A stretch of 64,000 bases of DNA from Salipaludibacillus agaradhaerens (GTDB lineage Bacteria > Bacillota > Bacilli > Bacillales > Salisediminibacteriaceae). The notes under the pieces are model-generated. The model was not told the origin of the DNA. It saw nothing but the letters and a program-made list of their open reading frames with translations, and ran no database searches. The stretch is from assembly GCF_002019735.1 (NCBI RefSeq), contig NZ_KV917378.1, positions 3,374,869-3,438,868 of the forward strand, in the 5' to 3' direction. Made by a program: the position numbers and the translations under genes. This document shows positions 1 to 64,000 of the stretch, in pieces. The stretch's first letter is position 1, and every line of letters begins with the position of its first letter.

Positions 1-44
1 TGTACGAAAGGTAAGGCTATCATTTGGGGATAGGGGGTTCACAA

Positions 45-878
45 ATGGTACGTGGAATATGTGGAAAAAGACGAGGAAGGGCTGAGAAAAAGGGTTTAAG
101 CGATGCCCGTCAAAGAAAGACGGGAGTTTTGGGGGCCGTCGTACTTATTGTTTTTGCATCGTTTATTGGTATAGTTACTTATCAGGCATTCTCTTCTAAC
201 TCCTCTCATATCACGGTTGAACTTTTAAAAGAACGAAAAAGTCCAGTACTGGATAGCAACGTAGATAAGCCACTTCCCACATTTTTTAAAGAGCAAGACG
301 AGGAACTTAGTACAGCGAGTATGATTGAAGAAGCCCAGCAATCTGTTTACACCATTGTTACAACGGAAGAACAAGGGTCCGGATTCTTATATAATAACGA
401 AGGACATGTGATTACGAGTGCCCATGTTATTAATGATAGTGCCTTTGCCTCTGTTATAGCCGAGGATGATACACATTATGAAGCGACGGTTGAAGGGATA
501 TCTGAGTTTATGGATGTGGCTGTGCTTTATGTACCAGAACTAGATGGGTTTGAGCCATTCCCACTAGAAACCGATCAACAATATGGAGCGGGAGAAGATG
601 TTCTAACAATCGGAAGCCCAGAAGGTATGCAAAATACTGTGACGTATGGGGAGATCATCACAACGGAGGAAAACTTATTGATAGAAGAATACGAATATGA
701 AGATCTATATGAAATATCAGCTGATATTATAGAAGGAAGTAGTGGCGGTCCCTTAATTTCAGAAAATGATCAAGTGATTATCGGAATGAATGCCGCCAGA
801 ACGTTTGGTGAAAATGCAGTGGGCTATAGTGTTCCGCTATACAAACTAGAAGAAATCATTGAGGATCTCATAAGTTGA
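45..878 (+). CDS. Membrane-anchored trypsin-like serine protease (HtrA/S1C type)
   Basis: Predicted surface protease of the HtrA/DegP trypsin fold. A short basic N-terminus is followed by one membrane segment (about residues 26-49), an acidic linker and the protease domain. The triad is visible as His127 (TSAHV), Asp157 (MDVAVL) and Ser233 (GSSGGP). There is no PDZ domain, so it is shorter than classical HtrA. The ATG at 45 is preferred because GGGGG at 33-37 sits 7 nt upstream; an in-frame TTG at 24 would add seven residues. A paralogue at 23741-24589 has the same layout plus an N-terminal zinc ribbon that this copy lacks. Substrates are unknown; envelope quality control is an inference. Confidence 0.85.
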   Translation: MVRGICGKRRGRAEKKGLSDARQRKTGVLGAVVLIVFASFIGIVTYQAFSSNSSHITVELLKERKSPVLDSNVDKPLPTFFKEQDEELSTASMIEEAQQSVYTIVTTEEQGSGFLYNNEGHVITSAHVINDSAFASVIAEDDTHYEATVEGISEFMDVAVLYVPELDGFEPFPLETDQQYGAGEDVLTIGSPEGMQNTVTYGEIITTEENLLIEEYEYEDLYEISADIIEGSSGGPLISENDQVIIGMNAARTFGENAVGYSVPLYKLEEIIEDLIS

Positions 879-960
879 CAGTTCGAAGAAGGAAAGGAAA
901 TAAACTCTCATAAGCTATTAATTAAAGATATAGAGGCTTGGACAAAACCCAGTGATTAAG

Positions 961-992
961 AACGGCCCTCACTTATGTGAGAGCCGTTTTTT
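961..992 (+). terminator. Intrinsic terminator after the protease gene
   Basis: Arms AACGGCCCTCAC and GTGAGAGCCGTT enclose a TTAT loop and run into a T tract. It lies 83 bp after the protease stop and just before the 3' end of the convergent gene. Confidence 0.85.
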
Positions 993-1010
993 AAATGGTT
1001 GGTGGTTCAT

Positions 1011-2777
1011 CTACCAATCTTCACTTGATTGTTCCTCAGTCTCTATTAACTCAACCACTTTAAAGCCATCACTGGTGAGCTTTACCTCGTACTGAGATTC
1101 AAACGTTTTACGTTTTGTTTCATGATCGTCTTCATAATAAATAATATAATCTTCAAATGTTGTGACTGTATAGGTCTCATTGTCTGCTGGACTCACCTCA
1201 AGAATGTCAGCCCCCATGAACGTTTGGGTAATGCTGCGACCGTCTAGGTAATCAGCGTAATCAGTAATAGATTCTTTGTATTCAGATGAGTCATCATAAA
1301 TGTAACTAAACGTGTCGTCAGCAGTGCCACCATTTATTAATCGTACGTTTGCGCGGATAAAGTCGTTAAATAAATAATCGAGATAGGTCTCTGCTTCAGC
1401 CTGGTACTCTGCTTTTGTAGCCTCTTCTTGACGCGCGACAAATGCTTTTAGCTCTTCTTCATAATCAAATGTGATTGTAAGATTATCGCCGGTAAAGGTT
1501 GTATAGGTTCTTTCACGATTCATTAAGGTCCATGACTCAGAACCAGTATTATAGAGAAGTTCGTAGTAATATGCCTCTTCGTAAGGAACGAGTGCTATGT
1601 CATCATCATACCAGGACTCATCCTGCTGCCAGTCCTCAGTGACTTGAAGATAAAGCCACCATTGCGAGCCAGTTTGTTCAATATAACTTCCTTCCTTAAA
1701 AAGGTGTACATTCTCTAACACTTGAATACGATTATTCGTCATCTCATACAGGTTAGTGCTATGGTCAGTGAGCAATGCTTCAAGATCGGATTGGACCTCT
1801 TCAAGCAATGCATCGCTAGCTTCAAGGTGAAGGTCAAGATAACTACGATCAGCTTCAATAGGGAGGGATGAGACTTGTCCGAACGGTGTTTCTTTTTCAA
1901 TATGAAATGCCATTGAACCATCCAAGAGAACTGGTCCGACAAAGTTAGGACCACGCCCGATAAACATATTGGTCGTCTCACCGTTTATAAATAACTCTGC
2001 ATCGTCCACATTAGCTGTTAACTCAATATCATCGACATTAAATTGAAGATAGACAGGTGCATCGAAGAAATGAGAAGTGTGGATAGAGTGTTCAAGTTCA
2101 ACAAAATCGGTGGCAAGCTCAGCGGTGATCTCGTAGTTCCCTGGGGCGAACGCACCTAAATCATACAAACCCTCAGCTGTTAATTCATAGTCTACAGGGT
2201 CACCATCTACTTTAAATGAAACCTCTTCTTGATGAACTTCTACTTGAAGAGGGATTGCTTGAAGCACGAATTCATAACGATCATATAGGAACCAGCGTTT
2301 CCCTGTTTGTTCAAAAGTGAGTGCTGTTAATCCAGAAGATGCTCCATGGGCTGCTGATAATGTGTTTGAGTCTCTTTGCAGCCACTCACGTTTTTCATCT
2401 AAATAGTGATTTAAGCCATTCATAGCGTGGGCATGCTCATGATAAAAATGAATTAAGTCTTTCGCATGGTCTTCAGTTAACGGTTGATCTGTCCCTTCCA
2501 GGTGGAGGTACTGTAAAACCGTGTCATGATCTTTTTCTTCTACAGCTGTACGAAATTGCTCAATGATTTTTGTTCCGTCAGCAAGGGCGTCCCCCGTTTT
2601 ATATACACCAAATAGAACAATAATACCTATTAATCCAGCGGCAACTATTTTTTTCGGCTTACTTGGACGGGGAGAAGACGGTACCACAGATTCAGTCGAG
2701 CGTAAATCGCCACCACATGACGGACAAAAGCGTTTGTCTTTCTGTTGTTCTACCCCACAATGTTTACAATAATTCAT
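1011..2777 (-). CDS. Zinc-ribbon membrane protein, TcaA/YvbJ-like
   Basis: A 588-residue protein with an N-terminal zinc ribbon (Cys4, Cys7, Cys18, Cys21), one membrane segment (about residues 42-62) and a large, acidic extracytoplasmic region. The order ribbon, single TM, long extracellular repeat-like region is that of the TcaA/YvbJ family; staphylococcal TcaA is linked to glycopeptide susceptibility and envelope stress. A four-Cys pair pattern spaced C-x2-C-x10-C-x2-C is clear. The start has AGGAGG 8 nt upstream. It follows the zinc-ribbon gene at 2799-4190 by 21 bp on the same strand, so the two probably form an operon. Its role in this organism is inferred. Confidence 0.8.
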   Translation of the reverse strand: MNYCKHCGVEQQKDKRFCPSCGGDLRSTESVVPSSPRPSKPKKIVAAGLIGIIVLFGVYKTGDALADGTKIIEQFRTAVEEKDHDTVLQYLHLEGTDQPLTEDHAKDLIHFYHEHAHAMNGLNHYLDEKREWLQRDSNTLSAAHGASSGLTALTFEQTGKRWFLYDRYEFVLQAIPLQVEVHQEEVSFKVDGDPVDYELTAEGLYDLGAFAPGNYEITAELATDFVELEHSIHTSHFFDAPVYLQFNVDDIELTANVDDAELFINGETTNMFIGRGPNFVGPVLLDGSMAFHIEKETPFGQVSSLPIEADRSYLDLHLEASDALLEEVQSDLEALLTDHSTNLYEMTNNRIQVLENVHLFKEGSYIEQTGSQWWLYLQVTEDWQQDESWYDDDIALVPYEEAYYYELLYNTGSESWTLMNRERTYTTFTGDNLTITFDYEEELKAFVARQEEATKAEYQAEAETYLDYLFNDFIRANVRLINGGTADDTFSYIYDDSSEYKESITDYADYLDGRSITQTFMGADILEVSPADNETYTVTTFEDYIIYYEDDHETKRKTFESQYEVKLTSDGFKVVELIETEEQSSEDW

Positions 2778-2798
2778 CGATGTGACCTCCTAATAGAT

Positions 2799-4190
2799 TT
2801 AAGAGCGAAACCATGCTGTGACATACATGACGGCAGAACTGAAAGTGAAAGTAGCCAGTGCTGATAGAATGAATGTAACGCTAATTGATGCATGAAATCC
2901 CTCAAGGGAAACGATAATACGTAAGAAAAAGGCAAGAAGTAAGCTTAATAGCGTATATGTGCCACTTGCAACGAGCAGTGGTTTAACAAAGCTTTTTCCA
3001 TAGGTTTGATGCAAAATGATACCTGTCCACACGAACAAAGCCACTGGAATAAGCAAACCGGCTATGACAAAAGGAGAAATACCTCCGATCTCTAAATTAA
3101 GAAAGAAAGGGTGGTCACTGGCTGAGAAAAGCCATAATGTTTCACGACCATAGGCACTTAAAAGCATGTCAGGCACTTGAAGTTCAATTGTCTGAAAGTG
3201 AATAAGTGGAATAAGATAAGCTGCCGCTTGTAATGATAAGATGAAAGCTAACGTGCCAGCTTCAAAGATGGCCACTTCCTGCATCATATCGCTGTTATAA
3301 ATATAGATAGTATAGATAGCGAGTGTCGTGAATGATGTGATTAAAAACGCTCTAACTCCGAAATAGATACTCTTTCCGTTAGGAAGCAAATCGTGTAATT
3401 CTTTCCCTGATCGTCCTTTAGGAGACGCAAGCAGAAAGCCAATGAATGAGAATAATGTCATGGTGATAAAACTGACACTAAATGCTTGAAACATTGAAAA
3501 TGATAAACTAACTTGTACTGTCGTATAAAATTCTTCAATTGTCATTGTCCGCCGAGCAATTAAGGCCGTAATCGCCATCATGAGGCCATAAACAATACCA
3601 CTTGATAAAGCTAGCTTTAGCTTGTCTTTAGGTGTCAGGGTAGTGATTCTTTTGCCAAATATAAAGCCAACTAAACTAAATATGAGTGCCATAAGAATAA
3701 GACCGTGGACCACGCCGGCTTGAAACGTTTGAGCGCCCAAAAATTCTCCGGGAATGGTCATGGTTACTTGAACGGAATGAAGATACATTAAAAAGTCAGT
3801 CAAACGAAAACCAGTCATAGATAAAATATCAAATTCACCTAAAAAATAATTGGAGACACTGTTATGAATAATAGATGCCACTATAATCATGGCAATGAAA
3901 GCGGAAGCGGCTATTTTTAAGCCATCAGCTAACCTTCTTTTGATAGATTCTTTCTGAAATTTCCCTGTAGAAAATAGTGCGGCCTTTCGCTCGGAGGGGG
4001 ACGGAGAGGAAAGGTGAAAAGATGCCCCACAATGCTCGCAAAATTGATTTAATGCATCTTGGGTGGTTCCACACTTGCCGCACTGTTTTTCGGTAGATGT
4101 TGTGATATTAGAAGATGAGAGTTTTGTCCCGTCTTCAGGGCAAAATGTGTGTTGGTCGGAAAACGTATTTCCGCATGTCGAACAATGCAT
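2799..4190 (-). CDS. Polytopic membrane protein with tandem zinc ribbons
   Basis: A 463-residue protein. Two zinc-ribbon modules occupy the first 60 residues: the first is CSTCG...CPEDG, with Asp replacing the last Cys, and the second is CGKCG...CEHCG. A basic linker and about eight hydrophobic membrane segments follow. No catalytic motif is visible. The start is supported by AAGGAG 8 nt upstream of the ATG. It is first in a probable two-gene operon with the TcaA-like gene. Ribbons on cytoplasmic tails of membrane proteins are common in bacilli, and the function is unknown. Confidence 0.75.
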   Translation of the reverse strand: MHCSTCGNTFSDQHTFCPEDGTKLSSSNITTSTEKQCGKCGTTQDALNQFCEHCGASFHLSSPSPSERKAALFSTGKFQKESIKRRLADGLKIAASAFIAMIIVASIIHNSVSNYFLGEFDILSMTGFRLTDFLMYLHSVQVTMTIPGEFLGAQTFQAGVVHGLILMALIFSLVGFIFGKRITTLTPKDKLKLALSSGIVYGLMMAITALIARRTMTIEEFYTTVQVSLSFSMFQAFSVSFITMTLFSFIGFLLASPKGRSGKELHDLLPNGKSIYFGVRAFLITSFTTLAIYTIYIYNSDMMQEVAIFEAGTLAFILSLQAAAYLIPLIHFQTIELQVPDMLLSAYGRETLWLFSASDHPFFLNLEIGGISPFVIAGLLIPVALFVWTGIILHQTYGKSFVKPLLVASGTYTLLSLLLAFFLRIIVSLEGFHASISVTFILSALATFTFSSAVMYVTAWFRS

Positions 4191-4633
4191 GTTGTCAGCT
4201 CCTTAATTAGCGGTCATTAATCGTATATCAGTTTAAATGTCTGTCATGGGTCCTTTAAGTACGTAATTGTTTAGGAAAATGGCGTTAATTGAGGTCTTTC
4301 ATAGTTTAAGGTCAACCAGGATTCGTTAACCCTTTATCATATTTCGTTTAAATTCTTCAAAATATTGGTTATTGTATGGCGTGATTTCTCCCCTCTCAGC
4401 GTAGTGACAAGTCCATAGGATTTCCTTAAATGATTTTAAAATAAACACATGTCTTTATGACTATTATTCTTGAAATATATTCATAAAACAAGGGGAGAAG
4501 ATATATTTCAACCTTTTATAAAGGGAATTATACTAATAACCTAACAATCTAAATAAGGTAATAAAAGGATTAATTTTCGCAAAAACAGCCCACGTTAATA
4601 CAGGGCTGTTTAGTGATGCTTGGTAACGGTGTT
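4191..4633. other. Intergenic region, 443 bp
   Basis: Holds the terminator of the chemoreceptor gene (4581-4611) and presumably the promoter of the zinc-ribbon operon at its left end. No coding sequence is evident in the AT-rich remainder. Confidence 0.6.
4581..4611 (-). terminator. Intrinsic terminator of the PAS chemoreceptor gene
   Basis: Read on the minus strand, AAACAGCCC and GGGCTGTTT form a 9-bp stem with a run of T immediately after, 23 nt beyond the stop codon. Confidence 0.85.
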
Positions 4634-5536
4634 TTAAACAATGTTATTAAAGTCTCTTGCTTGATGATCGAGCTTCTCAGCAGATTGCGAAATATCAGAA
4701 AAGTCCTTAATAGCTGTTTCAACTTGCTGCTGAATAGTTGTGATATTTTCCTGAGCTTTTGTCGTACCTAAAGATATTTTTTCAACTTCTTTTGTCATAT
4801 TATCGACGTTATTTTTTATTTCGATAATGGTGTCGTCTACTGAAGAAGAAAGCTTACGTACTTCACTTGCCACCACATTAAAACCTCGTCCATGTTCACC
4901 AGCTCTTGCAGCTTCAATTGCAGCGTTTAATGCTAATAAGTTGGTTTGTGCTGCTATATCTCTTATTGCTTTTACGAAATCCCTAATTTCACCGGCCTGA
5001 TTTTGTAGGTTCATTAACGTGCTAGTATTTTCAGAGGAAACGCTCGCAATTCTTTCAATACTTTCGAGGAGATGGTGGCTTCGTTCAATGCCTTCTTCTG
5101 AGCGGGTTGCTAACTCTTCAGACATGGATTGAAGGTCATTTACAACATCCGTAATGGCATTCTGTCTTCTTGTAATGTTAGTCGCAATCTTGCTAACACC
5201 GATGACACGATGATGGTCATCGAAAAGCGGCATGTACGTGGCTTCAAGCGCAATGCAATTTCCATGTGCATCCAATCGATCGATTTTATCTTGAAAGCTT
5301 TTTCCGGAAAATAAGCTTTTCCAGAAGGAATCATATTCAGGACTCTCTGCAAATTCAGGTAGACAGAACTCTTTGTGAGACATACCGATCATCTTTTGGA
5401 CAGAGTAGCCCATCACATCTGCGAAGATCGTATTAACATATGAAACACGCCGTTCCATATCAAATCTAATAATAGCAAGATTTGATTCGATCGCTTTGAT
5501 AACAACCTCATCATAAATTTGTTCAGTAGAATTCAT
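4634..5536 (-). CDS. Soluble PAS-domain methyl-accepting chemotaxis protein
   Basis: A 300-residue cytoplasmic chemoreceptor. The N-terminal PAS domain (about residues 10-125) has the Aer-like layout [12 protein letters not shown]...FWKSLFSGK. The receptor signalling domain follows, with the conserved hairpin tip [19 protein letters not shown]. No membrane segment is present, so it probably senses redox, energy state or a soluble ligand. It would signal through CheA/CheW, which are not encoded here. The ATG at 5536 is preferred over a GTG at 5545 because AAGGGG lies 8 nt upstream of the ATG and would overlap the GTG. It is a single-gene unit with its own terminator. Confidence 0.9.
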
Positions 5537-6517
5537 GGTTAACACCCCTTAAGTGTGGTCGTGATTAGCACACGTCTTATAGCAGAAAATAGTGTTCTGA
5601 CGTCTAACTAACACGTTTTTTTAGTCTATTTGTAATGATCCTTAGTACCTATGTAATTAGAGATCATACAGTAACACACATACTAGAGCAATAGTTGCTA
5701 TAGTTATATAAGTAACTTCATCAAAAAGCATGAATAAAAGATAAAAAATGTAAAATAAGATGAGGGTAAGTAGGCCTAAAATCCAGAAGGATGCTGACTA
5801 ATAGATTGATTACATATACATTTACTTTAAAAATCTAGCACTTAATGTGAGATTTAATATTTATATCAGCAAATGATTCCGATTTAGTTTTACTTTCTAT
5901 GAAGTTGCTATCGTATATCTTCCTATTTAATATGGGATCATAAATAACGTCTTTTCAGAAAATCAGTGATATAAGTCTTTAAATGTTTTAAATGAATTCA
6001 TTTCATAAGTCATGGTTGTATTGTTATTTCAGAACGTAATGATTTATTTTCATTACAGATGAACACTTTCCGTGGGGATCGCCTTCAACTCATTTTACCT
6101 TTACAAAGCTAAATGGCGTTTCAGGTGTCGCTTCTTCCCATAGGAGTTGCCATCTTGCATTCCAATTCTTCGTTCCTAATGACGAACAATTTATTGTAAA
6201 TTCCCAATATTATTCGTTATATTGATCGCGACATGGGATTATGACTTTTATTCAAGTGCAAGTAATAAGCTTAGTAATGGGAAAGTAATAGATTACTCAT
6301 TCCCCTTTCACAACTATCCGCCTAGAATAACTTAGGTTATGTCTCTGTTCTCCGAACTAAAGACACCCCCCCATTTTCCTGTTTTTCATTTCAGTTCTTT
6401 TTATAGCGAAAAAAGGTCAACAATGCCAAAGAAATCAGCTAAACTAACAGAAGGTATATCTAAAAGTTAGTTAGTAACGATAATTTAATGACTCCCTCAT
6501 TATAGGAGGCTATACAA
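5537..6517. other. Long intergenic region, about 980 bp
   Basis: Divergent promoter space between the chemoreceptor and the lipoprotein/lipase pair. It contains a degenerate copy of a Bacillaceae dispersed repeat (6064-6168). No convincing gene is seen; in particular no small WXG100-type gene precedes the lipase unit. Confidence 0.6.
6064..6168 (-). repeat. Degenerate Bacillaceae intergenic repeat
   Basis: The two ends, CACTTTCCGTGGGG and CTTCCCATAGGAGTTGCC, match from memory a short non-coding repeat in many Bacillaceae whose other strand starts GGCGACTCCTGTGGGA and ends CCCACGGAAAGCG. The middle is degenerate and its usual hairpin is largely lost, so this is probably an old copy. No other copy was noticed in the window. 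Confidence 0.55.
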
Positions 6518-7420
6518 ATGAAGTATCTGTGTTTAATAAGTTTCAGTGTCGTGTTTTTACTAGGGGGATGTGTGACAATGAATGATAGTAACCAATTACA
6601 AGATGATCAATCAGAAATAGAAGAGGTTCATGATAGATACGTAAATGTAACTGACTATACAGGAGAAGGCTATGATCTACCGGACGGTGAGGCGACAGAT
6701 CCTATCGCCACTGAAAAAATGACAGAGATAGAAAAAGCCGTAAGCACTTTTTTCCTGGAAGAATACAAGACAGACGTGATTGTTCATAATGCGGTGGGCA
6801 ATGCAGATGGCGCAACCGTTTTTGTCCAATCTATTGGTGAGCCCCAATTTCATACATACGCGATGATTGGCATTGACGTAGAAAAGGGAGATATCAAAGC
6901 GGAGAACATTTGGACAGAAACAAATCAAGTAGAGCAAGCGATCTTTAGTGGGTTATTAGTTATGATAATGGAAGAAGAATTTTCTGAGTTGGATACGTTC
7001 ATTTCAGAGATCGCAGCCACTCATCCAGTCGTCGGATTGAGGGAAGAAGCAATTAATAATGTTAAAGCAACGGCGTATACGACACCGTATTACTTTGTCC
7101 AGCCGCTGGCACTAAGAGATGAGATGGAACAGATTACACAACTCTATTTTGACAATCCTAATATTAGCGCTGACGAGTTGCGCCAACATTTTAATAAAGA
7201 AAGTTATGATGCCGAGAAACTCATTATTTCAATCAGCTTTTTTATGGAAGAGAATGAGCCAGAACCGGCACTTTTTGATAATATTGTGGACAGTTTCAAA
7301 GACGTAGAAGGCGTACCCCGTGCCAATTATACATTATCGTTGCATGATAATAAGATTAATAAACAATCAGCTAGCGGAGATCAAAATAACTCACTGGAAA
7401 TAAGTGACATCATAAAATGA
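6518..7420 (+). CDS. DUF1672-type lipoprotein, candidate immunity protein
   Basis: A 300-residue predicted lipoprotein with signal peptide and lipobox LLGGC. The body matches the DUF1672 pattern I recall from staphylococcal and bacillar lipoproteins: a YVNVTDYTGEGY-type opening, then VHNAVGNADGATVFVQS and a GEPQFHTYAMIGID stretch. The start has TAGGAGG upstream. Its stop overlaps the upstream edge of the lipase gene, whose GTG lies 14 nt beyond, so the two are translationally linked. Lipoproteins of this type occur beside type VII secreted lipase toxins in staphylococci, where a surface lipoprotein protects the producer; immunity here is inferred from that pairing. It could instead be an envelope lipoprotein unrelated to toxicity. 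Confidence 0.75.
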   Translation: MKYLCLISFSVVFLLGGCVTMNDSNQLQDDQSEIEEVHDRYVNVTDYTGEGYDLPDGEATDPIATEKMTEIEKAVSTFFLEEYKTDVIVHNAVGNADGATVFVQSIGEPQFHTYAMIGIDVEKGDIKAENIWTETNQVEQAIFSGLLVMIMEEEFSELDTFISEIAATHPVVGLREEAINNVKATAYTTPYYFVQPLALRDEMEQITQLYFDNPNISADELRQHFNKESYDAEKLIISISFFMEENEPEPALFDNIVDSFKDVEGVPRANYTLSLHDNKINKQSASGDQNNSLEISDIIK

Positions 7421-7434
7421 AGGGGGGGATTAAT

Positions 7435-9537
7435 GTGACAACAAATGTGAAGCAAGCGATAAATACAACGATTACGACAGATCAAGACTTGGTAGAATTA
7501 GCAGGTTTACACGCCTATTTAGAATATGGTAAAGACCAAGTGTTTGAAGTAAATGAAAAAGTGTACAGAGTTAGAGATAGTTATTTTAATGAAGACCCTA
7601 CAGGACTGGATGCCATGACCATTCAAAATATGACCTCGGGTGAATACCATATTGTGTATATGGGTACGAATGTCCATGGTAAATATGGAACAGCAGATAT
7701 TGTGACAGATGTGAAACTGCTAACAGCACCTGTACCTGCCCAGCTTGAAGGAGCTGAACACTATTTTGTAAAAATGGAGCAGAAATACGGGGAGATAACA
7801 TCTGTAACTGGCAACTCTCTCGGTGGTGCATTAGCGAATATGGTTGGTGTTAGACATGAGCATGTTCGTTCTGTTACATTAAACCCTGCTTTACTCCCTG
7901 CTAACGCTGTAGAGACAGATAGAGAGTATGAGAATATCGTCAATTATATTGGCCAATATGATATTTTAAATCTTGGTGTAAGTTCTATTGGACTGGGGAA
8001 CCAAGTGCCTGGTGCTAGACATACGATTTATAACGGGATACCTTCAACGGCGGGAATTGGGTTCAATCACACAGGTTATATTCGTGAAGACGGCAAACAT
8101 GTTTCTCATGTGACGGTAGGAACAGAAGGGGCACCGGGCTATGGGGTTATTAAAGTAGATGCCCATTATCATCTCGTATCTAGTATTTGGACAGGTCAGC
8201 CTTTGTATGGGGGAAGATCAGAACGAATCGACCTCAATGTTGAGACGATTAGACTGCTAAGTGATGGCATAGAAACTTCTGTGTTAGATAGGTTAGACTG
8301 GGCGCAGCAATATGTTAATCATTCAATGGAGATCATCACACATGAAAGTGCGGTATATGATGCTCGTTTAAACCAATTACGTGAAATTTACCAAGAAAGT
8401 GTTGAAAACATTGTCGAGGATGGTTTGTTACGGTATATCCGGTTTGGGAATGGCATGTTTAAGCAAGTTATACAAGGGCTTCATATGGTGGTAGATGTTA
8501 TTGAGGCAAGGTGTGAGTCTTTAAACTTTTTGTTAGAATATCCACCGGTAGCCTTGTTAAAATTTATAACGAAAAAAACGATTGACTTGGACGCTGTATT
8601 TGCTGAAATTAGAAGTTATCTCAGGAGGCTAGAGGACCAATTAGATGAATTTATAGCCGCTATTGACGATATTGTAATGAGGAAAATTGAAGACATTTTT
8701 AAAGCAGGACAGGAACGTTTTCATGATGTGGTCGTCGGAGAGCTTGCCTCTCACTTTAACTATGTCACTACAAACTACAGTAATATGTTTGACCAAGTAA
8801 AAGAATTCGGGACTCAAGTCGATCAAGTGGCAGTGGCATTTGAAACAATCGACAACCGTTTAGCAAGTGCTATCTCCAATCAGTCTGCTGTGGGCGATGT
8901 GGGTAAAATTCAGCAAACCACAGCTGTAGAAATGATAGAGTCACCCTATCTCCTTAATTTCATGGCATTAAAAGAACAGTGTTTAAATATTGCAATGGAG
9001 CAATTTAAAACGGGAAGCAGTTTTATCGTGCTTCCGATAGCGACGAGCTTAAAAACGACAGTGAGCTTAATTGAATGGTCTGGTGAACAGATTACATCAG
9101 TTATTAGAACGGGGACCAATATTCATTTGTATGGCAACCCTGGTAATCTTATTTTAAGCACATTTACGAACTATGATGAGAATGTCAAAGCAAAAGTGAA
9201 TGAAATACTGGAGCCGATGGACGAGTTAAACGAGATGTTACGTGGTGTTCGTACAGGTCTACAAAAGTTTTTAACGAATTATCCCGTGGTCGTCGATAAT
9301 TTAAGACCATACATCGATTCTGCCTTATTCAATGATTCCGGCTATTATAATATTCACATTTATAACTCGGCGGCGACGTCTATTTTAAAAGACATGCAGC
9401 TCCTGTTTGACGATATCGTCTTTCAATTATCTGACCATGAGGCAGAAGCGATCACTGTCTTGCACGATGTCTCCTCAAGTGTGAAAACGAATATGAGCAT
9501 TTTAGAAGAACAGATTGAGCGAGCCGCAACGTGGTAA
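7435..9537 (+). CDS. Lipase-domain protein with helical LXG-like C-terminus, candidate type VII toxin
   Basis: A 700-residue protein without signal peptide. The N-terminal alpha/beta-hydrolase domain (about residues 15-255) has the nucleophile motif GNSLGG (Ser128). Possible partners are Asp176 (QYDILN) and a His near 246 (AHYHLV). Residues from about 265 to the end are almost entirely helical, with a second hydrophobic stretch near 530-560. This is the reverse of normal LXG toxins, which carry the targeting helices first, and resembles the staphylococcal reversed type VII lipase. The GTG at 7435 is chosen because AAGGGGGGG ends 6 nt upstream; an ATG at 7417 overlaps the lipoprotein stop. No Esx-like adaptor or secretion machinery gene lies nearby, so type VII export is inferred. 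Confidence 0.7.
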   Translation: MTTNVKQAINTTITTDQDLVELAGLHAYLEYGKDQVFEVNEKVYRVRDSYFNEDPTGLDAMTIQNMTSGEYHIVYMGTNVHGKYGTADIVTDVKLLTAPVPAQLEGAEHYFVKMEQKYGEITSVTGNSLGGALANMVGVRHEHVRSVTLNPALLPANAVETDREYENIVNYIGQYDILNLGVSSIGLGNQVPGARHTIYNGIPSTAGIGFNHTGYIREDGKHVSHVTVGTEGAPGYGVIKVDAHYHLVSSIWTGQPLYGGRSERIDLNVETIRLLSDGIETSVLDRLDWAQQYVNHSMEIITHESAVYDARLNQLREIYQESVENIVEDGLLRYIRFGNGMFKQVIQGLHMVVDVIEARCESLNFLLEYPPVALLKFITKKTIDLDAVFAEIRSYLRRLEDQLDEFIAAIDDIVMRKIEDIFKAGQERFHDVVVGELASHFNYVTTNYSNMFDQVKEFGTQVDQVAVAFETIDNRLASAISNQSAVGDVGKIQQTTAVEMIESPYLLNFMALKEQCLNIAMEQFKTGSSFIVLPIATSLKTTVSLIEWSGEQITSVIRTGTNIHLYGNPGNLILSTFTNYDENVKAKVNEILEPMDELNEMLRGVRTGLQKFLTNYPVVVDNLRPYIDSALFNDSGYYNIHIYNSAATSILKDMQLLFDDIVFQLSDHEAEAITVLHDVSSSVKTNMSILEEQIERAATW

Positions 9538-10113
9538 GAAAGAAGTTATATATCACTACCATAAGGTATAGAGTTGGAGTTTAGGAAAGCATCCTAGACT
9601 CTTTTTCATTTTTTTTAACCTCATATTTAGGACGTGTTTGGAAGTGAGGGTGAATTCGGATAATCGTGTTTGTTAGTGAGGATAGAGTGCTGTCTATTTG
9701 GATAATGCCACGAGTCATCCTTACAAATCTAGCAAATCGTATCAACTGTTGTCGAGAAGCTTTTGTTTCGTAAAATAGGGGCCTATAAAGTATAACGGTT
9801 TCTCTCTTTATAAGACTAAGCTATATTTTTTTGTTCAGCAAAAAAAATGAGGCTCATTGTCTTTTTCGACAATTTCCCGGGAAATATCACGGATTTAATT
9901 GTCATAGAGAGGCGGGTAGATAAGTGGGGAGCCGATTTAGCTATTTTAGGGTTTACTTATGATAGGAAATCTCTATAAAAATCTAAAAAATATCTCATTT
10001 CACTCAAGTTGGCTCTCAGAGTGACTAATAAGATGTATAATTAAAAAGAATACATGATTAATTATGAAAAACGTTAGTTTGAGAGAACATGAATGATAAT
10101 AGAGGTGTTGAAA
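9538..10113. other. Intergenic region, 576 bp
   Basis: Begins with the terminator of the lipase unit (9578-9606). The remaining sequence up to the SEC-C gene is AT-rich and shows no gene or recognised repeat. Confidence 0.55.
9578..9606 (+). terminator. Terminator of the lipoprotein-lipase operon
   Basis: Arms AGTTTAGGA and TCCTAGACT pair (one G-T wobble) around a 5-nt loop, followed by CTTTTTC and a further T run. Confidence 0.8.
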
Positions 10114-11637
10114 ATGGACGGCCAAGCATTTTTACAAGTGATCGAAACTCATATGAAAACAGAGGATGAGATTATCCAGAAATTTGTTCTAGATATCCTT
10201 CACAAAAGTTATATTGGCGATGAGAACACATTCCTTATAGGACTTGAAGCGAATGAACTATATCTCCAAAAGGAAAAAACAGAAGGCTCTTTATTACCTT
10301 ATTTAGAGCACCTGCCCGTCTCTCATAGAGAAGTAGAATACATATTAGAGCGCCTTCGTAATGATACGGTTTCAAAAGAGCAACAACCCTTTTATACAGA
10401 CATTTTAAATCATTTAGATCCGTGTCTTGCTAAAGCCTATCAACATCTTATTTCACAGGTGTTTAAGAAACAGGGCATTCAACTAGGCCGCATGGATTTC
10501 TATACAAGTCTTTGCACTGATCAGCGAGATATTGTATTGCAAAAGTTTCACAAAGTTATTCATACGTTAGAAGTCAACGGAACCTTTGATAAAAACGTGT
10601 TTATTTTAGGGAAACAAATCGCGTCCCTTATGGTCCACCGTGAGATGATAGGCGCCCTTGAAATCATTCATAGAATTAAAAAAATGAAAAGCAAGTCTAT
10701 TCTTTCATATCGTGATTTATATGATGTTGTGTTGGCCGGTGAGATGAGGTTAGGGGAAGCCGTACCGGAAATCCTTGCTTTAGCGCAATGGCATTATAGA
10801 AATGAATTGTTTTTAGAAGAAATGTGTTACATGCTTATTAAAGTTGGCGCGGAGGAAAATAGTGTCATTGAATCGGTAAAGGCTTTAATTCATGATCCGC
10901 GGTTAAGTCATTATGCTATTTATATTCTTAGTAATATTAAAACAGTTAAAGCGAGAGAGACATTAGTGCAAGAGTGGGAACATGTGCAAGGTAAAACAGA
11001 AAAAACAATGATTGCGGCAGGTTTATGTGAACATTTAACGGTAGATATGCTATCTAAGATTGACTCGTTTATTCAACATGAAGGCTATGATGAAGCAGTT
11101 GCTACACTGGAAGAAGGCCTGTATTGTACGGCTGTTATTCATGACATTGATCATCCAGAAATGGCACGATGGAAAGCATCTCTACAAGAAAGACAAAAGG
11201 TTGATAACGGTGTGGAAGAAAAGGGAGAAGAGACACGGTCGAATGACAGGGAAAATCACGTACCAAATAAAGAGGAGTACCAAGACGAAGTGAATGATGA
11301 GGCGGCAGAACAATTGGAAAATCAGCGTTTAGAATTGACAGAACAGTCTGCTGACATAGTGACTGAGGAAGAACTACATCGTGACGAAGTGGATGAAGGC
11401 AATGAAGCCATAATGGTAAGAGAATCAACTTACTCACAAGAAATGGAAGAAGACAATGACACCATTATGGAAAGAGACACGCCTTTCTCGCGAGAAACGG
11501 AAGCCACTCATGAGGAAATAAAAGCAGCGGTTGAACGAATATATAAAGCTGGTCTTCGGCGAAAGCAAGTGAAAGTTGGACGAAATGACCCCTGTCCATG
11601 TGGAAGTGGACACAAATATAAAAAGTGCTGTATGTAA
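10114..11637 (+). CDS. SEC-C motif protein with helical repeat body
   Basis: A 507-residue cytoplasmic protein. The last 20 residues form the SEC-C zinc motif, with the pattern GRNDPCPCGSGHKYKKCC, as at the C-terminus of SecA. The first 350 residues look like a helical, HEAT-like scaffold; residues about 370-470 are a highly acidic, low-complexity linker. The ATG at 10114 is preferred because AGAGGTG lies 6 nt upstream; an ATG at 10093 has no good site. SEC-C tails bind zinc and can contact ribosomes or SecB-like partners, but the role of this protein is unknown. Confidence 0.75.
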   Translation: MDGQAFLQVIETHMKTEDEIIQKFVLDILHKSYIGDENTFLIGLEANELYLQKEKTEGSLLPYLEHLPVSHREVEYILERLRNDTVSKEQQPFYTDILNHLDPCLAKAYQHLISQVFKKQGIQLGRMDFYTSLCTDQRDIVLQKFHKVIHTLEVNGTFDKNVFILGKQIASLMVHREMIGALEIIHRIKKMKSKSILSYRDLYDVVLAGEMRLGEAVPEILALAQWHYRNELFLEEMCYMLIKVGAEENSVIESVKALIHDPRLSHYAIYILSNIKTVKARETLVQEWEHVQGKTEKTMIAAGLCEHLTVDMLSKIDSFIQHEGYDEAVATLEEGLYCTAVIHDIDHPEMARWKASLQERQKVDNGVEEKGEETRSNDRENHVPNKEEYQDEVNDEAAEQLENQRLELTEQSADIVTEEELHRDEVDEGNEAIMVRESTYSQEMEEDNDTIMERDTPFSRETEATHEEIKAAVERIYKAGLRRKQVKVGRNDPCPCGSGHKYKKCCM

Positions 11638-11693
11638 GATTCTTTCTTTACGACAATTGAAATGCCAGTGATCTAGAGGAGAAAAGTTATAAT

Positions 11694-11735
11694 AAAGGGA
11701 GTGTGGCAAAAGGTGCTATTTGGCACAGTCCCTTT
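11694..11735 (-). terminator. Hairpin between convergent genes, probable terminator
   Basis: AAAGGGA/TCCCTTT outer arms and TGTG/CACA inner arms form a long hairpin. Only a weak T-rich flank follows on the minus strand. It lies between the convergent SEC-C and molybdoenzyme genes and may serve either. Confidence 0.5.
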
Positions 11736-11764
11736 AGACATGGCATAGATTTTTTAATACTATT

Positions 11765-12355
11765 TTATTTGTAACGCTCTTCTTTAAATGGGTTGGCAGT
11801 CATTGAGTAGCCAAGCTCTTCCCAAAAACCCTCCTCATCTTCAGTCATAAATTTAATGCCAGAAACCCATTTTGTTCCTTTCCATAAATAAAAAGAAGAA
11901 GGTGGGATAAACCGAAGGGGGAAACCGTGCTTAGCAGAAAGGGTTTCCCAACCTTGATTATGATCTTTCCACCTGTAAACAAATAACGAATCGTCACCTA
12001 AGAGGTTATCAAGTGGTAAGTTGGCTGAATAGCCGAATCGGTCCCCATTATAATAACCAAATATTTTTACATGTGTAACACCTTCACGTAAAGTGACTAA
12101 ATTTAAAAATTCTCGAAAAGCGATCCCTTCGAACGTGTTGCCAAACTTCGACCATGTCGTGACACAGTGCATGTCGATTGAAGATATTGTTTTAGGCAGA
12201 CGCATGACCTCATCATAAGTTAGGGATAGTTCCTTCTCAACTTCTCCAAAAAGTTTGAAATTCCAATTATCTTTATTAAAAGAATATACGTCTCCCTTAT
12301 GTAAGATAGGCCATTTCTCTGTTTCGAATTGTCCTGGAGGCAATTGATTTGCCAT
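11765..12355 (-). CDS. Sulfite-oxidase-type molybdopterin oxidoreductase (YuiH-like)
   Basis: A 196-residue single-domain molybdopterin-binding protein of the sulfite oxidase family, similar in size to Bacillus YuiH. Cys64 in DMHCVTTWSK is the expected molybdenum ligand, and the HGFPLRFIPPSSFYLWKGTKW region is the usual C-terminal half of the fold (positions about 139-160). It has no signal peptide, haem or dimerisation domain. The ATG at 12355 is chosen because AAAGGAG lies 9 nt upstream; the ATG at 12364 would abut that site. Its electron partner and substrate are unknown. The neighbouring flavin oxidoreductase gene is divergent. Confidence 0.85.
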   Translation of the reverse strand: MANQLPPGQFETEKWPILHKGDVYSFNKDNWNFKLFGEVEKELSLTYDEVMRLPKTISSIDMHCVTTWSKFGNTFEGIAFREFLNLVTLREGVTHVKIFGYYNGDRFGYSANLPLDNLLGDDSLFVYRWKDHNQGWETLSAKHGFPLRFIPPSSFYLWKGTKWVSGIKFMTEDEEGFWEELGYSMTANPFKEERYK

Positions 12356-12495
12356 AATAACCATCTCCTTTAGAATAGTTCGGAAAGCTAAGCAAAATAA
12401 TAGGAAAAAAAAGATACAATTGATAAACTAACTGTAATGCCACAAATAGATATACCCATGTATAGTTGTTTTTAAAATTAAAAAAGGAGTGTCCA

Positions 12496-13524
12496 ATGTC
12501 TATGAATAATAGCAAACGGATGGAAAAAATACCACTATCCATTCTTGATCTCGCACCAATTCTCGAAGGCGGAACGGCAGCGGATGCTTTTAGAAATACG
12601 CTTGATTTAGCTCAACATGCTGAGCAATGGGGATACCATCGTTATTGGCTTGCGGAGCACCACAATATGCCGGGTATTGCCAGTGCTGCTACGTCTATTT
12701 TAATTAGTCATGTAGCTCAAGGCACGTCAACTATGCGTATAGGTTCTGGAGGGATTATGCTTCCGAATCACGCCCCACTCATAATTGCAGAGCAATTTGG
12801 GACATTGGCTTCTCTTTATCCAAATCGGATAGATTTAGGACTTGGTCGAGCCCCAGGTACAGATCAACGTACGGCTTATGCTCTGCGTCGTGGGGATCTT
12901 ACTAATGGTGATGATTTCCCAGAACAATTAAAGGAGTTAAGAAGTTACATTAATCCTGAATTGGCTGAAGGAAGACTTGCTGTCCGTGCTGTACCGGGGG
13001 AAGGCCTTGATATCCCTATTTGGTTGTTAGGATCTAGTGGATTTAGTGCAAGGTTAGCCGCAGAGCATGGATTGCCATTTGCTTTTGCTAGTCACTTTTC
13101 TCCTGAAAATACATTACCCGCATTAGACTTATATTATAACCAATTTACACCTTCGCAAGTTTTGCAGGAGCCTTATGCAATGGTTGTAGCTAACGTGGTG
13201 GCAGCGGATACTGAAGAGGAAGCCAGTTTTCTATCTTCAAGTCTAGAACTGCAATTTTTAAACCTCATCCGTAATACACCAAGTAAATTGCAGCCACCAG
13301 TAGAAAATATAAAAGAATTGTCGTCAGATTACGAGAAGACAATTTTAAAAAAGCAGTTCGGTTCTGCCGTCGTTGGAACAGCGGATAATGTGAAAGAACA
13401 GCTTCAGACGTTCTTGTCTGATACTGGGGCTAGTGAGATGATGATTCATTCACAAATTTATGACCATAAAGCAAGACTGCGCTCATTTGAAATAGTAGCG
13501 AATGCCATGCAGATTAATCGTTAA
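12496..13524 (+). CDS. LLM-class flavin-dependent oxidoreductase (luciferase-like)
   Basis: A 342-residue luciferase-like monooxygenase of the group that includes Bacillus YwcH/YceB. Family signatures are LSILDLAPI near the start, [32 protein letters not shown] and the C-terminal [13 protein letters not shown] segment. The fold is a TIM barrel binding FMN; the substrate is unknown. The ATG at 12496 has AAGGAG 7 nt upstream; an in-frame ATG 30 nt earlier lacks a site. It is a single-gene unit closed by a strong terminator. Confidence 0.88.
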
Positions 13525-13529
13525 AATAA

Positions 13530-13568
13530 GAGCTTGAACGCTAGGGGCCACCTGTGTTCAAGCTCTTT
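13530..13568 (+). terminator. Intrinsic terminator after the LLM oxidoreductase
   Basis: Arms GAGCTTGAAC and GTTCAAGCTC form a perfect 10-bp stem 6 bp beyond the stop codon, then TTTG. Confidence 0.8.
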
Positions 13569-13636
13569 GTGCTATTTATCCTACTCTTGAGGGGCAGTAC
13601 CCCCCCCACACTAATTGAAGTTTAGCTTATAACAAT

Positions 13637-13733
13637 TAACCGTCCGTAAAACGCCTGTCTCAAGATAGAGAGGAGAATCTATTTACGTGGGTGATAATGG
13701 ATGCTAATGTTCTGATTGAAGGTTCTTTTTATG
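13637..13733 (+). repeat. Dispersed two-hairpin repeat family, copy A (short form)
   Basis: Begins AACCGTCCGTAAAACGCC, passes through the TAATGGATGCTAATG return arm and ends TGATTGAAGGTTC followed by TTTTTATG. The second hairpin is missing. Its 3' edge overlaps the last codons and supplies the TAA stop of the FliL-like gene on the other strand. A fragment resembling the right arm of hairpin 2 (CACACTAATTGAAG) lies just upstream at about 13605-13622. Confidence 0.8.
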
Positions 13734-14202
13734 AAATAACAAAACTAGTAATATACACATGCTCTAATTCTACATCCGAGTAAGCCTTATTCAAGCTCTC
13801 TTTTATGTCTTCTTCAAATTGTCTTAATTGATCTGGACCTCTAAAAGCACTGCGCTTCTTTCCGGAAATGACGTCAGTAATCGTATATTTAAGTAACGAT
13901 TGACCATCTGATAATGTTGTCACTTGTGAACTATCAGTAACGACGAATGCAAACGAGACCCTAATGAATTGACCATTGTCCAGCATGTAACCATTTTCTT
14001 CTAAATGATAGATGCGGTCCCATTCCTCTTCTTTTGTAAAATCAGCATAAGCTGTTTTAAGCTTCTCATTAGGAATGGCGATCAGGACAACACCTGAAAC
14101 TAATATAATTAGTGCTAATAAACTTGCACTCAAAATAATAACAAGACGGCGCTTTCCAGTCTGTGTCTTGCTAGTCTCACTAACTTCCATTTCTTCTGCC
14201 AT
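13729..14202 (-). CDS. FliL-like single-pass membrane protein
   Basis: A 157-residue protein. A short charged N-terminus is followed by one membrane segment (about residues 20-43) and a C-terminal domain with the FliL pattern: NGQFIRVSFAFVV, then ISGKKRS, a QFEEDIKESLN helix and the terminal VYITSFVIS. FliL proteins associate with the flagellar stator. This one is outside any flagellar operon but is divergent from a chemoreceptor gene, so a motility role is plausible. AAGGGGG lies upstream of the ATG with a somewhat long 11-nt gap. Its stop codon lies inside the edge of repeat copy A. Confidence 0.7.
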   Translation of the reverse strand: MAEEMEVSETSKTQTGKRRLVIILSASLLALIILVSGVVLIAIPNEKLKTAYADFTKEEEWDRIYHLEENGYMLDNGQFIRVSFAFVVTDSSQVTTLSDGQSLLKYTITDVISGKKRSAFRGPDQLRQFEEDIKESLNKAYSDVELEHVYITSFVIS

Positions 14203-14522
14203 CTTTTAAATTGCCCCCTTTTACAGTTGTGCTCTTATATTCAATCATTATAAGATAATACTTTAGTCCCGTATATGAGCCATTTATCTAAACTTTAACA
14301 GTAGTATTATTAAGGTATAAAGACCTATTATAAAATATTAATTAGTTCTATTTTCATAAAAATAGCTGTAAAAAATTATGACAAATGCGGTAAAATTGTT
14401 GTTAATATCTATCTCAATAAGGTAATATATTAAAAAGTCTTAATATTTTTGATCTTACTAATAGTTTGTTAAAAAAGGAAAAAGACTTTTAGTTTTATGA
14501 CTATGAATCGGGAGGATAAAAG
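14203..14522. other. Divergent promoter region, 320 bp
   Basis: Very AT-rich sequence between the FliL-like and chemoreceptor genes. It must hold both promoters, but I could not assign a confident sigma-A or sigma-D promoter by eye. Confidence 0.5.
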
Positions 14523-16202
14523 ATGGCGGTATGGAATCGACTTAACATTCGAAATAAAATGTTAACTGTGTTTGGACTTGTACTTATTTTATTTTTAGCA
14601 GGTATCGGTTATGTTTACCCACAATTAGCAGCAACACAGGGGGATATTGAAGAACAAAACCTTCGAAGTGAACAAGCGTTGATCGTTACGGAAGTAGGGT
14701 CTCTATTTCGATCGATGTATATTATTGTGAGTGACTCTGTACAGACCGGTGAGTTTGATGAAGAAGCATACATAGCTGATGAGACACGTCTCAATGAATA
14801 TTTAGACGATCTACAACCGGATATGAGTACACATGATGAGCAGGAATTGTTTGAGCAGATTTACACAGCTAAAGATCAATATGGAGAGATTGTCAGTCGT
14901 ATTGTAGGAAGAAGTGTTCATTCTTCTGGTGAAATTGTAGCATTAAATAACTTACGGAATGAAACGATGACACACATTGAATCGTTAACAGACTTGATGA
15001 AAGCACGGGCTGACGATGCTGGGAAAGAAGCTGTTTCATCTCTCGGTGCTGTTCAGATCACATTTTTAATCACGTTTTTAGGAGCCACCATTATAGGATG
15101 CATATTGTTCATTTTATTCAGCCAGAACATAAGTCAATCTTTAAAAAAGGCAGTCGGCGTGGCTAAGAATATTAGTGAGGGGAATTTACGTATAGAGACA
15201 CTAGAAGATAAACGTGATGATGAAGTTGGGCAACTCATTCAAACGATGAATCACATGACAACGAATCTACAATCAGTGTTTCAAGGGATCACAACTATTT
15301 CTACAGATTTAGCCTCTTCAGCAGAGCAGATGAGGGCTGGAGCTGATGAAACGAGTCAAGCAAGTGAACAGATATCATCTGCGATCCAAGAAGCAGCTAT
15401 GGGCACAGAAAATCAAATGGGGCGAACCCATGAAGTTAAGCAAATGATTGATAACATGACGAAATCAATGGATAGAGTGACAGCAAATTCAAAAGACGCC
15501 AATGAATTCGTTATATCCTCCAGCACGCAAGCACAAGAGGGGAGTTCAATTATTAAGCAGACTGTGGAGCAAATGGAAACGATAAGAGAGCATTCCTCAG
15601 AATCCCATGTAAAGGTTAATAGTTTAGGTGTGAAGTCTGAAAAAATTGGTGGTATAGTGTCAATGATTACGGACATTTCAGATCAAACGAACTTGTTAGC
15701 CTTAAATGCAGCAATCGAAGCAGCTAGAGCAGGAGAAAGTGGTAAAGGATTTGCGGTAGTTGCAGATGAGGTAAGAAAATTAGCTGAACAAACGCGCTCC
15801 TCAGCAGGAGAAATAGAATCTATGATTGGAGATATTCAAGAAGATATACAATCCTCAATGCATTCAATGGAGCTTGGTGGAAAGGCCGTGGATGAAGGGG
15901 TTTTATTAGTTGATAAAGCCGGTGATTCTTTTAAACAGATTGCTAATGTTGTGGAAAATATATCTGTACAGATGGAGGAGATCACAGCTTCAATTGAGGA
16001 TAGTGCTCTTCATGCGCATAAATTGGCATCGGTAGCAGATGACATTGCTAATGAAGCGGAAGCCGTGGCTGAAAACACGCAAACGGTAGCAGCCTCTGCA
16101 GAGGAAACGAATGCTTCAATGGAAGAAATTGCGGCTAATTCATCTAACTTAGCAACATTATCAGACGATCTTAAAAATCGCATCGGTGTTTATCAGATAT
16201 AA
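14523..16202 (+). CDS. Transmembrane methyl-accepting chemotaxis protein
   Basis: A 559-residue chemoreceptor of classical layout: TM1 (about 13-31), an extracellular helical ligand domain of the four-helix type, TM2 (about 176-201), HAMP (about 203-255) and the cytoplasmic signalling hairpin. The tip [19 protein letters not shown] and the flanking [13 protein letters not shown] are canonical. It ends GVYQI, without a CheR-binding pentapeptide. GGGAGG lies 6-8 nt upstream of the ATG. The ligand is not predictable. It is probably one partner of the same CheA/CheW array as the soluble receptor at 4634-5536. Confidence 0.93.
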
Positions 16203-16326
16203 TTAAAATTTTTAGATCATAAATGAACAACAACAGATTGCTTTTAGTAACGATTTCAAATCAGCGATCATTTTTCTTGAGTAATAACGTTACCTCTTAC
16301 ATGATTAGTCAGTCCTATTTATCACA

Positions 16327-16426
16327 AGATAACCGTCCGTAAAACGCCTGCCTCAAGATAGAGAGGTAAATCTATTTAGGTGGCAGATAACGGACGCTAA
16401 CGTCTTGATTGAAGGCTCGTTTTATG
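16327..16426 (+). repeat. Dispersed two-hairpin repeat family, copy B (short form)
   Basis: Starts AGATAACCGTCCGTAAAA and contains the inner stem ATAGA / TCTAT and the return arm GATAACGGACG. It then reads GTCTTGATTGAAGGCTCG and TTTTATG, so hairpin 2 is absent as in copy A. It is the best-preserved short form. Confidence 0.85.
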
Positions 16427-16642
16427 CAGCCCTATGGCTGGTTTGTGGGGAAAATTACTAGAAAGGCGTTATTTTAAGATGAACGACATAATTTAAACTT
16501 GGCGCTCGAACAAAAATAATATAAGAATGATCTTATATATGTTTCTAATATAGTAATGAATTTTGGGGAATAAAATAAATTTTTTTTGAAGTGGATCCGA
16601 AACGGTGCACTAAATGAATGGAAGTATCAGAAAAACACGTAT

Positions 16643-16661
16643 TATGACATCTTATGTCATA
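16643..16661. promoter_or_regulatory. Perfect palindrome upstream of the Spo0E-like promoter
   Basis: TATGACAT and ATGTCATA flank a 3-nt spacer. It ends 34 bp before the extended -10 element of the Spo0E-like gene, a position suited to an operator around or upstream of -35. The cognate regulator is not recognised. Confidence 0.5.
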
Positions 16662-16694
16662 AATTTATTTTATTACTAAAATTAGGGGTTCGTG

Positions 16695-16703
16695 TGTTAT
16701 AAT
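16695..16703 (+). promoter_or_regulatory. Extended -10 promoter of the Spo0E-like gene
   Basis: TGTTATAAT matches TGnTATAAT exactly, 31 bp before the ATG. The -35 region is poor, as is usual for extended -10 promoters. Confidence 0.6.
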
Positions 16704-16733
16704 CTATCTAACAAAATTAAGAGGGGATTAGTT

Positions 16734-16901
16734 ATGTCGGATGCAATCTTTAAAAAACGTAAAGAACTACTAGAGCTAGCAGTTAAGAATGGGCTAAACT
16801 CTACGCCTACCATAAAATGTAGCCAAGAACTTGATGATATGATTATCGCTTATCAGAGAACGCAATTAGCTAAAAAACAAGAACCTTCTCCAGCATATTA
16901 A
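16734..16901 (+). CDS. Spo0E-family aspartyl-phosphate phosphatase
   Basis: A 55-residue two-helix protein of the Spo0E/YisI/YnzD family. The signature SQELDDMIIAYQ is visible near residues 31-42 and is preceded by a helix with KKRKELLELAVKNGL. Family members dephosphorylate Spo0A~P and so restrain sporulation. The ATG at 16734 is chosen because GAGGGG lies 7 nt upstream; an in-frame ATG at 16692 lies within the promoter. It has its own extended -10 promoter and a strong terminator, so it is monocistronic. Confidence 0.88.
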   Translation: MSDAIFKKRKELLELAVKNGLNSTPTIKCSQELDDMIIAYQRTQLAKKQEPSPAY

Positions 16902-16926
16902 TCGGATCAGATAGATCGCTAATCAA

Positions 16927-16963
16927 GAAAATGAGCTAGGTGAACGTATCCTAGCTCATTTTC
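16927..16963 (+). terminator. Terminator of the Spo0E-like gene
   Basis: Arms GAAAATGAGCTAGG and CCTAGCTCATTTTC are perfectly complementary (14 bp) around a 9-nt loop and are followed by TATTTTAATTT. Confidence 0.9.
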
Positions 16964-16976
16964 TATTTTAATTTGT

Positions 16977-17028
16977 AAAAGAATTGCCCTAAAAACAAGC
17001 TTAATGCTTACAGGGCAATTCTTTTTTA
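16977..17028 (+). terminator. Second, orphan intrinsic terminator
   Basis: Arms AAAAGAATTGCCCT and AGGGCAATTCTTTT (14 bp) flank a 21-nt loop and lead into TTTT. No gene lies between it and the preceding terminator, so it is either a back-up or the end of a short RNA. Confidence 0.8.
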
Positions 17029-17079
17029 ATTGAGTTGATTACATAATGATATTTTTTGTTCAAACTTTGACCTCCTTCT

Positions 17080-17101
17080 TTGAATGATAATATTCATTCA
17101 A
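17080..17101. promoter_or_regulatory. Palindrome upstream of the sugar importer operon
   Basis: Perfect 8-bp arms TTGAATGA and TCATTCAA flank TAATAT, about 175 bp before the chvE-like start. The AATGATAATATTCATT core loosely resembles a Fur box, but the arms differ enough that another regulator is equally likely. Confidence 0.4.
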
Positions 17102-17276
17102 TTAGGTTAGTAAAATTTTTCTGGGAGCTCGGAGGACAAAATCGGATAAAACTAAAAAAGTATTAATTAATTTTCAAAGGCAGCAATATAATAGCATCAC
17201 AACCACTCACTATATGAAAAGTGGAGAAGGAGGGATAATTAATTTTTATCTTGAGATCGAGTAAAGGGGGATATTG

Positions 17277-18347
17277 ATGAAACAATATGGGTTAGTCATG
17301 ATAGTTGTCGTTATAGCGGCCATGCTTATTAGTTGTAGTTCTAACGAACGTAATGATAGTGAAGGTAAAATAGGACTGGCATTGCCCACACAATCTTCTG
17401 AGCGTTGGGTGAAAGATGGCGAGAATATGGTAAAAGAATTTGAAGAGCTAGGGTATGACGTAGATATTCAATATGGTGAAGATGTAGTAGAAAATCAAAT
17501 TGATCAGATCGAGAACATGATAACTCAAGGTGCGGACTTAATTGTTATCGCTTCCATAGATGGTGAGGCATTGACGAGTGTCCTTGAAATGGCGGAAGCG
17601 TCGGATATACCTATTATCGCTTATGATAGATTAATCATGAACAGTGAGCATGTTAGCTATTATGCTACTTTTGATAATTATCAAGTTGGTGTCCTACAAG
17701 GTCAGTATATTGAAGAACAATTAGGATTAAATAATGGAGATGGTCCTTTCACAATAGAGCTATTTGCCGGTTCTCCTGATGATAACAATGCGTATTTTTT
17801 CTGGGATGGGGCTATGTCAGTACTTGAACCTTATATGGATGAAGGTCTTTTAAAGGTAAAAAGTGGGCAGGATGCTTTTGAACAAGGGGCCACTTTACGA
17901 TGGGATGGCTCATTGGCACAAGAGCGAATGGATAATATTTTAAGTGCGCATTACGCTGATACGAATCTTGATGCTGTTTATTCACCATATGACGGTATAA
18001 GCAGAGGCATTATTTCTTCTTTAACATCAGTAGGGTATGGCAGTGACAATCAGCCACTTCCTGTCATAACGGGGCAGGATGCTGAATTATCGTCTGTCAA
18101 ATCTATTATAGCTGGTGAACAAACACAAACAGTCTTTAAAGATACGAGAGAATTGGCTAGACAGGCAGTCAATATGGCTGATGCGGTATTACGTGGAGAA
18201 GAACCAGAAGTGAATGACACAGAAACGTATGATAACGGAATAAAAGTTGTGCCTTCCTATTTAATTGAGCCAATTTCCATTGACAAGGATAATTATGAAG
18301 ACATCCTGGTTGGCAGCGGCTATTTTTCGGAAGAAGAGCTTAGATGA
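17277..18347 (+). CDS. chvE: Sugar-binding lipoprotein of a monosaccharide ABC importer (ChvE-like)
   Basis: A 356-residue lipoprotein with lipobox LISC at the end of its signal peptide. The body is a type-1 periplasmic-binding fold of the ChvE/XylF group: [17 protein letters not shown], an [15 protein letters not shown] segment, PIIAYDRLI and [14 protein letters not shown]. ChvE-type proteins bind glucose, galactose, arabinose or xylose; the exact sugar is not predictable. The ATG at 17277 has AAAGGGGG 6 nt upstream and is preferred over the TTG at 17274. It heads an operon with the ATPase and permease. Repeat copy C separates it from the ATPase gene. Confidence 0.88.
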
Positions 18348-18382
18348 CCCGAGATAACGAGAAGGTGATTTGGCCTTATCAC

Positions 18383-18533
18383 AGATAATCGTCCGTAACA
18401 CCCCCACCTTAAAATAGAGCAGAGATAGTCACTCTATTTAGGTGGGAGTTAACGGACGCGAATGTCTTGATGGATTGAACAACCAATCTGTGGGGAAGGA
18501 CCAACGCCCCCCTTGATTGTAGGTTTGATTTAT
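18383..18533 (+). repeat. Dispersed two-hairpin repeat family, copy C (long form, intra-operon)
   Basis: Starts ACAGATAATCGTCCGTAA. Hairpin 1 has the strong inner stem CCCACCTTAAAATAGAG paired with CTCTATTTAGGTGGG. Hairpin 2 is a diverged version (CCAATCTGTGGGG ... CCCCCCTTGATTG). It ends AGGTTTGATTTAT. It lies between the binding-protein and ATPase genes of one operon and may attenuate or stabilise parts of the transcript. Confidence 0.85.
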
Positions 18534-18576
18534 AGGTGCTAAATCATCTTCCATTATGTGAAAGCAGGTGGACCTA

Positions 18577-20109
18577 ATGTCTCGAACAATTCTAAAAATG
18601 GCTCACATATCTAAAGTTTTTCCTGGTGTAAAAGCTTTAGATGGTGTAGACCTTGAAGTTGAAAAAGGAGAGATCCATGCGCTGATAGGTGAAAATGGAG
18701 CAGGGAAATCGACATTAATGAAGGTGTTAAGTGGCGTACATCCTTTTGGGACATACGAAGGTGATATTTTTTATAAAGGTGAGCGATGTGAGTTTAAAGA
18801 TATTAATTCTAGTGAGGCTAGAGGGATCGTCATTATTCACCAAGAACTCGCCCTCATTCCTGAGATGTCAATTGCAGAGAATATCTTCTTAGGTAATGAA
18901 CAAGCAACGAAAGGGTTGATTAATTGGAGCGACACTATCTTAAAAACAACGGAACTGTTAAAAAAGGTAGGCTTAAAGATAGATCCTCAAATGAAAATCA
19001 AGCAAATTGGTATTGGTCAGCAACAACTCGTTGAAATTGCCAAAGCATTATCCAAAAATGTACAACTCCTCATATTAGATGAACCTACAGCTTCACTTAA
19101 TGAAGAAGATAGCGCTAATCTATTGCGTCTTTTAAGAGAATTTAAACAGCTAGGGATGACGTCCATATTGATTTCTCATAAATTAAAAGAACTATTAAGC
19201 ATTTCAGACAGTTTAACGATTTTGCGTGATGGACAAACGGTTCAATCTTTATCTCTAAAACGCGAAAACATATCAGAGGCCATGATTATAAAAGGAATGG
19301 TAGGAAGGGAACTAGACCAATTGTATCCGGAAAAACAGGCGGAAATTGGTGAAACGGCTTTAGAGATTAAAAATTGGTCAGTGGATGATCCAGATAATCC
19401 TGAAAGAAAACGACTTGACCGTGTCACTCTCACTGTGAAAAAAGGGGAAGTAATCGGTATCGCTGGGCTTATGGGTGCAGGACGTACGGAATTAGCTATG
19501 AGTATTTTCGGTAGATCATATGGGCGCAATATTCGTGGAGAAGTTTATAAGAACGGAAAGCTGATAGATGTAAGTACAGTAGATAAGGCAATATCGAATG
19601 GTCTTGCTTATGTCTCAGAAGATCGGAAGGAATTTGGTCTCATTTTAATGGATAGCGTCAAAAACAATCTGACGCTTGCAAACCTTAAAGCTATTTCTCA
19701 TTATGGTGTTCTTAACTTAAATAAAGAAGTGGAAGTGACAAAAAGATTAATCAAAAAAATGAATATTAAGACCCCAAATCTAGGACAGAAAACGGAACAT
19801 TTAAGTGGGGGAAATCAGCAAAAAGTCGTGCTCGGTAAATGGCTTCATGCAGAACCAGATGTTCTTATTCTAGATGAGCCAACACGGGGAATAGACGTAG
19901 GGGCCAAGTTTGAAATCTATAAGATTATTCGATCGCTCACTGAACAAGGGAAGAGTATCTTACTTATTTCATCAGAGTTGCCTGAAATCCTCGGTTTGTG
20001 TGATCGGATTTATACCCTTAATGAAGGCAGAATTACAGGGGAGTTAGTAAGACAGGATGCGGATCAAGAAAAACTGATGATGTATATGACTGAAAGTTGG
20101 AGGTCTTAA
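18577..20109 (+). CDS. gguA: Sugar ABC importer ATPase with two nucleotide-binding domains (GguA-like)
   Basis: A 510-residue fused ABC ATPase of the carbohydrate CUT2 class. The N-terminal domain has Walker [10 protein letters not shown], signature [15 protein letters not shown] and Walker [14 protein letters not shown]. The C-terminal domain has the degenerate Walker [10 protein letters not shown] normal for this class, signature [15 protein letters not shown] and Walker [13 protein letters not shown]. The ATG at 18577 has AGGTGG 5 nt upstream; a GTG at 18568 is in frame. It lies between the binding protein and the permease and energises sugar uptake. Confidence 0.92.
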
Positions 20110-20112
20110 TCT

Positions 20113-21279
20113 ATGACCAAACTAAAATTATTAGTGACTAACAATGTAAGAAAATTTGGTATGATCATTGCTTTAATTGGTATCGCACTTTTCTTTCAAG
20201 TATTAACAGGAGGGGCTTTATTAACACCGCTCAATGTGACAAATATCATTATGCAAAATAGTTATATTATTGTTCTTGCCATTGGGATGATGATCATTAT
20301 TATTACAGGTGAAATAGACTTATCTGTCGGATCAGTAGCAGCTTTTATAGGAGCATTAGCTGGTTTTTTTATGGCTACGTTAAGTCTTCCTGTGAGTGCA
20401 AGTGTTTTGATTTGTCTTATTGTAGGCGCCATAATCGGAGCTTGGCAAGGATTTTGGGTGGCGTATATGCGCATACCGTCCTTTATTGTCACCTTAGCTG
20501 GGATGCTTTTGTTCAGGGGGTTAACACTTATTGTGCTTGATGGACGAACAATTGCACCACTTCCAGATTCGTTTAGGACGATGAGCGCGGCGTTTTTACC
20601 TGATATAAATGCAGGCGGAGAAATTAAGTTACTCACCCTTATTATTGGTTTTGTTGCGTCTGTTCTCTACATTTTATATGAAATAAGATTGCGTAAAGTC
20701 GCGAAATTTTATAGATTTAAAGTCACTTCTAAGGGCTTTTTCGTATTTAAAATTAGTTTTTTTGTAGCAGCTCTTAATCTATTTACCTATTTCCTTGCCC
20801 TTTATCGGGGGTTACCGGTCGTATTGCTTATTCTGGTTACGCTTGTGCTCGGCTATTCTTTTATTATGTCTAAAACAGTACTGGGAAGACACATTTATGC
20901 AGTGGGAGGAAACATGAATGCGGCTCAATTATCAGGTGTAAGAACTAAAAAAATGAAGTTTCTTGCTTTCGTAAATATGGGTGTTCTAGCTGCATTGGCA
21001 GGGTTAATTTTCACGGCAAGACTCAATGCTTCAACACCTCAAGCAGGCACATTGTTTGAATTGGACGCTATTGCAGCTGCAGTCATTGGTGGAGCATCTT
21101 TTAGTGGAGGAGTAGGATCTATTTTTGGAGCGGTCATCGGTGCCCTTGTCATGGGTGTTCTAAACAATGGCATGTCATTGATGGGGATAGGAACAGATTG
21201 GCAGCAAGCCATTAAGGGCCTTGTGTTATTAAGTGCCGTGGCCTTTGACGTATTAAATAAAAATAAAGGAAAAATATAG
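20113..21279 (+). CDS. gguB: Sugar ABC importer permease (GguB/XylH-like)
   Basis: A 388-residue polytopic membrane protein with about ten hydrophobic segments. It belongs to the branched-chain/ribose permease superfamily: MMIIIITGEIDLSVGSVAA, the AGMLLFRGLTLIVLDGRTI stretch, GRHIYAVGGNMNAAQLSGV and AAAVIGGASFSGGVGS. Its length matches the GguB/XylH subgroup, which carries extra segments compared with RbsC. The ATG is 3 bp after the ATPase stop with GGAGG inside the ATPase 3' end, so translation is coupled. Confidence 0.92.
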   Translation: MTKLKLLVTNNVRKFGMIIALIGIALFFQVLTGGALLTPLNVTNIIMQNSYIIVLAIGMMIIIITGEIDLSVGSVAAFIGALAGFFMATLSLPVSASVLICLIVGAIIGAWQGFWVAYMRIPSFIVTLAGMLLFRGLTLIVLDGRTIAPLPDSFRTMSAAFLPDINAGGEIKLLTLIIGFVASVLYILYEIRLRKVAKFYRFKVTSKGFFVFKISFFVAALNLFTYFLALYRGLPVVLLILVTLVLGYSFIMSKTVLGRHIYAVGGNMNAAQLSGVRTKKMKFLAFVNMGVLAALAGLIFTARLNASTPQAGTLFELDAIAAAVIGGASFSGGVGSIFGAVIGALVMGVLNNGMSLMGIGTDWQQAIKGLVLLSAVAFDVLNKNKGKI

Positions 21280-21289
21280 AGAACCTGGT

Positions 21290-21406
21290 GAACCGTCCGT
21301 AAACCTCTCAGTTCAAATAGAGAGGTGAGATAAAGCTATTAAGATGGGAGAAACTACCAATAAGTGGGAGAGGGCCATACCTCCACTAATTGAAGGTTCG
21401 TTTTAT
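21290..21406 (+). repeat. Dispersed two-hairpin repeat family, copy D
   Basis: Starts GAACCGTCCGTAAA. Hairpin 1 is shortened, with its return arm lost (AAGATGGGAGAAACTACC). Hairpin 2 is intact in outline (CCAATAAGTGGGAG ... CTCCACTAATTG). It ends AAGGTTCGTTTTATG, the best copy of the family's 3' end. It lies 10 bp after the gguB-like stop. Confidence 0.8.
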
Positions 21407-21540
21407 GACGTTGTGAGCAGGCGAATTTAATAAATTTAGTGTGGAAGCCATGTTTGTTGTGAATATCTCTCCCAATAGAAATCTGGCTTCCTATGAACTT
21501 ATCTATGAGAGTTCTTTTCATGGCCAAAGAGTCTAAATGA

Positions 21541-21566
21541 AAAAGTCAGCCTATAAAAGGCTGACT
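21541..21566 (-). terminator. Terminator of htpG
   Basis: AGTCAGCC / GGCTGACT arms with a 7-nt loop; the minus strand then reads TTTT, 14 nt beyond the stop codon. Confidence 0.85.
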
Positions 21567-21579
21567 GGGGAATAGCTTA

Positions 21580-23466
21580 TTAAACCATAACTTTGCATAT
21601 ATCATTAGTGAACTCAACAGGATCCTCAACGGGAAGGCCTTCAATGAGACGAGCTTGGTTATACAGGACATTTGTGTATAACTTAAGCTTTTCTTTATCG
21701 TTCGTTAAAGCGTGTTCTAGTGCTTTAAATATATCATGGTTGGCGTTAATTTCTAAGATTTTTTCAGCTTGGACGTTTTGGTTATCTGGCATAGCTTGAA
21801 GGACTTTCTCCATTTCAATAGTAACTTCTCCTTCAGTTGTTAGACAAACAGGATGGGATTTAAGGCGCTTAGAGATTCGCACATCGCTGACCTTATTTCC
21901 TAGAACTGTTTTCATCTCATCAAACAGTTCCTTATGTTCAGCTGGAGTATTGTCTTCAGCATCTTTTGTTTCCTCATCTGTATCAAGCCCTAAGTCCCCG
22001 CTAGACACATTCTTAAATTCTTTTTCATTATACTCACGAAGCATTTTAATCGCAAACTCATCCACATCTTCAGTGAAATAAAGGATTTCGTACCCTTTAT
22101 CAGCCACCATCTCAGTTTGTGGCAATTTTTCAATCCGATCATAGGAATCCCCTGTAGCATAATAGATAAATTTTTGATCTTCAGGCATGCGATCAACATA
22201 ATCAGAAAGAGAAACAAGCCCTTTTTTCGTAGATGAATAGAACATGAGTAAATCTTGCAAGTCATCTTTGTTAGCGCCAAAATCACTGTAGACACCGTAT
22301 TTTAATTGACGACCAAAGGCATTATAAAATGTCTCGTATTTCTCGCGGTCATTCTTCATAAGTGTCTTAAGCTGTGATTTAATTTTAGATTTAATATTTT
22401 TTGCAATCGTTTTAAGTTGTCTGTCTTGCTGGAGGATCTCCCTTGAAATATTTAATGAAAGGTCTTCTGAATCAACCATTCCTTTAACGAAACTGAAGTA
22501 ATCAGGAAGTAGCTCAGAGCATTTTTCCATAATCATAACGCCACTGGAATAAAGCTCAAGTCCTTTTTCGAACTCCTTCGAATAATAATCGAAAGGCATC
22601 GTTTCTGGTATAAATAAAATGGCATTGTAACGAATTGTCCCGTCCACATTAATGTGGATATGTGTCAGTGGTTTGTCGAAGCCATAACGTTTTTCTTGAT
22701 AAAAATTATTGTAATCGTCATCAGTAAGTTCTGATTTATTTTTGCGCCAAATTGGTACCATGCTGTTAATTGTTTGCTCTTCTGAAACTTCTTCAGTTTC
22801 ATTATCGTCGCTACCTTCTATTGGTTTATGGACAGTGACATCCATTTTTATTGGGTAGCGGATAAAATCAGAGTATTTTTTAACAATAGACTTTAGTTCA
22901 TATTCTTCAAGGAACTGATCATAGTTTTCTTCGTCGGCATTTTCTTTCAACTTAATTGTAATCGTTGTTCCTGTATGTGATTTCTCTGCTTCTTCAATTG
23001 TATAGCCATCGACACCGTCAGATTCCCACACGAAAGCTGTTTCCTCACCAAAAGCTTTTGTTAAAACAGTCACAGAATCAGCTACCATAAACGCGGAATA
23101 AAAGCCTACACCAAATTGTCCGATAATGTCGTGCCCATCTTTCATTTCGTTTTCCTTCTTAAACGCAAATGAGCCACTTTCTGCAATGGTTCCAAGATTC
23201 TTCTCAAGTTCTTCTTTTGTCATTCCGATTCCTGTATCCTCAATTGTTAAGGTACGATCATCCTTGTTGGTAGTAAGTTTAATGTAAAAATTGTCTTTAT
23301 CGAATGTAACTGAATCATTCGTTAATGCTTTATAATACATTTTGTCAATAGCATCGCTTGCATTAGAGATTAATTCACGGAGAAAAATCTCTTTTTGTGA
23401 GTATATGGAATTAACCATCATTTGCAGGAGGCGTCTTGACTCTGCTTTAAATTCTTTCTTTACCAT
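21580..23466 (-). CDS. htpG: Chaperone HtpG (Hsp90)
   Basis: A 628-residue Hsp90. The N-terminal GHKL ATPase shows [28 protein letters not shown] and [15 protein letters not shown]; the middle domain has [11 protein letters not shown] and the C-terminal dimerisation domain is complete. The third of three consecutive ATGs is chosen because it gives the familiar start [10 protein letters not shown] and places AAGGGGAG 8 nt upstream. A sigma-A promoter and a perfect CIRCE operator precede it, implying HrcA control. In B. subtilis, htpG is not under HrcA, so this arrangement is a difference worth noting. Confidence 0.97.
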
Positions 23467-23539
23467 CATCATGTCTCCCCTTTATATGTAGTTTGAAATC
23501 TTATGGATCAATGTTCCTCTAGTAAGGAGGTGTTAACTA

Positions 23540-23566
23540 TTAGCACTCGTTGCTGGAGAGTGCTAA
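23540..23566. promoter_or_regulatory. CIRCE operator (HrcA binding site) upstream of htpG
   Basis: TTAGCACTC-N9-GAGTGCTAA, a perfect match to the CIRCE consensus with 9-bp arms. It lies 10 bp downstream of the -10 element of the htpG promoter, so HrcA would cover the transcription start. Confidence 0.95.
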
Positions 23567-23576
23567 TTCAATTTTT

Positions 23577-23604
23577 ATTGTACTTAAAAATATTTAATTG
23601 TCAA
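23577..23604 (-). promoter_or_regulatory. Sigma-A promoter of htpG
   Basis: On the minus strand, TTGACA (23604-23599) and TACAAT (23582-23577) are separated by 16 bp and sit directly upstream of the CIRCE element. Confidence 0.8.
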
Positions 23605-23740
23605 TATTCCTAGTCACAAATTCAGCAATAATTTGGTAAAAAACAGTGAGCATGCTGTGTATTTATAACTTACAAACTGATCGAAGCGAAAAATAATGTA
23701 TACTAGAGGCATATCATTTAGCTAAAGAGAGGTATAAAAG

Positions 23741-24589
23741 ATGTTTTGTCACAGGTGCGGGGAAGAACTCATGCCAACAGATACAAACTGTCCTACTTGT
23801 CGAGCGAAGCGCCGACCAGCTCGGAAGAATGTTTATCTCCTTATAAGTGTGTTCTTTTTGCTAGGAATAGGAGCTGGCATTTTAACTATATTGACTACTT
23901 CTCATTGGTCATCACCTGAGGAAGTGGTGTCCACATTTTTATATGAGCATGATAAAACGAGAGAACAGTTCACATTTCCAACTCCTTTTATTGTTAAAGA
24001 ACGAGAAGAACCAAGAGACTTGACAGAAATGGTTGATGAAGCTCAAAGTTGTGTATATACAATTGTCACGCATAATGAGCAAGGATCGGGTTTTCTCTAT
24101 AATGAACATGGTTTTGTAGTGACGAATGCCCATGTTATTGATGGAAATTCGACAGCGCTTATAACTACGAATGAAGGTAATGAATATGTAGCAATGGTGG
24201 AAGGTTTTTCTGAACATTTGGACATCGCCGTATTATATGTAGAAGAATTAGAAGGAATTGAACCTTTTCCTATAGATGAACATAACATTTTCCCCCCTGG
24301 TGAAGAAGTGATAGCTTTAGGAAGTCCGAATGGTGTTAGTAATTCGGCGACAATTGGTGAAATCACTCATTCGGAAAGAGATTTGGTCATTGGCCCTTAC
24401 ACCTATGAAGATATGTATGAAATGACGGCTAGTATTCAGGAAGGTAATAGTGGTGGACCACTTCTATCAAAAAATGCAGAAACATTCATCGGTATTAACG
24501 CTGCAAAAAATGTAAATAATCCATCAATTGGGTACAGTGTGCCACTTTATAAAGTTCGGGACATTATCGATGACATTATTTCTTATTAA
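23741..24589 (+). CDS. Zinc-ribbon, membrane-anchored trypsin-like protease
   Basis: A 282-residue protein fusing a zinc ribbon (Cys3, Cys6, Cys17, Cys20), a basic stop-transfer, one membrane segment (about 31-53) and an extracytoplasmic trypsin-like domain. The triad is His131 (TNAHV), Asp161 (LDIAVL) and Ser237 (GNSGGP). It has no PDZ domain. It is paralogous to the protease at 45-878 over the whole protease domain. GAGAGG lies upstream of the ATG. The intracellular ribbon with an external protease suggests signalling or assembly coupling across the membrane, but this is inference. Confidence 0.88.
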   Translation: MFCHRCGEELMPTDTNCPTCRAKRRPARKNVYLLISVFFLLGIGAGILTILTTSHWSSPEEVVSTFLYEHDKTREQFTFPTPFIVKEREEPRDLTEMVDEAQSCVYTIVTHNEQGSGFLYNEHGFVVTNAHVIDGNSTALITTNEGNEYVAMVEGFSEHLDIAVLYVEELEGIEPFPIDEHNIFPPGEEVIALGSPNGVSNSATIGEITHSERDLVIGPYTYEDMYEMTASIQEGNSGGPLLSKNAETFIGINAAKNVNNPSIGYSVPLYKVRDIIDDIISY

Positions 24590-24599
24590 GTCTATCTTC

Positions 24600-24632
24600 C
24601 CTTAAATGTTTGCCCTAGCTTAAGGCTTTTTT
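24600..24632 (+). terminator. Probable terminator after the zinc-ribbon protease
   Basis: CCTTAA / TTAAGG arms around a 14-nt loop, then CTTTTTTG. The stem is short, but the T tract is good. Confidence 0.55.
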
Positions 24633-24752
24633 GTGAAGTAATAGCATCTAGCTATTGTATGAAAAGCCGAGCCAATAAGGAAACTGAGGTCCTTTAGAAA
24701 AAAAGTGGCCTTCACTAAATTATTATCTTAGCCATCATTCACTTCGAAATTA

Positions 24753-24761
24753 TGGTATAAT
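24753..24761 (+). promoter_or_regulatory. Extended -10 promoter of the PH-like protein gene
   Basis: TGGTATAAT matches TGnTATAAT, 31 bp before the next start codon. Confidence 0.5.
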
Positions 24762-24792
24762 TAGGTAAATATTTTAGGGGAAGGGGTTATAT

Positions 24793-25440
24793 ATGACATC
24801 TAATGAAAAGGATTCTTTTAAAGCTGTTTCAGGAATGAAACCCCCTCATCGGCTTCGAAATCGGCTTCGAAAAAGTCATGTATTTATGACATGGTTCGAA
24901 CGTATTTTTGCATTAGGAGTTTTGGGAACATTGATTTTTCTCATTGTTCATCCTGCCTATAGCGTGTTAGACTTCCCTACTGTATTTTTATGGCTATTTT
25001 TCCTCATTATATTTTCCACCACGTGGAACTGGAGTTTTTATTTAGGTTGGAATCAACGGTTTGATGGGAGAATGTGTTATGTGTTAGAAAATGAAGGACT
25101 GGCGATCTACTTTAATAAAAAAAAGCTAAAACTAATTCCTTATCGAGACATGAGACATGTAAGTGAATTGAGGGAACCATTAACGAACATGAAAAATGTC
25201 CAGCTATTTGGGGATAAATATTGGGTGACCCCGAGATTAAGCTCAGGTACGAGCCAACAATATCCGACCATTCTTGTTTTTTCGACTATGATTGATAAAG
25301 GTATTTTGATACAAATGACCTACGAAGCACTTTTAATCTCTCCGGAAAACCCTGATTTTTTTAAAAAGCGTCTTTCGCTAAAGATCTCTGAATGCAGTGT
25401 TAGTGAGCCTTCTACGAAAAATTCCTACACTCTTTATTAA
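24793..25440 (+). CDS. Membrane protein with bacterial PH-like domain
   Basis: A 215-residue protein. Two adjacent membrane segments (about residues 36-52 and 57-76) are followed by a beta-rich cytoplasmic domain ending ALLISPENPDFFKKRL, a phrase typical of bacterial PH-like (YyaB/YdbT-type) domains. GGGGAAGGGG lies upstream of the ATG. No catalytic residues are evident. It is monocistronic, with an extended -10 promoter and a downstream terminator. The function is unknown. Confidence 0.65.
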   Translation: MTSNEKDSFKAVSGMKPPHRLRNRLRKSHVFMTWFERIFALGVLGTLIFLIVHPAYSVLDFPTVFLWLFFLIIFSTTWNWSFYLGWNQRFDGRMCYVLENEGLAIYFNKKKLKLIPYRDMRHVSELREPLTNMKNVQLFGDKYWVTPRLSSGTSQQYPTILVFSTMIDKGILIQMTYEALLISPENPDFFKKRLSLKISECSVSEPSTKNSYTLY

Positions 25441-25494
25441 TTTTACACATATTTGAATGTTATAGACAATAGGCTCAGTAATAAGGATATTTTG

Positions 25495-25538
25495 AGCGGT
25501 TACGTGACCTCTGATGGAGGAGTAACCGCTTATTTTTT
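25495..25538 (+). terminator. Terminator after the PH-like protein gene
   Basis: AGCGGTTAC / GTAACCGCT arms (9 bp) followed by TATTTTTTAT. Confidence 0.85.
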
Positions 25539-25616
25539 ATGAGATGGTACTTTTGATGGTCATTTTATGGTATAAAATAATAGGATATGTCGTTAATTAA
25601 TTTAGGAGGGGAAGAA

Positions 25617-25982
25617 ATGACTACGTTTATCATAATAGGTTTAATAGTGGTGGCGGTTATATTATTAATCATGTCGTTTTATAAGGAAGATTCAAATCAT
25701 GAAGTAGACCAAAAAATAGAAAACTTTTCTATAAGTTTAATGAAGGAAATGGAACACTTAGATAATAAATTAAAACAGCTTGAAAAAGTTGTTAAGGAAG
25801 AAAGACATGTGAAAGATCTTAATCATGTTGTACAGGATGCTGAGGCGATTAAGAAACAAATTGAAAGTCTATCAGCTGAAGGACACAATAATGAAGAGAT
25901 TGCTCAAGCTGTACACTTGCCTATAGAAGAAGTTGAAAAAGTGATGGTAGAAGAAAAGAAAAGCGAGGTTGTATCAGGATGA
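25617..25982 (+). CDS. Small membrane-anchored coiled-coil protein
   Basis: A 121-residue protein: an N-terminal membrane segment (about residues 3-20), a long coiled coil (about 28-90) and a C-terminal helix-turn-helix-like segment EEIAQAVHLPIEEVEKVM. The ATG at 25617 has GGAGGGG upstream with normal spacing; a TTG 30 nt earlier is in frame but unsupported. Its last four bases overlap the next gene (ATGA), so the two are translationally coupled. The function is unknown. Confidence 0.7.
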   Translation: MTTFIIIGLIVVAVILLIMSFYKEDSNHEVDQKIENFSISLMKEMEHLDNKLKQLEKVVKEERHVKDLNHVVQDAEAIKKQIESLSAEGHNNEEIAQAVHLPIEEVEKVMVEEKKSEVVSG

Positions 25983-26554
25983 CGAGAAGCAAATTACGTA
26001 GTACAGCAGTAGGCATTCTCATTGCAACAATTGCTTTAGCACCTTTTATTATCTTCGCTGATGATAATAGTGATGCGGCAACAGATGAAGGGCAAGTGAA
26101 TGAGGAGCAGCCAGACAAAGAAGATTCACATGAAGAGAATGGGTCTGAAGTACTTGTGACTGAGCAAGATATGCTTCAATATATTGAAGAGAATGATTTA
26201 GTCGCATTAACCGCTGCTAAATTTGAAGAGCTTCAAGAAGATATAGACCGTTTATCTGAGTTAGAAGACGAGTTGGCTGTCCTTCAAGAGGAGACTGAAG
26301 CTGCATCAGTAGATGATGAGGGAGAAGAGTCTACAAGTGACTCTGACGATGTACATCGGCTGTATTTAGTTATTGGTTCTGGTATGAGTGCAGGTGAAAT
26401 CGCTAATGTCCTAGAAGAAACGAATATTATAAGCAGTGCTAGTGACTTTAGAGAATATATTGAGAATAACGATTTGGAATCAGCGATTAAATCTGGTCAA
26501 TTTATGCTTGACAGTACAATGAGTGTGAGTGAAATCGTCGGGAAAATCACATAA
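25979..26554 (+). CDS. Signal-anchored protein with YceG/MltG-like LysM subdomain
   Basis: A 191-residue acidic protein with an N-terminal signal/anchor segment (about residues 8-26), a coiled, Glu/Asp-rich middle and a C-terminal 65-residue segment. That segment (VIGSGMSAGEIANVLEE...FMLDSTMSVSEIVGKI) matches the small LysM-like subdomain at the front of YceG/MltG transglycosylases. The catalytic YceG domain is absent, so it probably binds or positions at peptidoglycan rather than cleaving it. It is coupled to the preceding coiled-coil gene by a 4-bp overlap. Confidence 0.65.
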   Translation: MTRSKLRSTAVGILIATIALAPFIIFADDNSDAATDEGQVNEEQPDKEDSHEENGSEVLVTEQDMLQYIEENDLVALTAAKFEELQEDIDRLSELEDELAVLQEETEAASVDDEGEESTSDSDDVHRLYLVIGSGMSAGEIANVLEETNIISSASDFREYIENNDLESAIKSGQFMLDSTMSVSEIVGKIT

Positions 26555-26743
26555 AAATTGGGGATAGCGGCTGATCGTCACTGCGTGTGGCGAAGGATAT
26601 CTCTCACTTAATGTAACTTTCGATAAAGGGATAGTTTTTCTGGGTATTGTTTTCTTAACAGACTGTCCAAGTCTTAACTAAATGAGTCGATTTCCGATTT
26701 TATAATGTTAGAAGTTAACTTTAAAACGAAATGATCATGTTGA

Positions 26744-26777
26744 AACGAGGCAATAGATTCTTTGTCTCGTTTTTTTT
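26744..26777 (+). terminator. Terminator of the coiled-coil/LysM-like operon
   Basis: AACGAGGCAA and TTTGTCTCGTT pair with one mismatch around a 7-nt loop and run into a T tract of eight. Confidence 0.85.
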
Positions 26778-26817
26778 GCATCATAACGAGACTGTTAAAA
26801 GGCGTGTAATAAAAACA

Positions 26818-27570
26818 TTACCTTTTTGTTAGATACCAATCTAATGCATTTTTATATAAAACTTTCTCAGCTTGTGAGGTTGATAAAGCGTTGTAAACTA
26901 ATTCAATATCAGAATGATCATATGGTCGTTTAGCTCTTGTGGAAGGTAAATCAGTACCAAACATAAGAGCAGCAGGGTTGATAGCATAAATGGATTTTAA
27001 TGTCTTCTCAATATCAAGGTCCCCTCTACCAAAACCTGTTGCCTTAACTCTCACCCCTTTATCTACTAAGTAAAAAAGGTGTTTGAGACCTTCTTTTGAT
27101 AAACCTAAGTGATCGATTGAAACGGCCGGGAGACTTTCTAAAGTGGTGACTATTTCCGGCAAATATTTAGAATCAATATACAATTCTACATGCCAGCCTG
27201 CTAATTCATATATCCTCTTTGCAACATCATTTAATTTAGATAGGACGTCGTTTCCACTTCGTTGAACATTAAATCGAAGGGCTCTAACACCAACATTATT
27301 GAGTTCTAGAATGTCTTCACCTGAGATGCTATAAGGTAATTGTGTTACCCCAACGAAATTTTTTCCTAACGTCTGTAGTGCATCAATGAGGTAAGATTGG
27401 TCAAAGCCTTGAAAAGACCCTGAGACAACGGCTCCGCCAACAATTTGCAAATCATCAACTCTCTCCTTATAATCCTGACAAGTAAAAGGCTCAGGAAGAA
27501 AATCTTGATTTTTTATTAACGGAAATCGTGGGTCAATGATATGAAGGTGGGAGTCAAACATTTTTCTCAT
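26818..27570 (-). CDS. Amidohydrolase-2 family metal-dependent hydrolase
   Basis: A 250-residue TIM-barrel hydrolase of the amidohydrolase-2 (pyrone-dicarboxylate lactonase-like) group. It opens with the metal-binding motif FDSHLHIIDPRFP and ends with the barrel segments SIDHLGLS and MFGTDLPS, whose Asp would complete the active site. The substrate is not predictable. AAAGAGGATG lies upstream of the ATG. It is convergent with the coiled-coil/LysM-like operon and separated from it by that operon's terminator. Confidence 0.85.
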   Translation of the reverse strand: MRKMFDSHLHIIDPRFPLIKNQDFLPEPFTCQDYKERVDDLQIVGGAVVSGSFQGFDQSYLIDALQTLGKNFVGVTQLPYSISGEDILELNNVGVRALRFNVQRSGNDVLSKLNDVAKRIYELAGWHVELYIDSKYLPEIVTTLESLPAVSIDHLGLSKEGLKHLFYLVDKGVRVKATGFGRGDLDIEKTLKSIYAINPAALMFGTDLPSTRAKRPYDHSDIELVYNALSTSQAEKVLYKNALDWYLTKR

Positions 27571-27705
27571 ACATGATTCACATCCTCTTTTTAGTGACTA
27601 ACTCTATATGTAAAATACTAACACAATATCGCCTTTTAAAAGGAATATACTCTTTGAATTGGCAGATTGCTTAAAAGCTGACTAAGCTTTTTATAGTCTT
27701 AACAT

Positions 27706-27762
27706 AGTACTCAGGCTGAAAGGGGGCGTGTATAGATAAATCTCCTTTTCGGTCTGAGTACT
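27706..27762. repeat. Long perfect-ended hairpin upstream of the M42 peptidase
   Basis: AGTACTCAG and CTGAGTACT are exact 9-bp outer arms; pairing with G-T wobbles continues for about 12 more base pairs toward a loop of about 15 nt. There is no T tract on either strand, so it is not a standard terminator. It sits 68 bp before the M42 peptidase start, where it could be an operator or part of a 5' leader. Confidence 0.7.
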
Positions 27763-27829
27763 GTTCAGTGGTAGGTCATATAGTAGTTTGATACACTTGA
27801 AGTAAATAACTAATCAGGAGTTGAGAGGA

Positions 27830-28882
27830 TTGGGTGTACCATCTGTTGATCAAATAGTGAATGTCATTGAAAAGTTAGTTGAAATTCCAAGTCCATCAGG
27901 AAATACGAAAGAGGTTATCGCATTTGTTGAAAATTATTTGTCTCAATTCGATATAAATGTGAAACGAAATCATAAAGGGGCGCTTATAGCGACACTCCCT
28001 GGAAAGGATGATAAGAAGCATCGGATGCTTACGGCTCACGTGGATACACTAGGGGCGATGGTAAAGGAAATTAAGCCGAGCGGGCGTCTTAAATTAACGC
28101 CTATCGGAGGTTTTCGATTAAATGCGATTGAAGGGGAATACTGCACCATCCATACTTCTTCGAATGGTAAAGTATTTAACGGTACGATTCTCATGCATCA
28201 AACCTCAGTACATGTCTATAAAGATGCAGGAAAGGCTGAACGAAACACAGAAAATATTGAAGTAAGAATTGATGAAAAAGTTACTTCTGCTGAAGAGGTA
28301 AAGGAATTAGGCATCGAAGTGGGGGACTTTATTTCCTTTGATCCTCGCATCCAAGTGCTGGACAATGGCTTTATTAAGTCGCGGCATCTTGATGATAAGG
28401 CAAGTGTCGGCATTCTCCTTGAGCTGATAAAGAGTATGTCTCTCCAAAAAATAGAGTTACCGTATACGACACATTTTTTAATATCTAACAATGAAGAAAT
28501 AGGCTATGGGGGAAACTCAAATATTCCTCCAGAAACAGCGGAATATCTAGCAGTTGACATGGGGGCGATAGGAGATGGACAGACAACCGATGAATATACC
28601 GTGTCAATTTGTGTGAAGGATGCAAGTGGTCCTTATCATCTTGGTTTACGACAACACCTTGTTCAATTAGCTAAAACCAACAATGTGAATTATAAATTGG
28701 ACATTTACCCATATTATAATTCAGATGCTTCTGCTGCTATTCGCGCTGGACACGATATTATTCACGGATTAGTAGGACCGGGGATTGACTCTTCTCATGC
28801 TTATGAACGGACCCATACCTCATCCATTAAAGAAACGTCCACCTTGCTTTGGCATTATATTCAGTCACCGATGGTTGAGTAG
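27830..28882 (+). CDS. M42-family metallo-aminopeptidase
   Basis: A 350-residue dinuclear metallopeptidase of family M42 (Bacillus YsdC/YtoP, formerly endoglucanase M). Ligand motifs in order are LTAHVDTLGAMV, RHLDDKASVG, NNEEIGYGG, VDMGAIGDG and the terminal SSHAYERTH. The start is not ATG: the TTG at 27830 has AGGAG 9 nt upstream, whereas the in-frame TTG at 27821 abuts that site. It probably trims amino acids from small peptides in the cytosol. A strong hairpin precedes it and a terminator follows. Confidence 0.9.
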   Translation: MGVPSVDQIVNVIEKLVEIPSPSGNTKEVIAFVENYLSQFDINVKRNHKGALIATLPGKDDKKHRMLTAHVDTLGAMVKEIKPSGRLKLTPIGGFRLNAIEGEYCTIHTSSNGKVFNGTILMHQTSVHVYKDAGKAERNTENIEVRIDEKVTSAEEVKELGIEVGDFISFDPRIQVLDNGFIKSRHLDDKASVGILLELIKSMSLQKIELPYTTHFLISNNEEIGYGGNSNIPPETAEYLAVDMGAIGDGQTTDEYTVSICVKDASGPYHLGLRQHLVQLAKTNNVNYKLDIYPYYNSDASAAIRAGHDIIHGLVGPGIDSSHAYERTHTSSIKETSTLLWHYIQSPMVE

Positions 28883-28953
28883 CGATCTTTTCTCTTTAAG
28901 GGCACATGAAGATCTACTCTTTCGGAAAGTAACTATAATGTATATCAATTAAT

Positions 28954-28985
28954 AAGGCGACCACGGTAGTGACTGTGGTCGCCTT
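28954..28985 (+). terminator. Hairpin terminator after the M42 peptidase
   Basis: AAGGCGACCACGG and CTGTGGTCGCCTT pair with one wobble (13 bp) around a 6-nt loop; the T tract is weak. Confidence 0.65.
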
Positions 28986-29163
28986 GAATAATTTATAATG
29001 ACATCCTATTGCTGGTGATAGATCCTCTGACGGAAAAAAAGGTCATTTCTCTCATGTATACGTCTACACTTGAATGTTTATTCGCCCAAAAATCTTCACT
29101 TGAAATCTATTTTCAAATATGTGCAAATTGTTTTAGAAAAGGGCGCTTAATAGAAGAAAGGAA

Positions 29164-29192
29164 CTGAGTTACCAAGCAACTAGGTAACTCAG
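29164..29192 (-). terminator. Hairpin downstream of the GGDEF/EAL gene
   Basis: CTGAGTTACC / GGTAACTCAG, perfect 10-bp arms with a 9-nt loop, 103 bp beyond the minus-strand stop. The following minus-strand sequence is only moderately T-rich. Confidence 0.5.
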
Positions 29193-29295
29193 ATAGGTGG
29201 TCTTTTCATCATATGAAGAATAATCACAAGAATAGAAAAAAGTATTATAAAGAAAAGCCAATGAGAATGATCCAATGCAAACAAAGGAGAATGGA

Positions 29296-31803
29296 TTAGT
29301 GAGCTTGGACAGGCAATATCCCTTTCTTCACAAGGCGAGAGAAATTGAGGGGTGAAACAGGTTGACTAAATAAGTAACCTTGAACAAAATGACATTCCTC
29401 TTGCTTTAAAAACTTCAGCTGGTCGGTTGTTTCTACGCCTTCTGCGACTAAACTAATGCCGAGACCCTTGGCCATTCTTATAAGGGTTGAAATAATAATG
29501 CTGTCTTCCTTTTTTTGTGGAAGGTTAGCGATAAGTGATTTATCAATCTTTAAAGCATCAAGCTGAAATTTTAACAGATGGGTAAGTGACGAATAACCGA
29601 CACCGAAATCATCTAACGAAATTCTAACACCTAATTGTTTCAAAGATTCTAGCCGTGAAAAAATAAGCTCAGAAGATTGGATAAGAGATGTTTCTGTAAT
29701 TTCAATTTCAAACAGATGCGGTGGGATATGATAGTGAGTTAACGCCTGTTTGACTTTCGTAATCAAATCTACTTTTGTGAGATGGAGGGCTGAGATATTA
29801 ACTGAAATAGGAATAAGAGGTAGCCCTTCGGATTCCCATTTTTGCATCTGCCTACAGACGTTCTCTATTACCCAGTCTCCGATATGACAAATGAGATCAC
29901 TCTCTTCAGCTAAAGGGATAAACTCTCCTGGAGACACATGTCCTAATTTGGGATGCTCCCATCTTAATAAGGCTTCACCTCCAGTGAGGAGTTGTGTTTC
30001 TGGAGAAACCTTTGGCTGATACTCAATAAATAATTGGTTAGTTTGTAGTGCGTTACGTAAATCTTTCTCTAAAGAATAGCGGTGTTTCGATTCCGTCGTC
30101 ATCGTTGAACAATACACTTTAAATGTATTTTTACCGCCGTTTTTGGCATGATATAAAGCCGTTTCTGAATTTTTCAAGAGATGCTCGAGATCTTTTCCGT
30201 GTTTTGGGAAAAGAGCAATGCCGATGCTTCCTGTAATATAGAGTTCATAATCTTTGATCTTAAAAACAGGGCGTAAACTTTCGAGGTATTTAGCAGCTTG
30301 ATGTTTAGCTTCTGCAAGTTCACAGCTGGACAAGATCACTGCAAATTCATTCCCACTGATCCTTGAAATATAATAATCAGAATGAGAATGTTCTTTCAGA
30401 CGACTGGCTGTATATTGTAGCAAGTCATCCCCAATTTCATAGCCGAGCATTTCATTAATATGTCTAAAGCGATCCAAGTCAACGTGAAAAATGGCAAAAG
30501 TATCGTTAGCCTGTTGCGCTAGAGTTATTTTCTTTTGAAGTGTTTCTTCAAAATGCAAGCGGTTCGGCAAACCTGTGATATGGTCATGATAAGCGATATG
30601 TAATAGCTTATTTTCCATTTCTTTACGACACGTAATATCTTGAATGATACCATCCAATCGAATAAGTTTGTTATGGGAATCTAATATCGGATAAGCTTTA
30701 AAATGGCCCCATCTCAGTTGGCCAGAAGCATGGTAAAATTGGTAATGAAAGGACGTTTGCTTACCATCTAGCAGGCGGTTAATTGCTGCTGTTACATGGT
30801 CTTTGTCTTTAGGATGAATTGTTTCCTTCCAAAGCTTATTAGGTCCGATTAAGTCTGATAGCTTCCATCCCGTAATCTCTTCAAAATCATTTGAGCAAAA
30901 AATGATTTTTTTGGTCGTCATATCGAGAGACCAAACGATCTCTTCTATTTGATTGTAAAGGTTCTCTGCTTGAATGTTTTTTTCTATAAGCTTATTTTTA
31001 ATAGAATGATACTCTGTCGTGTCTTGAATCACCCCGGTTAAACATGCGCTCAACTGGTCACCTTTCTTAATCGGCTTTCCATGTATTCTAATATAGGCAA
31101 TCGATCCATCGTGTCGTTTTATAGGACAAGAAACCTCTAGAATTCTTCCCTTAAAATATAAATTGTTGATAGATGATTTAAGATGTTTTAGATCTTGTTC
31201 TTTAAGAAGGTACTCATATTGCTCAAGCTCATTCATTGATGTAATCCGTTTCTTAATGCCTAATATTTTAGATACTTGTTTAGAGCAATAGAGTTTTTGT
31301 GTATGGGAATTATAATGCCATATGCCTCCCTTCACTATTTCTTGCAGTTCATTCAGATTATTTTTTATTTTCAGTAATTTAGAGCTATATTGTGTAATAT
31401 CCTCAATATTTTTAGCTATACAAGCAAGCTTTTGAATCCCTTGCTCATTTACATAACTGGTGACGTACAAGATAACATGGATACTTGTCTTCTGTGGTGT
31501 CGTTATAATAGTGGAAATTGAACGACTGTCTTGACCTAACATTAAGGTTTTTATACTGTCAATTGTATTATTAACTAAGCTGCTATCAATAAATTGATAA
31601 AGTGAAAGACCTATGAGATCTTTTTTAGCGCCACCTAGTAACTTTTCAGCAGCCTTGTTTAAGCTAATAAATACGCCATCACTCTTAAGAATAAATGCTG
31701 CCTCAGGGTTTAAATCATAAAAAATCGAATAGTCGTCCTGACCTCTGTAAGTCGAAGTGTTTGTTATGGCCTTTCGGTGTTTATACTGTTTAAATCTCAT
31801 CAT
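29296..31803 (-). CDS. PAS-GGDEF-EAL cyclic-di-GMP phosphodiesterase candidate
   Basis: An 835-residue soluble protein with three PAS domains (about residues 20-130, 145-265 and 285-395), a GGDEF domain (about 400-560) and an EAL domain (about 575-820). The cyclase signature is SGNEF instead of GGDEF (near 480-486), so diguanylate cyclase activity is doubtful. The EAL domain keeps EALLRW, the ETSL segment and DDFGVGYSS, so phosphodiesterase activity is likely, perhaps with GTP regulation by the degenerate GGDEF. The ATG at 31803 has AAGGAG 8 nt upstream; an in-frame ATG at 31821 would place that site inside the gene. Confidence 0.9.
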   Translation of the reverse strand: MMRFKQYKHRKAITNTSTYRGQDDYSIFYDLNPEAAFILKSDGVFISLNKAAEKLLGGAKKDLIGLSLYQFIDSSLVNNTIDSIKTLMLGQDSRSISTIITTPQKTSIHVILYVTSYVNEQGIQKLACIAKNIEDITQYSSKLLKIKNNLNELQEIVKGGIWHYNSHTQKLYCSKQVSKILGIKKRITSMNELEQYEYLLKEQDLKHLKSSINNLYFKGRILEVSCPIKRHDGSIAYIRIHGKPIKKGDQLSACLTGVIQDTTEYHSIKNKLIEKNIQAENLYNQIEEIVWSLDMTTKKIIFCSNDFEEITGWKLSDLIGPNKLWKETIHPKDKDHVTAAINRLLDGKQTSFHYQFYHASGQLRWGHFKAYPILDSHNKLIRLDGIIQDITCRKEMENKLLHIAYHDHITGLPNRLHFEETLQKKITLAQQANDTFAIFHVDLDRFRHINEMLGYEIGDDLLQYTASRLKEHSHSDYYISRISGNEFAVILSSCELAEAKHQAAKYLESLRPVFKIKDYELYITGSIGIALFPKHGKDLEHLLKNSETALYHAKNGGKNTFKVYCSTMTTESKHRYSLEKDLRNALQTNQLFIEYQPKVSPETQLLTGGEALLRWEHPKLGHVSPGEFIPLAEESDLICHIGDWVIENVCRQMQKWESEGLPLIPISVNISALHLTKVDLITKVKQALTHYHIPPHLFEIEITETSLIQSSELIFSRLESLKQLGVRISLDDFGVGYSSLTHLLKFQLDALKIDKSLIANLPQKKEDSIIISTLIRMAKGLGISLVAEGVETTDQLKFLKQEECHFVQGYLFSQPVSPLNFSRLVKKGILPVQAH

Positions 31804-32167
31804 GGCGGTAACTCCTTCCATAAATAAAGCATCTCAACGTATCCTTCATTAGATAGACTCAATGTAAGGGGTTGTTGCGATAATGATACAAAGTTCTTAT
31901 TGCAGCAAATATAAAGTGGTCTACTCAATGGATGGAGAATGACAATGTCAAATTGATCTTTCAATAGCTTTGTTAAACACAAAGGAATAATAGTTTTGCT
32001 GAAAGAAGATGTTTACATGAGATCGAAAGCGTTAATATAAAACATAAGATATCCACATAGTACCATAATGTAAGTTGGATAGAGAACAGACCAAGCTATA
32101 AGTGTAACAAAATAGTAATCTTGTAAAGATTCTTTCATATTATTGAATTAGAAAGGATGTCTCATAA
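31804..32167. other. Divergent intergenic region, 364 bp
   Basis: Promoter space between the GGDEF/EAL gene and the P-type ATPase. No repeat, hairpin or small gene was recognised. Confidence 0.5.
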
Positions 32168-34846
32168 ATGGGTGTGGAAAACAAGTTGGATAGATCATGG
32201 CATAATATAGACCCTGATGATGTTTTGACAAGCTTTGAGACCGATGACATGAATGGATTAACGTCTGACATGGTTAGTGAAAGATTGAACAAATATGGTG
32301 AGAATGCCTTACCTGAAAAGCAATCAGAAAATAGGTTTATTAAATTTTTGAAACATTTTAATGATGTTCTTATTTATGTCTTGTTGGTGGCAGCTTTCGT
32401 TACAGGTTTCCTTGGTCACTATATCGATACTATCGTTATTGTGTTAGTGGCTGTTATTAATGCAGTGATCGGTTATTTTCAAGAAAGCAAGGCTGAAAAA
32501 GCATTAGAAGGTATAAAAAATATGCTCTCTTTAGAAGCAAACGTACTCAGAGATGGTGAAAAACAGATCATTCATGCAGATGAACTTGTGCCAGGAGACA
32601 TTGTCTACTTAAATTCTGGTGATAAAGTACCTGCTGATCTCCGTTTATTATCAGCTAATCAATTAAAAACTGAAGAAGCGGCTTTGACAGGTGAATCAAC
32701 GTCAACAGAAAAAAGCATTGATACATTAGACGAAGAGACAGTTCTAGGTGATCGGTTAAACATGGCATTTTCCGGAACCGCAGTTACCTCAGGTAGTGGA
32801 CATGGTGTTGTGATAGCTACGGGAACACATACTGAAATTGGAAAAATCAATGAGTCAATCAATGAAGTTGAGGAATTGAAAACCCCGCTTATGAAGCAGA
32901 CAGACCGTTTTGGTAAAACAGTCGCTGTTTTTATTCTCGCAGCCTCAGGGCTTATTTACTTGTTTGGTATTTACTTAAGGGATTATGGCGCTGCTGAACT
33001 GCTTCTTTCTATCATTGGATTGGCCGTTGCGGCTATACCTGAAGGTTTGCCAGCCATTATCTCGATTATTCTTGCCCTTGGAGTCCAAACGATGGCGAAT
33101 AGAAAAGCCATTGTGCGGAATTTGCCGTCAGTGGAGACATTAGGAGCTGTATCAGTTATATGTTCAGACAAAACGGGAACCTTAACGAAAAATGAAATGA
33201 CCGTCACGTCTGTCAGTACTATAGAACATGATTACAAGGTAACAGGTACAGGATATGCACCAGAAGGGGAAATTAAACAGCATGATCAAGAAGTGGACGT
33301 GAATGATCATCCTGCGTTAAGAGAGCTATTGATGGTCATGAAAACGTGTAACACAGCTTCTTTAAAACAAGAGGATGGAAGTTGGTATGTGGTAGGTGAG
33401 CCGACAGAAGGATGTTTGTTAACATTAGCTGAAAAGGCAGATAATCATATTCCTAGAGGTGACATATTATCGACGATCCCCTTTGATTCTGACTATAAAT
33501 ATATGGCTGTTTTAACGGAAAATGATGAAGGGAAATATATTTATATTAAAGGGGCTCCTGATCGCCTTTTCCAAATGGCTGAAGCAAGTGATGACAATTT
33601 TGATAGAGATATTTGGGAAGAGAAAGTAAAAGCGCGCACAACAAAGGGAGAAAGGGTACTAAGTGCTGCGTATAAAAAAGTTTCTGATAATGTGACTAAA
33701 ATACATCATGAGGACTTGGACGAGGGCGTTATATTTCTAGGGTTGACAGGTATTATTGATCCGCCTCGTGAAGAAGCGATTAAGGCGATTGAAGAGTGTG
33801 CAAAAGCAGGAATAAACGTGAAAATGATTACAGGAGACCATAAAGATACTGCATTAGCCATTGGCGAAAAAATGGGGATAGGAGATGGTGAGAAGGGTCT
33901 TGAAGGAAAAGAGATAGATGCTATGTCAGACGAAGAATTGTCAGAGGCGATAATGACTTATGATGTGTTTGCACGCACAAGTCCTGATAATAAATTACGT
34001 ATTGTTAAAGCTTTGCAAAACCATGATAAAATTGCGGCCATGACTGGAGATGGGGTTAATGATGCCCCAGCATTAAAGCGAGCTGATATTGGTGTAGCAA
34101 TGGGGATAAAAGGGACAGAGGTGGCTAAGGAATCGTCTCAAATGATTCTTACAGATGATAATTTCGAAACAATCGTCGGTGCAGTAGAAGAAGGGCGTCG
34201 CGTTTATGCAAACTTAAAAAAGACCATTCTATTCATTTTACCGACTAATGGGGCTCAATCTTTTCTCATTATGGCCAGTATCCTTCTCGGCACGATGATG
34301 CCCCTTACACCAATCCAAATATTGTGGGTAAATATGGTCATCGCCATAACAGTATCGTTAGCTCTTGCCTTTGAGCCTGTGGAAGCGGGAGCCATGAGAC
34401 GTCCTCCACGACCGGTTAAAACACCATTGCTGACCTCCTATTACATTTTTCGAATCATTTTCGTTTCCCTGTTAATTGGAGGAGGTACATTACTTTTAAA
34501 TGTAGAATTGCTAAGTCGTGGTATTGATAACAATATGATTAATAGCGTGCTTTTGCACACCATCGTCATGATGCAAATGTTTCATTTGTTTAATTGTAGG
34601 AATGAATTAAGCATTGCTTTTGATAAAAATTTCTTCAAAAATAAAATTGCTTTTCTCGTATCAGGCGTTCTTATCTTGTTACAACTCGCTTTGTTGTATT
34701 TACCATTTATGAATGTGGCATTCGGTACGCAGCCATTGGACATCATCTATTGGATTGTGCCAATTTTAATGGGCATGACAGTATTTGTTATCATTGAAAT
34801 AGAAAAAGCGATTACACGATATCTTCTACAAAGACGAGATGAATGA
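32168..34846 (+). CDS. P2-type cation-transporting ATPase
   Basis: An 892-residue P-type ATPase with ten predicted membrane segments. Key motifs are the phosphorylation site SDKTGTLT (Asp334), the actuator TGES, the hinge MTGDGVNDAPALKRADIGVAMG and the PEGLP turn in M4. It is closest in layout to bacterial SERCA-like pumps. However, the M6 segment (about 720-735, WVNMVIAITVSLALAF) lacks the Asp of the usual Ca2+ site (NLVTDGLPA in YloB). This is the pattern I associate with a subgroup that includes a reported Na+-ATPase of an alkaliphilic Exiguobacterium, so Na+ rather than Ca2+ export is possible. AAAGGATG lies upstream. Confidence 0.9.
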   Translation: MGVENKLDRSWHNIDPDDVLTSFETDDMNGLTSDMVSERLNKYGENALPEKQSENRFIKFLKHFNDVLIYVLLVAAFVTGFLGHYIDTIVIVLVAVINAVIGYFQESKAEKALEGIKNMLSLEANVLRDGEKQIIHADELVPGDIVYLNSGDKVPADLRLLSANQLKTEEAALTGESTSTEKSIDTLDEETVLGDRLNMAFSGTAVTSGSGHGVVIATGTHTEIGKINESINEVEELKTPLMKQTDRFGKTVAVFILAASGLIYLFGIYLRDYGAAELLLSIIGLAVAAIPEGLPAIISIILALGVQTMANRKAIVRNLPSVETLGAVSVICSDKTGTLTKNEMTVTSVSTIEHDYKVTGTGYAPEGEIKQHDQEVDVNDHPALRELLMVMKTCNTASLKQEDGSWYVVGEPTEGCLLTLAEKADNHIPRGDILSTIPFDSDYKYMAVLTENDEGKYIYIKGAPDRLFQMAEASDDNFDRDIWEEKVKARTTKGERVLSAAYKKVSDNVTKIHHEDLDEGVIFLGLTGIIDPPREEAIKAIEECAKAGINVKMITGDHKDTALAIGEKMGIGDGEKGLEGKEIDAMSDEELSEAIMTYDVFARTSPDNKLRIVKALQNHDKIAAMTGDGVNDAPALKRADIGVAMGIKGTEVAKESSQMILTDDNFETIVGAVEEGRRVYANLKKTILFILPTNGAQSFLIMASILLGTMMPLTPIQILWVNMVIAITVSLALAFEPVEAGAMRRPPRPVKTPLLTSYYIFRIIFVSLLIGGGTLLLNVELLSRGIDNNMINSVLLHTIVMMQMFHLFNCRNELSIAFDKNFFKNKIAFLVSGVLILLQLALLYLPFMNVAFGTQPLDIIYWIVPILMGMTVFVIIEIEKAITRYLLQRRDE

Positions 34847-34860
34847 CAAGTTGATTATTA

Positions 34861-34898
34861 GTAAAAAGCCCATTCACTTTAGGGATTGGGCTTTTTAC
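34861..34898. terminator. Bidirectional terminator between convergent genes
   Basis: GTAAAAAGCCCA / TGGGCTTTTTAC, a 12-bp stem with T runs on both strands. It ends the P-type ATPase transcript. It overlaps the last codons of the minus-strand ComK-like gene (stop at 34879), so that gene terminates within its own 3' end. Confidence 0.85.
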
Positions 34899-35370
34899 GT
34901 GATGCCGCAGGCTCATGATGTAGACATGTTTTTTTAGCTGATATGTTTGTATAAGTTTTGTTAATTAACATGTCTCGTAGAGAGGGAGATGTGGAGGGCC
35001 ACACCATTAAGCTTTTGTAGCTTAGCTGACAGGAAAATGGTTTACCTTTATATTTTATCTCTTCGAATTCAGGCTTAATATATTTTTTTATGCCTGGAGA
35101 GATAAATGAGTGATACATATTGACGGCAATAGGCAGTGTTTTTTCCAAGCGAACTTTTTCATAATCAAAAATAATGCCATTTCCCTTTCCTAATAGTTCA
35201 AAGACGCCTCTCATATCGATCGGCCCTCTCATGACAAAAATAATAGGGTTTTGTATTAAATCAAGGATATTCATTTCTTTTAATTCATTTTGCCTTTTTA
35301 CTGGATAAGATGTTAAATAGACGAAATGTAAAGATTGAGGTTTGCCCATCGAATGTAAATATCGTCTCAT
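34879..35370 (-). CDS. Divergent ComK-like protein
   Basis: A 163-residue cytoplasmic protein with AGGAGGG 7 nt upstream of its ATG, so it is a real gene. I read a weak but ordered similarity to ComK. It has an IIFVMRGPIDM strand where ComK has the Pro-Leu-x-Ile turn, a Gly-rich turn about 11 residues later, then TLPIAVNMYHSFISP where ComK has its PI-V/I...FPT strand. Finally FSCQLSYKSL is followed 12 residues later by LRDML, the same spacing as the SY...LR segment of ComK. It is shorter than B. subtilis ComK (192 residues) and lacks its Cys and Arg landmarks, so DNA binding is uncertain. A role in competence or stress regulation is only a hypothesis. Confidence 0.45.
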   Translation of the reverse strand: MRRYLHSMGKPQSLHFVYLTSYPVKRQNELKEMNILDLIQNPIIFVMRGPIDMRGVFELLGKGNGIIFDYEKVRLEKTLPIAVNMYHSFISPGIKKYIKPEFEEIKYKGKPFSCQLSYKSLMVWPSTSPSLRDMLINKTYTNISAKKTCLHHEPAASRKKPNP

Positions 35371-35601
35371 GATGTATCCCTCCTATTCTAATAAATAGTC
35401 ATAATGACCTAATTTAATTTAATAATATTAGTTTATATACTCATTTTTTATATTACTCGATCTATTATATATGAAAAAGAGGTACAAATGTCTAATACCT
35501 TTTTACTTGTTTTGAGGAAATTTATATTAATAAGCACTACTTGAATAGAAATGGTTAGAGGAAAACGTGGAAAATCCTCTATCAAAGGAGGTGAGTTATA
35601 A

Positions 35602-35640
35602 ATGAAAAGATCAATTAAGGATTTTTATAATGTTATGTAG
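35602..35640 (+). CDS. Twelve-codon leader-like ORF with consensus ribosome site
   Basis: AAAGGAGGTGA at 35584-35594 is followed 7 nt later by ATG and codons for MKRSIKDFYNVM, then TAG. CCTCT at about 35577-35581 could pair with the GGAGG and mask it, and AGAGGA/TCCTCT could form a competing hairpin. This may be a regulatory leader peptide, a degraded gene start or chance; no downstream reading frame continues it. Confidence 0.3.
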   Translation: MKRSIKDFYNVM

Positions 35641-36030
35641 CGGTTGGTGTTTTTAAGTGGACGAAGTGACCGTTGTATATATTCGTCTTAAAGGTTAATG
35701 AGAGTTTTTAAAACGTTAGAACAAAGAGGGGGAAACAAGAAGATTTGACTTACGACTCTCTTATATAAGAAAGAGAAAAAAGCTGTTACTTGATATATAA
35801 ATATATGTTAAATATAACATACTTTAGTCCCTATTATTTGTGAGGTAATCGTGATAAGTTGAAGAGAAATTTACCATACTGACTTGAATTATGTTTAAAG
35901 ATAAGGCCTTCTAAGTAGCTAGCTGTCCCTTTGAAACCCTCTATAAATAGACAAAAAAGTTAGAAAAAATTGATTAAACCGCATATTGTTTGGTACTATT
36001 AAACATAATCTCACGGGATTCTTTGTTGTG

Positions 36031-36072
36031 AGTGGGACAGTTTATGTCAAAGATGACACAAATTGTCCCACT
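36031..36072. repeat. 19-bp hairpin upstream of ppc
   Basis: AGTGGGACAGTTTATGTCA pairs with TGACACAAATTGTCCCACT over 19 positions (two wobble positions) around the loop AAGA. No T tract follows on either strand, so an operator or RNA structure is as likely as a terminator. Confidence 0.7.
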
Positions 36073-36218
36073 TACAATGACATTAAGTGCGGGATTTTTA
36101 ACTTGAAGGATTTTCTGACATTATAACAGGAAAGCTAAAGGTGCGAGTCTTACAAAGTTATACGGCAGCCACATTCAATTGCACTTCTCAGCATGCATTG
36201 TGTCATGCGCTTACAAAA

Positions 36219-36249
36219 TCACTTACTAATCTAAGTAAGTGAGGTTTTT
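36219..36249 (+). promoter_or_regulatory. Terminator-like attenuator hairpin in the ppc leader
   Basis: TCACTTACT / AGTAAGTGA (9-bp stem, 6-nt loop) is followed by GGTTTTTA and, 5 nt later, by the ppc ribosome site AGGAGG. Its placement directly before the gene, rather than after one, suggests transcription attenuation. A smaller hairpin GCATG / CATGC lies at 36191-36208. No known riboswitch or T-box sequence was recognised. Confidence 0.5.
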
Positions 36250-36267
36250 ATACAGGAGGATGATAAA

Positions 36268-39024
36268 ATGGTTGACAGAAAAGACCCAAACGCTCGTTTA
36301 AGAAATGATGTAAAAAAGCTTGGCAACATTTTAGGACAGGTTTTAACTAATCATGGAGGAGAAGAGCTTTTCCAAGCTGTTGAGGAAATCCGAGAGATGG
36401 CAAAAGGTTTACGTGAAGAGTTTAATCAATCACAATATGAAGGGTTAAAAGAGAAAATTAATGGGTTGCAATCTCCAGCGAGACAAGATGTGATTCGAGC
36501 CTTCTCAACTTACTTTCATCTCGTTAATATTGCAGAACAAAACCATCGTATTCGACGTTCACGACAGTATCGCATGCATGAAGATGGTACAATACAGCCC
36601 ATTTCAATTGAAAGTGCTGTAAAAACGTTAAAAGATGACAATCATACGCCAGAAGTCATTCAACAAATTTTAGATGATTTGTCCATAGAGCTCATTATGA
36701 CTGCTCATCCTACAGAAGCTTCTAAGAGAACGGTATTGGAAATTCAAAAGCGAATCTCACAGATCTTACAAGAATTAGACAGCCCACTCCCAACTCGTAA
36801 AGAACGAGATGACTTAGAAGAAAGTCTTGTCAATGAAGTAACGGCTTTATGGCAGACCGATGAATTGCGGCACAGAAAACCATCTGTTATTGGCGAGGTA
36901 AAAAATGGCCTTTACTATTTTGATCAAACACTGTTTGATGTATTACCTGCGATTCATACAGAATTAGAAGATCAACTGGATGACTATTTTCCTGGTAACC
37001 AGTGGCGTGTCCCGAATTTTCTCTTTTTCGGTTCTTGGATTGGGGGGGACAGGGATGGCAATCCATTTGTAACCCCTGAAGTAACGTGGGAAACGTTAAA
37101 GCTTCAGCGAGAATTAGCTTTAAAAAAATATGAGGAAGCATTAATTGATCTTATGAGACGCTTCAGTCATTCCTCAGCACGTGTAAAAATTGACGAAACG
37201 TTAATCTCAACAGTGGAGAAAGAAGAGAAGACCTATTTGAAGAAAACGGAAACTTGGCCGATTAAGTCTGAAATATACCGTCGTAAATTTGCTATTATAC
37301 TAAAGCGACTTCGTCAAGTAGGTCATTCCAAAAATGGCTATTCCGAAGCGGAAGATTTGCTAGCAGATTTACAACTTATCGAAAAAAGTGCCCTAAGCCA
37401 CCAGCAACAAGGTCATAAGCTGAAAAAGTTGGCTAAGTTAATTAGACAAGTAGAATTATTCGGCTTTCATCTTGCCACATTAGATGTGAGAAACCATAGC
37501 GGTGAACACGAAGTAGCTATTGCGGAAATGCTTAAAGTTGTTAAGATATGCGATAACTATGCTTCTCTTTCCGAAGATGAGAAGTTGTCAATATTGCAAC
37601 AAGTATTAGAAGATCCTCGGCCGCTCATGCTGTTAAATGAAGATTATTCAGAGGAAACACAAGAAATCTTTAAAGTTTTCAAACTCATTAAAGAAGCGCA
37701 TGAGGAATTTGGTCACCGAGCAATAGAAGTCTATCTCGTTAGTATGACGAAATCTTCAAGTGACTTGCTTGAAGTGCTTGTTCTTGCAAAAGAAGCAGGA
37801 ATTTATAAGCTTCATGCCGATGGGACGGTGGAGAGTAACATCACTGTGGCACCACTTTTAGAAACGATTGATGATCTCATTGCTGGTCCGAAAATAATGA
37901 AACGATTATTTAATATGGATGTTTATCGCCATCACATCCGTGAACGAGGAGATCATCAAGAAATCATGCTTGGCTACTCCGATGGGAGTAAAGATGGCGG
38001 AACGTTAACAGCTAATTGGAAATTATTTAAAGCTCAACAGGAAATTCATGATATGGCGCGGGAATTTGATATCGGTCTAAAGTTTTTCCATGGTCGAGGC
38101 GGGTCCTTAGGCCGTGGTGGCGGACCATTGAACAGAAGTATTGTGTCCCAGCCAGCAGAAACATTAGGAGACGGTGTAAAAATAACGGAGCAAGGAGAAG
38201 TTCTATCCTCCCGTTATTTATTAGGGGATATCGCTTTCCGTAATCTTGAGCAAGCAGCGTCAGCATTAATTTCCTCATCGTCAAAAGTTCATACTGAGAC
38301 GGTTAAAGTAACAGGATTAAAGAAAGAATGGGAAGAAGCAATGGAAATTATTTCAGAACATTCCCTAAAAAAATATCAAGAGCTTGTATTTAATGATAAA
38401 GATTTCTTAACCTATTTTAAACAGACAACACCTTTAAATGAACTGAGAGAACTCAATATCGGTTCACGACCGATGGCGCGGAAAAATAGTGATAAATTCG
38501 AGAACTTAAGAGCGATTCCGTGGGTATTTGCATGGACGCAGTGCCGACAAAATATTCCTGCATGGTATGCTTCTGGTACTGGTTTAGTAGCATATGCTGC
38601 TAAAAGTGAGGATCACCTTAACGTCTTACAAAAAATGTACGCTGAATGGCCATTTTTCCATTCCACAATTAATAATCTTCAGATGGCGCTTATGAAAGCT
38701 GATTTACAAACGGCAGAGGAATACGTTGGATTAGTAGAAGATAAAGCGATCGGTGAACGTATTTTTAATGATATTAAGGATGAGTATCATCGTACAAGAG
38801 ACATCCTATTGAAAATATCCCAAAATGTTGATTTACTGGGGCATACACCAACGATTCAAGAATCTGTGTATCGACGTAACCCTTATGTGGATCCGTTGAG
38901 CTATTTACAAGTGGATCTGATTAAAAAGATGAGAGATTCGAACGGGCAAAAATCAGATGAATTACTGACAGAAGTACTGCTCACCATTAGTGGTGTTGCT
39001 GCTGGACTCATGAATACAGGTTGA
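36268..39024 (+). CDS. ppc: Phosphoenolpyruvate carboxylase
   Basis: A 918-residue PEP carboxylase forming oxaloacetate from PEP and bicarbonate, an anaplerotic reaction. The catalytic His147 lies in LIMTAHPTEASKRT. The second signature, FHGRGGSLGRGGGP, starts near residue 606. The length is normal and the C-terminus ends NTG as usual for the family. The start has AGGAGG at normal spacing. B. subtilis uses pyruvate carboxylase instead and lacks ppc; alkaliphilic relatives often carry it. A terminator-like hairpin in the leader suggests regulated read-through. Confidence 0.97.
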   Translation: MVDRKDPNARLRNDVKKLGNILGQVLTNHGGEELFQAVEEIREMAKGLREEFNQSQYEGLKEKINGLQSPARQDVIRAFSTYFHLVNIAEQNHRIRRSRQYRMHEDGTIQPISIESAVKTLKDDNHTPEVIQQILDDLSIELIMTAHPTEASKRTVLEIQKRISQILQELDSPLPTRKERDDLEESLVNEVTALWQTDELRHRKPSVIGEVKNGLYYFDQTLFDVLPAIHTELEDQLDDYFPGNQWRVPNFLFFGSWIGGDRDGNPFVTPEVTWETLKLQRELALKKYEEALIDLMRRFSHSSARVKIDETLISTVEKEEKTYLKKTETWPIKSEIYRRKFAIILKRLRQVGHSKNGYSEAEDLLADLQLIEKSALSHQQQGHKLKKLAKLIRQVELFGFHLATLDVRNHSGEHEVAIAEMLKVVKICDNYASLSEDEKLSILQQVLEDPRPLMLLNEDYSEETQEIFKVFKLIKEAHEEFGHRAIEVYLVSMTKSSSDLLEVLVLAKEAGIYKLHADGTVESNITVAPLLETIDDLIAGPKIMKRLFNMDVYRHHIRERGDHQEIMLGYSDGSKDGGTLTANWKLFKAQQEIHDMAREFDIGLKFFHGRGGSLGRGGGPLNRSIVSQPAETLGDGVKITEQGEVLSSRYLLGDIAFRNLEQAASALISSSSKVHTETVKVTGLKKEWEEAMEIISEHSLKKYQELVFNDKDFLTYFKQTTPLNELRELNIGSRPMARKNSDKFENLRAIPWVFAWTQCRQNIPAWYASGTGLVAYAAKSEDHLNVLQKMYAEWPFFHSTINNLQMALMKADLQTAEEYVGLVEDKAIGERIFNDIKDEYHRTRDILLKISQNVDLLGHTPTIQESVYRRNPYVDPLSYLQVDLIKKMRDSNGQKSDELLTEVLLTISGVAAGLMNTG

Positions 39025-39364
39025 TTTTGGGTCAATAACTAATAACAGATGCCCTTTTATGGGTATCTGTTATTTTGTATGTATAGCACAAGGGAGAGAA
39101 AATTCTCCAGTAATGACGAGTGCGAAAATCTGTTTAATAGAGATACGGGTAGCATGTTGAAAGATGTAGGAGTAATACGTCACTTTATTATATTTTAAAA
39201 TGAGTTAAAATAGAGAAACGACGATGACACTCGGACGCCTAATCCTATTCTAAGTAAAGGCTCCTCTGCTGTCTGGATGTTTTGAGAGTTAGTAAAAACA
39301 TAGAAGAGTTTCGTGTAAGGGTCATGTCTAACGAAGGCTAAAGTTATGAGAAGGGGGTTGTACG
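39025..39364. other. Intergenic region, 340 bp
   Basis: Holds the ppc terminator (39041-39077) and the probable promoter of the yhdT-panF operon; nothing else was recognised. Confidence 0.55.
39041..39077 (+). terminator. Terminator of ppc
   Basis: AATAACAGATGCCC / GGGTATCTGTTATT (14 bp, one wobble) with a 6-nt loop, then TTGT. Confidence 0.85.
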
Positions 39365-39667
39365 ATGAGTCGTGATAGTAACCAAAAAGATCCTCGTTTT
39401 AAAATTGCGAATCGAGAAGCATTAATAGGAGTTGGAGTTGTTCTAATAAATTTTGGCTGGTGGTACGGGTTTGCTTATGGGCTTGGCTCAGGCTCTGTGG
39501 AAGAGTATACATATGTGTTCGGTTTCCCAGCGTGGTTTTTTTATAGCTGTATCGTTGGATTTGTAGTGATGGTAATACTAGTCATAATTGTTGTCAAATA
39601 CTTTTTTACATACGTCCCTTTTGAGGTTAACCAATCAGAGAATGAGTCAGAAGGAGGACAGGAATGA
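39365..39667 (+). CDS. yhdT: YhdT-family small membrane protein
   Basis: A 100-residue protein with two membrane segments (about residues 19-40 and 52-82). It matches the YhdT/DUF997 family, which is encoded next to PanF and resembles the small subunit of other sodium-solute symporters: LINFGWWYGFAYGLG, VFGFPAWFFYSCIV and a terminal FTYVPFE. The start has AAGGGGG upstream. Its 3' end overlaps the panF start by 4 bp, indicating translational coupling and a joint function. Confidence 0.88.
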   Translation: MSRDSNQKDPRFKIANREALIGVGVVLINFGWWYGFAYGLGSGSVEEYTYVFGFPAWFFYSCIVGFVVMVILVIIVVKYFFTYVPFEVNQSENESEGGQE

Positions 39668-41112
39668 ACTGGGCAGTTGTAGTACCATTAATTATTTTTT
39701 TCTTTATAATATTTGGCGCGGGATTTTGGTCATTGCGATTTGTAAAGAAATCGAATCAGTTTTTACATGAATATTTTCTTGGTAGCCGAGAGTTAGGTGG
39801 CTTTGTCCTTGCAATGACAATGATAGCGACATATGGAAGTGCAAGTAGTTTCATTGGGGGACCTGGAGCTGCTTATACTCAAGGACTAGGTTGGGTTCTT
39901 CTTGCAATGGCACAAGTAGCCACAGGTTATTTTGTTTTGATGGTACTGGGAAAAAAATTTGCTATTTATGCGCGAAAGTATGATGCGGTAACGTTAATTG
40001 ATTTTTTAAGGATGCGTTATGCAAATAGCCGTGGCGTTGTTTTTATATCAGCAGCAAGTATCATTATCTTTTTATTTTCAGCGATGGTGGCTCAGTGGGT
40101 AGGTGGTGCCAGGTTAATCGAATCACTTACAGGACTAGAATATACAACAGCATTATTTATATTTGCAGTGACAGTTCTAATTTATGTCATAATCGGGGGT
40201 TTTAGAGCGGTCGCGTTAACGGATATGATCCAAGGCATCGTAATGGTGTTTGGCACACTTATTATTTTAATTGGTACCATTGTGGCGGGAGGCGGTATCT
40301 CTGCCATTATCACTGATTTGGCAACAGAAAATCCAAATCTAATATCCCCATTTGGGCATGATGGTGGCTTAACACCAGCTTATGTCTCCTCCTTCTGGAT
40401 TCTAGTTGGTGTAGGGGTGTTAGCTTTACCTCAAGTCGCAGTGAGAGCTATGTCGTATAAAAATGCCCGTTCTATGCATAGAGCTCTCATTGTTGGTACG
40501 TGCGTCGTAGGATTTATTATGCTTGGTATGCATTTAATTGGTGTATTTGCAAGACCTGTTATGCCAGGCATTGACGTCCCTGATAAAGTGATGCCATTAA
40601 TCACAATGGAAGTTCTACCACCTTGGTTGGCGGGCATGGTGTTAGCGGCCCCTTTGGCTGCTATTATGTCTACAGTGGATTCGCTTTTACTCATTGTCAG
40701 TTCAGCAGTTGTGAAAGATATCTATTTAAATTACATAAACCCAGATGCGGAAGAGAAACGGGTAAGGCGTATGAGCCTATGGGTGACGTCTCTTCTAGGA
40801 GTGGCTATTTTCACTGCGGCCCTCAGTCCGCCTGATTTACTCATTTGGATGAATTTATTTGCTTTTGGAGGATTGCAATCCGCTTTTATTTGGCCAATTG
40901 TGATGGGGCTTTACTGGGAAGGCGCTAATAAGTACGGTGCCATAACGTCTATGCTGACAGGGATTATTAGCTATGCATGTATTCATAACCTTTACCCGCA
41001 CATGTTGGGTGTGCACACGGTCGTCTTCCCTGTTATTTTTTCCTTCATGACATTTATCATTGCCAGTTGGTTAGGAAAAGAGAAGGAGTTACGCCCCTTG
41101 AAATCTGCATAA
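39664..41112 (+). CDS. panF: Sodium/pantothenate symporter PanF
   Basis: A 482-residue member of the sodium:solute symporter family with about 13 membrane segments. Signatures are FLGSRELGGFVLAMT, ATYGSASSFIGGPGAAYTQG, the VIIGGFRAVALTDMIQG segment and AAIMSTVDSLLLIVSSA. The paired YhdT gene upstream and the GPGAAYTQGLGW segment favour pantothenate over proline as substrate. It overlaps yhdT by 4 bp and ends with a strong terminator. Confidence 0.92.
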   Translation: MNWAVVVPLIIFFFIIFGAGFWSLRFVKKSNQFLHEYFLGSRELGGFVLAMTMIATYGSASSFIGGPGAAYTQGLGWVLLAMAQVATGYFVLMVLGKKFAIYARKYDAVTLIDFLRMRYANSRGVVFISAASIIIFLFSAMVAQWVGGARLIESLTGLEYTTALFIFAVTVLIYVIIGGFRAVALTDMIQGIVMVFGTLIILIGTIVAGGGISAIITDLATENPNLISPFGHDGGLTPAYVSSFWILVGVGVLALPQVAVRAMSYKNARSMHRALIVGTCVVGFIMLGMHLIGVFARPVMPGIDVPDKVMPLITMEVLPPWLAGMVLAAPLAAIMSTVDSLLLIVSSAVVKDIYLNYINPDAEEKRVRRMSLWVTSLLGVAIFTAALSPPDLLIWMNLFAFGGLQSAFIWPIVMGLYWEGANKYGAITSMLTGIISYACIHNLYPHMLGVHTVVFPVIFSFMTFIIASWLGKEKELRPLKSA

Positions 41113-41144
41113 GTATTAAAAATATGGCGAATACCAAGATACTT

Positions 41145-41177
41145 CCCAGAGGAAAAATCCTCTGGGTTTATTTTTTG
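41145..41177 (+). terminator. Terminator of the yhdT-panF operon
   Basis: CCCAGAGGA / TCCTCTGGG (perfect 9-bp arms), then TTTATTTTTTG. Confidence 0.9.
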
Positions 41178-41316
41178 ACAGCTAACTCCCGACACAAAAT
41201 AGGAAGAAGGGCTAACTCAATTTAGGCGGGAGCTAATGGACGCTAATGTCCTGATTGACTCAACGCCTAATCATGGGGGAGTAAGAAAATGTCCGCTGCT
41301 TGAAGTTCGGTTTTAT
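41178..41316 (+). repeat. Dispersed two-hairpin repeat family, copy E (long form)
   Basis: The left arm is eroded (GCTAACTCCCGACACAAAATAG). The return arm AATTTAGGCGGGAGCTAATGG and the following ACGCTAATGTCCTGATTGA are well kept. A diverged hairpin 2 follows (CTAATCATGGGGGAG...) and the 3' end reads TTGAAGTTCGGTTTTAT. It starts directly after the T tract of the panF terminator. Confidence 0.8.
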
Positions 41317-41460
41317 TATTCTTAGACGTATATTGTAAGAGCTAAATAAAGAAAATGGCTAAATTTACAAGTGGATAAGCTCTCAAGAATAATAGAGGCC
41401 AATACACTGGTTTGCAAAATGCGTTATGATGAAGACCAATCTAAAAAGGAGGTTTTAAAA

Positions 41461-41964
41461 ATGGCCAAGAGGCTGTCGGTGTTCGTCGGGGTATTGTTTG
41501 TGTCATTGTATGTGTTTCAGGTGACGACTAACATTCCAGATGTTCATTCGGTGAGATTTCAGGACCCTTTGTTACAAGCTGACAGCGGAAGTGAGTTAGA
41601 GACTATGAACAACCAGAAAGATGTGTATGGAGATCCTTCTTTTGGACGTTGGCAGGAGAACAGTCGTGAAACAGTGGTTATTAGCAGGCAGGGAGACGTA
41701 TATGTGCATACTGGAAGCAGTAAGACAGTCGCGAATTCTAATAACCATTTACAAAATGTATATCCGTATCAATTACCGGCCATGACTGACACGGACACTA
41801 AAGCACCCATTCTCCGCTACTTTGATCACATAATTGTTATGATTTTAGAAGAGTTAAGTATGGCAGTAGTCATTGGAGTATATATGTTCTGTAGATTTCA
41901 GTATTTAAGGCGGCAAAAAGAGCAGGAGAGTTTAGACCAATTACCTTTCATCTTTTGGAAATAA
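41461..41964 (+). CDS. Small two-TM envelope protein of unknown function
   Basis: A 167-residue protein with an N-terminal signal/anchor segment (about residues 6-22), an external loop of about 100 residues and a C-terminal membrane segment (about 122-142) followed by a basic tail. The ATG at 41461 has AAGGAGG upstream; an in-frame ATG or GTG 90 nt earlier lacks one. I recognise no family. It is monocistronic with a terminator. Confidence 0.6.
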   Translation: MAKRLSVFVGVLFVSLYVFQVTTNIPDVHSVRFQDPLLQADSGSELETMNNQKDVYGDPSFGRWQENSRETVVISRQGDVYVHTGSSKTVANSNNHLQNVYPYQLPAMTDTDTKAPILRYFDHIIVMILEELSMAVVIGVYMFCRFQYLRRQKEQESLDQLPFIFWK

Positions 41965-41978
41965 TAAAGCCCCCCCTT

Positions 41979-42008
41979 TTTGCAGATGATCTCTGCAACT
42001 TTTTTTGT
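41979..42008 (+). terminator. Terminator after the two-TM protein gene
   Basis: TTGCAGA / TCTGCAA around a 5-nt loop, then CTTTTTTTG. Confidence 0.8.
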
Positions 42009-42378
42009 TTAAAAGTAATAAAAAAGCGTTGATAGAAACTGTTAGCAAGGTGAAAGGGAAATTAACATAGCATTTTCTTTTAAAGTGACTAGATGTCGTT
42101 TTTTATTTTATACGTCTATACATATTTTTTTAGATATTTCTTCATACTTGTTGTAGATTTTATGAGAAAAGAGTGAATACCACGTCTTATTGAATTCAAA
42201 TTATTTCTAATATAGTATAATAGAGGGTAGTTATAAACTGATATTGTTTTCAACTAAGAAGTTAGTAACCTCTGCTGCTGAGAAAATAGTTTATTCCTCG
42301 TATTTTATTGGCGTTCAATTAATTCAAAAAGAAAAGAAGTCAAAGCTAAATGAGCTTTGACCCTATTGATTCTTGAAC
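42009..42378. other. AT-rich intergenic region, 370 bp
   Basis: Apart from the terminator of the divergent peptide gene (42322-42361), no gene or repeat is recognised. Confidence 0.5.
42322..42361 (-). terminator. Terminator of the PapR-like peptide gene
   Basis: On the minus strand GTCAAAGCT / AGCTTTGAC forms a perfect 9-bp stem with a 5-nt loop, followed by TTCTTTTCTTTTTG. It lies 17 nt beyond the peptide stop codon, so the peptide has a dedicated short transcript. Confidence 0.88.
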
Positions 42379-42507
42379 TTAAAAAGAATCTGGTACACTG
42401 TGCTGATTAGGTAAATCTTTTACCGCAAAAGCGTCTCCTCCACTAAATGAAACAATTCCACCAAGTAGTATCGTCACAACACCTAACGCCATAAAATATT
42501 TTTTCAT
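42379..42507 (-). CDS. PapR-like secreted signalling peptide precursor
   Basis: A 42-residue ORF with AAGGGGGTGA 4-5 nt upstream of the ATG and its own terminator. It begins MKKYFMALGVVTILLGG, a Sec signal peptide whose likely cleavage follows AFA at residue 28. That releases a 14-residue tail, VKDLPNQHSVPDSF. This is the layout of PapR and NprX pheromone precursors: short, exported, with an active C-terminal heptapeptide. It is divergent from the PlcR-like regulator gene 96 bp away. The arrangement differs from papR and nprX, which lie downstream of their regulators on the same strand. The active peptide, perhaps the last 5-8 residues, is inferred. Confidence 0.72.
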   Translation of the reverse strand: MKKYFMALGVVTILLGGIVSFSGGDAFAVKDLPNQHSVPDSF

Positions 42508-42603
42508 TATGTCACCCCCTTTATCTAATCTACAATTTGACAGGCTGCTTAAAGTTCCAAAGGTGCATTCTCATTTAACTATTAATTTAGGAGGGAATTG
42601 ATA

Positions 42604-43482
42604 ATGAATTATGAGTTAATAGGCGAAAATATAAAGATGTACAGAGAAAAAGCAGGGATGTCACAGACAGACTTGGCTGACGGTATTTGTTCTCAAGCAC
42701 AAATTAGTCGAATCGAAAAAGGGGAAGTCATACCATTAAGTACGACGCTTTACCAAATAGCGAAAAAGCTAGAAATTGATATAAATGATTTCTTTAATAT
42801 GGCCCACTACAAACGATTTGACTACATTAACGAAGTGAAAAACGAGATACGAAAGTCTATTAGATTGAAAGACTATCGGACAGTTTATGATATAGTGAAT
42901 AGTGAAAAAAGAAATGCCGTTTTTTCTTCCCTTGAGCATCAGCAATTTTTAATGTGGCATGAAGGTATTTCAAGTTATTATCTAAAGAAAGGATTCCGCA
43001 GGTCTCTTGATGTCCTGCTAAAATCTTTACAATTAACTCGTTCAAAAGAGAAAACTCTTTATTCGGCAACTGAAATTGAGATACTCAATAGTATTGGGAT
43101 TATTTTCAATGAAGAGGGAGAGTTAACCCTTTCAGTTCAATATTATGAGCAGGCACTGAGAGAAATGCATAAATGTCAAAAGAAAATGGATTTAACAAAA
43201 ATTAGAGTCTATTATGGCTTAACAAAATCGTTAACGGCACTTGGTAGACACCGTGATTCATTTGCCTATGCTCAAAATGGCATCCGCCTCTGTGCACAAT
43301 TAGAAAGTTTATATTTATTGGGAGAGTTGCATTTTCAAGCTGGCATGAACTGTTTTCATATGAAACAATTAAAAAAGTCAGGAGTTCATTTATATAAAGC
43401 ACAATTAACTTTTGAAATTATGGATAATGATGAATATGTGGAGATTATTAAAGCGAATATTAAGGAGCTATTCCCTGTTTAA
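42604..43482 (+). CDS. PlcR-like RRNPP-family quorum-sensing regulator
   Basis: A 292-residue cytoplasmic regulator with an N-terminal HTH (about residues 5-60, CSQAQISRIEKGEVIP) and a TPR superhelix of about five repeats. Length and phrases such as QQFLMWHEGISSYYLKK parallel PlcR (285 residues; QFLQWQYYVAAYVLKK). RRNPP proteins bind a re-imported signalling peptide in the TPR groove and then change DNA binding. The ATG at 42604 has AGGAGGG 8 nt upstream; a TTG at 42598 is in frame. It is divergent from the small exported peptide gene at 42379-42507, its probable ligand source. Target genes are unknown. Confidence 0.85.
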   Translation: MNYELIGENIKMYREKAGMSQTDLADGICSQAQISRIEKGEVIPLSTTLYQIAKKLEIDINDFFNMAHYKRFDYINEVKNEIRKSIRLKDYRTVYDIVNSEKRNAVFSSLEHQQFLMWHEGISSYYLKKGFRRSLDVLLKSLQLTRSKEKTLYSATEIEILNSIGIIFNEEGELTLSVQYYEQALREMHKCQKKMDLTKIRVYYGLTKSLTALGRHRDSFAYAQNGIRLCAQLESLYLLGELHFQAGMNCFHMKQLKKSGVHLYKAQLTFEIMDNDEYVEIIKANIKELFPV

Positions 43483-43700
43483 TAGCATGGTTCAACTGAA
43501 GTGTAACGCTTCTTTGCAATAGGCATGTTTTGTGGCGTCTGATGACTATTTAAATTTATTAGTTCGCTGGAGGTGAAAGGTTTCGTAGTAAAGGGACCTA
43601 TTTGACAGCCCTTTTCCATATAACCCCCTTTTGAATGACACTATGAAAAGAATTTGCCCTTTTCAACGTCGTTAAAAAAAATTATAATCAGACTATAAAA

Positions 43701-43715
43701 AATATTCAGAACTTT
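43701..43715. promoter_or_regulatory. CodY-box-like sequence upstream of putP
   Basis: AATATTCAGAACTTT matches the CodY consensus AATTTTCWGAAAATT at 12 of 15 positions, about 50 bp before putP. CodY control of proline uptake is known in B. subtilis. The match is by eye and unproven. Confidence 0.35.
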
Positions 43716-43763
43716 GAAGAGAGGCATAAACAGCCAGACTAAAAGGAGAGGGGCTAAACTCAT

Positions 43764-45251
43764 ATGGTAGAAAATTTAACACCAATTATTATTACTTTCA
43801 TCGTATATCTCGTGGCTATGATGGCGTTAGGGGTAATCGCCTACCGATTGACAACGAATTTATCAGATTATGTACTAGGAGGACGGAAGCTTGGAGCAGG
43901 GGTAGCAGCATTGTCCGCTGGGGCATCAGATATGAGTAGCTGGCTATTGCTTGGGCTTCCCGGCGCACTTTATGCAGGTGGGCTTGTTGAAGCGTGGATT
44001 GCTATTGGATTGGGAATCGGAGCATTTATCAACTGGCAATTTGTAGCGGGACGTCTGAGAGCTTATACAGAATTAGCGAATGACGCCATTACACTACCGG
44101 ACTTTTTTGAGAATAGATTTGCTGATAAGTCTCAATCGTTACGCATCGTATCGGCATTGCTCATCTTAATTTTCTTTACGTTTTATACATCCGCTGGATT
44201 AGTGGGAGGTGCTATATTATTTGAGAACTCATTTGGACTAGATCAAGGGTTGGCGTTGTGGATTGGCGCTCTCGTCATTATTGGTTATACGTTTATGGGA
44301 GGCTTTCTTGCTGTAAGTTGGACAGATTTCGTTCAAGGCATCTTAATGTTTTTAGCTCTTATCGTTATACCGATTGTGGCTATTGTAGATTACGGCGGCT
44401 TTGGTGCAACCTTTGAGCAAATAAGAAGCATGGATCCAGACAACCTTAATTTAATGGGAGGGGTCGGTGCCATAGGGATTATTTCCTTATTAGGTTGGGG
44501 ACTTGGCTACTTTGGTCAACCTCATATTATCGTTCGCTTCATGGCGATTCGATCAATGAAAGAGATACCTAAAGCAAAAGCTATTGGTATCTCATGGGTG
44601 CTCCTTTCTATGTTTGGGGCAGTTATGACTGGTCTTGTAGGGATTGCTTATTTTGCTGACCAACCACTTGAAAATCCAGAAACGGTCTTTATTGCTTTCA
44701 CACAAGTATTATTTCATCCAATCGTAGCTGGTATATTACTTGCCGCTGTATTAGCTGCTATTATGAGTACGATTGATTCGCAACTACTTGTCTCCTCATC
44801 AGCACTTGCAGAAGATTTTTACAAAGGAATCATTCGAAAAAATGCAAGTGATAAGGAACTTGTCCTTGTAGGACGAATAGGCGTCTTAGTTATTGCGATT
44901 ATTGCACTTATATTGGCACAAAATCCTGACAGTACCGTCTTAGATCTTGTGGCGAATGCTTGGGCTGGTCTAGGAGCGACATTTGGACCTCTCATTCTAT
45001 TCTCACTTTTTTGGAAGCGAATGACACGAAATGGGGCTCTAGCAGGAATGATTTCTGGAGGAGGAGCCGTGTTTATATGGATTACTTTTTTGAAAGCAGA
45101 AACAGGCTTTTTCTCACTATATGAATTAGTCGTAGGGTTTTTCATTTCTTCCATCATGATTATTTTATTTAGCTATTTTAGTGCACCACCGTCACCTGAA
45201 ATCACAAAAACATTTGATCGTGCGAGAGAAATGGATAAGAAGCGATTATAA
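43764..45251 (+). CDS. putP: Sodium/proline symporter PutP
   Basis: A 495-residue sodium:solute symporter with about 13 membrane segments. PutP hallmarks are LGGRKLGAGVAALSAGASDMSSWLLLGLPGALYAGG near the start (conserved across residues 36-72), YTFMGGFLAVSWTDFVQG, and AAIMSTIDSQLLVSSSALAEDF. The substrate is proline, imported as nutrient or osmoprotectant, which suits a salt-adapted host. AAAGGAGAGG lies upstream. It is monocistronic with a terminator. Confidence 0.95.
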   Translation: MVENLTPIIITFIVYLVAMMALGVIAYRLTTNLSDYVLGGRKLGAGVAALSAGASDMSSWLLLGLPGALYAGGLVEAWIAIGLGIGAFINWQFVAGRLRAYTELANDAITLPDFFENRFADKSQSLRIVSALLILIFFTFYTSAGLVGGAILFENSFGLDQGLALWIGALVIIGYTFMGGFLAVSWTDFVQGILMFLALIVIPIVAIVDYGGFGATFEQIRSMDPDNLNLMGGVGAIGIISLLGWGLGYFGQPHIIVRFMAIRSMKEIPKAKAIGISWVLLSMFGAVMTGLVGIAYFADQPLENPETVFIAFTQVLFHPIVAGILLAAVLAAIMSTIDSQLLVSSSALAEDFYKGIIRKNASDKELVLVGRIGVLVIAIIALILAQNPDSTVLDLVANAWAGLGATFGPLILFSLFWKRMTRNGALAGMISGGGAVFIWITFLKAETGFFSLYELVVGFFISSIMIILFSYFSAPPSPEITKTFDRAREMDKKRL

Positions 45252-45260
45252 AAATCTTAT

Positions 45261-45306
45261 AAAAACGGATCGTCTTGGGAATAGAAAGAGACGATCTGTT
45301 TTTATA
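45261..45306 (+). terminator. Terminator of putP
   Basis: AAAAACGGATCGTCT / AGACGATCTGTTTTT arms (one wobble) with T-rich flanks on both strands. Confidence 0.85.
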
Positions 45307-45686
45307 ATGTCTTAAATGGATGGGTGAAAGTCATAATGCAATGTCACGCTCATATAACGATTATTATATAAAATGTTCGTCATTAGAAACAGAGAATTTG
45401 AACGAAAGTGGTGACACCTGTGGAAAAAAGCGAAGTCTGAAAATCCATTATGGCTGAGCTTTGCAAAGGCAGAATGAATTGAAGACGAGTTCCACGCAAA
45501 GCGTCCATTAGTAGTGAGAATGAGTCATAATGTGTGGCAATAACGATACAACCAAAGCGTTGCAAGTGAGTTTGCTAACCTTCTCCTCATTAAGGTTACT
45601 ATTATTCGCTGAAAACATCCGTTGTAACGCTTATAAATCATGCATTACCTCTCGTGCAAAGCATTCTAATCCAGCGATTTATCACA

Positions 45687-45754
45687 TGATTAACTCAACT
45701 ACCAACCAGTGGGAGAAGAACGAAAGTGCCCACTGATTGGAGGTTCTTTTTATC
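45687..45754 (+). repeat. Dispersed two-hairpin repeat family, copy F (hairpin 2 only)
   Basis: TGATTAACTCAACTACC leads into the best-preserved hairpin 2: CCAACCAGTGGGAG ... GTGCCCACTGATTGG, then AGGTTCTTTTTAT. Hairpin 1 is missing or unrecognisable. Confidence 0.8.
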
Positions 45755-46153
45755 ACGGCTACAACACCTCCTATAATAAGCCTCTTTATTATATTTCCGA
45801 CTATTTATAGCTGTTTTAGAAGAATAATTAAAGTTTTAGTCGTATTTTGTCGAAATAACTAGAAAGTGATGGTTAAATGTGTAGACCTTCAAAATAAATT
45901 TATGTAAGATAGAACTAGTTCTTAATCATGTATTTAGAGTAAGATGATATCCACATATAGGCTTAAAGACATTATTGTGAAGAGGCTAATTTGAGAAGTT
46001 AAGAACGTGTGATCTATGATCCCCTCTACACGTGCAGAGATTTCGTGCATCACACATTTAATGACACAGCAGATTGTGATATGGCTATTAGGATAAAGTA
46101 TGTTACCTTTTTCATTAATAATTATCTAGCTCTATAAAAAGGGGATAGTGTTC

Positions 46154-47170
46154 ATGAGTAAAATAGACAGTCAGCCTAAAAACATATTAATCTTTTCTTT
46201 ATGCGTGGCTGCTGTGCTTATTTTTGTCATGCTCTATCAATCTAGCGATATATTATTTGGGAAGAATAGTGACGAAATAGAAGATTCATCTATGCAGAAA
46301 GTAGCCATACTAACTTCTGATGAGATAAGAGATCAAAGTTGGGGAAGTCTTGCTTATAGAGGCCAACTTAAAATTGAAGAAGAATTTGATATTTCCACTG
46401 TATTAGTCAGTGATTTAAATACACAAGACCGGATGTTAGAGGCAACAGAAGAACTGATTAAAGAAGGGGCGACCTTATTTATCGGTCACGGAAGGGAATT
46501 TTCCGAGACATTCACTCATTTAGCTGAGAAGTACCCTGACGTTTTTTTTGTCACGCTTCATGGAATGGGCAAACACAAAAATCAGGCTGTGTACACGTAT
46601 GATCAAAGAAACTTAGAATATTTTATAGCTCTAGCAGCCTCTATGAAATCTGAAACTAAACAAATTGGGGTGCTTGAATCTACAAAAGAAGATAAAAGAC
46701 ATTCTAAATTTCAACAAGGTTTAGCTCATTATGCACCAGAGGTGGAAGTTCATACACAAGTAGTAAACAGTCGAGATGATGGAAAAAAAGCTGTGGAGCT
46801 TATGGAACAATTACTGCAAAAAGATGTCGATGTCATTTATTCCAAAGGGAATGCATTTAATCAAGACGTCATTGAATATGCGAAAAAGAAAGGCGTCTAT
46901 ATTATTGGATATCTAGATGACCAATCGTATATGGCGAAAGACCTTGTGTTGACAAGCCTTCTTAACAATGTAAGTGAAGCATATATAGCTATTATGAATG
47001 ATTATTTTAGCGAAACAGGAATTACAGCAGGGGTTAACGAATTAACTGAGGAAGATGGTGTTTATCAACTTGCACCTTTGGGTCCGATGTTCTCTCACGA
47101 AGAAGTTGATTATATCATGAGAGAAATTGAAAAATTTAATGCAGGACAACTATTGTTTGAAGAAGATTGA
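46154..47170 (+). CDS. Membrane-anchored BMP/Med-like sensor protein
   Basis: A 338-residue protein with an N-terminal membrane anchor (about residues 9-31, no lipobox Cys) and an extracytoplasmic type-1 binding fold of the basic membrane protein/PnrA group: VAILTSDEIRDQSWGSLAYRG, ATLFIGHGREFSET, FVTLHG and GVYIIGYLDDQ. The family includes Med, an activator of comK in B. subtilis, and PnrA nucleoside-binding proteins. The ATG at 46154 has AAAAGGGG 9 nt upstream; a GTG 6 nt earlier is less well placed. It is 12 bp from the kinase gene, suggesting it presents a ligand to that kinase. Confidence 0.8.
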   Translation: MSKIDSQPKNILIFSLCVAAVLIFVMLYQSSDILFGKNSDEIEDSSMQKVAILTSDEIRDQSWGSLAYRGQLKIEEEFDISTVLVSDLNTQDRMLEATEELIKEGATLFIGHGREFSETFTHLAEKYPDVFFVTLHGMGKHKNQAVYTYDQRNLEYFIALAASMKSETKQIGVLESTKEDKRHSKFQQGLAHYAPEVEVHTQVVNSRDDGKKAVELMEQLLQKDVDVIYSKGNAFNQDVIEYAKKKGVYIIGYLDDQSYMAKDLVLTSLLNNVSEAYIAIMNDYFSETGITAGVNELTEEDGVYQLAPLGPMFSHEEVDYIMREIEKFNAGQLLFEED

Positions 47171-47182
47171 GGGGAGAAAGAC

Positions 47183-49006
47183 ATGAAAGAATGGTTTAGT
47201 AAAATGACGTTCAGAAGTAAAATATTGTCTGTTCTCCTGATCATTACGATATTTTTAGGTAGTTTTTCCATCATCGTTATTCAATCATTACAAGAGATGA
47301 ATCGAATTAGTGATGATCTTAGTAACAATAGTTTACCTGAACATTTTTGGCTATCTCATTGGGAACAAGAATTGATGTCTAAGGAATATATCATTGAGAC
47401 AGCATTAAATACAGACTTTTGTTGTGGTTTTTTAGAAACGTATGAAAGACATCAGAGTGAGTCCGAAGAAAAAGTGAGTGACGCTCACGGTGAGGTTCCT
47501 GAGTCACTTCATTCATTAAAGCGTGATATTGATTTACTTGACTTCACTATTACGAACAATGTGAGGGGATTAATTGAGTATAACGATTATTCAGCGGCGG
47601 CCAATCTTGTAGAAGAAGGTTATTTACCACAATTAGAAGACCTACAGTCGATGATCACTCTTAAAAGAGATGACGTCATAGTTTCGCTAGAAGGACACAC
47701 TGATAGGGTGTCCTCCATTATTAATGAAGCGCTTTGGCTATTTTTGATGATTATGACGTTAGCAATTTTAGTCGGCATTATAGCCTCATATCGAATAAGT
47801 GCCGGACTTACAAAACCGGTAGATGAAATTGAAGGAAAGCTTGATCAGATTGCGAGTGGAGATTACGGCTTATTACTTGAAAACCGTGGGCAGATTGAAC
47901 TTCAGTCACTAACGTCTTCGATCAATAAAATGTCTCTTCGCTTAAAAGAGTCGTTTAACACGATTATTAACGATAAAGTTTACCATGAGCAAATTTTAAA
48001 CTCCTTGCCATTAGGTATTGTCACATACGAAAAAAAGACAGAAGAACTATCGTTAAATGAAACAGCAAAAAAGTTTTTGGGTAACGATAGTGAGGCGATT
48101 CTAGACATTATAAAGCAAGGTATTTTTACAGAGAATAAAGCTTTTTGGCATATGGTTTCCTCACCAGAAATTTATCAAAATATTAAAATACCTTTTTATT
48201 CTAAGGAAGGTGACTATTATTTTCTCGTCTCCCAGTCTGAACTAAAAGATTGTCAGGATGACGTCATTGGGAAGGTCTTTTACTTTTTAGATATTACAGA
48301 AACAGAAGAGCTTGAGAAAAAAATTCAGCAAACTGAAAAATTAGCTCTTGTGGGGGAGCTCTCAGCAGGTGCTGCTCATGAAATCCGAAACCCATTAGCT
48401 GTGATAGATGGTTTCTTATCATTAATGAATAAGTCATTATCAAAAAAGGAACGCGAACAATTTCATATTCCTTTGTTAATTAAAGAACTCGAGAGAATTA
48501 ATGTTATTATTGAAGAGATGCTGATGCTGACAAAACCGAGCGCGCCAAAAATGGAAATCACTTTTCTAGAAGATATTATTAACGACATCCTTCCACTTAT
48601 CAACGATTCTCTCGGTCATGAGGATGTCATTTTTGAACTATCCATTGAGCGAATTCCACTCTATATGGATGCGGAACAAATTAAACAAGTATTCCATAAT
48701 CTAATAAGAAATAGTATTGAAGCGATGGCAGGTAAGGGAGAAGTCACTATCCATAGTGATGCAGATGAAGGGAACTATCATATTTATATCGAGGATACCG
48801 GCCCTGGAATTCCAGAAAAATTGCAAAAGAATATATTTAGCCCCTTCTTAACATCTAAGGATAGTGGCACAGGTCTCGGGTTGACCATTGCTCAACGCAT
48901 AATGGATACTCATAATGGAAAACTAACTCTTGTTTCCTCCTCAGAAAAGGGGACTTGTTTCAAAATAACTCTCCCTATCCCTTATCACAAAAAGAGAATA
49001 ATGTAA
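47183..49006 (+). CDS. Orphan sensor histidine kinase (sporulation-kinase type)
   Basis: A 607-residue membrane kinase: TM1 (about 12-32), an extracytoplasmic helical domain, TM2 (about 186-208), HAMP (about 209-262), a PAS-like domain (about 270-380), HisKA with His399 (AHEIRNPLAVI) and HATPase_c with N (HNLIRNSIEAM), G1 (DTGPGIP) and G2 (GTGLGL) boxes. The HEIRNPL H-box is that of phosphorelay kinases such as KinA-KinE. No response regulator is adjacent, which fits an orphan kinase feeding Spo0F. It follows the BMP-type gene by 12 bp and ends with a terminator, so the pair is a complete unit. Confidence 0.92.
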   Translation: MKEWFSKMTFRSKILSVLLIITIFLGSFSIIVIQSLQEMNRISDDLSNNSLPEHFWLSHWEQELMSKEYIIETALNTDFCCGFLETYERHQSESEEKVSDAHGEVPESLHSLKRDIDLLDFTITNNVRGLIEYNDYSAAANLVEEGYLPQLEDLQSMITLKRDDVIVSLEGHTDRVSSIINEALWLFLMIMTLAILVGIIASYRISAGLTKPVDEIEGKLDQIASGDYGLLLENRGQIELQSLTSSINKMSLRLKESFNTIINDKVYHEQILNSLPLGIVTYEKKTEELSLNETAKKFLGNDSEAILDIIKQGIFTENKAFWHMVSSPEIYQNIKIPFYSKEGDYYFLVSQSELKDCQDDVIGKVFYFLDITETEELEKKIQQTEKLALVGELSAGAAHEIRNPLAVIDGFLSLMNKSLSKKEREQFHIPLLIKELERINVIIEEMLMLTKPSAPKMEITFLEDIINDILPLINDSLGHEDVIFELSIERIPLYMDAEQIKQVFHNLIRNSIEAMAGKGEVTIHSDADEGNYHIYIEDTGPGIPEKLQKNIFSPFLTSKDSGTGLGLTIAQRIMDTHNGKLTLVSSSEKGTCFKITLPIPYHKKRIM

Positions 49007-49008
49007 TT

Positions 49009-49040
49009 AAAAGGCTTAGGACTATGTCCCAAGTCTTTTT
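49009..49040 (+). terminator. Terminator of the BMP-kinase operon
   Basis: AAAGGCTTAGGAC and GTCCCAAGTCTTT pair with two mismatches around TAT and run into TTTTT, directly after the stop. Confidence 0.75.
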
Positions 49041-49087
49041 CCTGCATCGCAAGGAGAGAATTCAAATGATGAGAGTGACCTTCACTT

Positions 49088-49126
49088 CAGGCGGGTACTA
49101 ATGTCCGGATTAAAGGGGCATTTTAT
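49088..49126 (+). repeat. Dispersed repeat family, copy G (remnant)
   Basis: AGGCGGGTACTAATGTCCGG is the middle of the family consensus with the return arm deleted. It is followed by a shortened 3' end, AAAGGGGCATTTTAT. Confidence 0.5.
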
Positions 49127-49726
49127 CGCATTATTAAGTTATATAACTAGTCTCTTTGTTCTTCGAGGTATCCTTCAAGCTCTTAGTAAGGGAAAAAAGC
49201 TTTTGTTTTAAGGATGAAAGTATTTGAGAAGTTTGTCACCGTGACCTGAATAATGATATATGAATAACATATTCTACCCTTTTAAAATAGAAGTCATTTT
49301 TTAATATGGTTAAAATAAGAATCATGACAATCGACTTTGGACGTTAGATCTATTTTTGGTTATACGTCTGACTGCTATGGATACATTTGGGTATTTAGAC
49401 CTAATTAGAAGGGAAAGAATCTAAATAGACATGGAAAACTTTTATTAAACAAGAGAGATCCCCTTTATTTACCATAAAAAAGAACCATTATACTGTGTCA
49501 AGAAATCGAGTTGCAGTTTCTTATCTTGTTAAACTTAGTCCTATCATCTATTAGTTTTTCTTATTTAGCATAAGAGAGTCATTATTCCTATGAAAATAGA
49601 TGTGTATGATGAATAATTAAATTTATCCTATGTTTACGGTAATAACTGATACAGATTATAATGAAAGCGCTCTGGAAAATAAAGATAAAAGCAGGTCATT
49701 ATCACTATTTTAAGGAGGCTAGAGGC

Positions 49727-52700
49727 ATGAAAGATCGTTTTAAACAGGTCCGTCGATTAATCACAGCGAGTATGGCATTTTTTTTAGTAGCAACATCCTT
49801 TGTACCGTCAGTTAAAGGGTATAGTGGTTTTGTGGAAAGCACGACTAGCGATTACTTAGTGAGTGAAGCAGCAGTAAACACGACTCACGGGGGGAAACAA
49901 GGACCTAAACGACATGTAGAGGACCTCATTGATATTGACTCTACAAGTTTTGTAATTGATTTTGATAAAACATATCCAAAAGGGTTGCCAATCGAAAGAT
50001 TAGTAAGTGTGTCATTTCATTTGGACAATGACGACGTGATTGAGCCAGATATAACAGATTATTATGTTTCTGAAGAGGATCGTTCACACGTAACAGTCGT
50101 GCATACCAATGATGATTTGTTAGGTGAAATTGGAACGATAAAAGCTAACAATGTCAATCTTGAATTTGATTATACAGAAATTGAAAAAACTATGTCCATT
50201 GAGGAAGTTAGGGATGGAGAGGTTGGATCCACTTATACGACTGAGGGTGTGGTAACAGCTCACTTTGAAACGGGTGGACAAACAAATATGTTTGTTCAGG
50301 ATGAGTCTGCCGGCATCTTGCTGAGAGGTCCTGGTTTAGGATCTTTATATGATATTGGGGATAAAATAAAAGTGACAGGTGAGTTAGACCATTTTAGAGA
50401 TATGCTTCAATTGCTTATTAGTGTGGGGAATTCAGAGGTTGTTGAGCAGCAGGTCGGACTTCCAACACCAAAGCTTGTGAGTGCAGAAGATTTTCAAGAG
50501 AATGGTGAGATGATTGAAGCCCAGCTTGTCATGGTTGAACAAGCTAGTGTGACTGAATTAAGAGATTTCGATGATTACAAGGCAACGGATGAGACTGGAG
50601 AATTCATCGTGCTTGGATCGGCAGCAAACGTACAGGAAGAAACCGACTATGACTATATAATAGGAGTCGTCAATTACCATTTTTACGAATCGAAATTAAT
50701 GCCACGCTTTGATGAGGATTTGATTGAAGATATTACTGTTGTGCAACCAGTAAGAGCAACTCCAAACTCTTCTGAAGTTGTGGCAGGGTCTACCGTGCGC
50801 TTAAGTACATTTACCGACGAAGCAGAAATATATTATACAACGGATGGATCTGATCCAACTATTAATAGTACGCAATATGAAGAACCTATTGATGTCACAG
50901 AAGATGTTACTATAAAAGCGTTTGCTGTTAAAAAAGGGCTTTCAGATAGTGTTGTGACTACTTTTGAATATACGATTCTCCCTGAAGCCGGCACCTTGAA
51001 TATTTATGATATTCAAGGAACGAGTCACGTTTCTCCTTATGAAAATATGATAGTGCGTGAAGTGCCTGGTATTGTGACTTATACACGAAATAACGGTTTT
51101 TACATGCAAAGCGAGGAATCTGATGGTGATGTGAACACCTCTGAAGGCATTTATGTGTATCGACCAGGTCATGACGTTTCAGAAGGTGATTCGGTCCTTG
51201 TAGATGGTCAAGTAATTGAGTATGAAGAGCAGGGTTTTGACGATAATCATGATTTAACGACCACCCAAATTGTCGGATCTTTCATTGATGTGGTATCTAG
51301 CGATAACTCTTTACCTGACCCAGTAATCATTGGTGAAGATAGAGACATACCTGATGTGTTATTAGCGGACCCAGAAAATTATGATATCAATGATCCAGAA
51401 ATGTTCGATGCCACTGCTAATGCTCTTGATTTTTACGAAAGTTTAGAAGGGATGCTAATTGAAATCCCTGGACAGATAACTGTCACAGGCCCACAGAAAT
51501 ATAATGAAGTGACCATCATATCTGAGGAATGGGGTCTTGATAATCGGACAGAAGATGGCGGTGTTTATTTAACGGAACAGGAGTTAAATACGGAAGTTAT
51601 GTTCATGAATGTCCCAAGAAATATGGTTGCAAAGACAGGTGATTTTTTTGCAGAGAGTATAGAAGGGGTTGTGGGCTATAACTACGGAAATTACAAAATA
51701 CAACCAGTAGGCCCGTTACCGGATCTTCAAGAAGGGGATGCCGAGCGGAGAGAAGAGACAACGATAGCTTTTGAAGAAGATAAGTTAACTGTGGCTACTT
51801 ATAATGTGGAAAATTATTATCCCGGGGTACCTGAAGAAAAAACGGAACGACTGGCAAATTCCATGGCGAATGAACTAGGTGCACCTGATATTATTACACT
51901 CGTTGAAGTGATGGATAATGATGGTGATGTGGATAGTGGAAATACGGATGCAAGTGAAAGCTATCAAACACTCATTGATGAAATTGCTGCTCAAGGGGGA
52001 CCTGAATATGCCTATACCGATGTGGCACCGGTTGATGGAAATGATGGAGGTATCCCTGGTGGAAATATTCGGGTAGGCCATATTTATCGCACGGATCGCG
52101 TTCATATTGCCGAGGGTGATATTGGTGGTCCTACGGATGCTATTAAAATTGACGAGAATGGAGACTTAAATTATGTGTCAGGTTTAATTGAACCAACGAA
52201 TGATGCATTTACATCGTCTAGGAAGCCTTTAATGACTGAATTTATTTTTAAAGGAGAATCTGTGTATGTAATAGGGAATCATTGGAATTCCAAGCGTGGC
52301 GATGATGCTCCTTTTGGAATGGAACAACCACCGGTACAAGGGAGTCGAGATCAGCGACAGGACATAGCTGAAATTATCCACGATTTTGTGTCAGAGTTAA
52401 AAAGCTACGATGAAGATGCCAATGTGGTTGTACTAGGGGATTTTAATGATTTTCCATGGTCGCCACCTCTTCAAATACTTGAAGGTAATGACATGCTTTA
52501 CAATACCATTTATGAACTGCCAAGAGAACAGCAGTTTACTTACAATTATAATGGCAGTTCCCAGTCGTTAGATTCCATTCTCGTTTCCGAGCATTTACAA
52601 GCGGGATTAAAAACAGATATTATGACGATTAATTCTCAATTTATGGAGGCGCATGGGCGTGCCAGCGATCATGATCCAATGATAGTGCAGCTAGAGATAC

Positions 52701-53446
52701 CGAATATTGACCCTGATTACGATATGGGTGATGTTATACCGCCTGAGATTATCTTTGCGAAAGATGAGCTTAATAGCGATCCAGTCATTCGGTTAGCGGT
52801 AGGCGATGAGTTTGTTCTGCCGGAAGTAACAGCCGTTGACGATGTTGATGGTGATTTAACAGACTGCATAGAGGTAACCTCAAATGTGGATATGTCTGAA
52901 GCTGGAACGTATGAAGTCCGATACACGGTGTCAGATAAGGCTGGAAATACAGCTGTGAAGCAACTCACTGTTATTGTTGGTGAAACAACTCCTTTAGCTG
53001 AAATAATGAATGGGTCATTTGAGGAGTGGGAAGGTAATCTGCCGAATAAGTGGTTTGGAGATGCTTCAAATATTGCACGGTCAAGAATCGCCAAGTCTGA
53101 TGAGGCTTATACAGGGGATTACTCTGTACAATTAATAAATGAGAGCAGTACCCATAACCGATTTACCTCCCATGCTTACGGGATTGAAGAAGGAGCGTCA
53201 TACGAAATAAGTTTCAAGGTTAAAGGAAACGGTGAAATTAGAAATGGTATGTATGCACCGGGTTATCACGGTAATAACTACAGCTCTTATTCACAGTATA
53301 CGTTAGTTGAGAATGATGAGTGGCAAAACATCACATGGGACTATGAGGCACCTGGTCATGGAGAGGCAGAATTAATTTTTTCCATTCGTGAAACGGGTGG
53401 GGAACATCTGCTAATTGATGAAGTTATAGTGACCAAGAAAAACTAA
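49727..53446 (+). CDS. Large secreted multidomain nuclease (endonuclease/exonuclease/phosphatase fold)
   Basis: A 1239-residue, very acidic exported protein. Domains in order: signal peptide (about 1-35); an OB-fold nucleic-acid-binding module (VQDESAGILLRG); a chitobiase-type beta domain (YYTTDGSDPT); a second OB-like module; an endonuclease/exonuclease/phosphatase domain with VATYNVENYYP, ITLVEVMDN, IGNHWNSKRG, VVLGDFNDFP and GRASDHDPMI; an Ig-like DUF5011-type domain (VTAVDDVDGDLTD); and a C-terminal carbohydrate-binding-like domain (NGSFEEWEGNLPNKWF). It resembles YhcR-type extracellular nucleases. The ATG at 49727 has AAGGAGG 8 nt upstream and opens the signal peptide; an ATG 66 nt earlier has no site. 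No LPxTG motif is present. Confidence 0.9.
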   Translation: MKDRFKQVRRLITASMAFFLVATSFVPSVKGYSGFVESTTSDYLVSEAAVNTTHGGKQGPKRHVEDLIDIDSTSFVIDFDKTYPKGLPIERLVSVSFHLDNDDVIEPDITDYYVSEEDRSHVTVVHTNDDLLGEIGTIKANNVNLEFDYTEIEKTMSIEEVRDGEVGSTYTTEGVVTAHFETGGQTNMFVQDESAGILLRGPGLGSLYDIGDKIKVTGELDHFRDMLQLLISVGNSEVVEQQVGLPTPKLVSAEDFQENGEMIEAQLVMVEQASVTELRDFDDYKATDETGEFIVLGSAANVQEETDYDYIIGVVNYHFYESKLMPRFDEDLIEDITVVQPVRATPNSSEVVAGSTVRLSTFTDEAEIYYTTDGSDPTINSTQYEEPIDVTEDVTIKAFAVKKGLSDSVVTTFEYTILPEAGTLNIYDIQGTSHVSPYENMIVREVPGIVTYTRNNGFYMQSEESDGDVNTSEGIYVYRPGHDVSEGDSVLVDGQVIEYEEQGFDDNHDLTTTQIVGSFIDVVSSDNSLPDPVIIGEDRDIPDVLLADPENYDINDPEMFDATANALDFYESLEGMLIEIPGQITVTGPQKYNEVTIISEEWGLDNRTEDGGVYLTEQELNTEVMFMNVPRNMVAKTGDFFAESIEGVVGYNYGNYKIQPVGPLPDLQEGDAERREETTIAFEEDKLTVATYNVENYYPGVPEEKTERLANSMANELGAPDIITLVEVMDNDGDVDSGNTDASESYQTLIDEIAAQGGPEYAYTDVAPVDGNDGGIPGGNIRVGHIYRTDRVHIAEGDIGGPTDAIKIDENGDLNYVSGLIEPTNDAFTSSRKPLMTEFIFKGESVYVIGNHWNSKRGDDAPFGMEQPPVQGSRDQRQDIAEIIHDFVSELKSYDEDANVVVLGDFNDFPWSPPLQILEGNDMLYNTIYELPREQQFTYNYNGSSQSLDSILVSEHLQAGLKTDIMTINSQFMEAHGRASDHDPMIVQLEIPNIDPDYDMGDVIPPEIIFAKDELNSDPVIRLAVGDEFVLPEVTAVDDVDGDLTDCIEVTSNVDMSEAGTYEVRYTVSDKAGNTAVKQLTVIVGETTPLAEIMNGSFEEWEGNLPNKWFGDASNIARSRIAKSDEAYTGDYSVQLINESSTHNRFTSHAYGIEEGASYEISFKVKGNGEIRNGMYAPGYHGNNYSSYSQYTLVENDEWQNITWDYEAPGHGEAELIFSIRETGGEHLLIDEVIVTKKN

Positions 53447-53492
53447 CGTTATTTTATTGAGAACGATGTGTAACCTTTATAACAATGATGTT

Positions 53493-53526
53493 TGTCCTGC
53501 CTTGTATGGCAGGACATTTACTTTTA
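53493..53526 (+). terminator. Terminator of the nuclease gene
   Basis: TGTCCTGCC / GGCAGGACA (perfect 9 bp, 6-nt loop) followed by TTTACTTTT. Confidence 0.85.
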
Positions 53527-54084
53527 ATGAGAGTATAGCAGATACTTGAGAACCTCTTAAATGAAAATGGAAATGATTAACATGGTTTGTTGTGGTACGA
53601 ATCATAAGCCGTTAATTGTTGTATTTCCTGTACTATCATAATGGATTAACGTGAGGTGGGAAAGGATATAACATGCATGGCTGAATAATTTTATCTTGTC
53701 ATAATAGCATGTAGCGCTATTGAAGGGTGAGGAGGCTTATTTGTAGCATTATGGAATTTAATGGTAGTCAATGTGTTTCTCGATTATAACTATTACCTAC
53801 ATTGTTAATTGACACCTCATATTTTTATGTACGAGAGCTTTACTATCCTTTACATGAGATAACTGATGATTTTTCTAAGGAATTATTAGCTTTCTTTATT
53901 AGTCAGTGTCATAAGTCTACGTTGATTCTAATTAGTTTTATGTGTTTTAATGATATGTCTCAACAAATTATAGGACCCATTTAATCCAATTTAGCTGAGG
54001 GATAGTTTGTGACACATCATTTGAACATAGTGATGTTTTAGTGAATATAAATACAAAGTCTGTTTCTTTTAAAAATATTGCCTG

Positions 54085-54093
54085 CTATAATAA
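54085..54093 (+). promoter_or_regulatory. Extended -10 promoter upstream of the 97-residue ORF
   Basis: TGCTATAAT matches TGnTATAAT. Transcription would start near 54100, immediately before the hairpin at 54105-54137. Confidence 0.5.
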
Positions 54094-54104
54094 ATAACCG
54101 ATAA

Positions 54105-54137
54105 GTTTTGCTGGGAGGTACCGGCTTAACTTTTTCA
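54105..54137 (+). promoter_or_regulatory. 5'-end hairpin with T tract
   Basis: AAGTTTTGCTGG and CCGGCTTAACTT pair with symmetric internal mismatches around GAGGTA, followed by TTT. It would form at the very 5' end of the transcript and could attenuate or stabilise it. Confidence 0.4.
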
Positions 54138-54165
54138 TAGGGGTAAGAGAAAGGATGATGACTTC

Positions 54166-54459
54166 ATGCTCAAAACGTTATCAGCCGAATTAACGGTTTG
54201 TTCACAAGTAAATGAGGATGGTTTTTTGACAATCGCCGGTTTAGCTAACGGAGAAGGTCTAGCTGAAGGCAATAAATTAGAATTATATCTTGAACGAGTC
54301 CCAACTCAATATGAAAAAATAGCAGAGACAACGCTTGATGAATTTTGCTATTTTGAACTAGTAAATATCAAATTGGAAACAAGTGACCTATTGCAATCTC
54401 ACCTGTATATTAAGGTTAATGAAAACATGTTGGAAAAGGTAAATGTGCATGCTGGCTAA
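54166..54459 (+). CDS. Hypothetical 97-residue protein
   Basis: A small cytoplasmic protein with mixed beta/alpha character (LTVCSQVNEDGFLTIAGLA) and no recognised family. AAAGGATGATG lies upstream with somewhat long spacing. An extended -10 promoter and a leader hairpin precede it. No terminator directly follows. The sequence reads like a real protein, but I cannot place it. Confidence 0.5.
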   Translation: MLKTLSAELTVCSQVNEDGFLTIAGLANGEGLAEGNKLELYLERVPTQYEKIAETTLDEFCYFELVNIKLETSDLLQSHLYIKVNENMLEKVNVHAG

Positions 54460-54748
54460 CTCAATGGCATAATCAGCAATCTTCGTATACACACTAAGGA
54501 TGATAATAGACGAGAGCAAGGGACTTAAAACTGTAACCAACATGCTTAGAACTACTGAAATCGAGGGTAGCAAGCAATATTATCTCATTAAGAGATAGAC
54601 TATGAGAAATGAGGGTGCCTTATTGAGAGGTTGCCCTCTTTTAGTAGGTGAAGTCCATGATTACTTCGAGAATATCAGAATGAATTGTCTCCTAACAGAA
54701 TTGAGTAAAAGATATCTATTTATATAACATAAAAGGGAGCGTTTATTG

Positions 54749-55264
54749 ATGAAGGAGCGCTATAAATTTATTTTGTATCATTTAATACCTCTTTTAGGAT
54801 GGATGGGGTTAATATACTATTCCTCCTCTCAAACGTTTGAAGAGCAGACAGTGGAACCAATGTTATTAGACACTAACCTATCTTTTGTTTCTTCTTACTT
54901 TGGCTGGGTTTCCTTTTATTATGGAGACTCTCTCGTCAGCTTAGACACGAGGTCTCCTGCTGAATTTGTCGAGTTTTTCATAAGAAAAGGTGCTCATTTA
55001 GTCACTTTTGGTATTCTAGCTATTTTAAGCTATCGTGTATTTTCATATTTTTTTAAACATGTCGTCTACTCAAGCTTATTAGCTTTAGTTTTTGTGGTCC
55101 TTTATAGTGCGCTTGACGAGTACCGTCAAGCATTGAATCCAGGAAGATCAGGAATGGTAGAGGATGTTATTCTTAACTTTTTAGGAGGAATGCTGGGCGT
55201 CATCCTATGGGTGAAGATCTTGAAGGTAATTAAGAAAAAAAGGAAGAGATTTCCTGAAATGTAG
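54749..55264 (+). CDS. VanZ-like family membrane protein
   Basis: A 171-residue protein with four membrane segments matching the VanZ-like family: YSSSQTFEEQ after the first segment, FIRKGAHLVTFGILAIL and the loop ALDEYRQALNPGRSGMVEDVILN. VanZ relatives are linked to teicoplanin resistance, but most bacillar copies have no assigned role. The ATG at 54749 is preferred over the TTG at 54746; AAAAGGGAG lies about 10 nt upstream. Confidence 0.88.
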   Translation: MKERYKFILYHLIPLLGWMGLIYYSSSQTFEEQTVEPMLLDTNLSFVSSYFGWVSFYYGDSLVSLDTRSPAEFVEFFIRKGAHLVTFGILAILSYRVFSYFFKHVVYSSLLALVFVVLYSALDEYRQALNPGRSGMVEDVILNFLGGMLGVILWVKILKVIKKKRKRFPEM

Positions 55265-55988
55265 TGTGATGGTGTTTTTTATCTTGTATACTTTTATAAC
55301 ATAGATCTTTTTAGCTGAATGTGAAACAGATAATATGAAATTAATGAAAAAATGGTTAGATGGCCTTGCTAGTTTTGTAGGCGCTGATTTAATAGAATAC
55401 GGAAATGAATGTGATCATCAGTTGCCGACAGAAGATGGACACGATTTGTGGAGTGAGAGTGTTGTAAGCTTCTTTACCCCATAAATGTGACATACAAAGG
55501 TTCCGTTTCGGGGAAGAGGGGATAAATGACCAACATAAGCGATAAAGAAAAGGTACATTATCATCAATTCAATGGAAATTATTAAAATAGGCATCATTTT
55601 AAGATATAGGATATATTATAAAATAGCTATCGATCATAAGCTCTTATTTTAGAAGAAAAAGTTTAAATTATAAGCCGAAATGCTAGTAACTTATACAATG
55701 GTTAGGAGAATGGCCTCATACGTTTGTGTAGTAAGATGATGCCATTGGATAACGTGATCGATCATTCTACAACTAGGAGATTCTACATATAAAGCTTCCG
55801 GAAAATTATTCTCTGTTTAGCAGTTTTCTAGAACACTGCATCGCTAGTGAATAAAGTTATTTACACGAAGATTTGTGAGAATGGGGAATATTTTCTTTAT
55901 TTTTGAGAAAAATGTTGAAAAATTTATACTACTAATATGAAGTATTTTTTATAAAGTTGCACTCACTTAAAATTGGAAGGTGTTTACT
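55265..55988. other. Intergenic region with one doubtful small ORF, 724 bp
   Basis: Apart from the 49-codon ORF at 55335-55484, there is no recognised gene, repeat or terminator in this AT-rich stretch. Confidence 0.5.
55335..55484 (+). CDS. Possible 49-residue protein
   Basis: Starts MKLMKKWLDGLASFVGADLI and has an acidic, protein-like C-terminal half. It lacks a clear ribosome site and has no known relatives that I recall. It could be a small gene or the remnant of one. Confidence 0.3.
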   Translation: MKLMKKWLDGLASFVGADLIEYGNECDHQLPTEDGHDLWSESVVSFFTP

Positions 55989-58046
55989 GTGATAAGGACA
56001 AAATTCATAATAGGATTGTTGACAGTTGTCTCAGTATTAACTGCTTGTAAAAATGAAGAACCACCCCATCCTGAGGAGACATTAGATGTTTATTTAGAAG
56101 CATGGCATGAACTCGTTTTTTCGGAAATGCATGAATTACTAAGTGATGCGAGTAAAGAAGAGATCGCAACTTATGATTGGGAGTTTACTGACAGGTACGA
56201 GAAGATTTATGGAGATTTGGAGATAACAACGATTGAGACGATGTATGAACCAGTTGATTATAAGGAAGAGAATAGCGATTTAGACGATTTAACAGAAGCG
56301 GAATATCCCGTCACAATAGAAATGAACTCTGTGGCTGGGACTATGGCTTATACAACGAATATTCGTTTAGTAAAAGTTGAAGAGGAGAATGAAAAGTCTA
56401 GATGGGAAGTGACGTGGGAGCCATCCCATCTAATGATGGGAATGGAAGACCCTCATGATCAGATAAGCGTAGATATTGTGCAACCTAATCGGGGGAGAGT
56501 ATTCGACAGAGAAGGACGAGAATTAGCGATCAATGGTGAGATATATGAAGCCGGTATCGTTCCTGAAAGTTCGGATGACCTTGAAGCTTCCGCAGAACAA
56601 TTTGCGTCAGTGTTAGAATTAGAGGAAGAAAAGATTATTGATATGGCGTCACGTTACCCAGATAATCCAGATTGGTTTGCTCCGGTGCAAACGATAGCTT
56701 TGAGTGATGATAGGGTGGAGGAATTATTAGATATTCCTGGGGTTCTCCTAAATCGCATTGAAGGACGAGAATATCCTTATGGTGAGATGACGGGCCATTT
56801 AGTGGGCCATATCGGACCTATTAGTGCAGAAGAATTAGAAGAAGTAGAGGGGGGAGGATACTCCTCTTCATCAGAAATCGGAAAAAATGGCATTGAGCTA
56901 CTGTATGAAGATGAGCTGAGAGGATCAGCTGGCGTGACAATATCTATTATTACTAAAGAAGGAGATTTACGAGATCGGTTAATAAATTCTGATCCAGTAG
57001 ATGGTGAAGATATTTATCTAACAATCGACATAGAGCTTCAGGAAAAGATGGCACATATTATGAGTGAAGACTCCGGTTCAGCAATTGTAATTGATCCCCT
57101 CACGGGAGAGACACTAGTGTTGCTTAGCCTCCCGTCCTTTGACCCGAATTTAAGATATTTACAATTGCCGGATCCAAGGGCAGAAGATTTGGTAGAGACA
57201 GATACTCTATTCGAACGGCGTTTTCAACGCACCTATACTCCTGGTTCAGTTTTTAAACCGTTTACGGCAATGGCAGGGATTGAAGAAGGAACACTTGATC
57301 CAGAAGAATTTTTAACAATAGAAGGAAGTCAATGGCAGCCGGATGATAGCTGGGGAGGCTATAAAATTACACGCGTAAATTCTCAGGAAACTGATGTGGA
57401 TCTACAAACTGCTATGGCATTATCTGATAACATTTATTTTGCTAGACAAGCACTTGATTTAGGAAAAGACAGGTTTATGGCTTGGGCTGAGGAGGTTGGT
57501 TTTGAAGATGAAGGGTTTGTATTTAATTTTCCCGTTGATTCATCGACCATTGCCAATCATGATCTCGAAAATGAAATACTACTTGCTGATTCAGGCTACG
57601 GACAGGGAGAAATTCAAATGAGTCCTGTGCATTTAACGGCTCTTTATACGATTATGCTTAATGAGGGAAAAATGATTCAGCCAATTTTAATCCAAGAAAG
57701 AGAGGAAAGGGAAGGGAGTGAGCAATCGGGAGCTACTCCAGTAGTGGCAGCGGATACGGCACTGGTTCTCCATGAGACATTGATAAGTGTTGTGGAAGAT
57801 GAAATGGGGACAGCTCACCGGGAAAATCCAGGACATAGTCGCTCATTGGCAGGAAAGACGGGTACCGCAGAAATGAAAGAAGCGCAAACAGCTGAAAATG
57901 GAGAAGAAATAGGCTGGTATGTTAGCTATGACTACGAAAATAAAGATTTATTAACAACCCTCATGATTCAAAATGTGGAAGATAAAGGTGGAAGTGGGTA
58001 CGTGGTAGATTTAACTAACGCGTTCTGGACAGCCATTAATGAATAA
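55989..58046 (+). CDS. pbpC: Class B penicillin-binding protein, PbpC/PBP3-type lipoprotein
   Basis: A 685-residue transpeptidase close in layout to B. subtilis PbpC. It has a lipoprotein signal (LTAC), an NTF2-like MecA-N domain (about 25-150), a PBP dimerisation domain (IVQPNRGRVFDREGREL onward) and a transpeptidase domain. Active-site motifs are PGSVFK (Ser420, Lys423), SDN (ALSDNIYF) and KTGTAE. It cross-links peptidoglycan outside the cell and may have low beta-lactam affinity, as MecA relatives do. The GTG at 55989 has GGAAGG 8 nt upstream; the GTG at 55980 overlaps that site. It is monocistronic. Confidence 0.93.
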   Translation: MIRTKFIIGLLTVVSVLTACKNEEPPHPEETLDVYLEAWHELVFSEMHELLSDASKEEIATYDWEFTDRYEKIYGDLEITTIETMYEPVDYKEENSDLDDLTEAEYPVTIEMNSVAGTMAYTTNIRLVKVEEENEKSRWEVTWEPSHLMMGMEDPHDQISVDIVQPNRGRVFDREGRELAINGEIYEAGIVPESSDDLEASAEQFASVLELEEEKIIDMASRYPDNPDWFAPVQTIALSDDRVEELLDIPGVLLNRIEGREYPYGEMTGHLVGHIGPISAEELEEVEGGGYSSSSEIGKNGIELLYEDELRGSAGVTISIITKEGDLRDRLINSDPVDGEDIYLTIDIELQEKMAHIMSEDSGSAIVIDPLTGETLVLLSLPSFDPNLRYLQLPDPRAEDLVETDTLFERRFQRTYTPGSVFKPFTAMAGIEEGTLDPEEFLTIEGSQWQPDDSWGGYKITRVNSQETDVDLQTAMALSDNIYFARQALDLGKDRFMAWAEEVGFEDEGFVFNFPVDSSTIANHDLENEILLADSGYGQGEIQMSPVHLTALYTIMLNEGKMIQPILIQEREEREGSEQSGATPVVAADTALVLHETLISVVEDEMGTAHRENPGHSRSLAGKTGTAEMKEAQTAENGEEIGWYVSYDYENKDLLTTLMIQNVEDKGGSGYVVDLTNAFWTAINE

Positions 58047-58121
58047 AGATTTTTCCTATGCCGTAACGGTGCTTAAATATAATAAACAAAGGCTGGGGCA
58101 AATCTAACTGAAAAAATTATC

Positions 58122-58170
58122 CTTTAAAAGGTTCTAACTATCAAAAAAATGATGGTGGAACCTTTTAAAG
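58122..58170. repeat. 13-bp inverted repeat downstream of pbpC
   Basis: CTTTAAAAGGTTC and GAACCTTTTAAAG are perfect arms around a 23-nt loop, preceded by GGCTGGGGCAAA. There is no clean T tract; it may be a weak terminator or a remnant mobile-element end. Confidence 0.55.
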
Positions 58171-58541
58171 TTGGGCCTTTTATCATTTTTCATTAACTGC
58201 TCCGGGTGATCTCCTTTTTCAAGTTCACTGCCATGGAGACAAACATTCACTCATTTTTAACTTTCTCTTTGTAACTTTACTAAAAATGAAACTAAAATTA
58301 GCTTTAAAAATTCTCAGACTAGTTCCTCATCAATCTTACATTTTTTATTTTTTCCATCCTTCTCATTCCCCTCCGAAAGCTTTTGTCAGATGGATGGCTT
58401 TTGTTGTTACGATAAAGTTTAGCAGGCCATAAAAGGAACGGGAGACACCCAAATTTCCATAAATCCAAATTATGTAAATTGACGCTTCTGTGAACTCTAT
58501 TGTATTTTTTGCTAAATTAATTTATATTATAACTATCAACT

Positions 58542-58559
58542 TAGTGAAAAAGTTCACAA
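58542..58559. promoter_or_regulatory. Rex-box-like palindrome upstream of the HesB-like gene
   Basis: TAGTGAA-AAAG-TTCACAA matches the Rex consensus TTGTGAA-N4-TTCACAA at 13 of 14 fixed positions. A possible promoter (TTGTAT-17-TATATT, 58500-58528) lies just upstream, so bound Rex would block the transcription start. Confidence 0.5.
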
Positions 58560-58609
58560 AACAATCTCGTTATAGTGTTAACCTACGACAAATCATTTTT
58601 AAGTTTTAT

Positions 58610-58625
58610 TGTGAAATACATCACA
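58610..58625. promoter_or_regulatory. FNR/CRP-like palindrome upstream of the HesB-like gene
   Basis: TGTGA-N6-TCACA is a perfect match to the Fnr half-site pattern. It lies 9 bp before the ribosome site, a position that favours repression unless another promoter exists. Confidence 0.45.
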
Positions 58626-58645
58626 TATAATTAGAGGAGGCATAC

Positions 58646-58903
58646 ATGATGTTACAAATTACAGAACGAGCAGCAAACATTTATAAAATGGATATGGAGG
58701 TGCAAGCTGAAGAAGAGGTTCGTTTATTTGTAAGAGGAGCTGAAGGCTTTTTCTTAGGTGTAGAAAAAGAGACATCTGAAGAATCAGATTGGAAAACAGT
58801 TGTAAACGGCGTACGTTTCTTTGTTAAAGAAGATGATTTATGGATGTTTGATGGAAAAACATTGGACTTCTGTGATAAAGGTGACTGCATTAAATTACAC
58901 TAA
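58646..58903 (+). CDS. HesB-fold small protein (YneR-like)
   Basis: An 85-residue protein of the HesB/IscA-like fold, close in size to Bacillus YneR. The pattern LQITERAANIYK, then a VRLFVRGAEGFFLGVE strand pair and GVRFFVKEDDLWMFDGKTLDF is typical. It lacks the three cysteines of true IscA scaffolds, keeping only a C-terminal Cys-x4-Cys (DFCDKGDC), so cluster assembly is doubtful. AGGAGG lies 5 nt before the first ATG and 8 nt before the second (58649); either may be used. Rex- and FNR-like palindromes upstream suggest redox control. Confidence 0.8.
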   Translation: MMLQITERAANIYKMDMEVQAEEEVRLFVRGAEGFFLGVEKETSEESDWKTVVNGVRFFVKEDDLWMFDGKTLDFCDKGDCIKLH

Positions 58904-58956
58904 TACTTTGTCATGGAATGGCTGATAAACAATTATCATGATTCTAACCTCATATA

Positions 58957-59019
58957 ATAAAAACGCCTCCTTGAGTGTTTGGTTCGTTTATAACACGATG
59001 AAAGGTACGGCGTTTTTAT
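58957..59019 (+). terminator. Terminator of the HesB-like gene
   Basis: ATAAAAACGCC / GGCGTTTTTAT outer arms enclose a smaller GTGTT / AACAC hairpin, with T-rich flanks on both strands. Confidence 0.75.
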
Positions 59020-59141
59020 TTAGAAAAAAATAGGTGTAGTGAAGTGAAGGATATCGATGCTTAACACTAATATGTGTAGCAGTTGAAGCAATCTGATACC
59101 TTACTCGTTGATTGAGCGATTAACTTTACCCTGATAAAACA

Positions 59142-59172
59142 AGATGTCTCTTCTGAGATATCTGTTTTTTTG
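59142..59172 (+). terminator. Orphan intrinsic terminator
   Basis: AGATGTCTC / GAGATATCT (one wobble) with a TTCT loop and a seven-T tract. No gene precedes it within 120 bp after the previous terminator, so a short RNA is possible. Confidence 0.7.
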
Positions 59173-59290
59173 TCTTATTAAGTGAACGGATGTTCAGCAG
59201 AAAAATCAAACAATGATAACTAAACGATATTTTGTCAGTTTTGTACAATGGACTTTCATGAAAGACAGCTCATGATGAGAAAGGGCTTAT

Positions 59291-59375
59291 CAAAGATAAC
59301 TGTCCATAAAGCTCCTGATGCAAAAGAGATAGAATAGGGTCATCTATTGAGGTAGGAGCTAATCTTTGTATTATG
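59291..59375 (+). repeat. Dispersed two-hairpin repeat family, copy H (hairpin 1 only)
   Basis: Starts CAAAGATAACTGTCCATAAA and includes the ATCTATTGAGGTAGGAGCTAAT return segment. The outer return arm and all of hairpin 2 are missing before TATTATG. Confidence 0.65.
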
Positions 59376-59505
59376 AAATTGATTCAAATATGACATTTAA
59401 AATAATGAGAAATCGTTAACTAACATGTAAATTTATTATTTAATCTGTAAGTGTACAAATATATGTATTGAGGGACCAACAGATAGATGAATATGCATTA
59501 TTTAT

Positions 59506-59519
59506 TGTAAACGCTTTAT
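59506..59519. promoter_or_regulatory. cre-like site upstream of the peptide transporter operon
   Basis: TGTAAACGCTTTAT matches the CcpA cre consensus TGWAARCGYTWWCA at 12 of 14 positions, about 130 bp before the first ATPase gene. Confidence 0.4.
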
Positions 59520-59650
59520 ATATTTTTTTGAAGAAGTCAAGTGAAATGATGTATTTTTATAAGGTTATTATCATAGTTTTCTAGTAGACCTGTACGAGCA
59601 GGAGATTGTCATAGAGGTTACTAAATAAAAAGGTCATAGGGGGATCAAGG

Positions 59651-60646
59651 TTGGATAAGCCTGTTATTGAAGTTAAGCATTTGCAGACGCATTTTGTGAC
59701 GGATAGAGGCACAGTTCCGGCTGTAAATGATGTAAGTTTTACTATTCATCAAGGGGAAGTACTTGGCATTGTTGGTGAATCCGGATGTGGGAAAAGTGTC
59801 ACATCACTATCTATCATGGGACTTCTCCCCCAGCCACCTGGCCAAATCAAAGGTGGGGAGATTTTGTTTCGTAAAAAAGATTCAGATGAAGAAACGCCAG
59901 AAAATCTTCTTAATTTAAGTAAGCGTAGGATGAGGCAAATGCGAGGAAATGATATTGCAATGATTTTTCAAGAACCAATGACATCTCTTGATCCTCTGTA
60001 CTCAATAGGCGCACAATTAACCGAAGCAATAAAGAATCATCAACAGATGTCGAAAAGCGCTCGTATTCAAAAAGCTATTTCTATGTTAAAACTAGTCGGT
60101 ATCCCTCGAGCGGAAGAAGTTATTTATGATTATCCTCACCAGCTTTCAGGAGGGATGAGGCAGCGAGTCATGATTGCGATGGCGATGGCATGTGATCCGG
60201 AAGTCCTGATTGCAGATGAACCGACAACCGCATTAGATGTAACGATCCAAGCTCAAATTCTTTCGCTCATGAAGACGTTAAATCAGACAGAGAAAACAGC
60301 TATATTATTTATTACTCATGATTTAGGGGTGGTAGCAGATATATGCCACCGGGTCATTGTTATGTATGCTGGGAAAATAGTAGAACAAGGCGATGTGAGG
60401 AACATACTTAAAGCACCAAAACATCCCTACACAAGGGGATTAATTCGATCATTACCGAAATTAACTGATAAGAAAAAACGGCTCTATTCCATTCCTGGGA
60501 ACGTTCCAAAACCAGGTTCTGTCATCCAAGGATGTTTGTTTGCTGAACGATGTGAGGAAGTGCTTGATGACTGTTTGAAGGATGAGCCGAAGCTTCTGTC
60601 ATTGGGAGATGACCATCAGTGTCGTTGTTTTCTTTATCAAAGATAA
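59651..60646 (+). CDS. appD: Oligopeptide ABC importer ATPase (AppD/OppD type)
   Basis: A 331-residue ABC ATPase of the peptide/nickel class. It has Walker [10 protein letters not shown]-loop [11 protein letters not shown], signature [16 protein letters not shown], Walker [14 protein letters not shown] and the C-terminal oligo-HPY extension with its Cys pattern ([15 protein letters not shown]). The TTG start has AGGGGG upstream at normal spacing. The gene order ATPase-ATPase-binding protein-permease is that of B. subtilis appDFABC rather than oppABCDF. Its stop codon TAA lies in the first bases of repeat copy I. A cre-like site upstream suggests carbon control. Confidence 0.92.
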
Positions 60647-60762
60647 CTGTCTGTCAATTTCCCCGCTTCCAATTAGAGGAGAGCGACATCTATTTAGGTG
60701 GAGCTAACGGCCAGTAATGTTCCGATTTATTCAACTATCAATCAGTGGGAGAAGAGCGAATG
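60636..60762 (+). repeat. Dispersed two-hairpin repeat family, copy I (intra-operon)
   Basis: Begins TCAAAGATAACTGTCTGTCA within the last codons of the first ATPase gene, whose TAA it contains. Hairpin 1 returns as CATCTATTTAGGTGGAGCTAACGG. The left arm of hairpin 2 (CAATCAGTGGGAGAAGAGCG) is present, but the right arm and 3' end are replaced by other sequence. It separates the two ATPase genes of the operon. Confidence 0.8.
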
Positions 60763-60865
60763 GTAAGTGAACACAAAGACAATGGGTGACACAGCAGCAA
60801 CGATAGAATTGAAGAGCTAATAGTGACAAGGCTATTACTCAAGCTAAAGGTAGGTGCCGTTTAAA

Positions 60866-61855
60866 ATGTCTGAACCTTTACTCAAAGTTCAACATTTAAA
60901 AAAGTGTTTTGATACAAGGGGAGGTGTTTTCGCTCGGAAAACTGGTGAAATAAAGGCTGTGGATGACGTTTCGTTTAGTGTTAAAAGAGGAGAAGTCCTT
61001 GGTATTGTAGGGGAATCAGGTTGTGGAAAGTCAACGATGGGAAGAACGCTCTTAAAGCTAATAGAGCCAACCGCTGGAAAAATCGTGTTTGATGGGAGAG
61101 ATGTCACGTCCTTTTCACCACGAAAGATGCGATACATGAGACGCAATATGCAGATGATCTTCCAAGATCCATACGCTTCCCTTAATCCACGTCATAAAGT
61201 AGAAAAAATTATAGGTGAACCATTACTTGTTCATGGAATAGGAGATGCAAAAGAAAGAAGAAAGCGAGTTAGTGAGATGTTAGAAGTAGTAGGTTTATCA
61301 AACGATCAAGGAAAACGCTATCCTCACCAATTTAGTGGGGGACAACGACAAAGGATCGGTATTGCTAGAGCGTTAGTCGTAAATCCGAAGCTAATTGTGT
61401 GCGACGAGCCGGTCTCAGCATTAGACGTGTCCATCCAGTCGCAAATCTTAAATCTGATGGAGGATCTCCGTGAAGCATTTAATTTAACATATATTTTTAT
61501 TGCTCATGATCTCAGTGTGGTAAAACACATCAGCCATCGAATTGGCGTTATGTATTTAGGAAGAATGGTAGAGCTCACAAGTAATGACCACCTTTACAAC
61601 GAGCCGTTGCATCCCTATACGCAATCATTACTTTCTTCCATACCAAATCCTGACCTAGACGCTAAACGTGAACAGATTATTTTGCAAGGAGAAGTGCCAA
61701 GTCCATCCAATCCTCCAGGAGGTTGTGCATTCCATCCAAGGTGTCCAGCGTGCATACCTATTTGTGAATCTGTCCGACCTGAATTTCAAGAAATTTCTGA
61801 AAATAGATTTGTCGCCTGTCACCTGTATGACAGTCAGACGATTTCTAACGATTAA
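60866..61855 (+). CDS. appF: Oligopeptide ABC importer ATPase (AppF/OppF type)
   Basis: A 329-residue ABC ATPase of the OppF branch: Walker [25 protein letters not shown], signature FSGGQRQRIGIARALV, Walker B LIVCDEPVSALDV and an oligo-HPY tail with GGCAFHPRCPACIPIC. The ATG at 60866 has AGGTAGGTG 9 nt upstream; a GTG at 60854 overlaps that site. It pairs with the preceding ATPase as a heterodimer powering peptide uptake. The 219-bp gap from the first ATPase is mostly repeat copy I. Confidence 0.93.
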   Translation: MSEPLLKVQHLKKCFDTRGGVFARKTGEIKAVDDVSFSVKRGEVLGIVGESGCGKSTMGRTLLKLIEPTAGKIVFDGRDVTSFSPRKMRYMRRNMQMIFQDPYASLNPRHKVEKIIGEPLLVHGIGDAKERRKRVSEMLEVVGLSNDQGKRYPHQFSGGQRQRIGIARALVVNPKLIVCDEPVSALDVSIQSQILNLMEDLREAFNLTYIFIAHDLSVVKHISHRIGVMYLGRMVELTSNDHLYNEPLHPYTQSLLSSIPNPDLDAKREQIILQGEVPSPSNPPGGCAFHPRCPACIPICESVRPEFQEISENRFVACHLYDSQTISND

Positions 61856-61991
61856 AATTTTTTTTTTGCCACCGGTACGGTATTTACCCGGAAAACGAGT
61901 CTAATCATACCGAGAATGCTTTTAGAACGTGATTAAACAGAGAGAGATGTTCAACAAATATTATAAAAAGAAACTGAAAGGGGACTAAAAG

Positions 61992-63668
61992 ATGTTACGT
62001 CTGGCCGCGTTAATAGGAGTGGTATCAGTTGGTTTATTTGTTACGGGTTGCAATAATAATGACAATGAGGTAACGATGGAGTCTAATGACAGTAACGACC
62101 ATGAAGTGAACGACCACAATGACTTAGACAATGAAGGAAATGAACTTTCTGCAGATCAAACATTAATTTTCGCCCGAGGAGGAGATTCTGTTAGTCTTGA
62201 TTATGCTAGTGTCACAGATGGCGAGTCTTCCCGTGTGACAACACAAATTTACGAGACGTTAATTGAATTTGATAATAATTCGTTTGATATTGGTCCAGGA
62301 CTCGCAGAAGACTGGGATATGGAGGAGGGCGGATTGGAATACACGTTCTATTTAAGGGAAGGTGTGACGTTTCATGATGGGACACCATTTAATGCTGACG
62401 CCGTGAAACTAAACTTTGAGCGATGGGCTGACCCTAATCATGAGTATCACTTTGCCGAGGAAGGTTATACGTACAGCGTTTATGGGACACAGTTCGGTGG
62501 CTTCAGTGGTGACGAGGACCACGTGATTGAGGAAATAAACGTCATAAATGACTATGAAATTCAATTTGTGTTAAAAGAACCATTGGGGTCCTTTATGCAA
62601 AATATGGGTATGAGCTATTTCGCTATTACCTCCCCAGCTGCATTTGAAGAGTATGGACCATTAATTAATGAAAATCCTGTGGGAACTGGGCCATTTAAGT
62701 TTGTGAGTTGGAGCCGTGATGATCGTATTGTATTGGAGAAAAATGAAGCGTATTGGCAGGACGGTTATCCGAAGCTTGATCAGGTCATTTTTCAAGTCAT
62801 TCCAGACAATGCCGCTCGGCTGACAGCACTTCGTTCCGGAGAAATTGATATTATGGATGGACTCAATCCAGATGATGTTCCCGTCCTTGAAGGGGAGGCG
62901 GGCATTCAAGTATTTGAAGGTGCAACTAATAATGTCGGATATTTAGGTTTTCACGTGGATAAAGAGCCGTTTAATGACCCTGCTGTTAGGCAAGCGCTAA
63001 ATTATGCCATTGATAAAGAAACGTTAATTATGACACTTTACGCTGGTCTAGCAGAGCCTGCTAAAAATGCCGTGCCACCCGGATATCTCGGTTACAACGA
63101 TCATATTCAACCTTACGCTTATGATCCTGAACGTGCTCTAGAGCTATTAGCTGAGGCCGGTTATGAAGATGGCTTCGAATTTGACCTATGGACGATGCCT
63201 GTGTCAAGACCATACATGCACGATCCAGAAAAGGCAGCTGAAGTTATGCAGGCGAATTTTTCGGAGATTGGTCTGACTGCGAACATAGTGACGATGGAAT
63301 GGGCGACTTATTTAGAACGGACAGAGCAAGGGGAGCATGACGTATTTATGCTCGGCTGGTCAGGGGTAAATGGTGATCCAGATTATTTTCTAAGTAATCT
63401 TCTTCATGGAGATGCCATACCAGGAGGGAATAGAAGTTTTTACCAAAATGATGACGTGGATCGACTGTTAAATGAAGCAAAGCGACAAGTGGAAGAGGAG
63501 ACAAGAGCGGATCTGTACGAAGAAGCACAAAGTATCATCCATGAGGACGCGCCGATGATTCCGTTAGTTCACTCTACCCCTGTTCTTGCTGGTAGTGATA
63601 GCGTTAAAGATTATGTTCCACATCCTTCCACAAATGAAGTGTTGACACATGTGTATTTAGCTGACTGA
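61992..63668 (+). CDS. appA: Oligopeptide-binding lipoprotein (AppA/DppE-like)
   Basis: A 558-residue cluster-C substrate-binding lipoprotein. The signal ends in lipobox VTGC, followed by an Asn/Asp/Glu-rich linker. The SBP_5 body shows YETLIEFD, a VTFHDGTPFNADAVKLNFERW segment, NPVGTGPFKFVSW and DPAVRQALNYAIDKETLI. GAAAGGGGAC lies upstream of the ATG. It captures peptides at the cell surface for the permease encoded next. A hairpin follows the stop, which would favour higher mRNA levels for this subunit. Confidence 0.93.
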   Translation: MLRLAALIGVVSVGLFVTGCNNNDNEVTMESNDSNDHEVNDHNDLDNEGNELSADQTLIFARGGDSVSLDYASVTDGESSRVTTQIYETLIEFDNNSFDIGPGLAEDWDMEEGGLEYTFYLREGVTFHDGTPFNADAVKLNFERWADPNHEYHFAEEGYTYSVYGTQFGGFSGDEDHVIEEINVINDYEIQFVLKEPLGSFMQNMGMSYFAITSPAAFEEYGPLINENPVGTGPFKFVSWSRDDRIVLEKNEAYWQDGYPKLDQVIFQVIPDNAARLTALRSGEIDIMDGLNPDDVPVLEGEAGIQVFEGATNNVGYLGFHVDKEPFNDPAVRQALNYAIDKETLIMTLYAGLAEPAKNAVPPGYLGYNDHIQPYAYDPERALELLAEAGYEDGFEFDLWTMPVSRPYMHDPEKAAEVMQANFSEIGLTANIVTMEWATYLERTEQGEHDVFMLGWSGVNGDPDYFLSNLLHGDAIPGGNRSFYQNDDVDRLLNEAKRQVEEETRADLYEEAQSIIHEDAPMIPLVHSTPVLAGSDSVKDYVPHPSTNEVLTHVYLAD

Positions 63669-63675
63669 TAAGCAT

Positions 63676-63711
63676 GAGTAGAGCGCGTGTTTCAGCATGA
63701 ACGCTCTGCTC
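63676..63711 (+). promoter_or_regulatory. Intercistronic hairpin after the binding-protein gene
   Basis: GAGTAGAGCG / CGCTCTGCTC (one mismatch) with a 16-nt loop and no strong T tract. A hairpin here commonly stabilises the binding-protein mRNA or gives partial termination before the permease genes. Confidence 0.6.
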
Positions 63712-63770
63712 CTTCTTCAATGAGACTGAATAGTGATAACTATGTATGAATAGGGATTGAGGTGAACAAG

Positions 63771-64000
63771 GTGATCTCTTATACGGCCAGGCGTTTATTA
63801 ATGCTTATTCCAGTTTTAATCGGCATGTCGCTCATTACTTTTTCAATCGTCCACCTTATTCCAGGAAATCCTGCCCAAACCATTCTTGGAGAACAAGCAA
63901 CACCTCAAGCTATTGCTGATTTAGAAGAAAATTTGGGGCTTAATGAACCGTACCTTGTACAGTATGGACTTTATATGAGGGATTTGGCACAAGGGGATTT
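63771..64000 (+). CDS. appB: Oligopeptide ABC importer permease, partial (AppB-like)
   Basis: The first 76 residues of a permease cut by the window end. MISYTARRLLMLIPVLIG is the typical first membrane segment of DppB/OppB/AppB, followed by HLIPGNPAQTILGEQATPQ and GLNEPYLVQYGLYM. The GTG at 63771 has GAGGTG 6 nt upstream. It continues the App-order operon after the binding protein; a second permease (AppC) is expected beyond the edge. Confidence 0.9.
   Translation, partial: MISYTARRLLMLIPVLIGMSLITFSIVHLIPGNPAQTILGEQATPQAIADLEENLGLNEPYLVQYGLYMRDLAQGD

Follow-up and report, generated by a model that had tools for sequence, protein, structure and literature searches.

The window, a 64-kb stretch (64,000 nucleotides) of Salipaludibacillus agaradhaerens DNA, contains a gene for a PlcR-type regulator and, transcribed away from it, a 42-codon ORF encoding a putative pro-pheromone. 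The features of both genes are collected in Table 1.

Table 1. Coordinates of the two divergent genes and of their known or predicted elements within the window.
Feature	Position	Strand	Basis
PlcR-type receptor-regulator (RNPP_C), 292 aa	42604..43482	+	ATG at 42604; Pfam, PDB sequence match, predicted fold
HTH_3 DNA-binding domain of the regulator, residues 10-62	42631..42789	+	Pfam
RNPP_C peptide-binding (TPR) domain of the regulator, residues 79-283	42838..43452	+	Pfam
Ribosome site of the regulator, AGGAGGG	42589..42595	+	sequence
Divergent intergenic region of 96 bp, presumed shared control region	42508..42603	.	sequence
Ribosome site of the peptide gene, AAAGGGGGG	42515..42523	-	sequence; AAGGG or stronger in 7/7 orthologous loci
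Pro-pheromone ORF of 42 codons, product MKKYFMALGVVTILLGGIVSFSGGDAFAVKDLPNQHSVPDSF	42379..42507	-	sequence, orthologs, codon-position bias
Signal peptide, residues 1-28, AFA end	42424..42507	-	cleavage predicted from motif
Predicted pheromone core KDLPNQH, residues 30-36	42400..42420	-	DLPNQH invariant 7/7; LPNQH in other genera
C-terminal SVPDSF, read as removable spacer	42382..42399	-	variable or absent in orthologs; Ser after core copies elsewhere
Intrinsic terminator of the peptide gene, stem (42363-42337) and T-rich tail	42327..42363	-	terminator scan, folding

The original prediction of a PlcR-like HTH-TPR regulator at 42604-43482 was confirmed by Pfam, by sequence comparison and by the predicted fold. 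Matches to RNPP_C (PF18768, 82.1 bits) and HTH_3 (50.6 bits) both exceeded the Pfam cut-off; single TPR models stayed below it, and NCBIfam returned HTH-level matches alone, all below cut-off. Among solved structures, PlcR is the closest in sequence (2qfc, E 2e-25, regulator residues 2-286). Structure prediction from the single sequence gave a pLDDT of 40, and an input of three sequences was used instead, yielding an all-helical fold (mean pLDDT 86.9) that resembles TPR-type receptors. When the PDB was searched with this fold, the five best matches were all PlcR entries, and the rest of the list consisted mostly of ComR, Rgg2 and PrgX, which are all RRNPP receptors. The full-length rmsd to PlcR is large (5.6-8.0 Å), and hence no claim is made on domain orientation. 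In length, 292 aa, and in its TPRs the protein falls within the RRNPP receptor signature (about 250-500 aa, TPRs; PMC10075063), which further comprises Sec export of the propeptide and binding of the mature peptide to the receptor, with density-dependent changes in gene expression. The combination of HTH and RNPP_C domains with PlcR as the nearest solved relative places it in the PlcR subfamily.

The sequence contains the 42-residue ORF, the 96-bp gap, the AFA motif and the 14-residue tail VKDLPNQHSVPDSF as proposed, and a ribosome site ahead of each of the two genes. The product begins with what reads as a Sec-like leader (KK start, hydrophobic stretch, AFA motif), and [F/L]A precedes X[K/R]DLPNQH in 7/7 orthologous peptides. 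A small propeptide gene thus adjoins a receptor gene, the layout known from RRNPP systems. The private terminator that had also been proposed was recovered by a terminator scan; for 42322-42378 the folding energy is -19.6 kcal/mol, with a z of -5.3, a value equalled by 0/200 shuffles, and an inverted repeat of the CAAAG...CTTTG type is visible by eye at this place in 6/7 aligned loci. Only four ORFs in the window, the peptide ORF among them, passed a mechanical filter for secreted small ORFs. Promoter-like matches around the pair showed no excess (9, shuffle mean 7.8), a search of 41900-43900 against Rfam gave no match, and the NCBIfam match of the peptide to Phr_nterm (E 0.54) lay below cut-off.

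Conservation of the pair within Salipaludibacillus

The absence of a conserved 42-codon ORF beside orthologous regulators had been named in advance as grounds for abandoning the prediction. Such an ORF was found in 7/8 genomes of the genus (own included), once in each and always beside the orthologous regulator; in the eighth (G003), neither peptide nor regulator was found. The regulators are at least 67% identical, that of Salipaludibacillus daqingensis (L059) being 71% identical. DLPNQH is invariant in all seven peptides and is followed by SVPDSF, SVPDQG, SVPDFQ or SVPNFQ, or by nothing, as in L015, where the peptide stops directly after the His. When the window copy is compared in turn with the five other full-length copies, codon position 3 accounts every time for the majority of the substitutions (11/6/27 by position for L012, that is 27/44 at position 3). 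The six full-length copies form 15 pairs, and in 14 of them position 3 holds at least half of the changes; the sole exception is the closest pair, with 3 changes. With flanks of about 1.5 kb, a putP-like sequence follows the regulator in 5/6 loci of relatives. No putP was found in the L012 locus of this extent, where regulator and peptide stay linked. Beside the peptide gene, a 197-aa ORF (41371-41964) without a Pfam match is 91% identical in L010, weakly matched in L014 and not seen in the four remaining relatives within these flanks.

Gene order around PlcR-type receptors

RNPP_C matches were obtained in 29/35 genomes of the family, in 66/150 sampled genomes of the order and in 57/398 sampled genomes of the class. 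One match in genome G006 (L217, G006:C1:2910002-2910184) is short and interrupted by a TGA, apparently the remnant of a decayed receptor gene. From loci within the order, 179 distinct regulators were gathered, ORFs of fewer than 230 codons being dropped. Neighboring peptide genes were sought with a strict filter (28-60 aa, ribosome site, hydrophobic stretch, early K/R, at most 400 bp from the regulator), whose cut-offs were chosen post hoc, after the first candidates had been viewed, and were applied equally to the shuffle control. Around the 176 regulators with complete flanks, the filter returned 99 divergent, 11 convergent, 8 codirectional-downstream and 4 codirectional-upstream candidates. 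Where 400 bp of upstream DNA were available, a divergent secreted-peptide ORF was present at 100/178 regulators, against a mean of 1.8 (range 0-4) in 20 dinucleotide shuffles of the same upstream DNA.

This control also bears on whether the ORF in the window could be a chance reading frame within a divergent promoter. Although 76 ORFs of at least 30 aa overlap the surrounding 10 kb, the third-position bias, the invariant core, the gene's own terminator, its occurrence in 7/8 genomes of the genus and the excess over shuffled DNA render this explanation vanishingly improbable. Sequence comparison indicates that the small ORF is a real gene.

The median gap between divergent candidates and their regulator is 171 bp. 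His lies within the last three residues of 57/101 candidates (overall His frequency 2.6%), and a fixed motif, xxPxx[HYFWED], is found in the last 16 residues of 65/101. The cores are diverse; families of the APPxYTHG type escape the fixed motif, and a few candidates may not be pheromones.

papR and plcR lie on the same strand, and the divergent order had been called unusual in the original prediction. This view was not supported, since divergence is the commonest arrangement in the sample from this bacterial order (99/176 regulators with the strict filter), and an opposite-strand pair of the PlcR family, TprA2/PhrA2, has been described (PMC5436883). The predominance of divergence in the order is also in mild conflict with PMC9765709, where the pheromone gene of PlcR and of other Bacillales systems is placed immediately downstream.

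Examination at class level covered 29 loci (L219-L247). Together with plasmids, the class sample provided 33 regulators with full flanks, for which the strict filter returned 8 divergent and 4 convergent candidates, one of the latter not being pheromone-like. Most loci of one group in the class sample (L225-L242, group f62/g131) carry a convergent pro-pheromone gene at or nearly at the receptor stop, whose product repeats an LPxE[Y/F/H]-type core 2-8 times in tandem; the genomes concerned, conceivably of Exiguobacterium, hold 2-7 RNPP_C matches each, several of them in tandem arrays. Within the order, multi-copy precursors (L122, L119, L167, L157, L137) are codirectional-downstream or divergent and contain 4-6 copies.

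A looser filter combined with a core or repeat criterion was used to label the gene order of 214 regulators. Under the stricter labels, 100 were divergent, 28 convergent and 13 codirectional-downstream, including the chance-like ORFs of L107 and L162, and 73 had none; this labelling altered 24/214 of the earlier assignments (115 divergent, 25 convergent, 12 codirectional, 62 none), which were partly wrong. On a FastTree phylogeny of the receptors (215 rows), the three gene orders need 8 changes with the stricter labels, or 7 without PlcR, and 11 with the earlier labels, PlcR included, on a tree with several long branches and modest support. One set of identical receptors was divided between two groups. 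To judge from these sequences, gene order around the receptor is labile. No motif-bearing adjacent peptide was found for 62/214 regulators with one labelling or 73/214 with the stricter one, including L039, a paralog in the organism's own genome; consequently, an adjacent peptide cannot be presumed wherever an RNPP_C receptor occurs.

Among plasmids, 37 records matched; three of the 6 examined (L249, L251, L253) have a divergent candidate. L251 is plasmid pBpOF4-01 of Alkalihalophilus pseudofirmus OF4, where the receptor is accompanied by a divergent 37-aa candidate with the tail PLDLPYIHT, absent from the (incomplete) PLSDB gene list; YcaO and TOMM-precursor-binding genes lie nearby. Phage records yielded 3 matches at 24-26% identity. 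In viral contigs, a single-protein search gave no match, and an alignment search gave 17, one of them (L254) over its full length; the listed stretch upstream of L254 contains no divergent ORF of at least 28 aa.

Predicted pheromone core and receptor pocket

Many of the peptide tails resemble PapR ADLPFEF, and their cores (DLPNQH, DLPYEH, ELPPLH) align in register with PapR7 ADLPFEF and PapRa7 CSIPYEY. As in peptides of the PlcR subfamily, the product of the window gene has an LP-containing, PapR-like heptapeptide near its C-terminus, KDLPNQH, with six residues after it.

Multi-copy precursors show where the active core ends, which would otherwise be guesswork. The 26 such precursors, a count that leaves out 4 unparsed ones (one chance-like), contain 119 core copies, of which 7 end the protein; Ser follows 79 of the 112 others. 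In 5/26 precursors the commonest residue after the core is not Ser, and because the precursors are related, the core copies are not independent. In the window peptide, Ser stands directly after DLPNQH, and all 8 carriers of LPNQH outside the genus end exactly at the His. Since Ser commonly follows core copies and the LPNQH carriers outside the genus end at His, SVPDSF is probably a spacer and KDLPNQH, or DLPNQH, the signal, the exact site of trimming being predicted. PapRa7, too, lies inside its propeptide and not at the end of it (PMC3519770). The original prediction had sought the active peptide in any 5-8-mer of the 14-residue tail; the core does lie in this tail, but the choice narrows to what is probably (K)DLPNQH, with SVPDSF being spacer-like.

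The glutamate of PapR is reported to contact Lys89, Gln237 and Tyr275 of PlcR (PMC6568020). In the corresponding columns the window regulator has K89, E241 and Y278, and the peptide has Gln in place of the PapR Glu; PlcR Asn201 aligns with Gly205. Among 91 parsed pairs, peptide Gln occurs with receptor Glu in 21/23 cases and peptide Glu with receptor Gln/Asn in 21/29. In a ranking of 290 columns by covariation with peptide position 6, the PlcR columns K89, K87, Q237 and Y275 take ranks 2, 10, 36 and 129. The tree yields 3 independent receptor-peptide contrasts only, and covariation is confounded by descent; hence it is suggestive only, a lead and not a proof.

Proposed signaling scheme, targets and related systems

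The view that the locus holds an RRNPP-type pair, a PlcR-like receptor with a PapR-like propeptide bearing a Sec-like leader, is supported by the receptor family, the predicted fold and the conserved linked peptide. Very likely, the two genes form a one-component quorum-sensing system of the PlcR/PapR type. The 42-residue propeptide would be exported by Sec and cut after AFA, and proteases would trim off SVPDSF to leave about KDLPNQH, equivalent in size and register to PapR7 ADLPFEF. An oligopeptide permease would then re-import the peptide, whose binding to the TPR domain would enable the HTH dimer to occupy its operators, at least one of them probably in the shared 96-bp region. Export, trimming, re-import, TPR binding and altered DNA binding make up the PlcR/PapR scheme (PMC4147580). 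SBP_bac_5 is matched 8 times in the genome, once within the window. There, at 59651-63668, about 16 kb from the pair, two oligopeptide-ABC-ATPase-like genes (by eye) are followed by an SBP_bac_5 gene.

The sign of regulation could be the opposite, with the regulator acting as a repressor and the peptide relieving or reinforcing repression. Shared divergent promoters suit repression as well as activation, but the closest relative by sequence and by fold is PlcR, an activator whose binding to PlcR boxes depends on its peptide (PMC4147580), and repression therefore appears unlikely.

Four RNPP_C receptors are encoded in the genome, three with a divergent peptide and one (L039) for which no adjacent peptide was found; the divergent peptides of the paralogs L040 and L041 have the tails APPRYTHG and IFDYEH. 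With several such receptors and peptides in one cell, cross-talk is possible, and the core is common to other genera. The real ligand of the receptor might thus be another peptide, for example one of the genome's other two PapR-like products or the signal of a neighbor species, and the divergent ORF would encode a target product, for instance a small secreted effector. However, the peptide is linked to the orthologous receptor in 7/7 genomes that have it and its PapR-like core sits in the register that this receptor family would lead one to expect, making this arrangement very unlikely compared with a cognate pair.

Concerning targets, palindromes (6-mer, one mismatch, spacer 0-18) common to more than 2/7 ortholog intergenic gaps were not found, and the PlcR box TATGNAN4TNCATA showed no excess in the genome (13 sites; backwards control, 10), and its single exact occurrence in the window, at 40972, falls inside a symporter gene. 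The genes around the pair encode two SSF symporters, a DUF997 protein, a PnrA-like protein and a histidine kinase, with no demonstrated link to it. Consequently, no target can be named, as had been anticipated for the window; nothing was found in support of the suggested control of salt- or protease-related genes.

Like PlcR/PapR of the Bacillus cereus group, the pair combines an HTH and TPR receptor of about 290 aa with a short propeptide that has a Sec-like signal and an LP-containing core of heptapeptide size (ADLPFEF, here KDLPNQH), and 2/3 of the reported Glu-contact residues are kept. It differs in that the peptide gene is divergent, six residues follow the core and PlcR boxes are not enriched; in that system the distance from plcR to the downstream papR is 70 bp, and the heptapeptide forms the C-terminal end of the papR product (PMC4147580). 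In PlcRa/PapRa of B. cereus, the peptide gene is likewise upstream of the receptor gene and the core CSIPYEY is internal to the C-terminal part, further residues following it, but PapRa has 93 residues, unlike the 42-residue window peptide (PMC3519770). TprA2/PhrA2 of Streptococcus pneumoniae shares the PlcR-family receptor and the opposite-strand peptide gene, whose product has an active C-terminal heptapeptide; this heptapeptide, VDLGLAD, is without an LP core, and lantibiotic-type genes lie downstream (PMC5436883). Among the genes scanned beside the window pair, no lantibiotic-type genes were found. An Rgg/SHP system, which the original prediction had named as the better-known divergent case, does not fit: matches to Rgg and ComR are far weaker than those to PlcR by sequence and weaker by fold, and the leader of the peptide is Sec-like and its core polar.

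The kind of system is already known; opposite-strand genes in the PlcR family (PMC5436883), upstream placement for PapRa (PMC3519770) and tandem propeptides in the superfamily (PMC9765709, PMC11343458) are all published. RRNPP_detector reported 34 high-confidence receptor-propeptide clusters tabulated by gene orientation, its main text not containing the name Salipaludibacillus (PMC10075063), and a 2025 structural phylogeny also charts orientation (PMC12700828). Our literature search found neither the Salipaludibacillus system, nor the DLPNQH core (LPNQH being absent from the 3 papers checked for it), nor the predominance of divergence among PlcR-type pairs of the order; no paper joining PlcR-PapR with Alkalihalobacillus was retrieved, and papers retrieved for Salipaludibacillus and quorum were titled on other topics.

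Propeptides with an LPNQH core (15 of 152 parsed) occur in seven genera of the order, own included, and on a Niallia megaplasmid. The core is found in two gene orders: its gene is divergent in the window, whereas in L111, L117 and L121 it follows the receptor gene on the same strand. It is conceivable, if doubtful, that different Bacilli of saline and alkaline habitats respond to each other's signals by way of a single DLPNQH pherotype while the gene order flips around the receptor.
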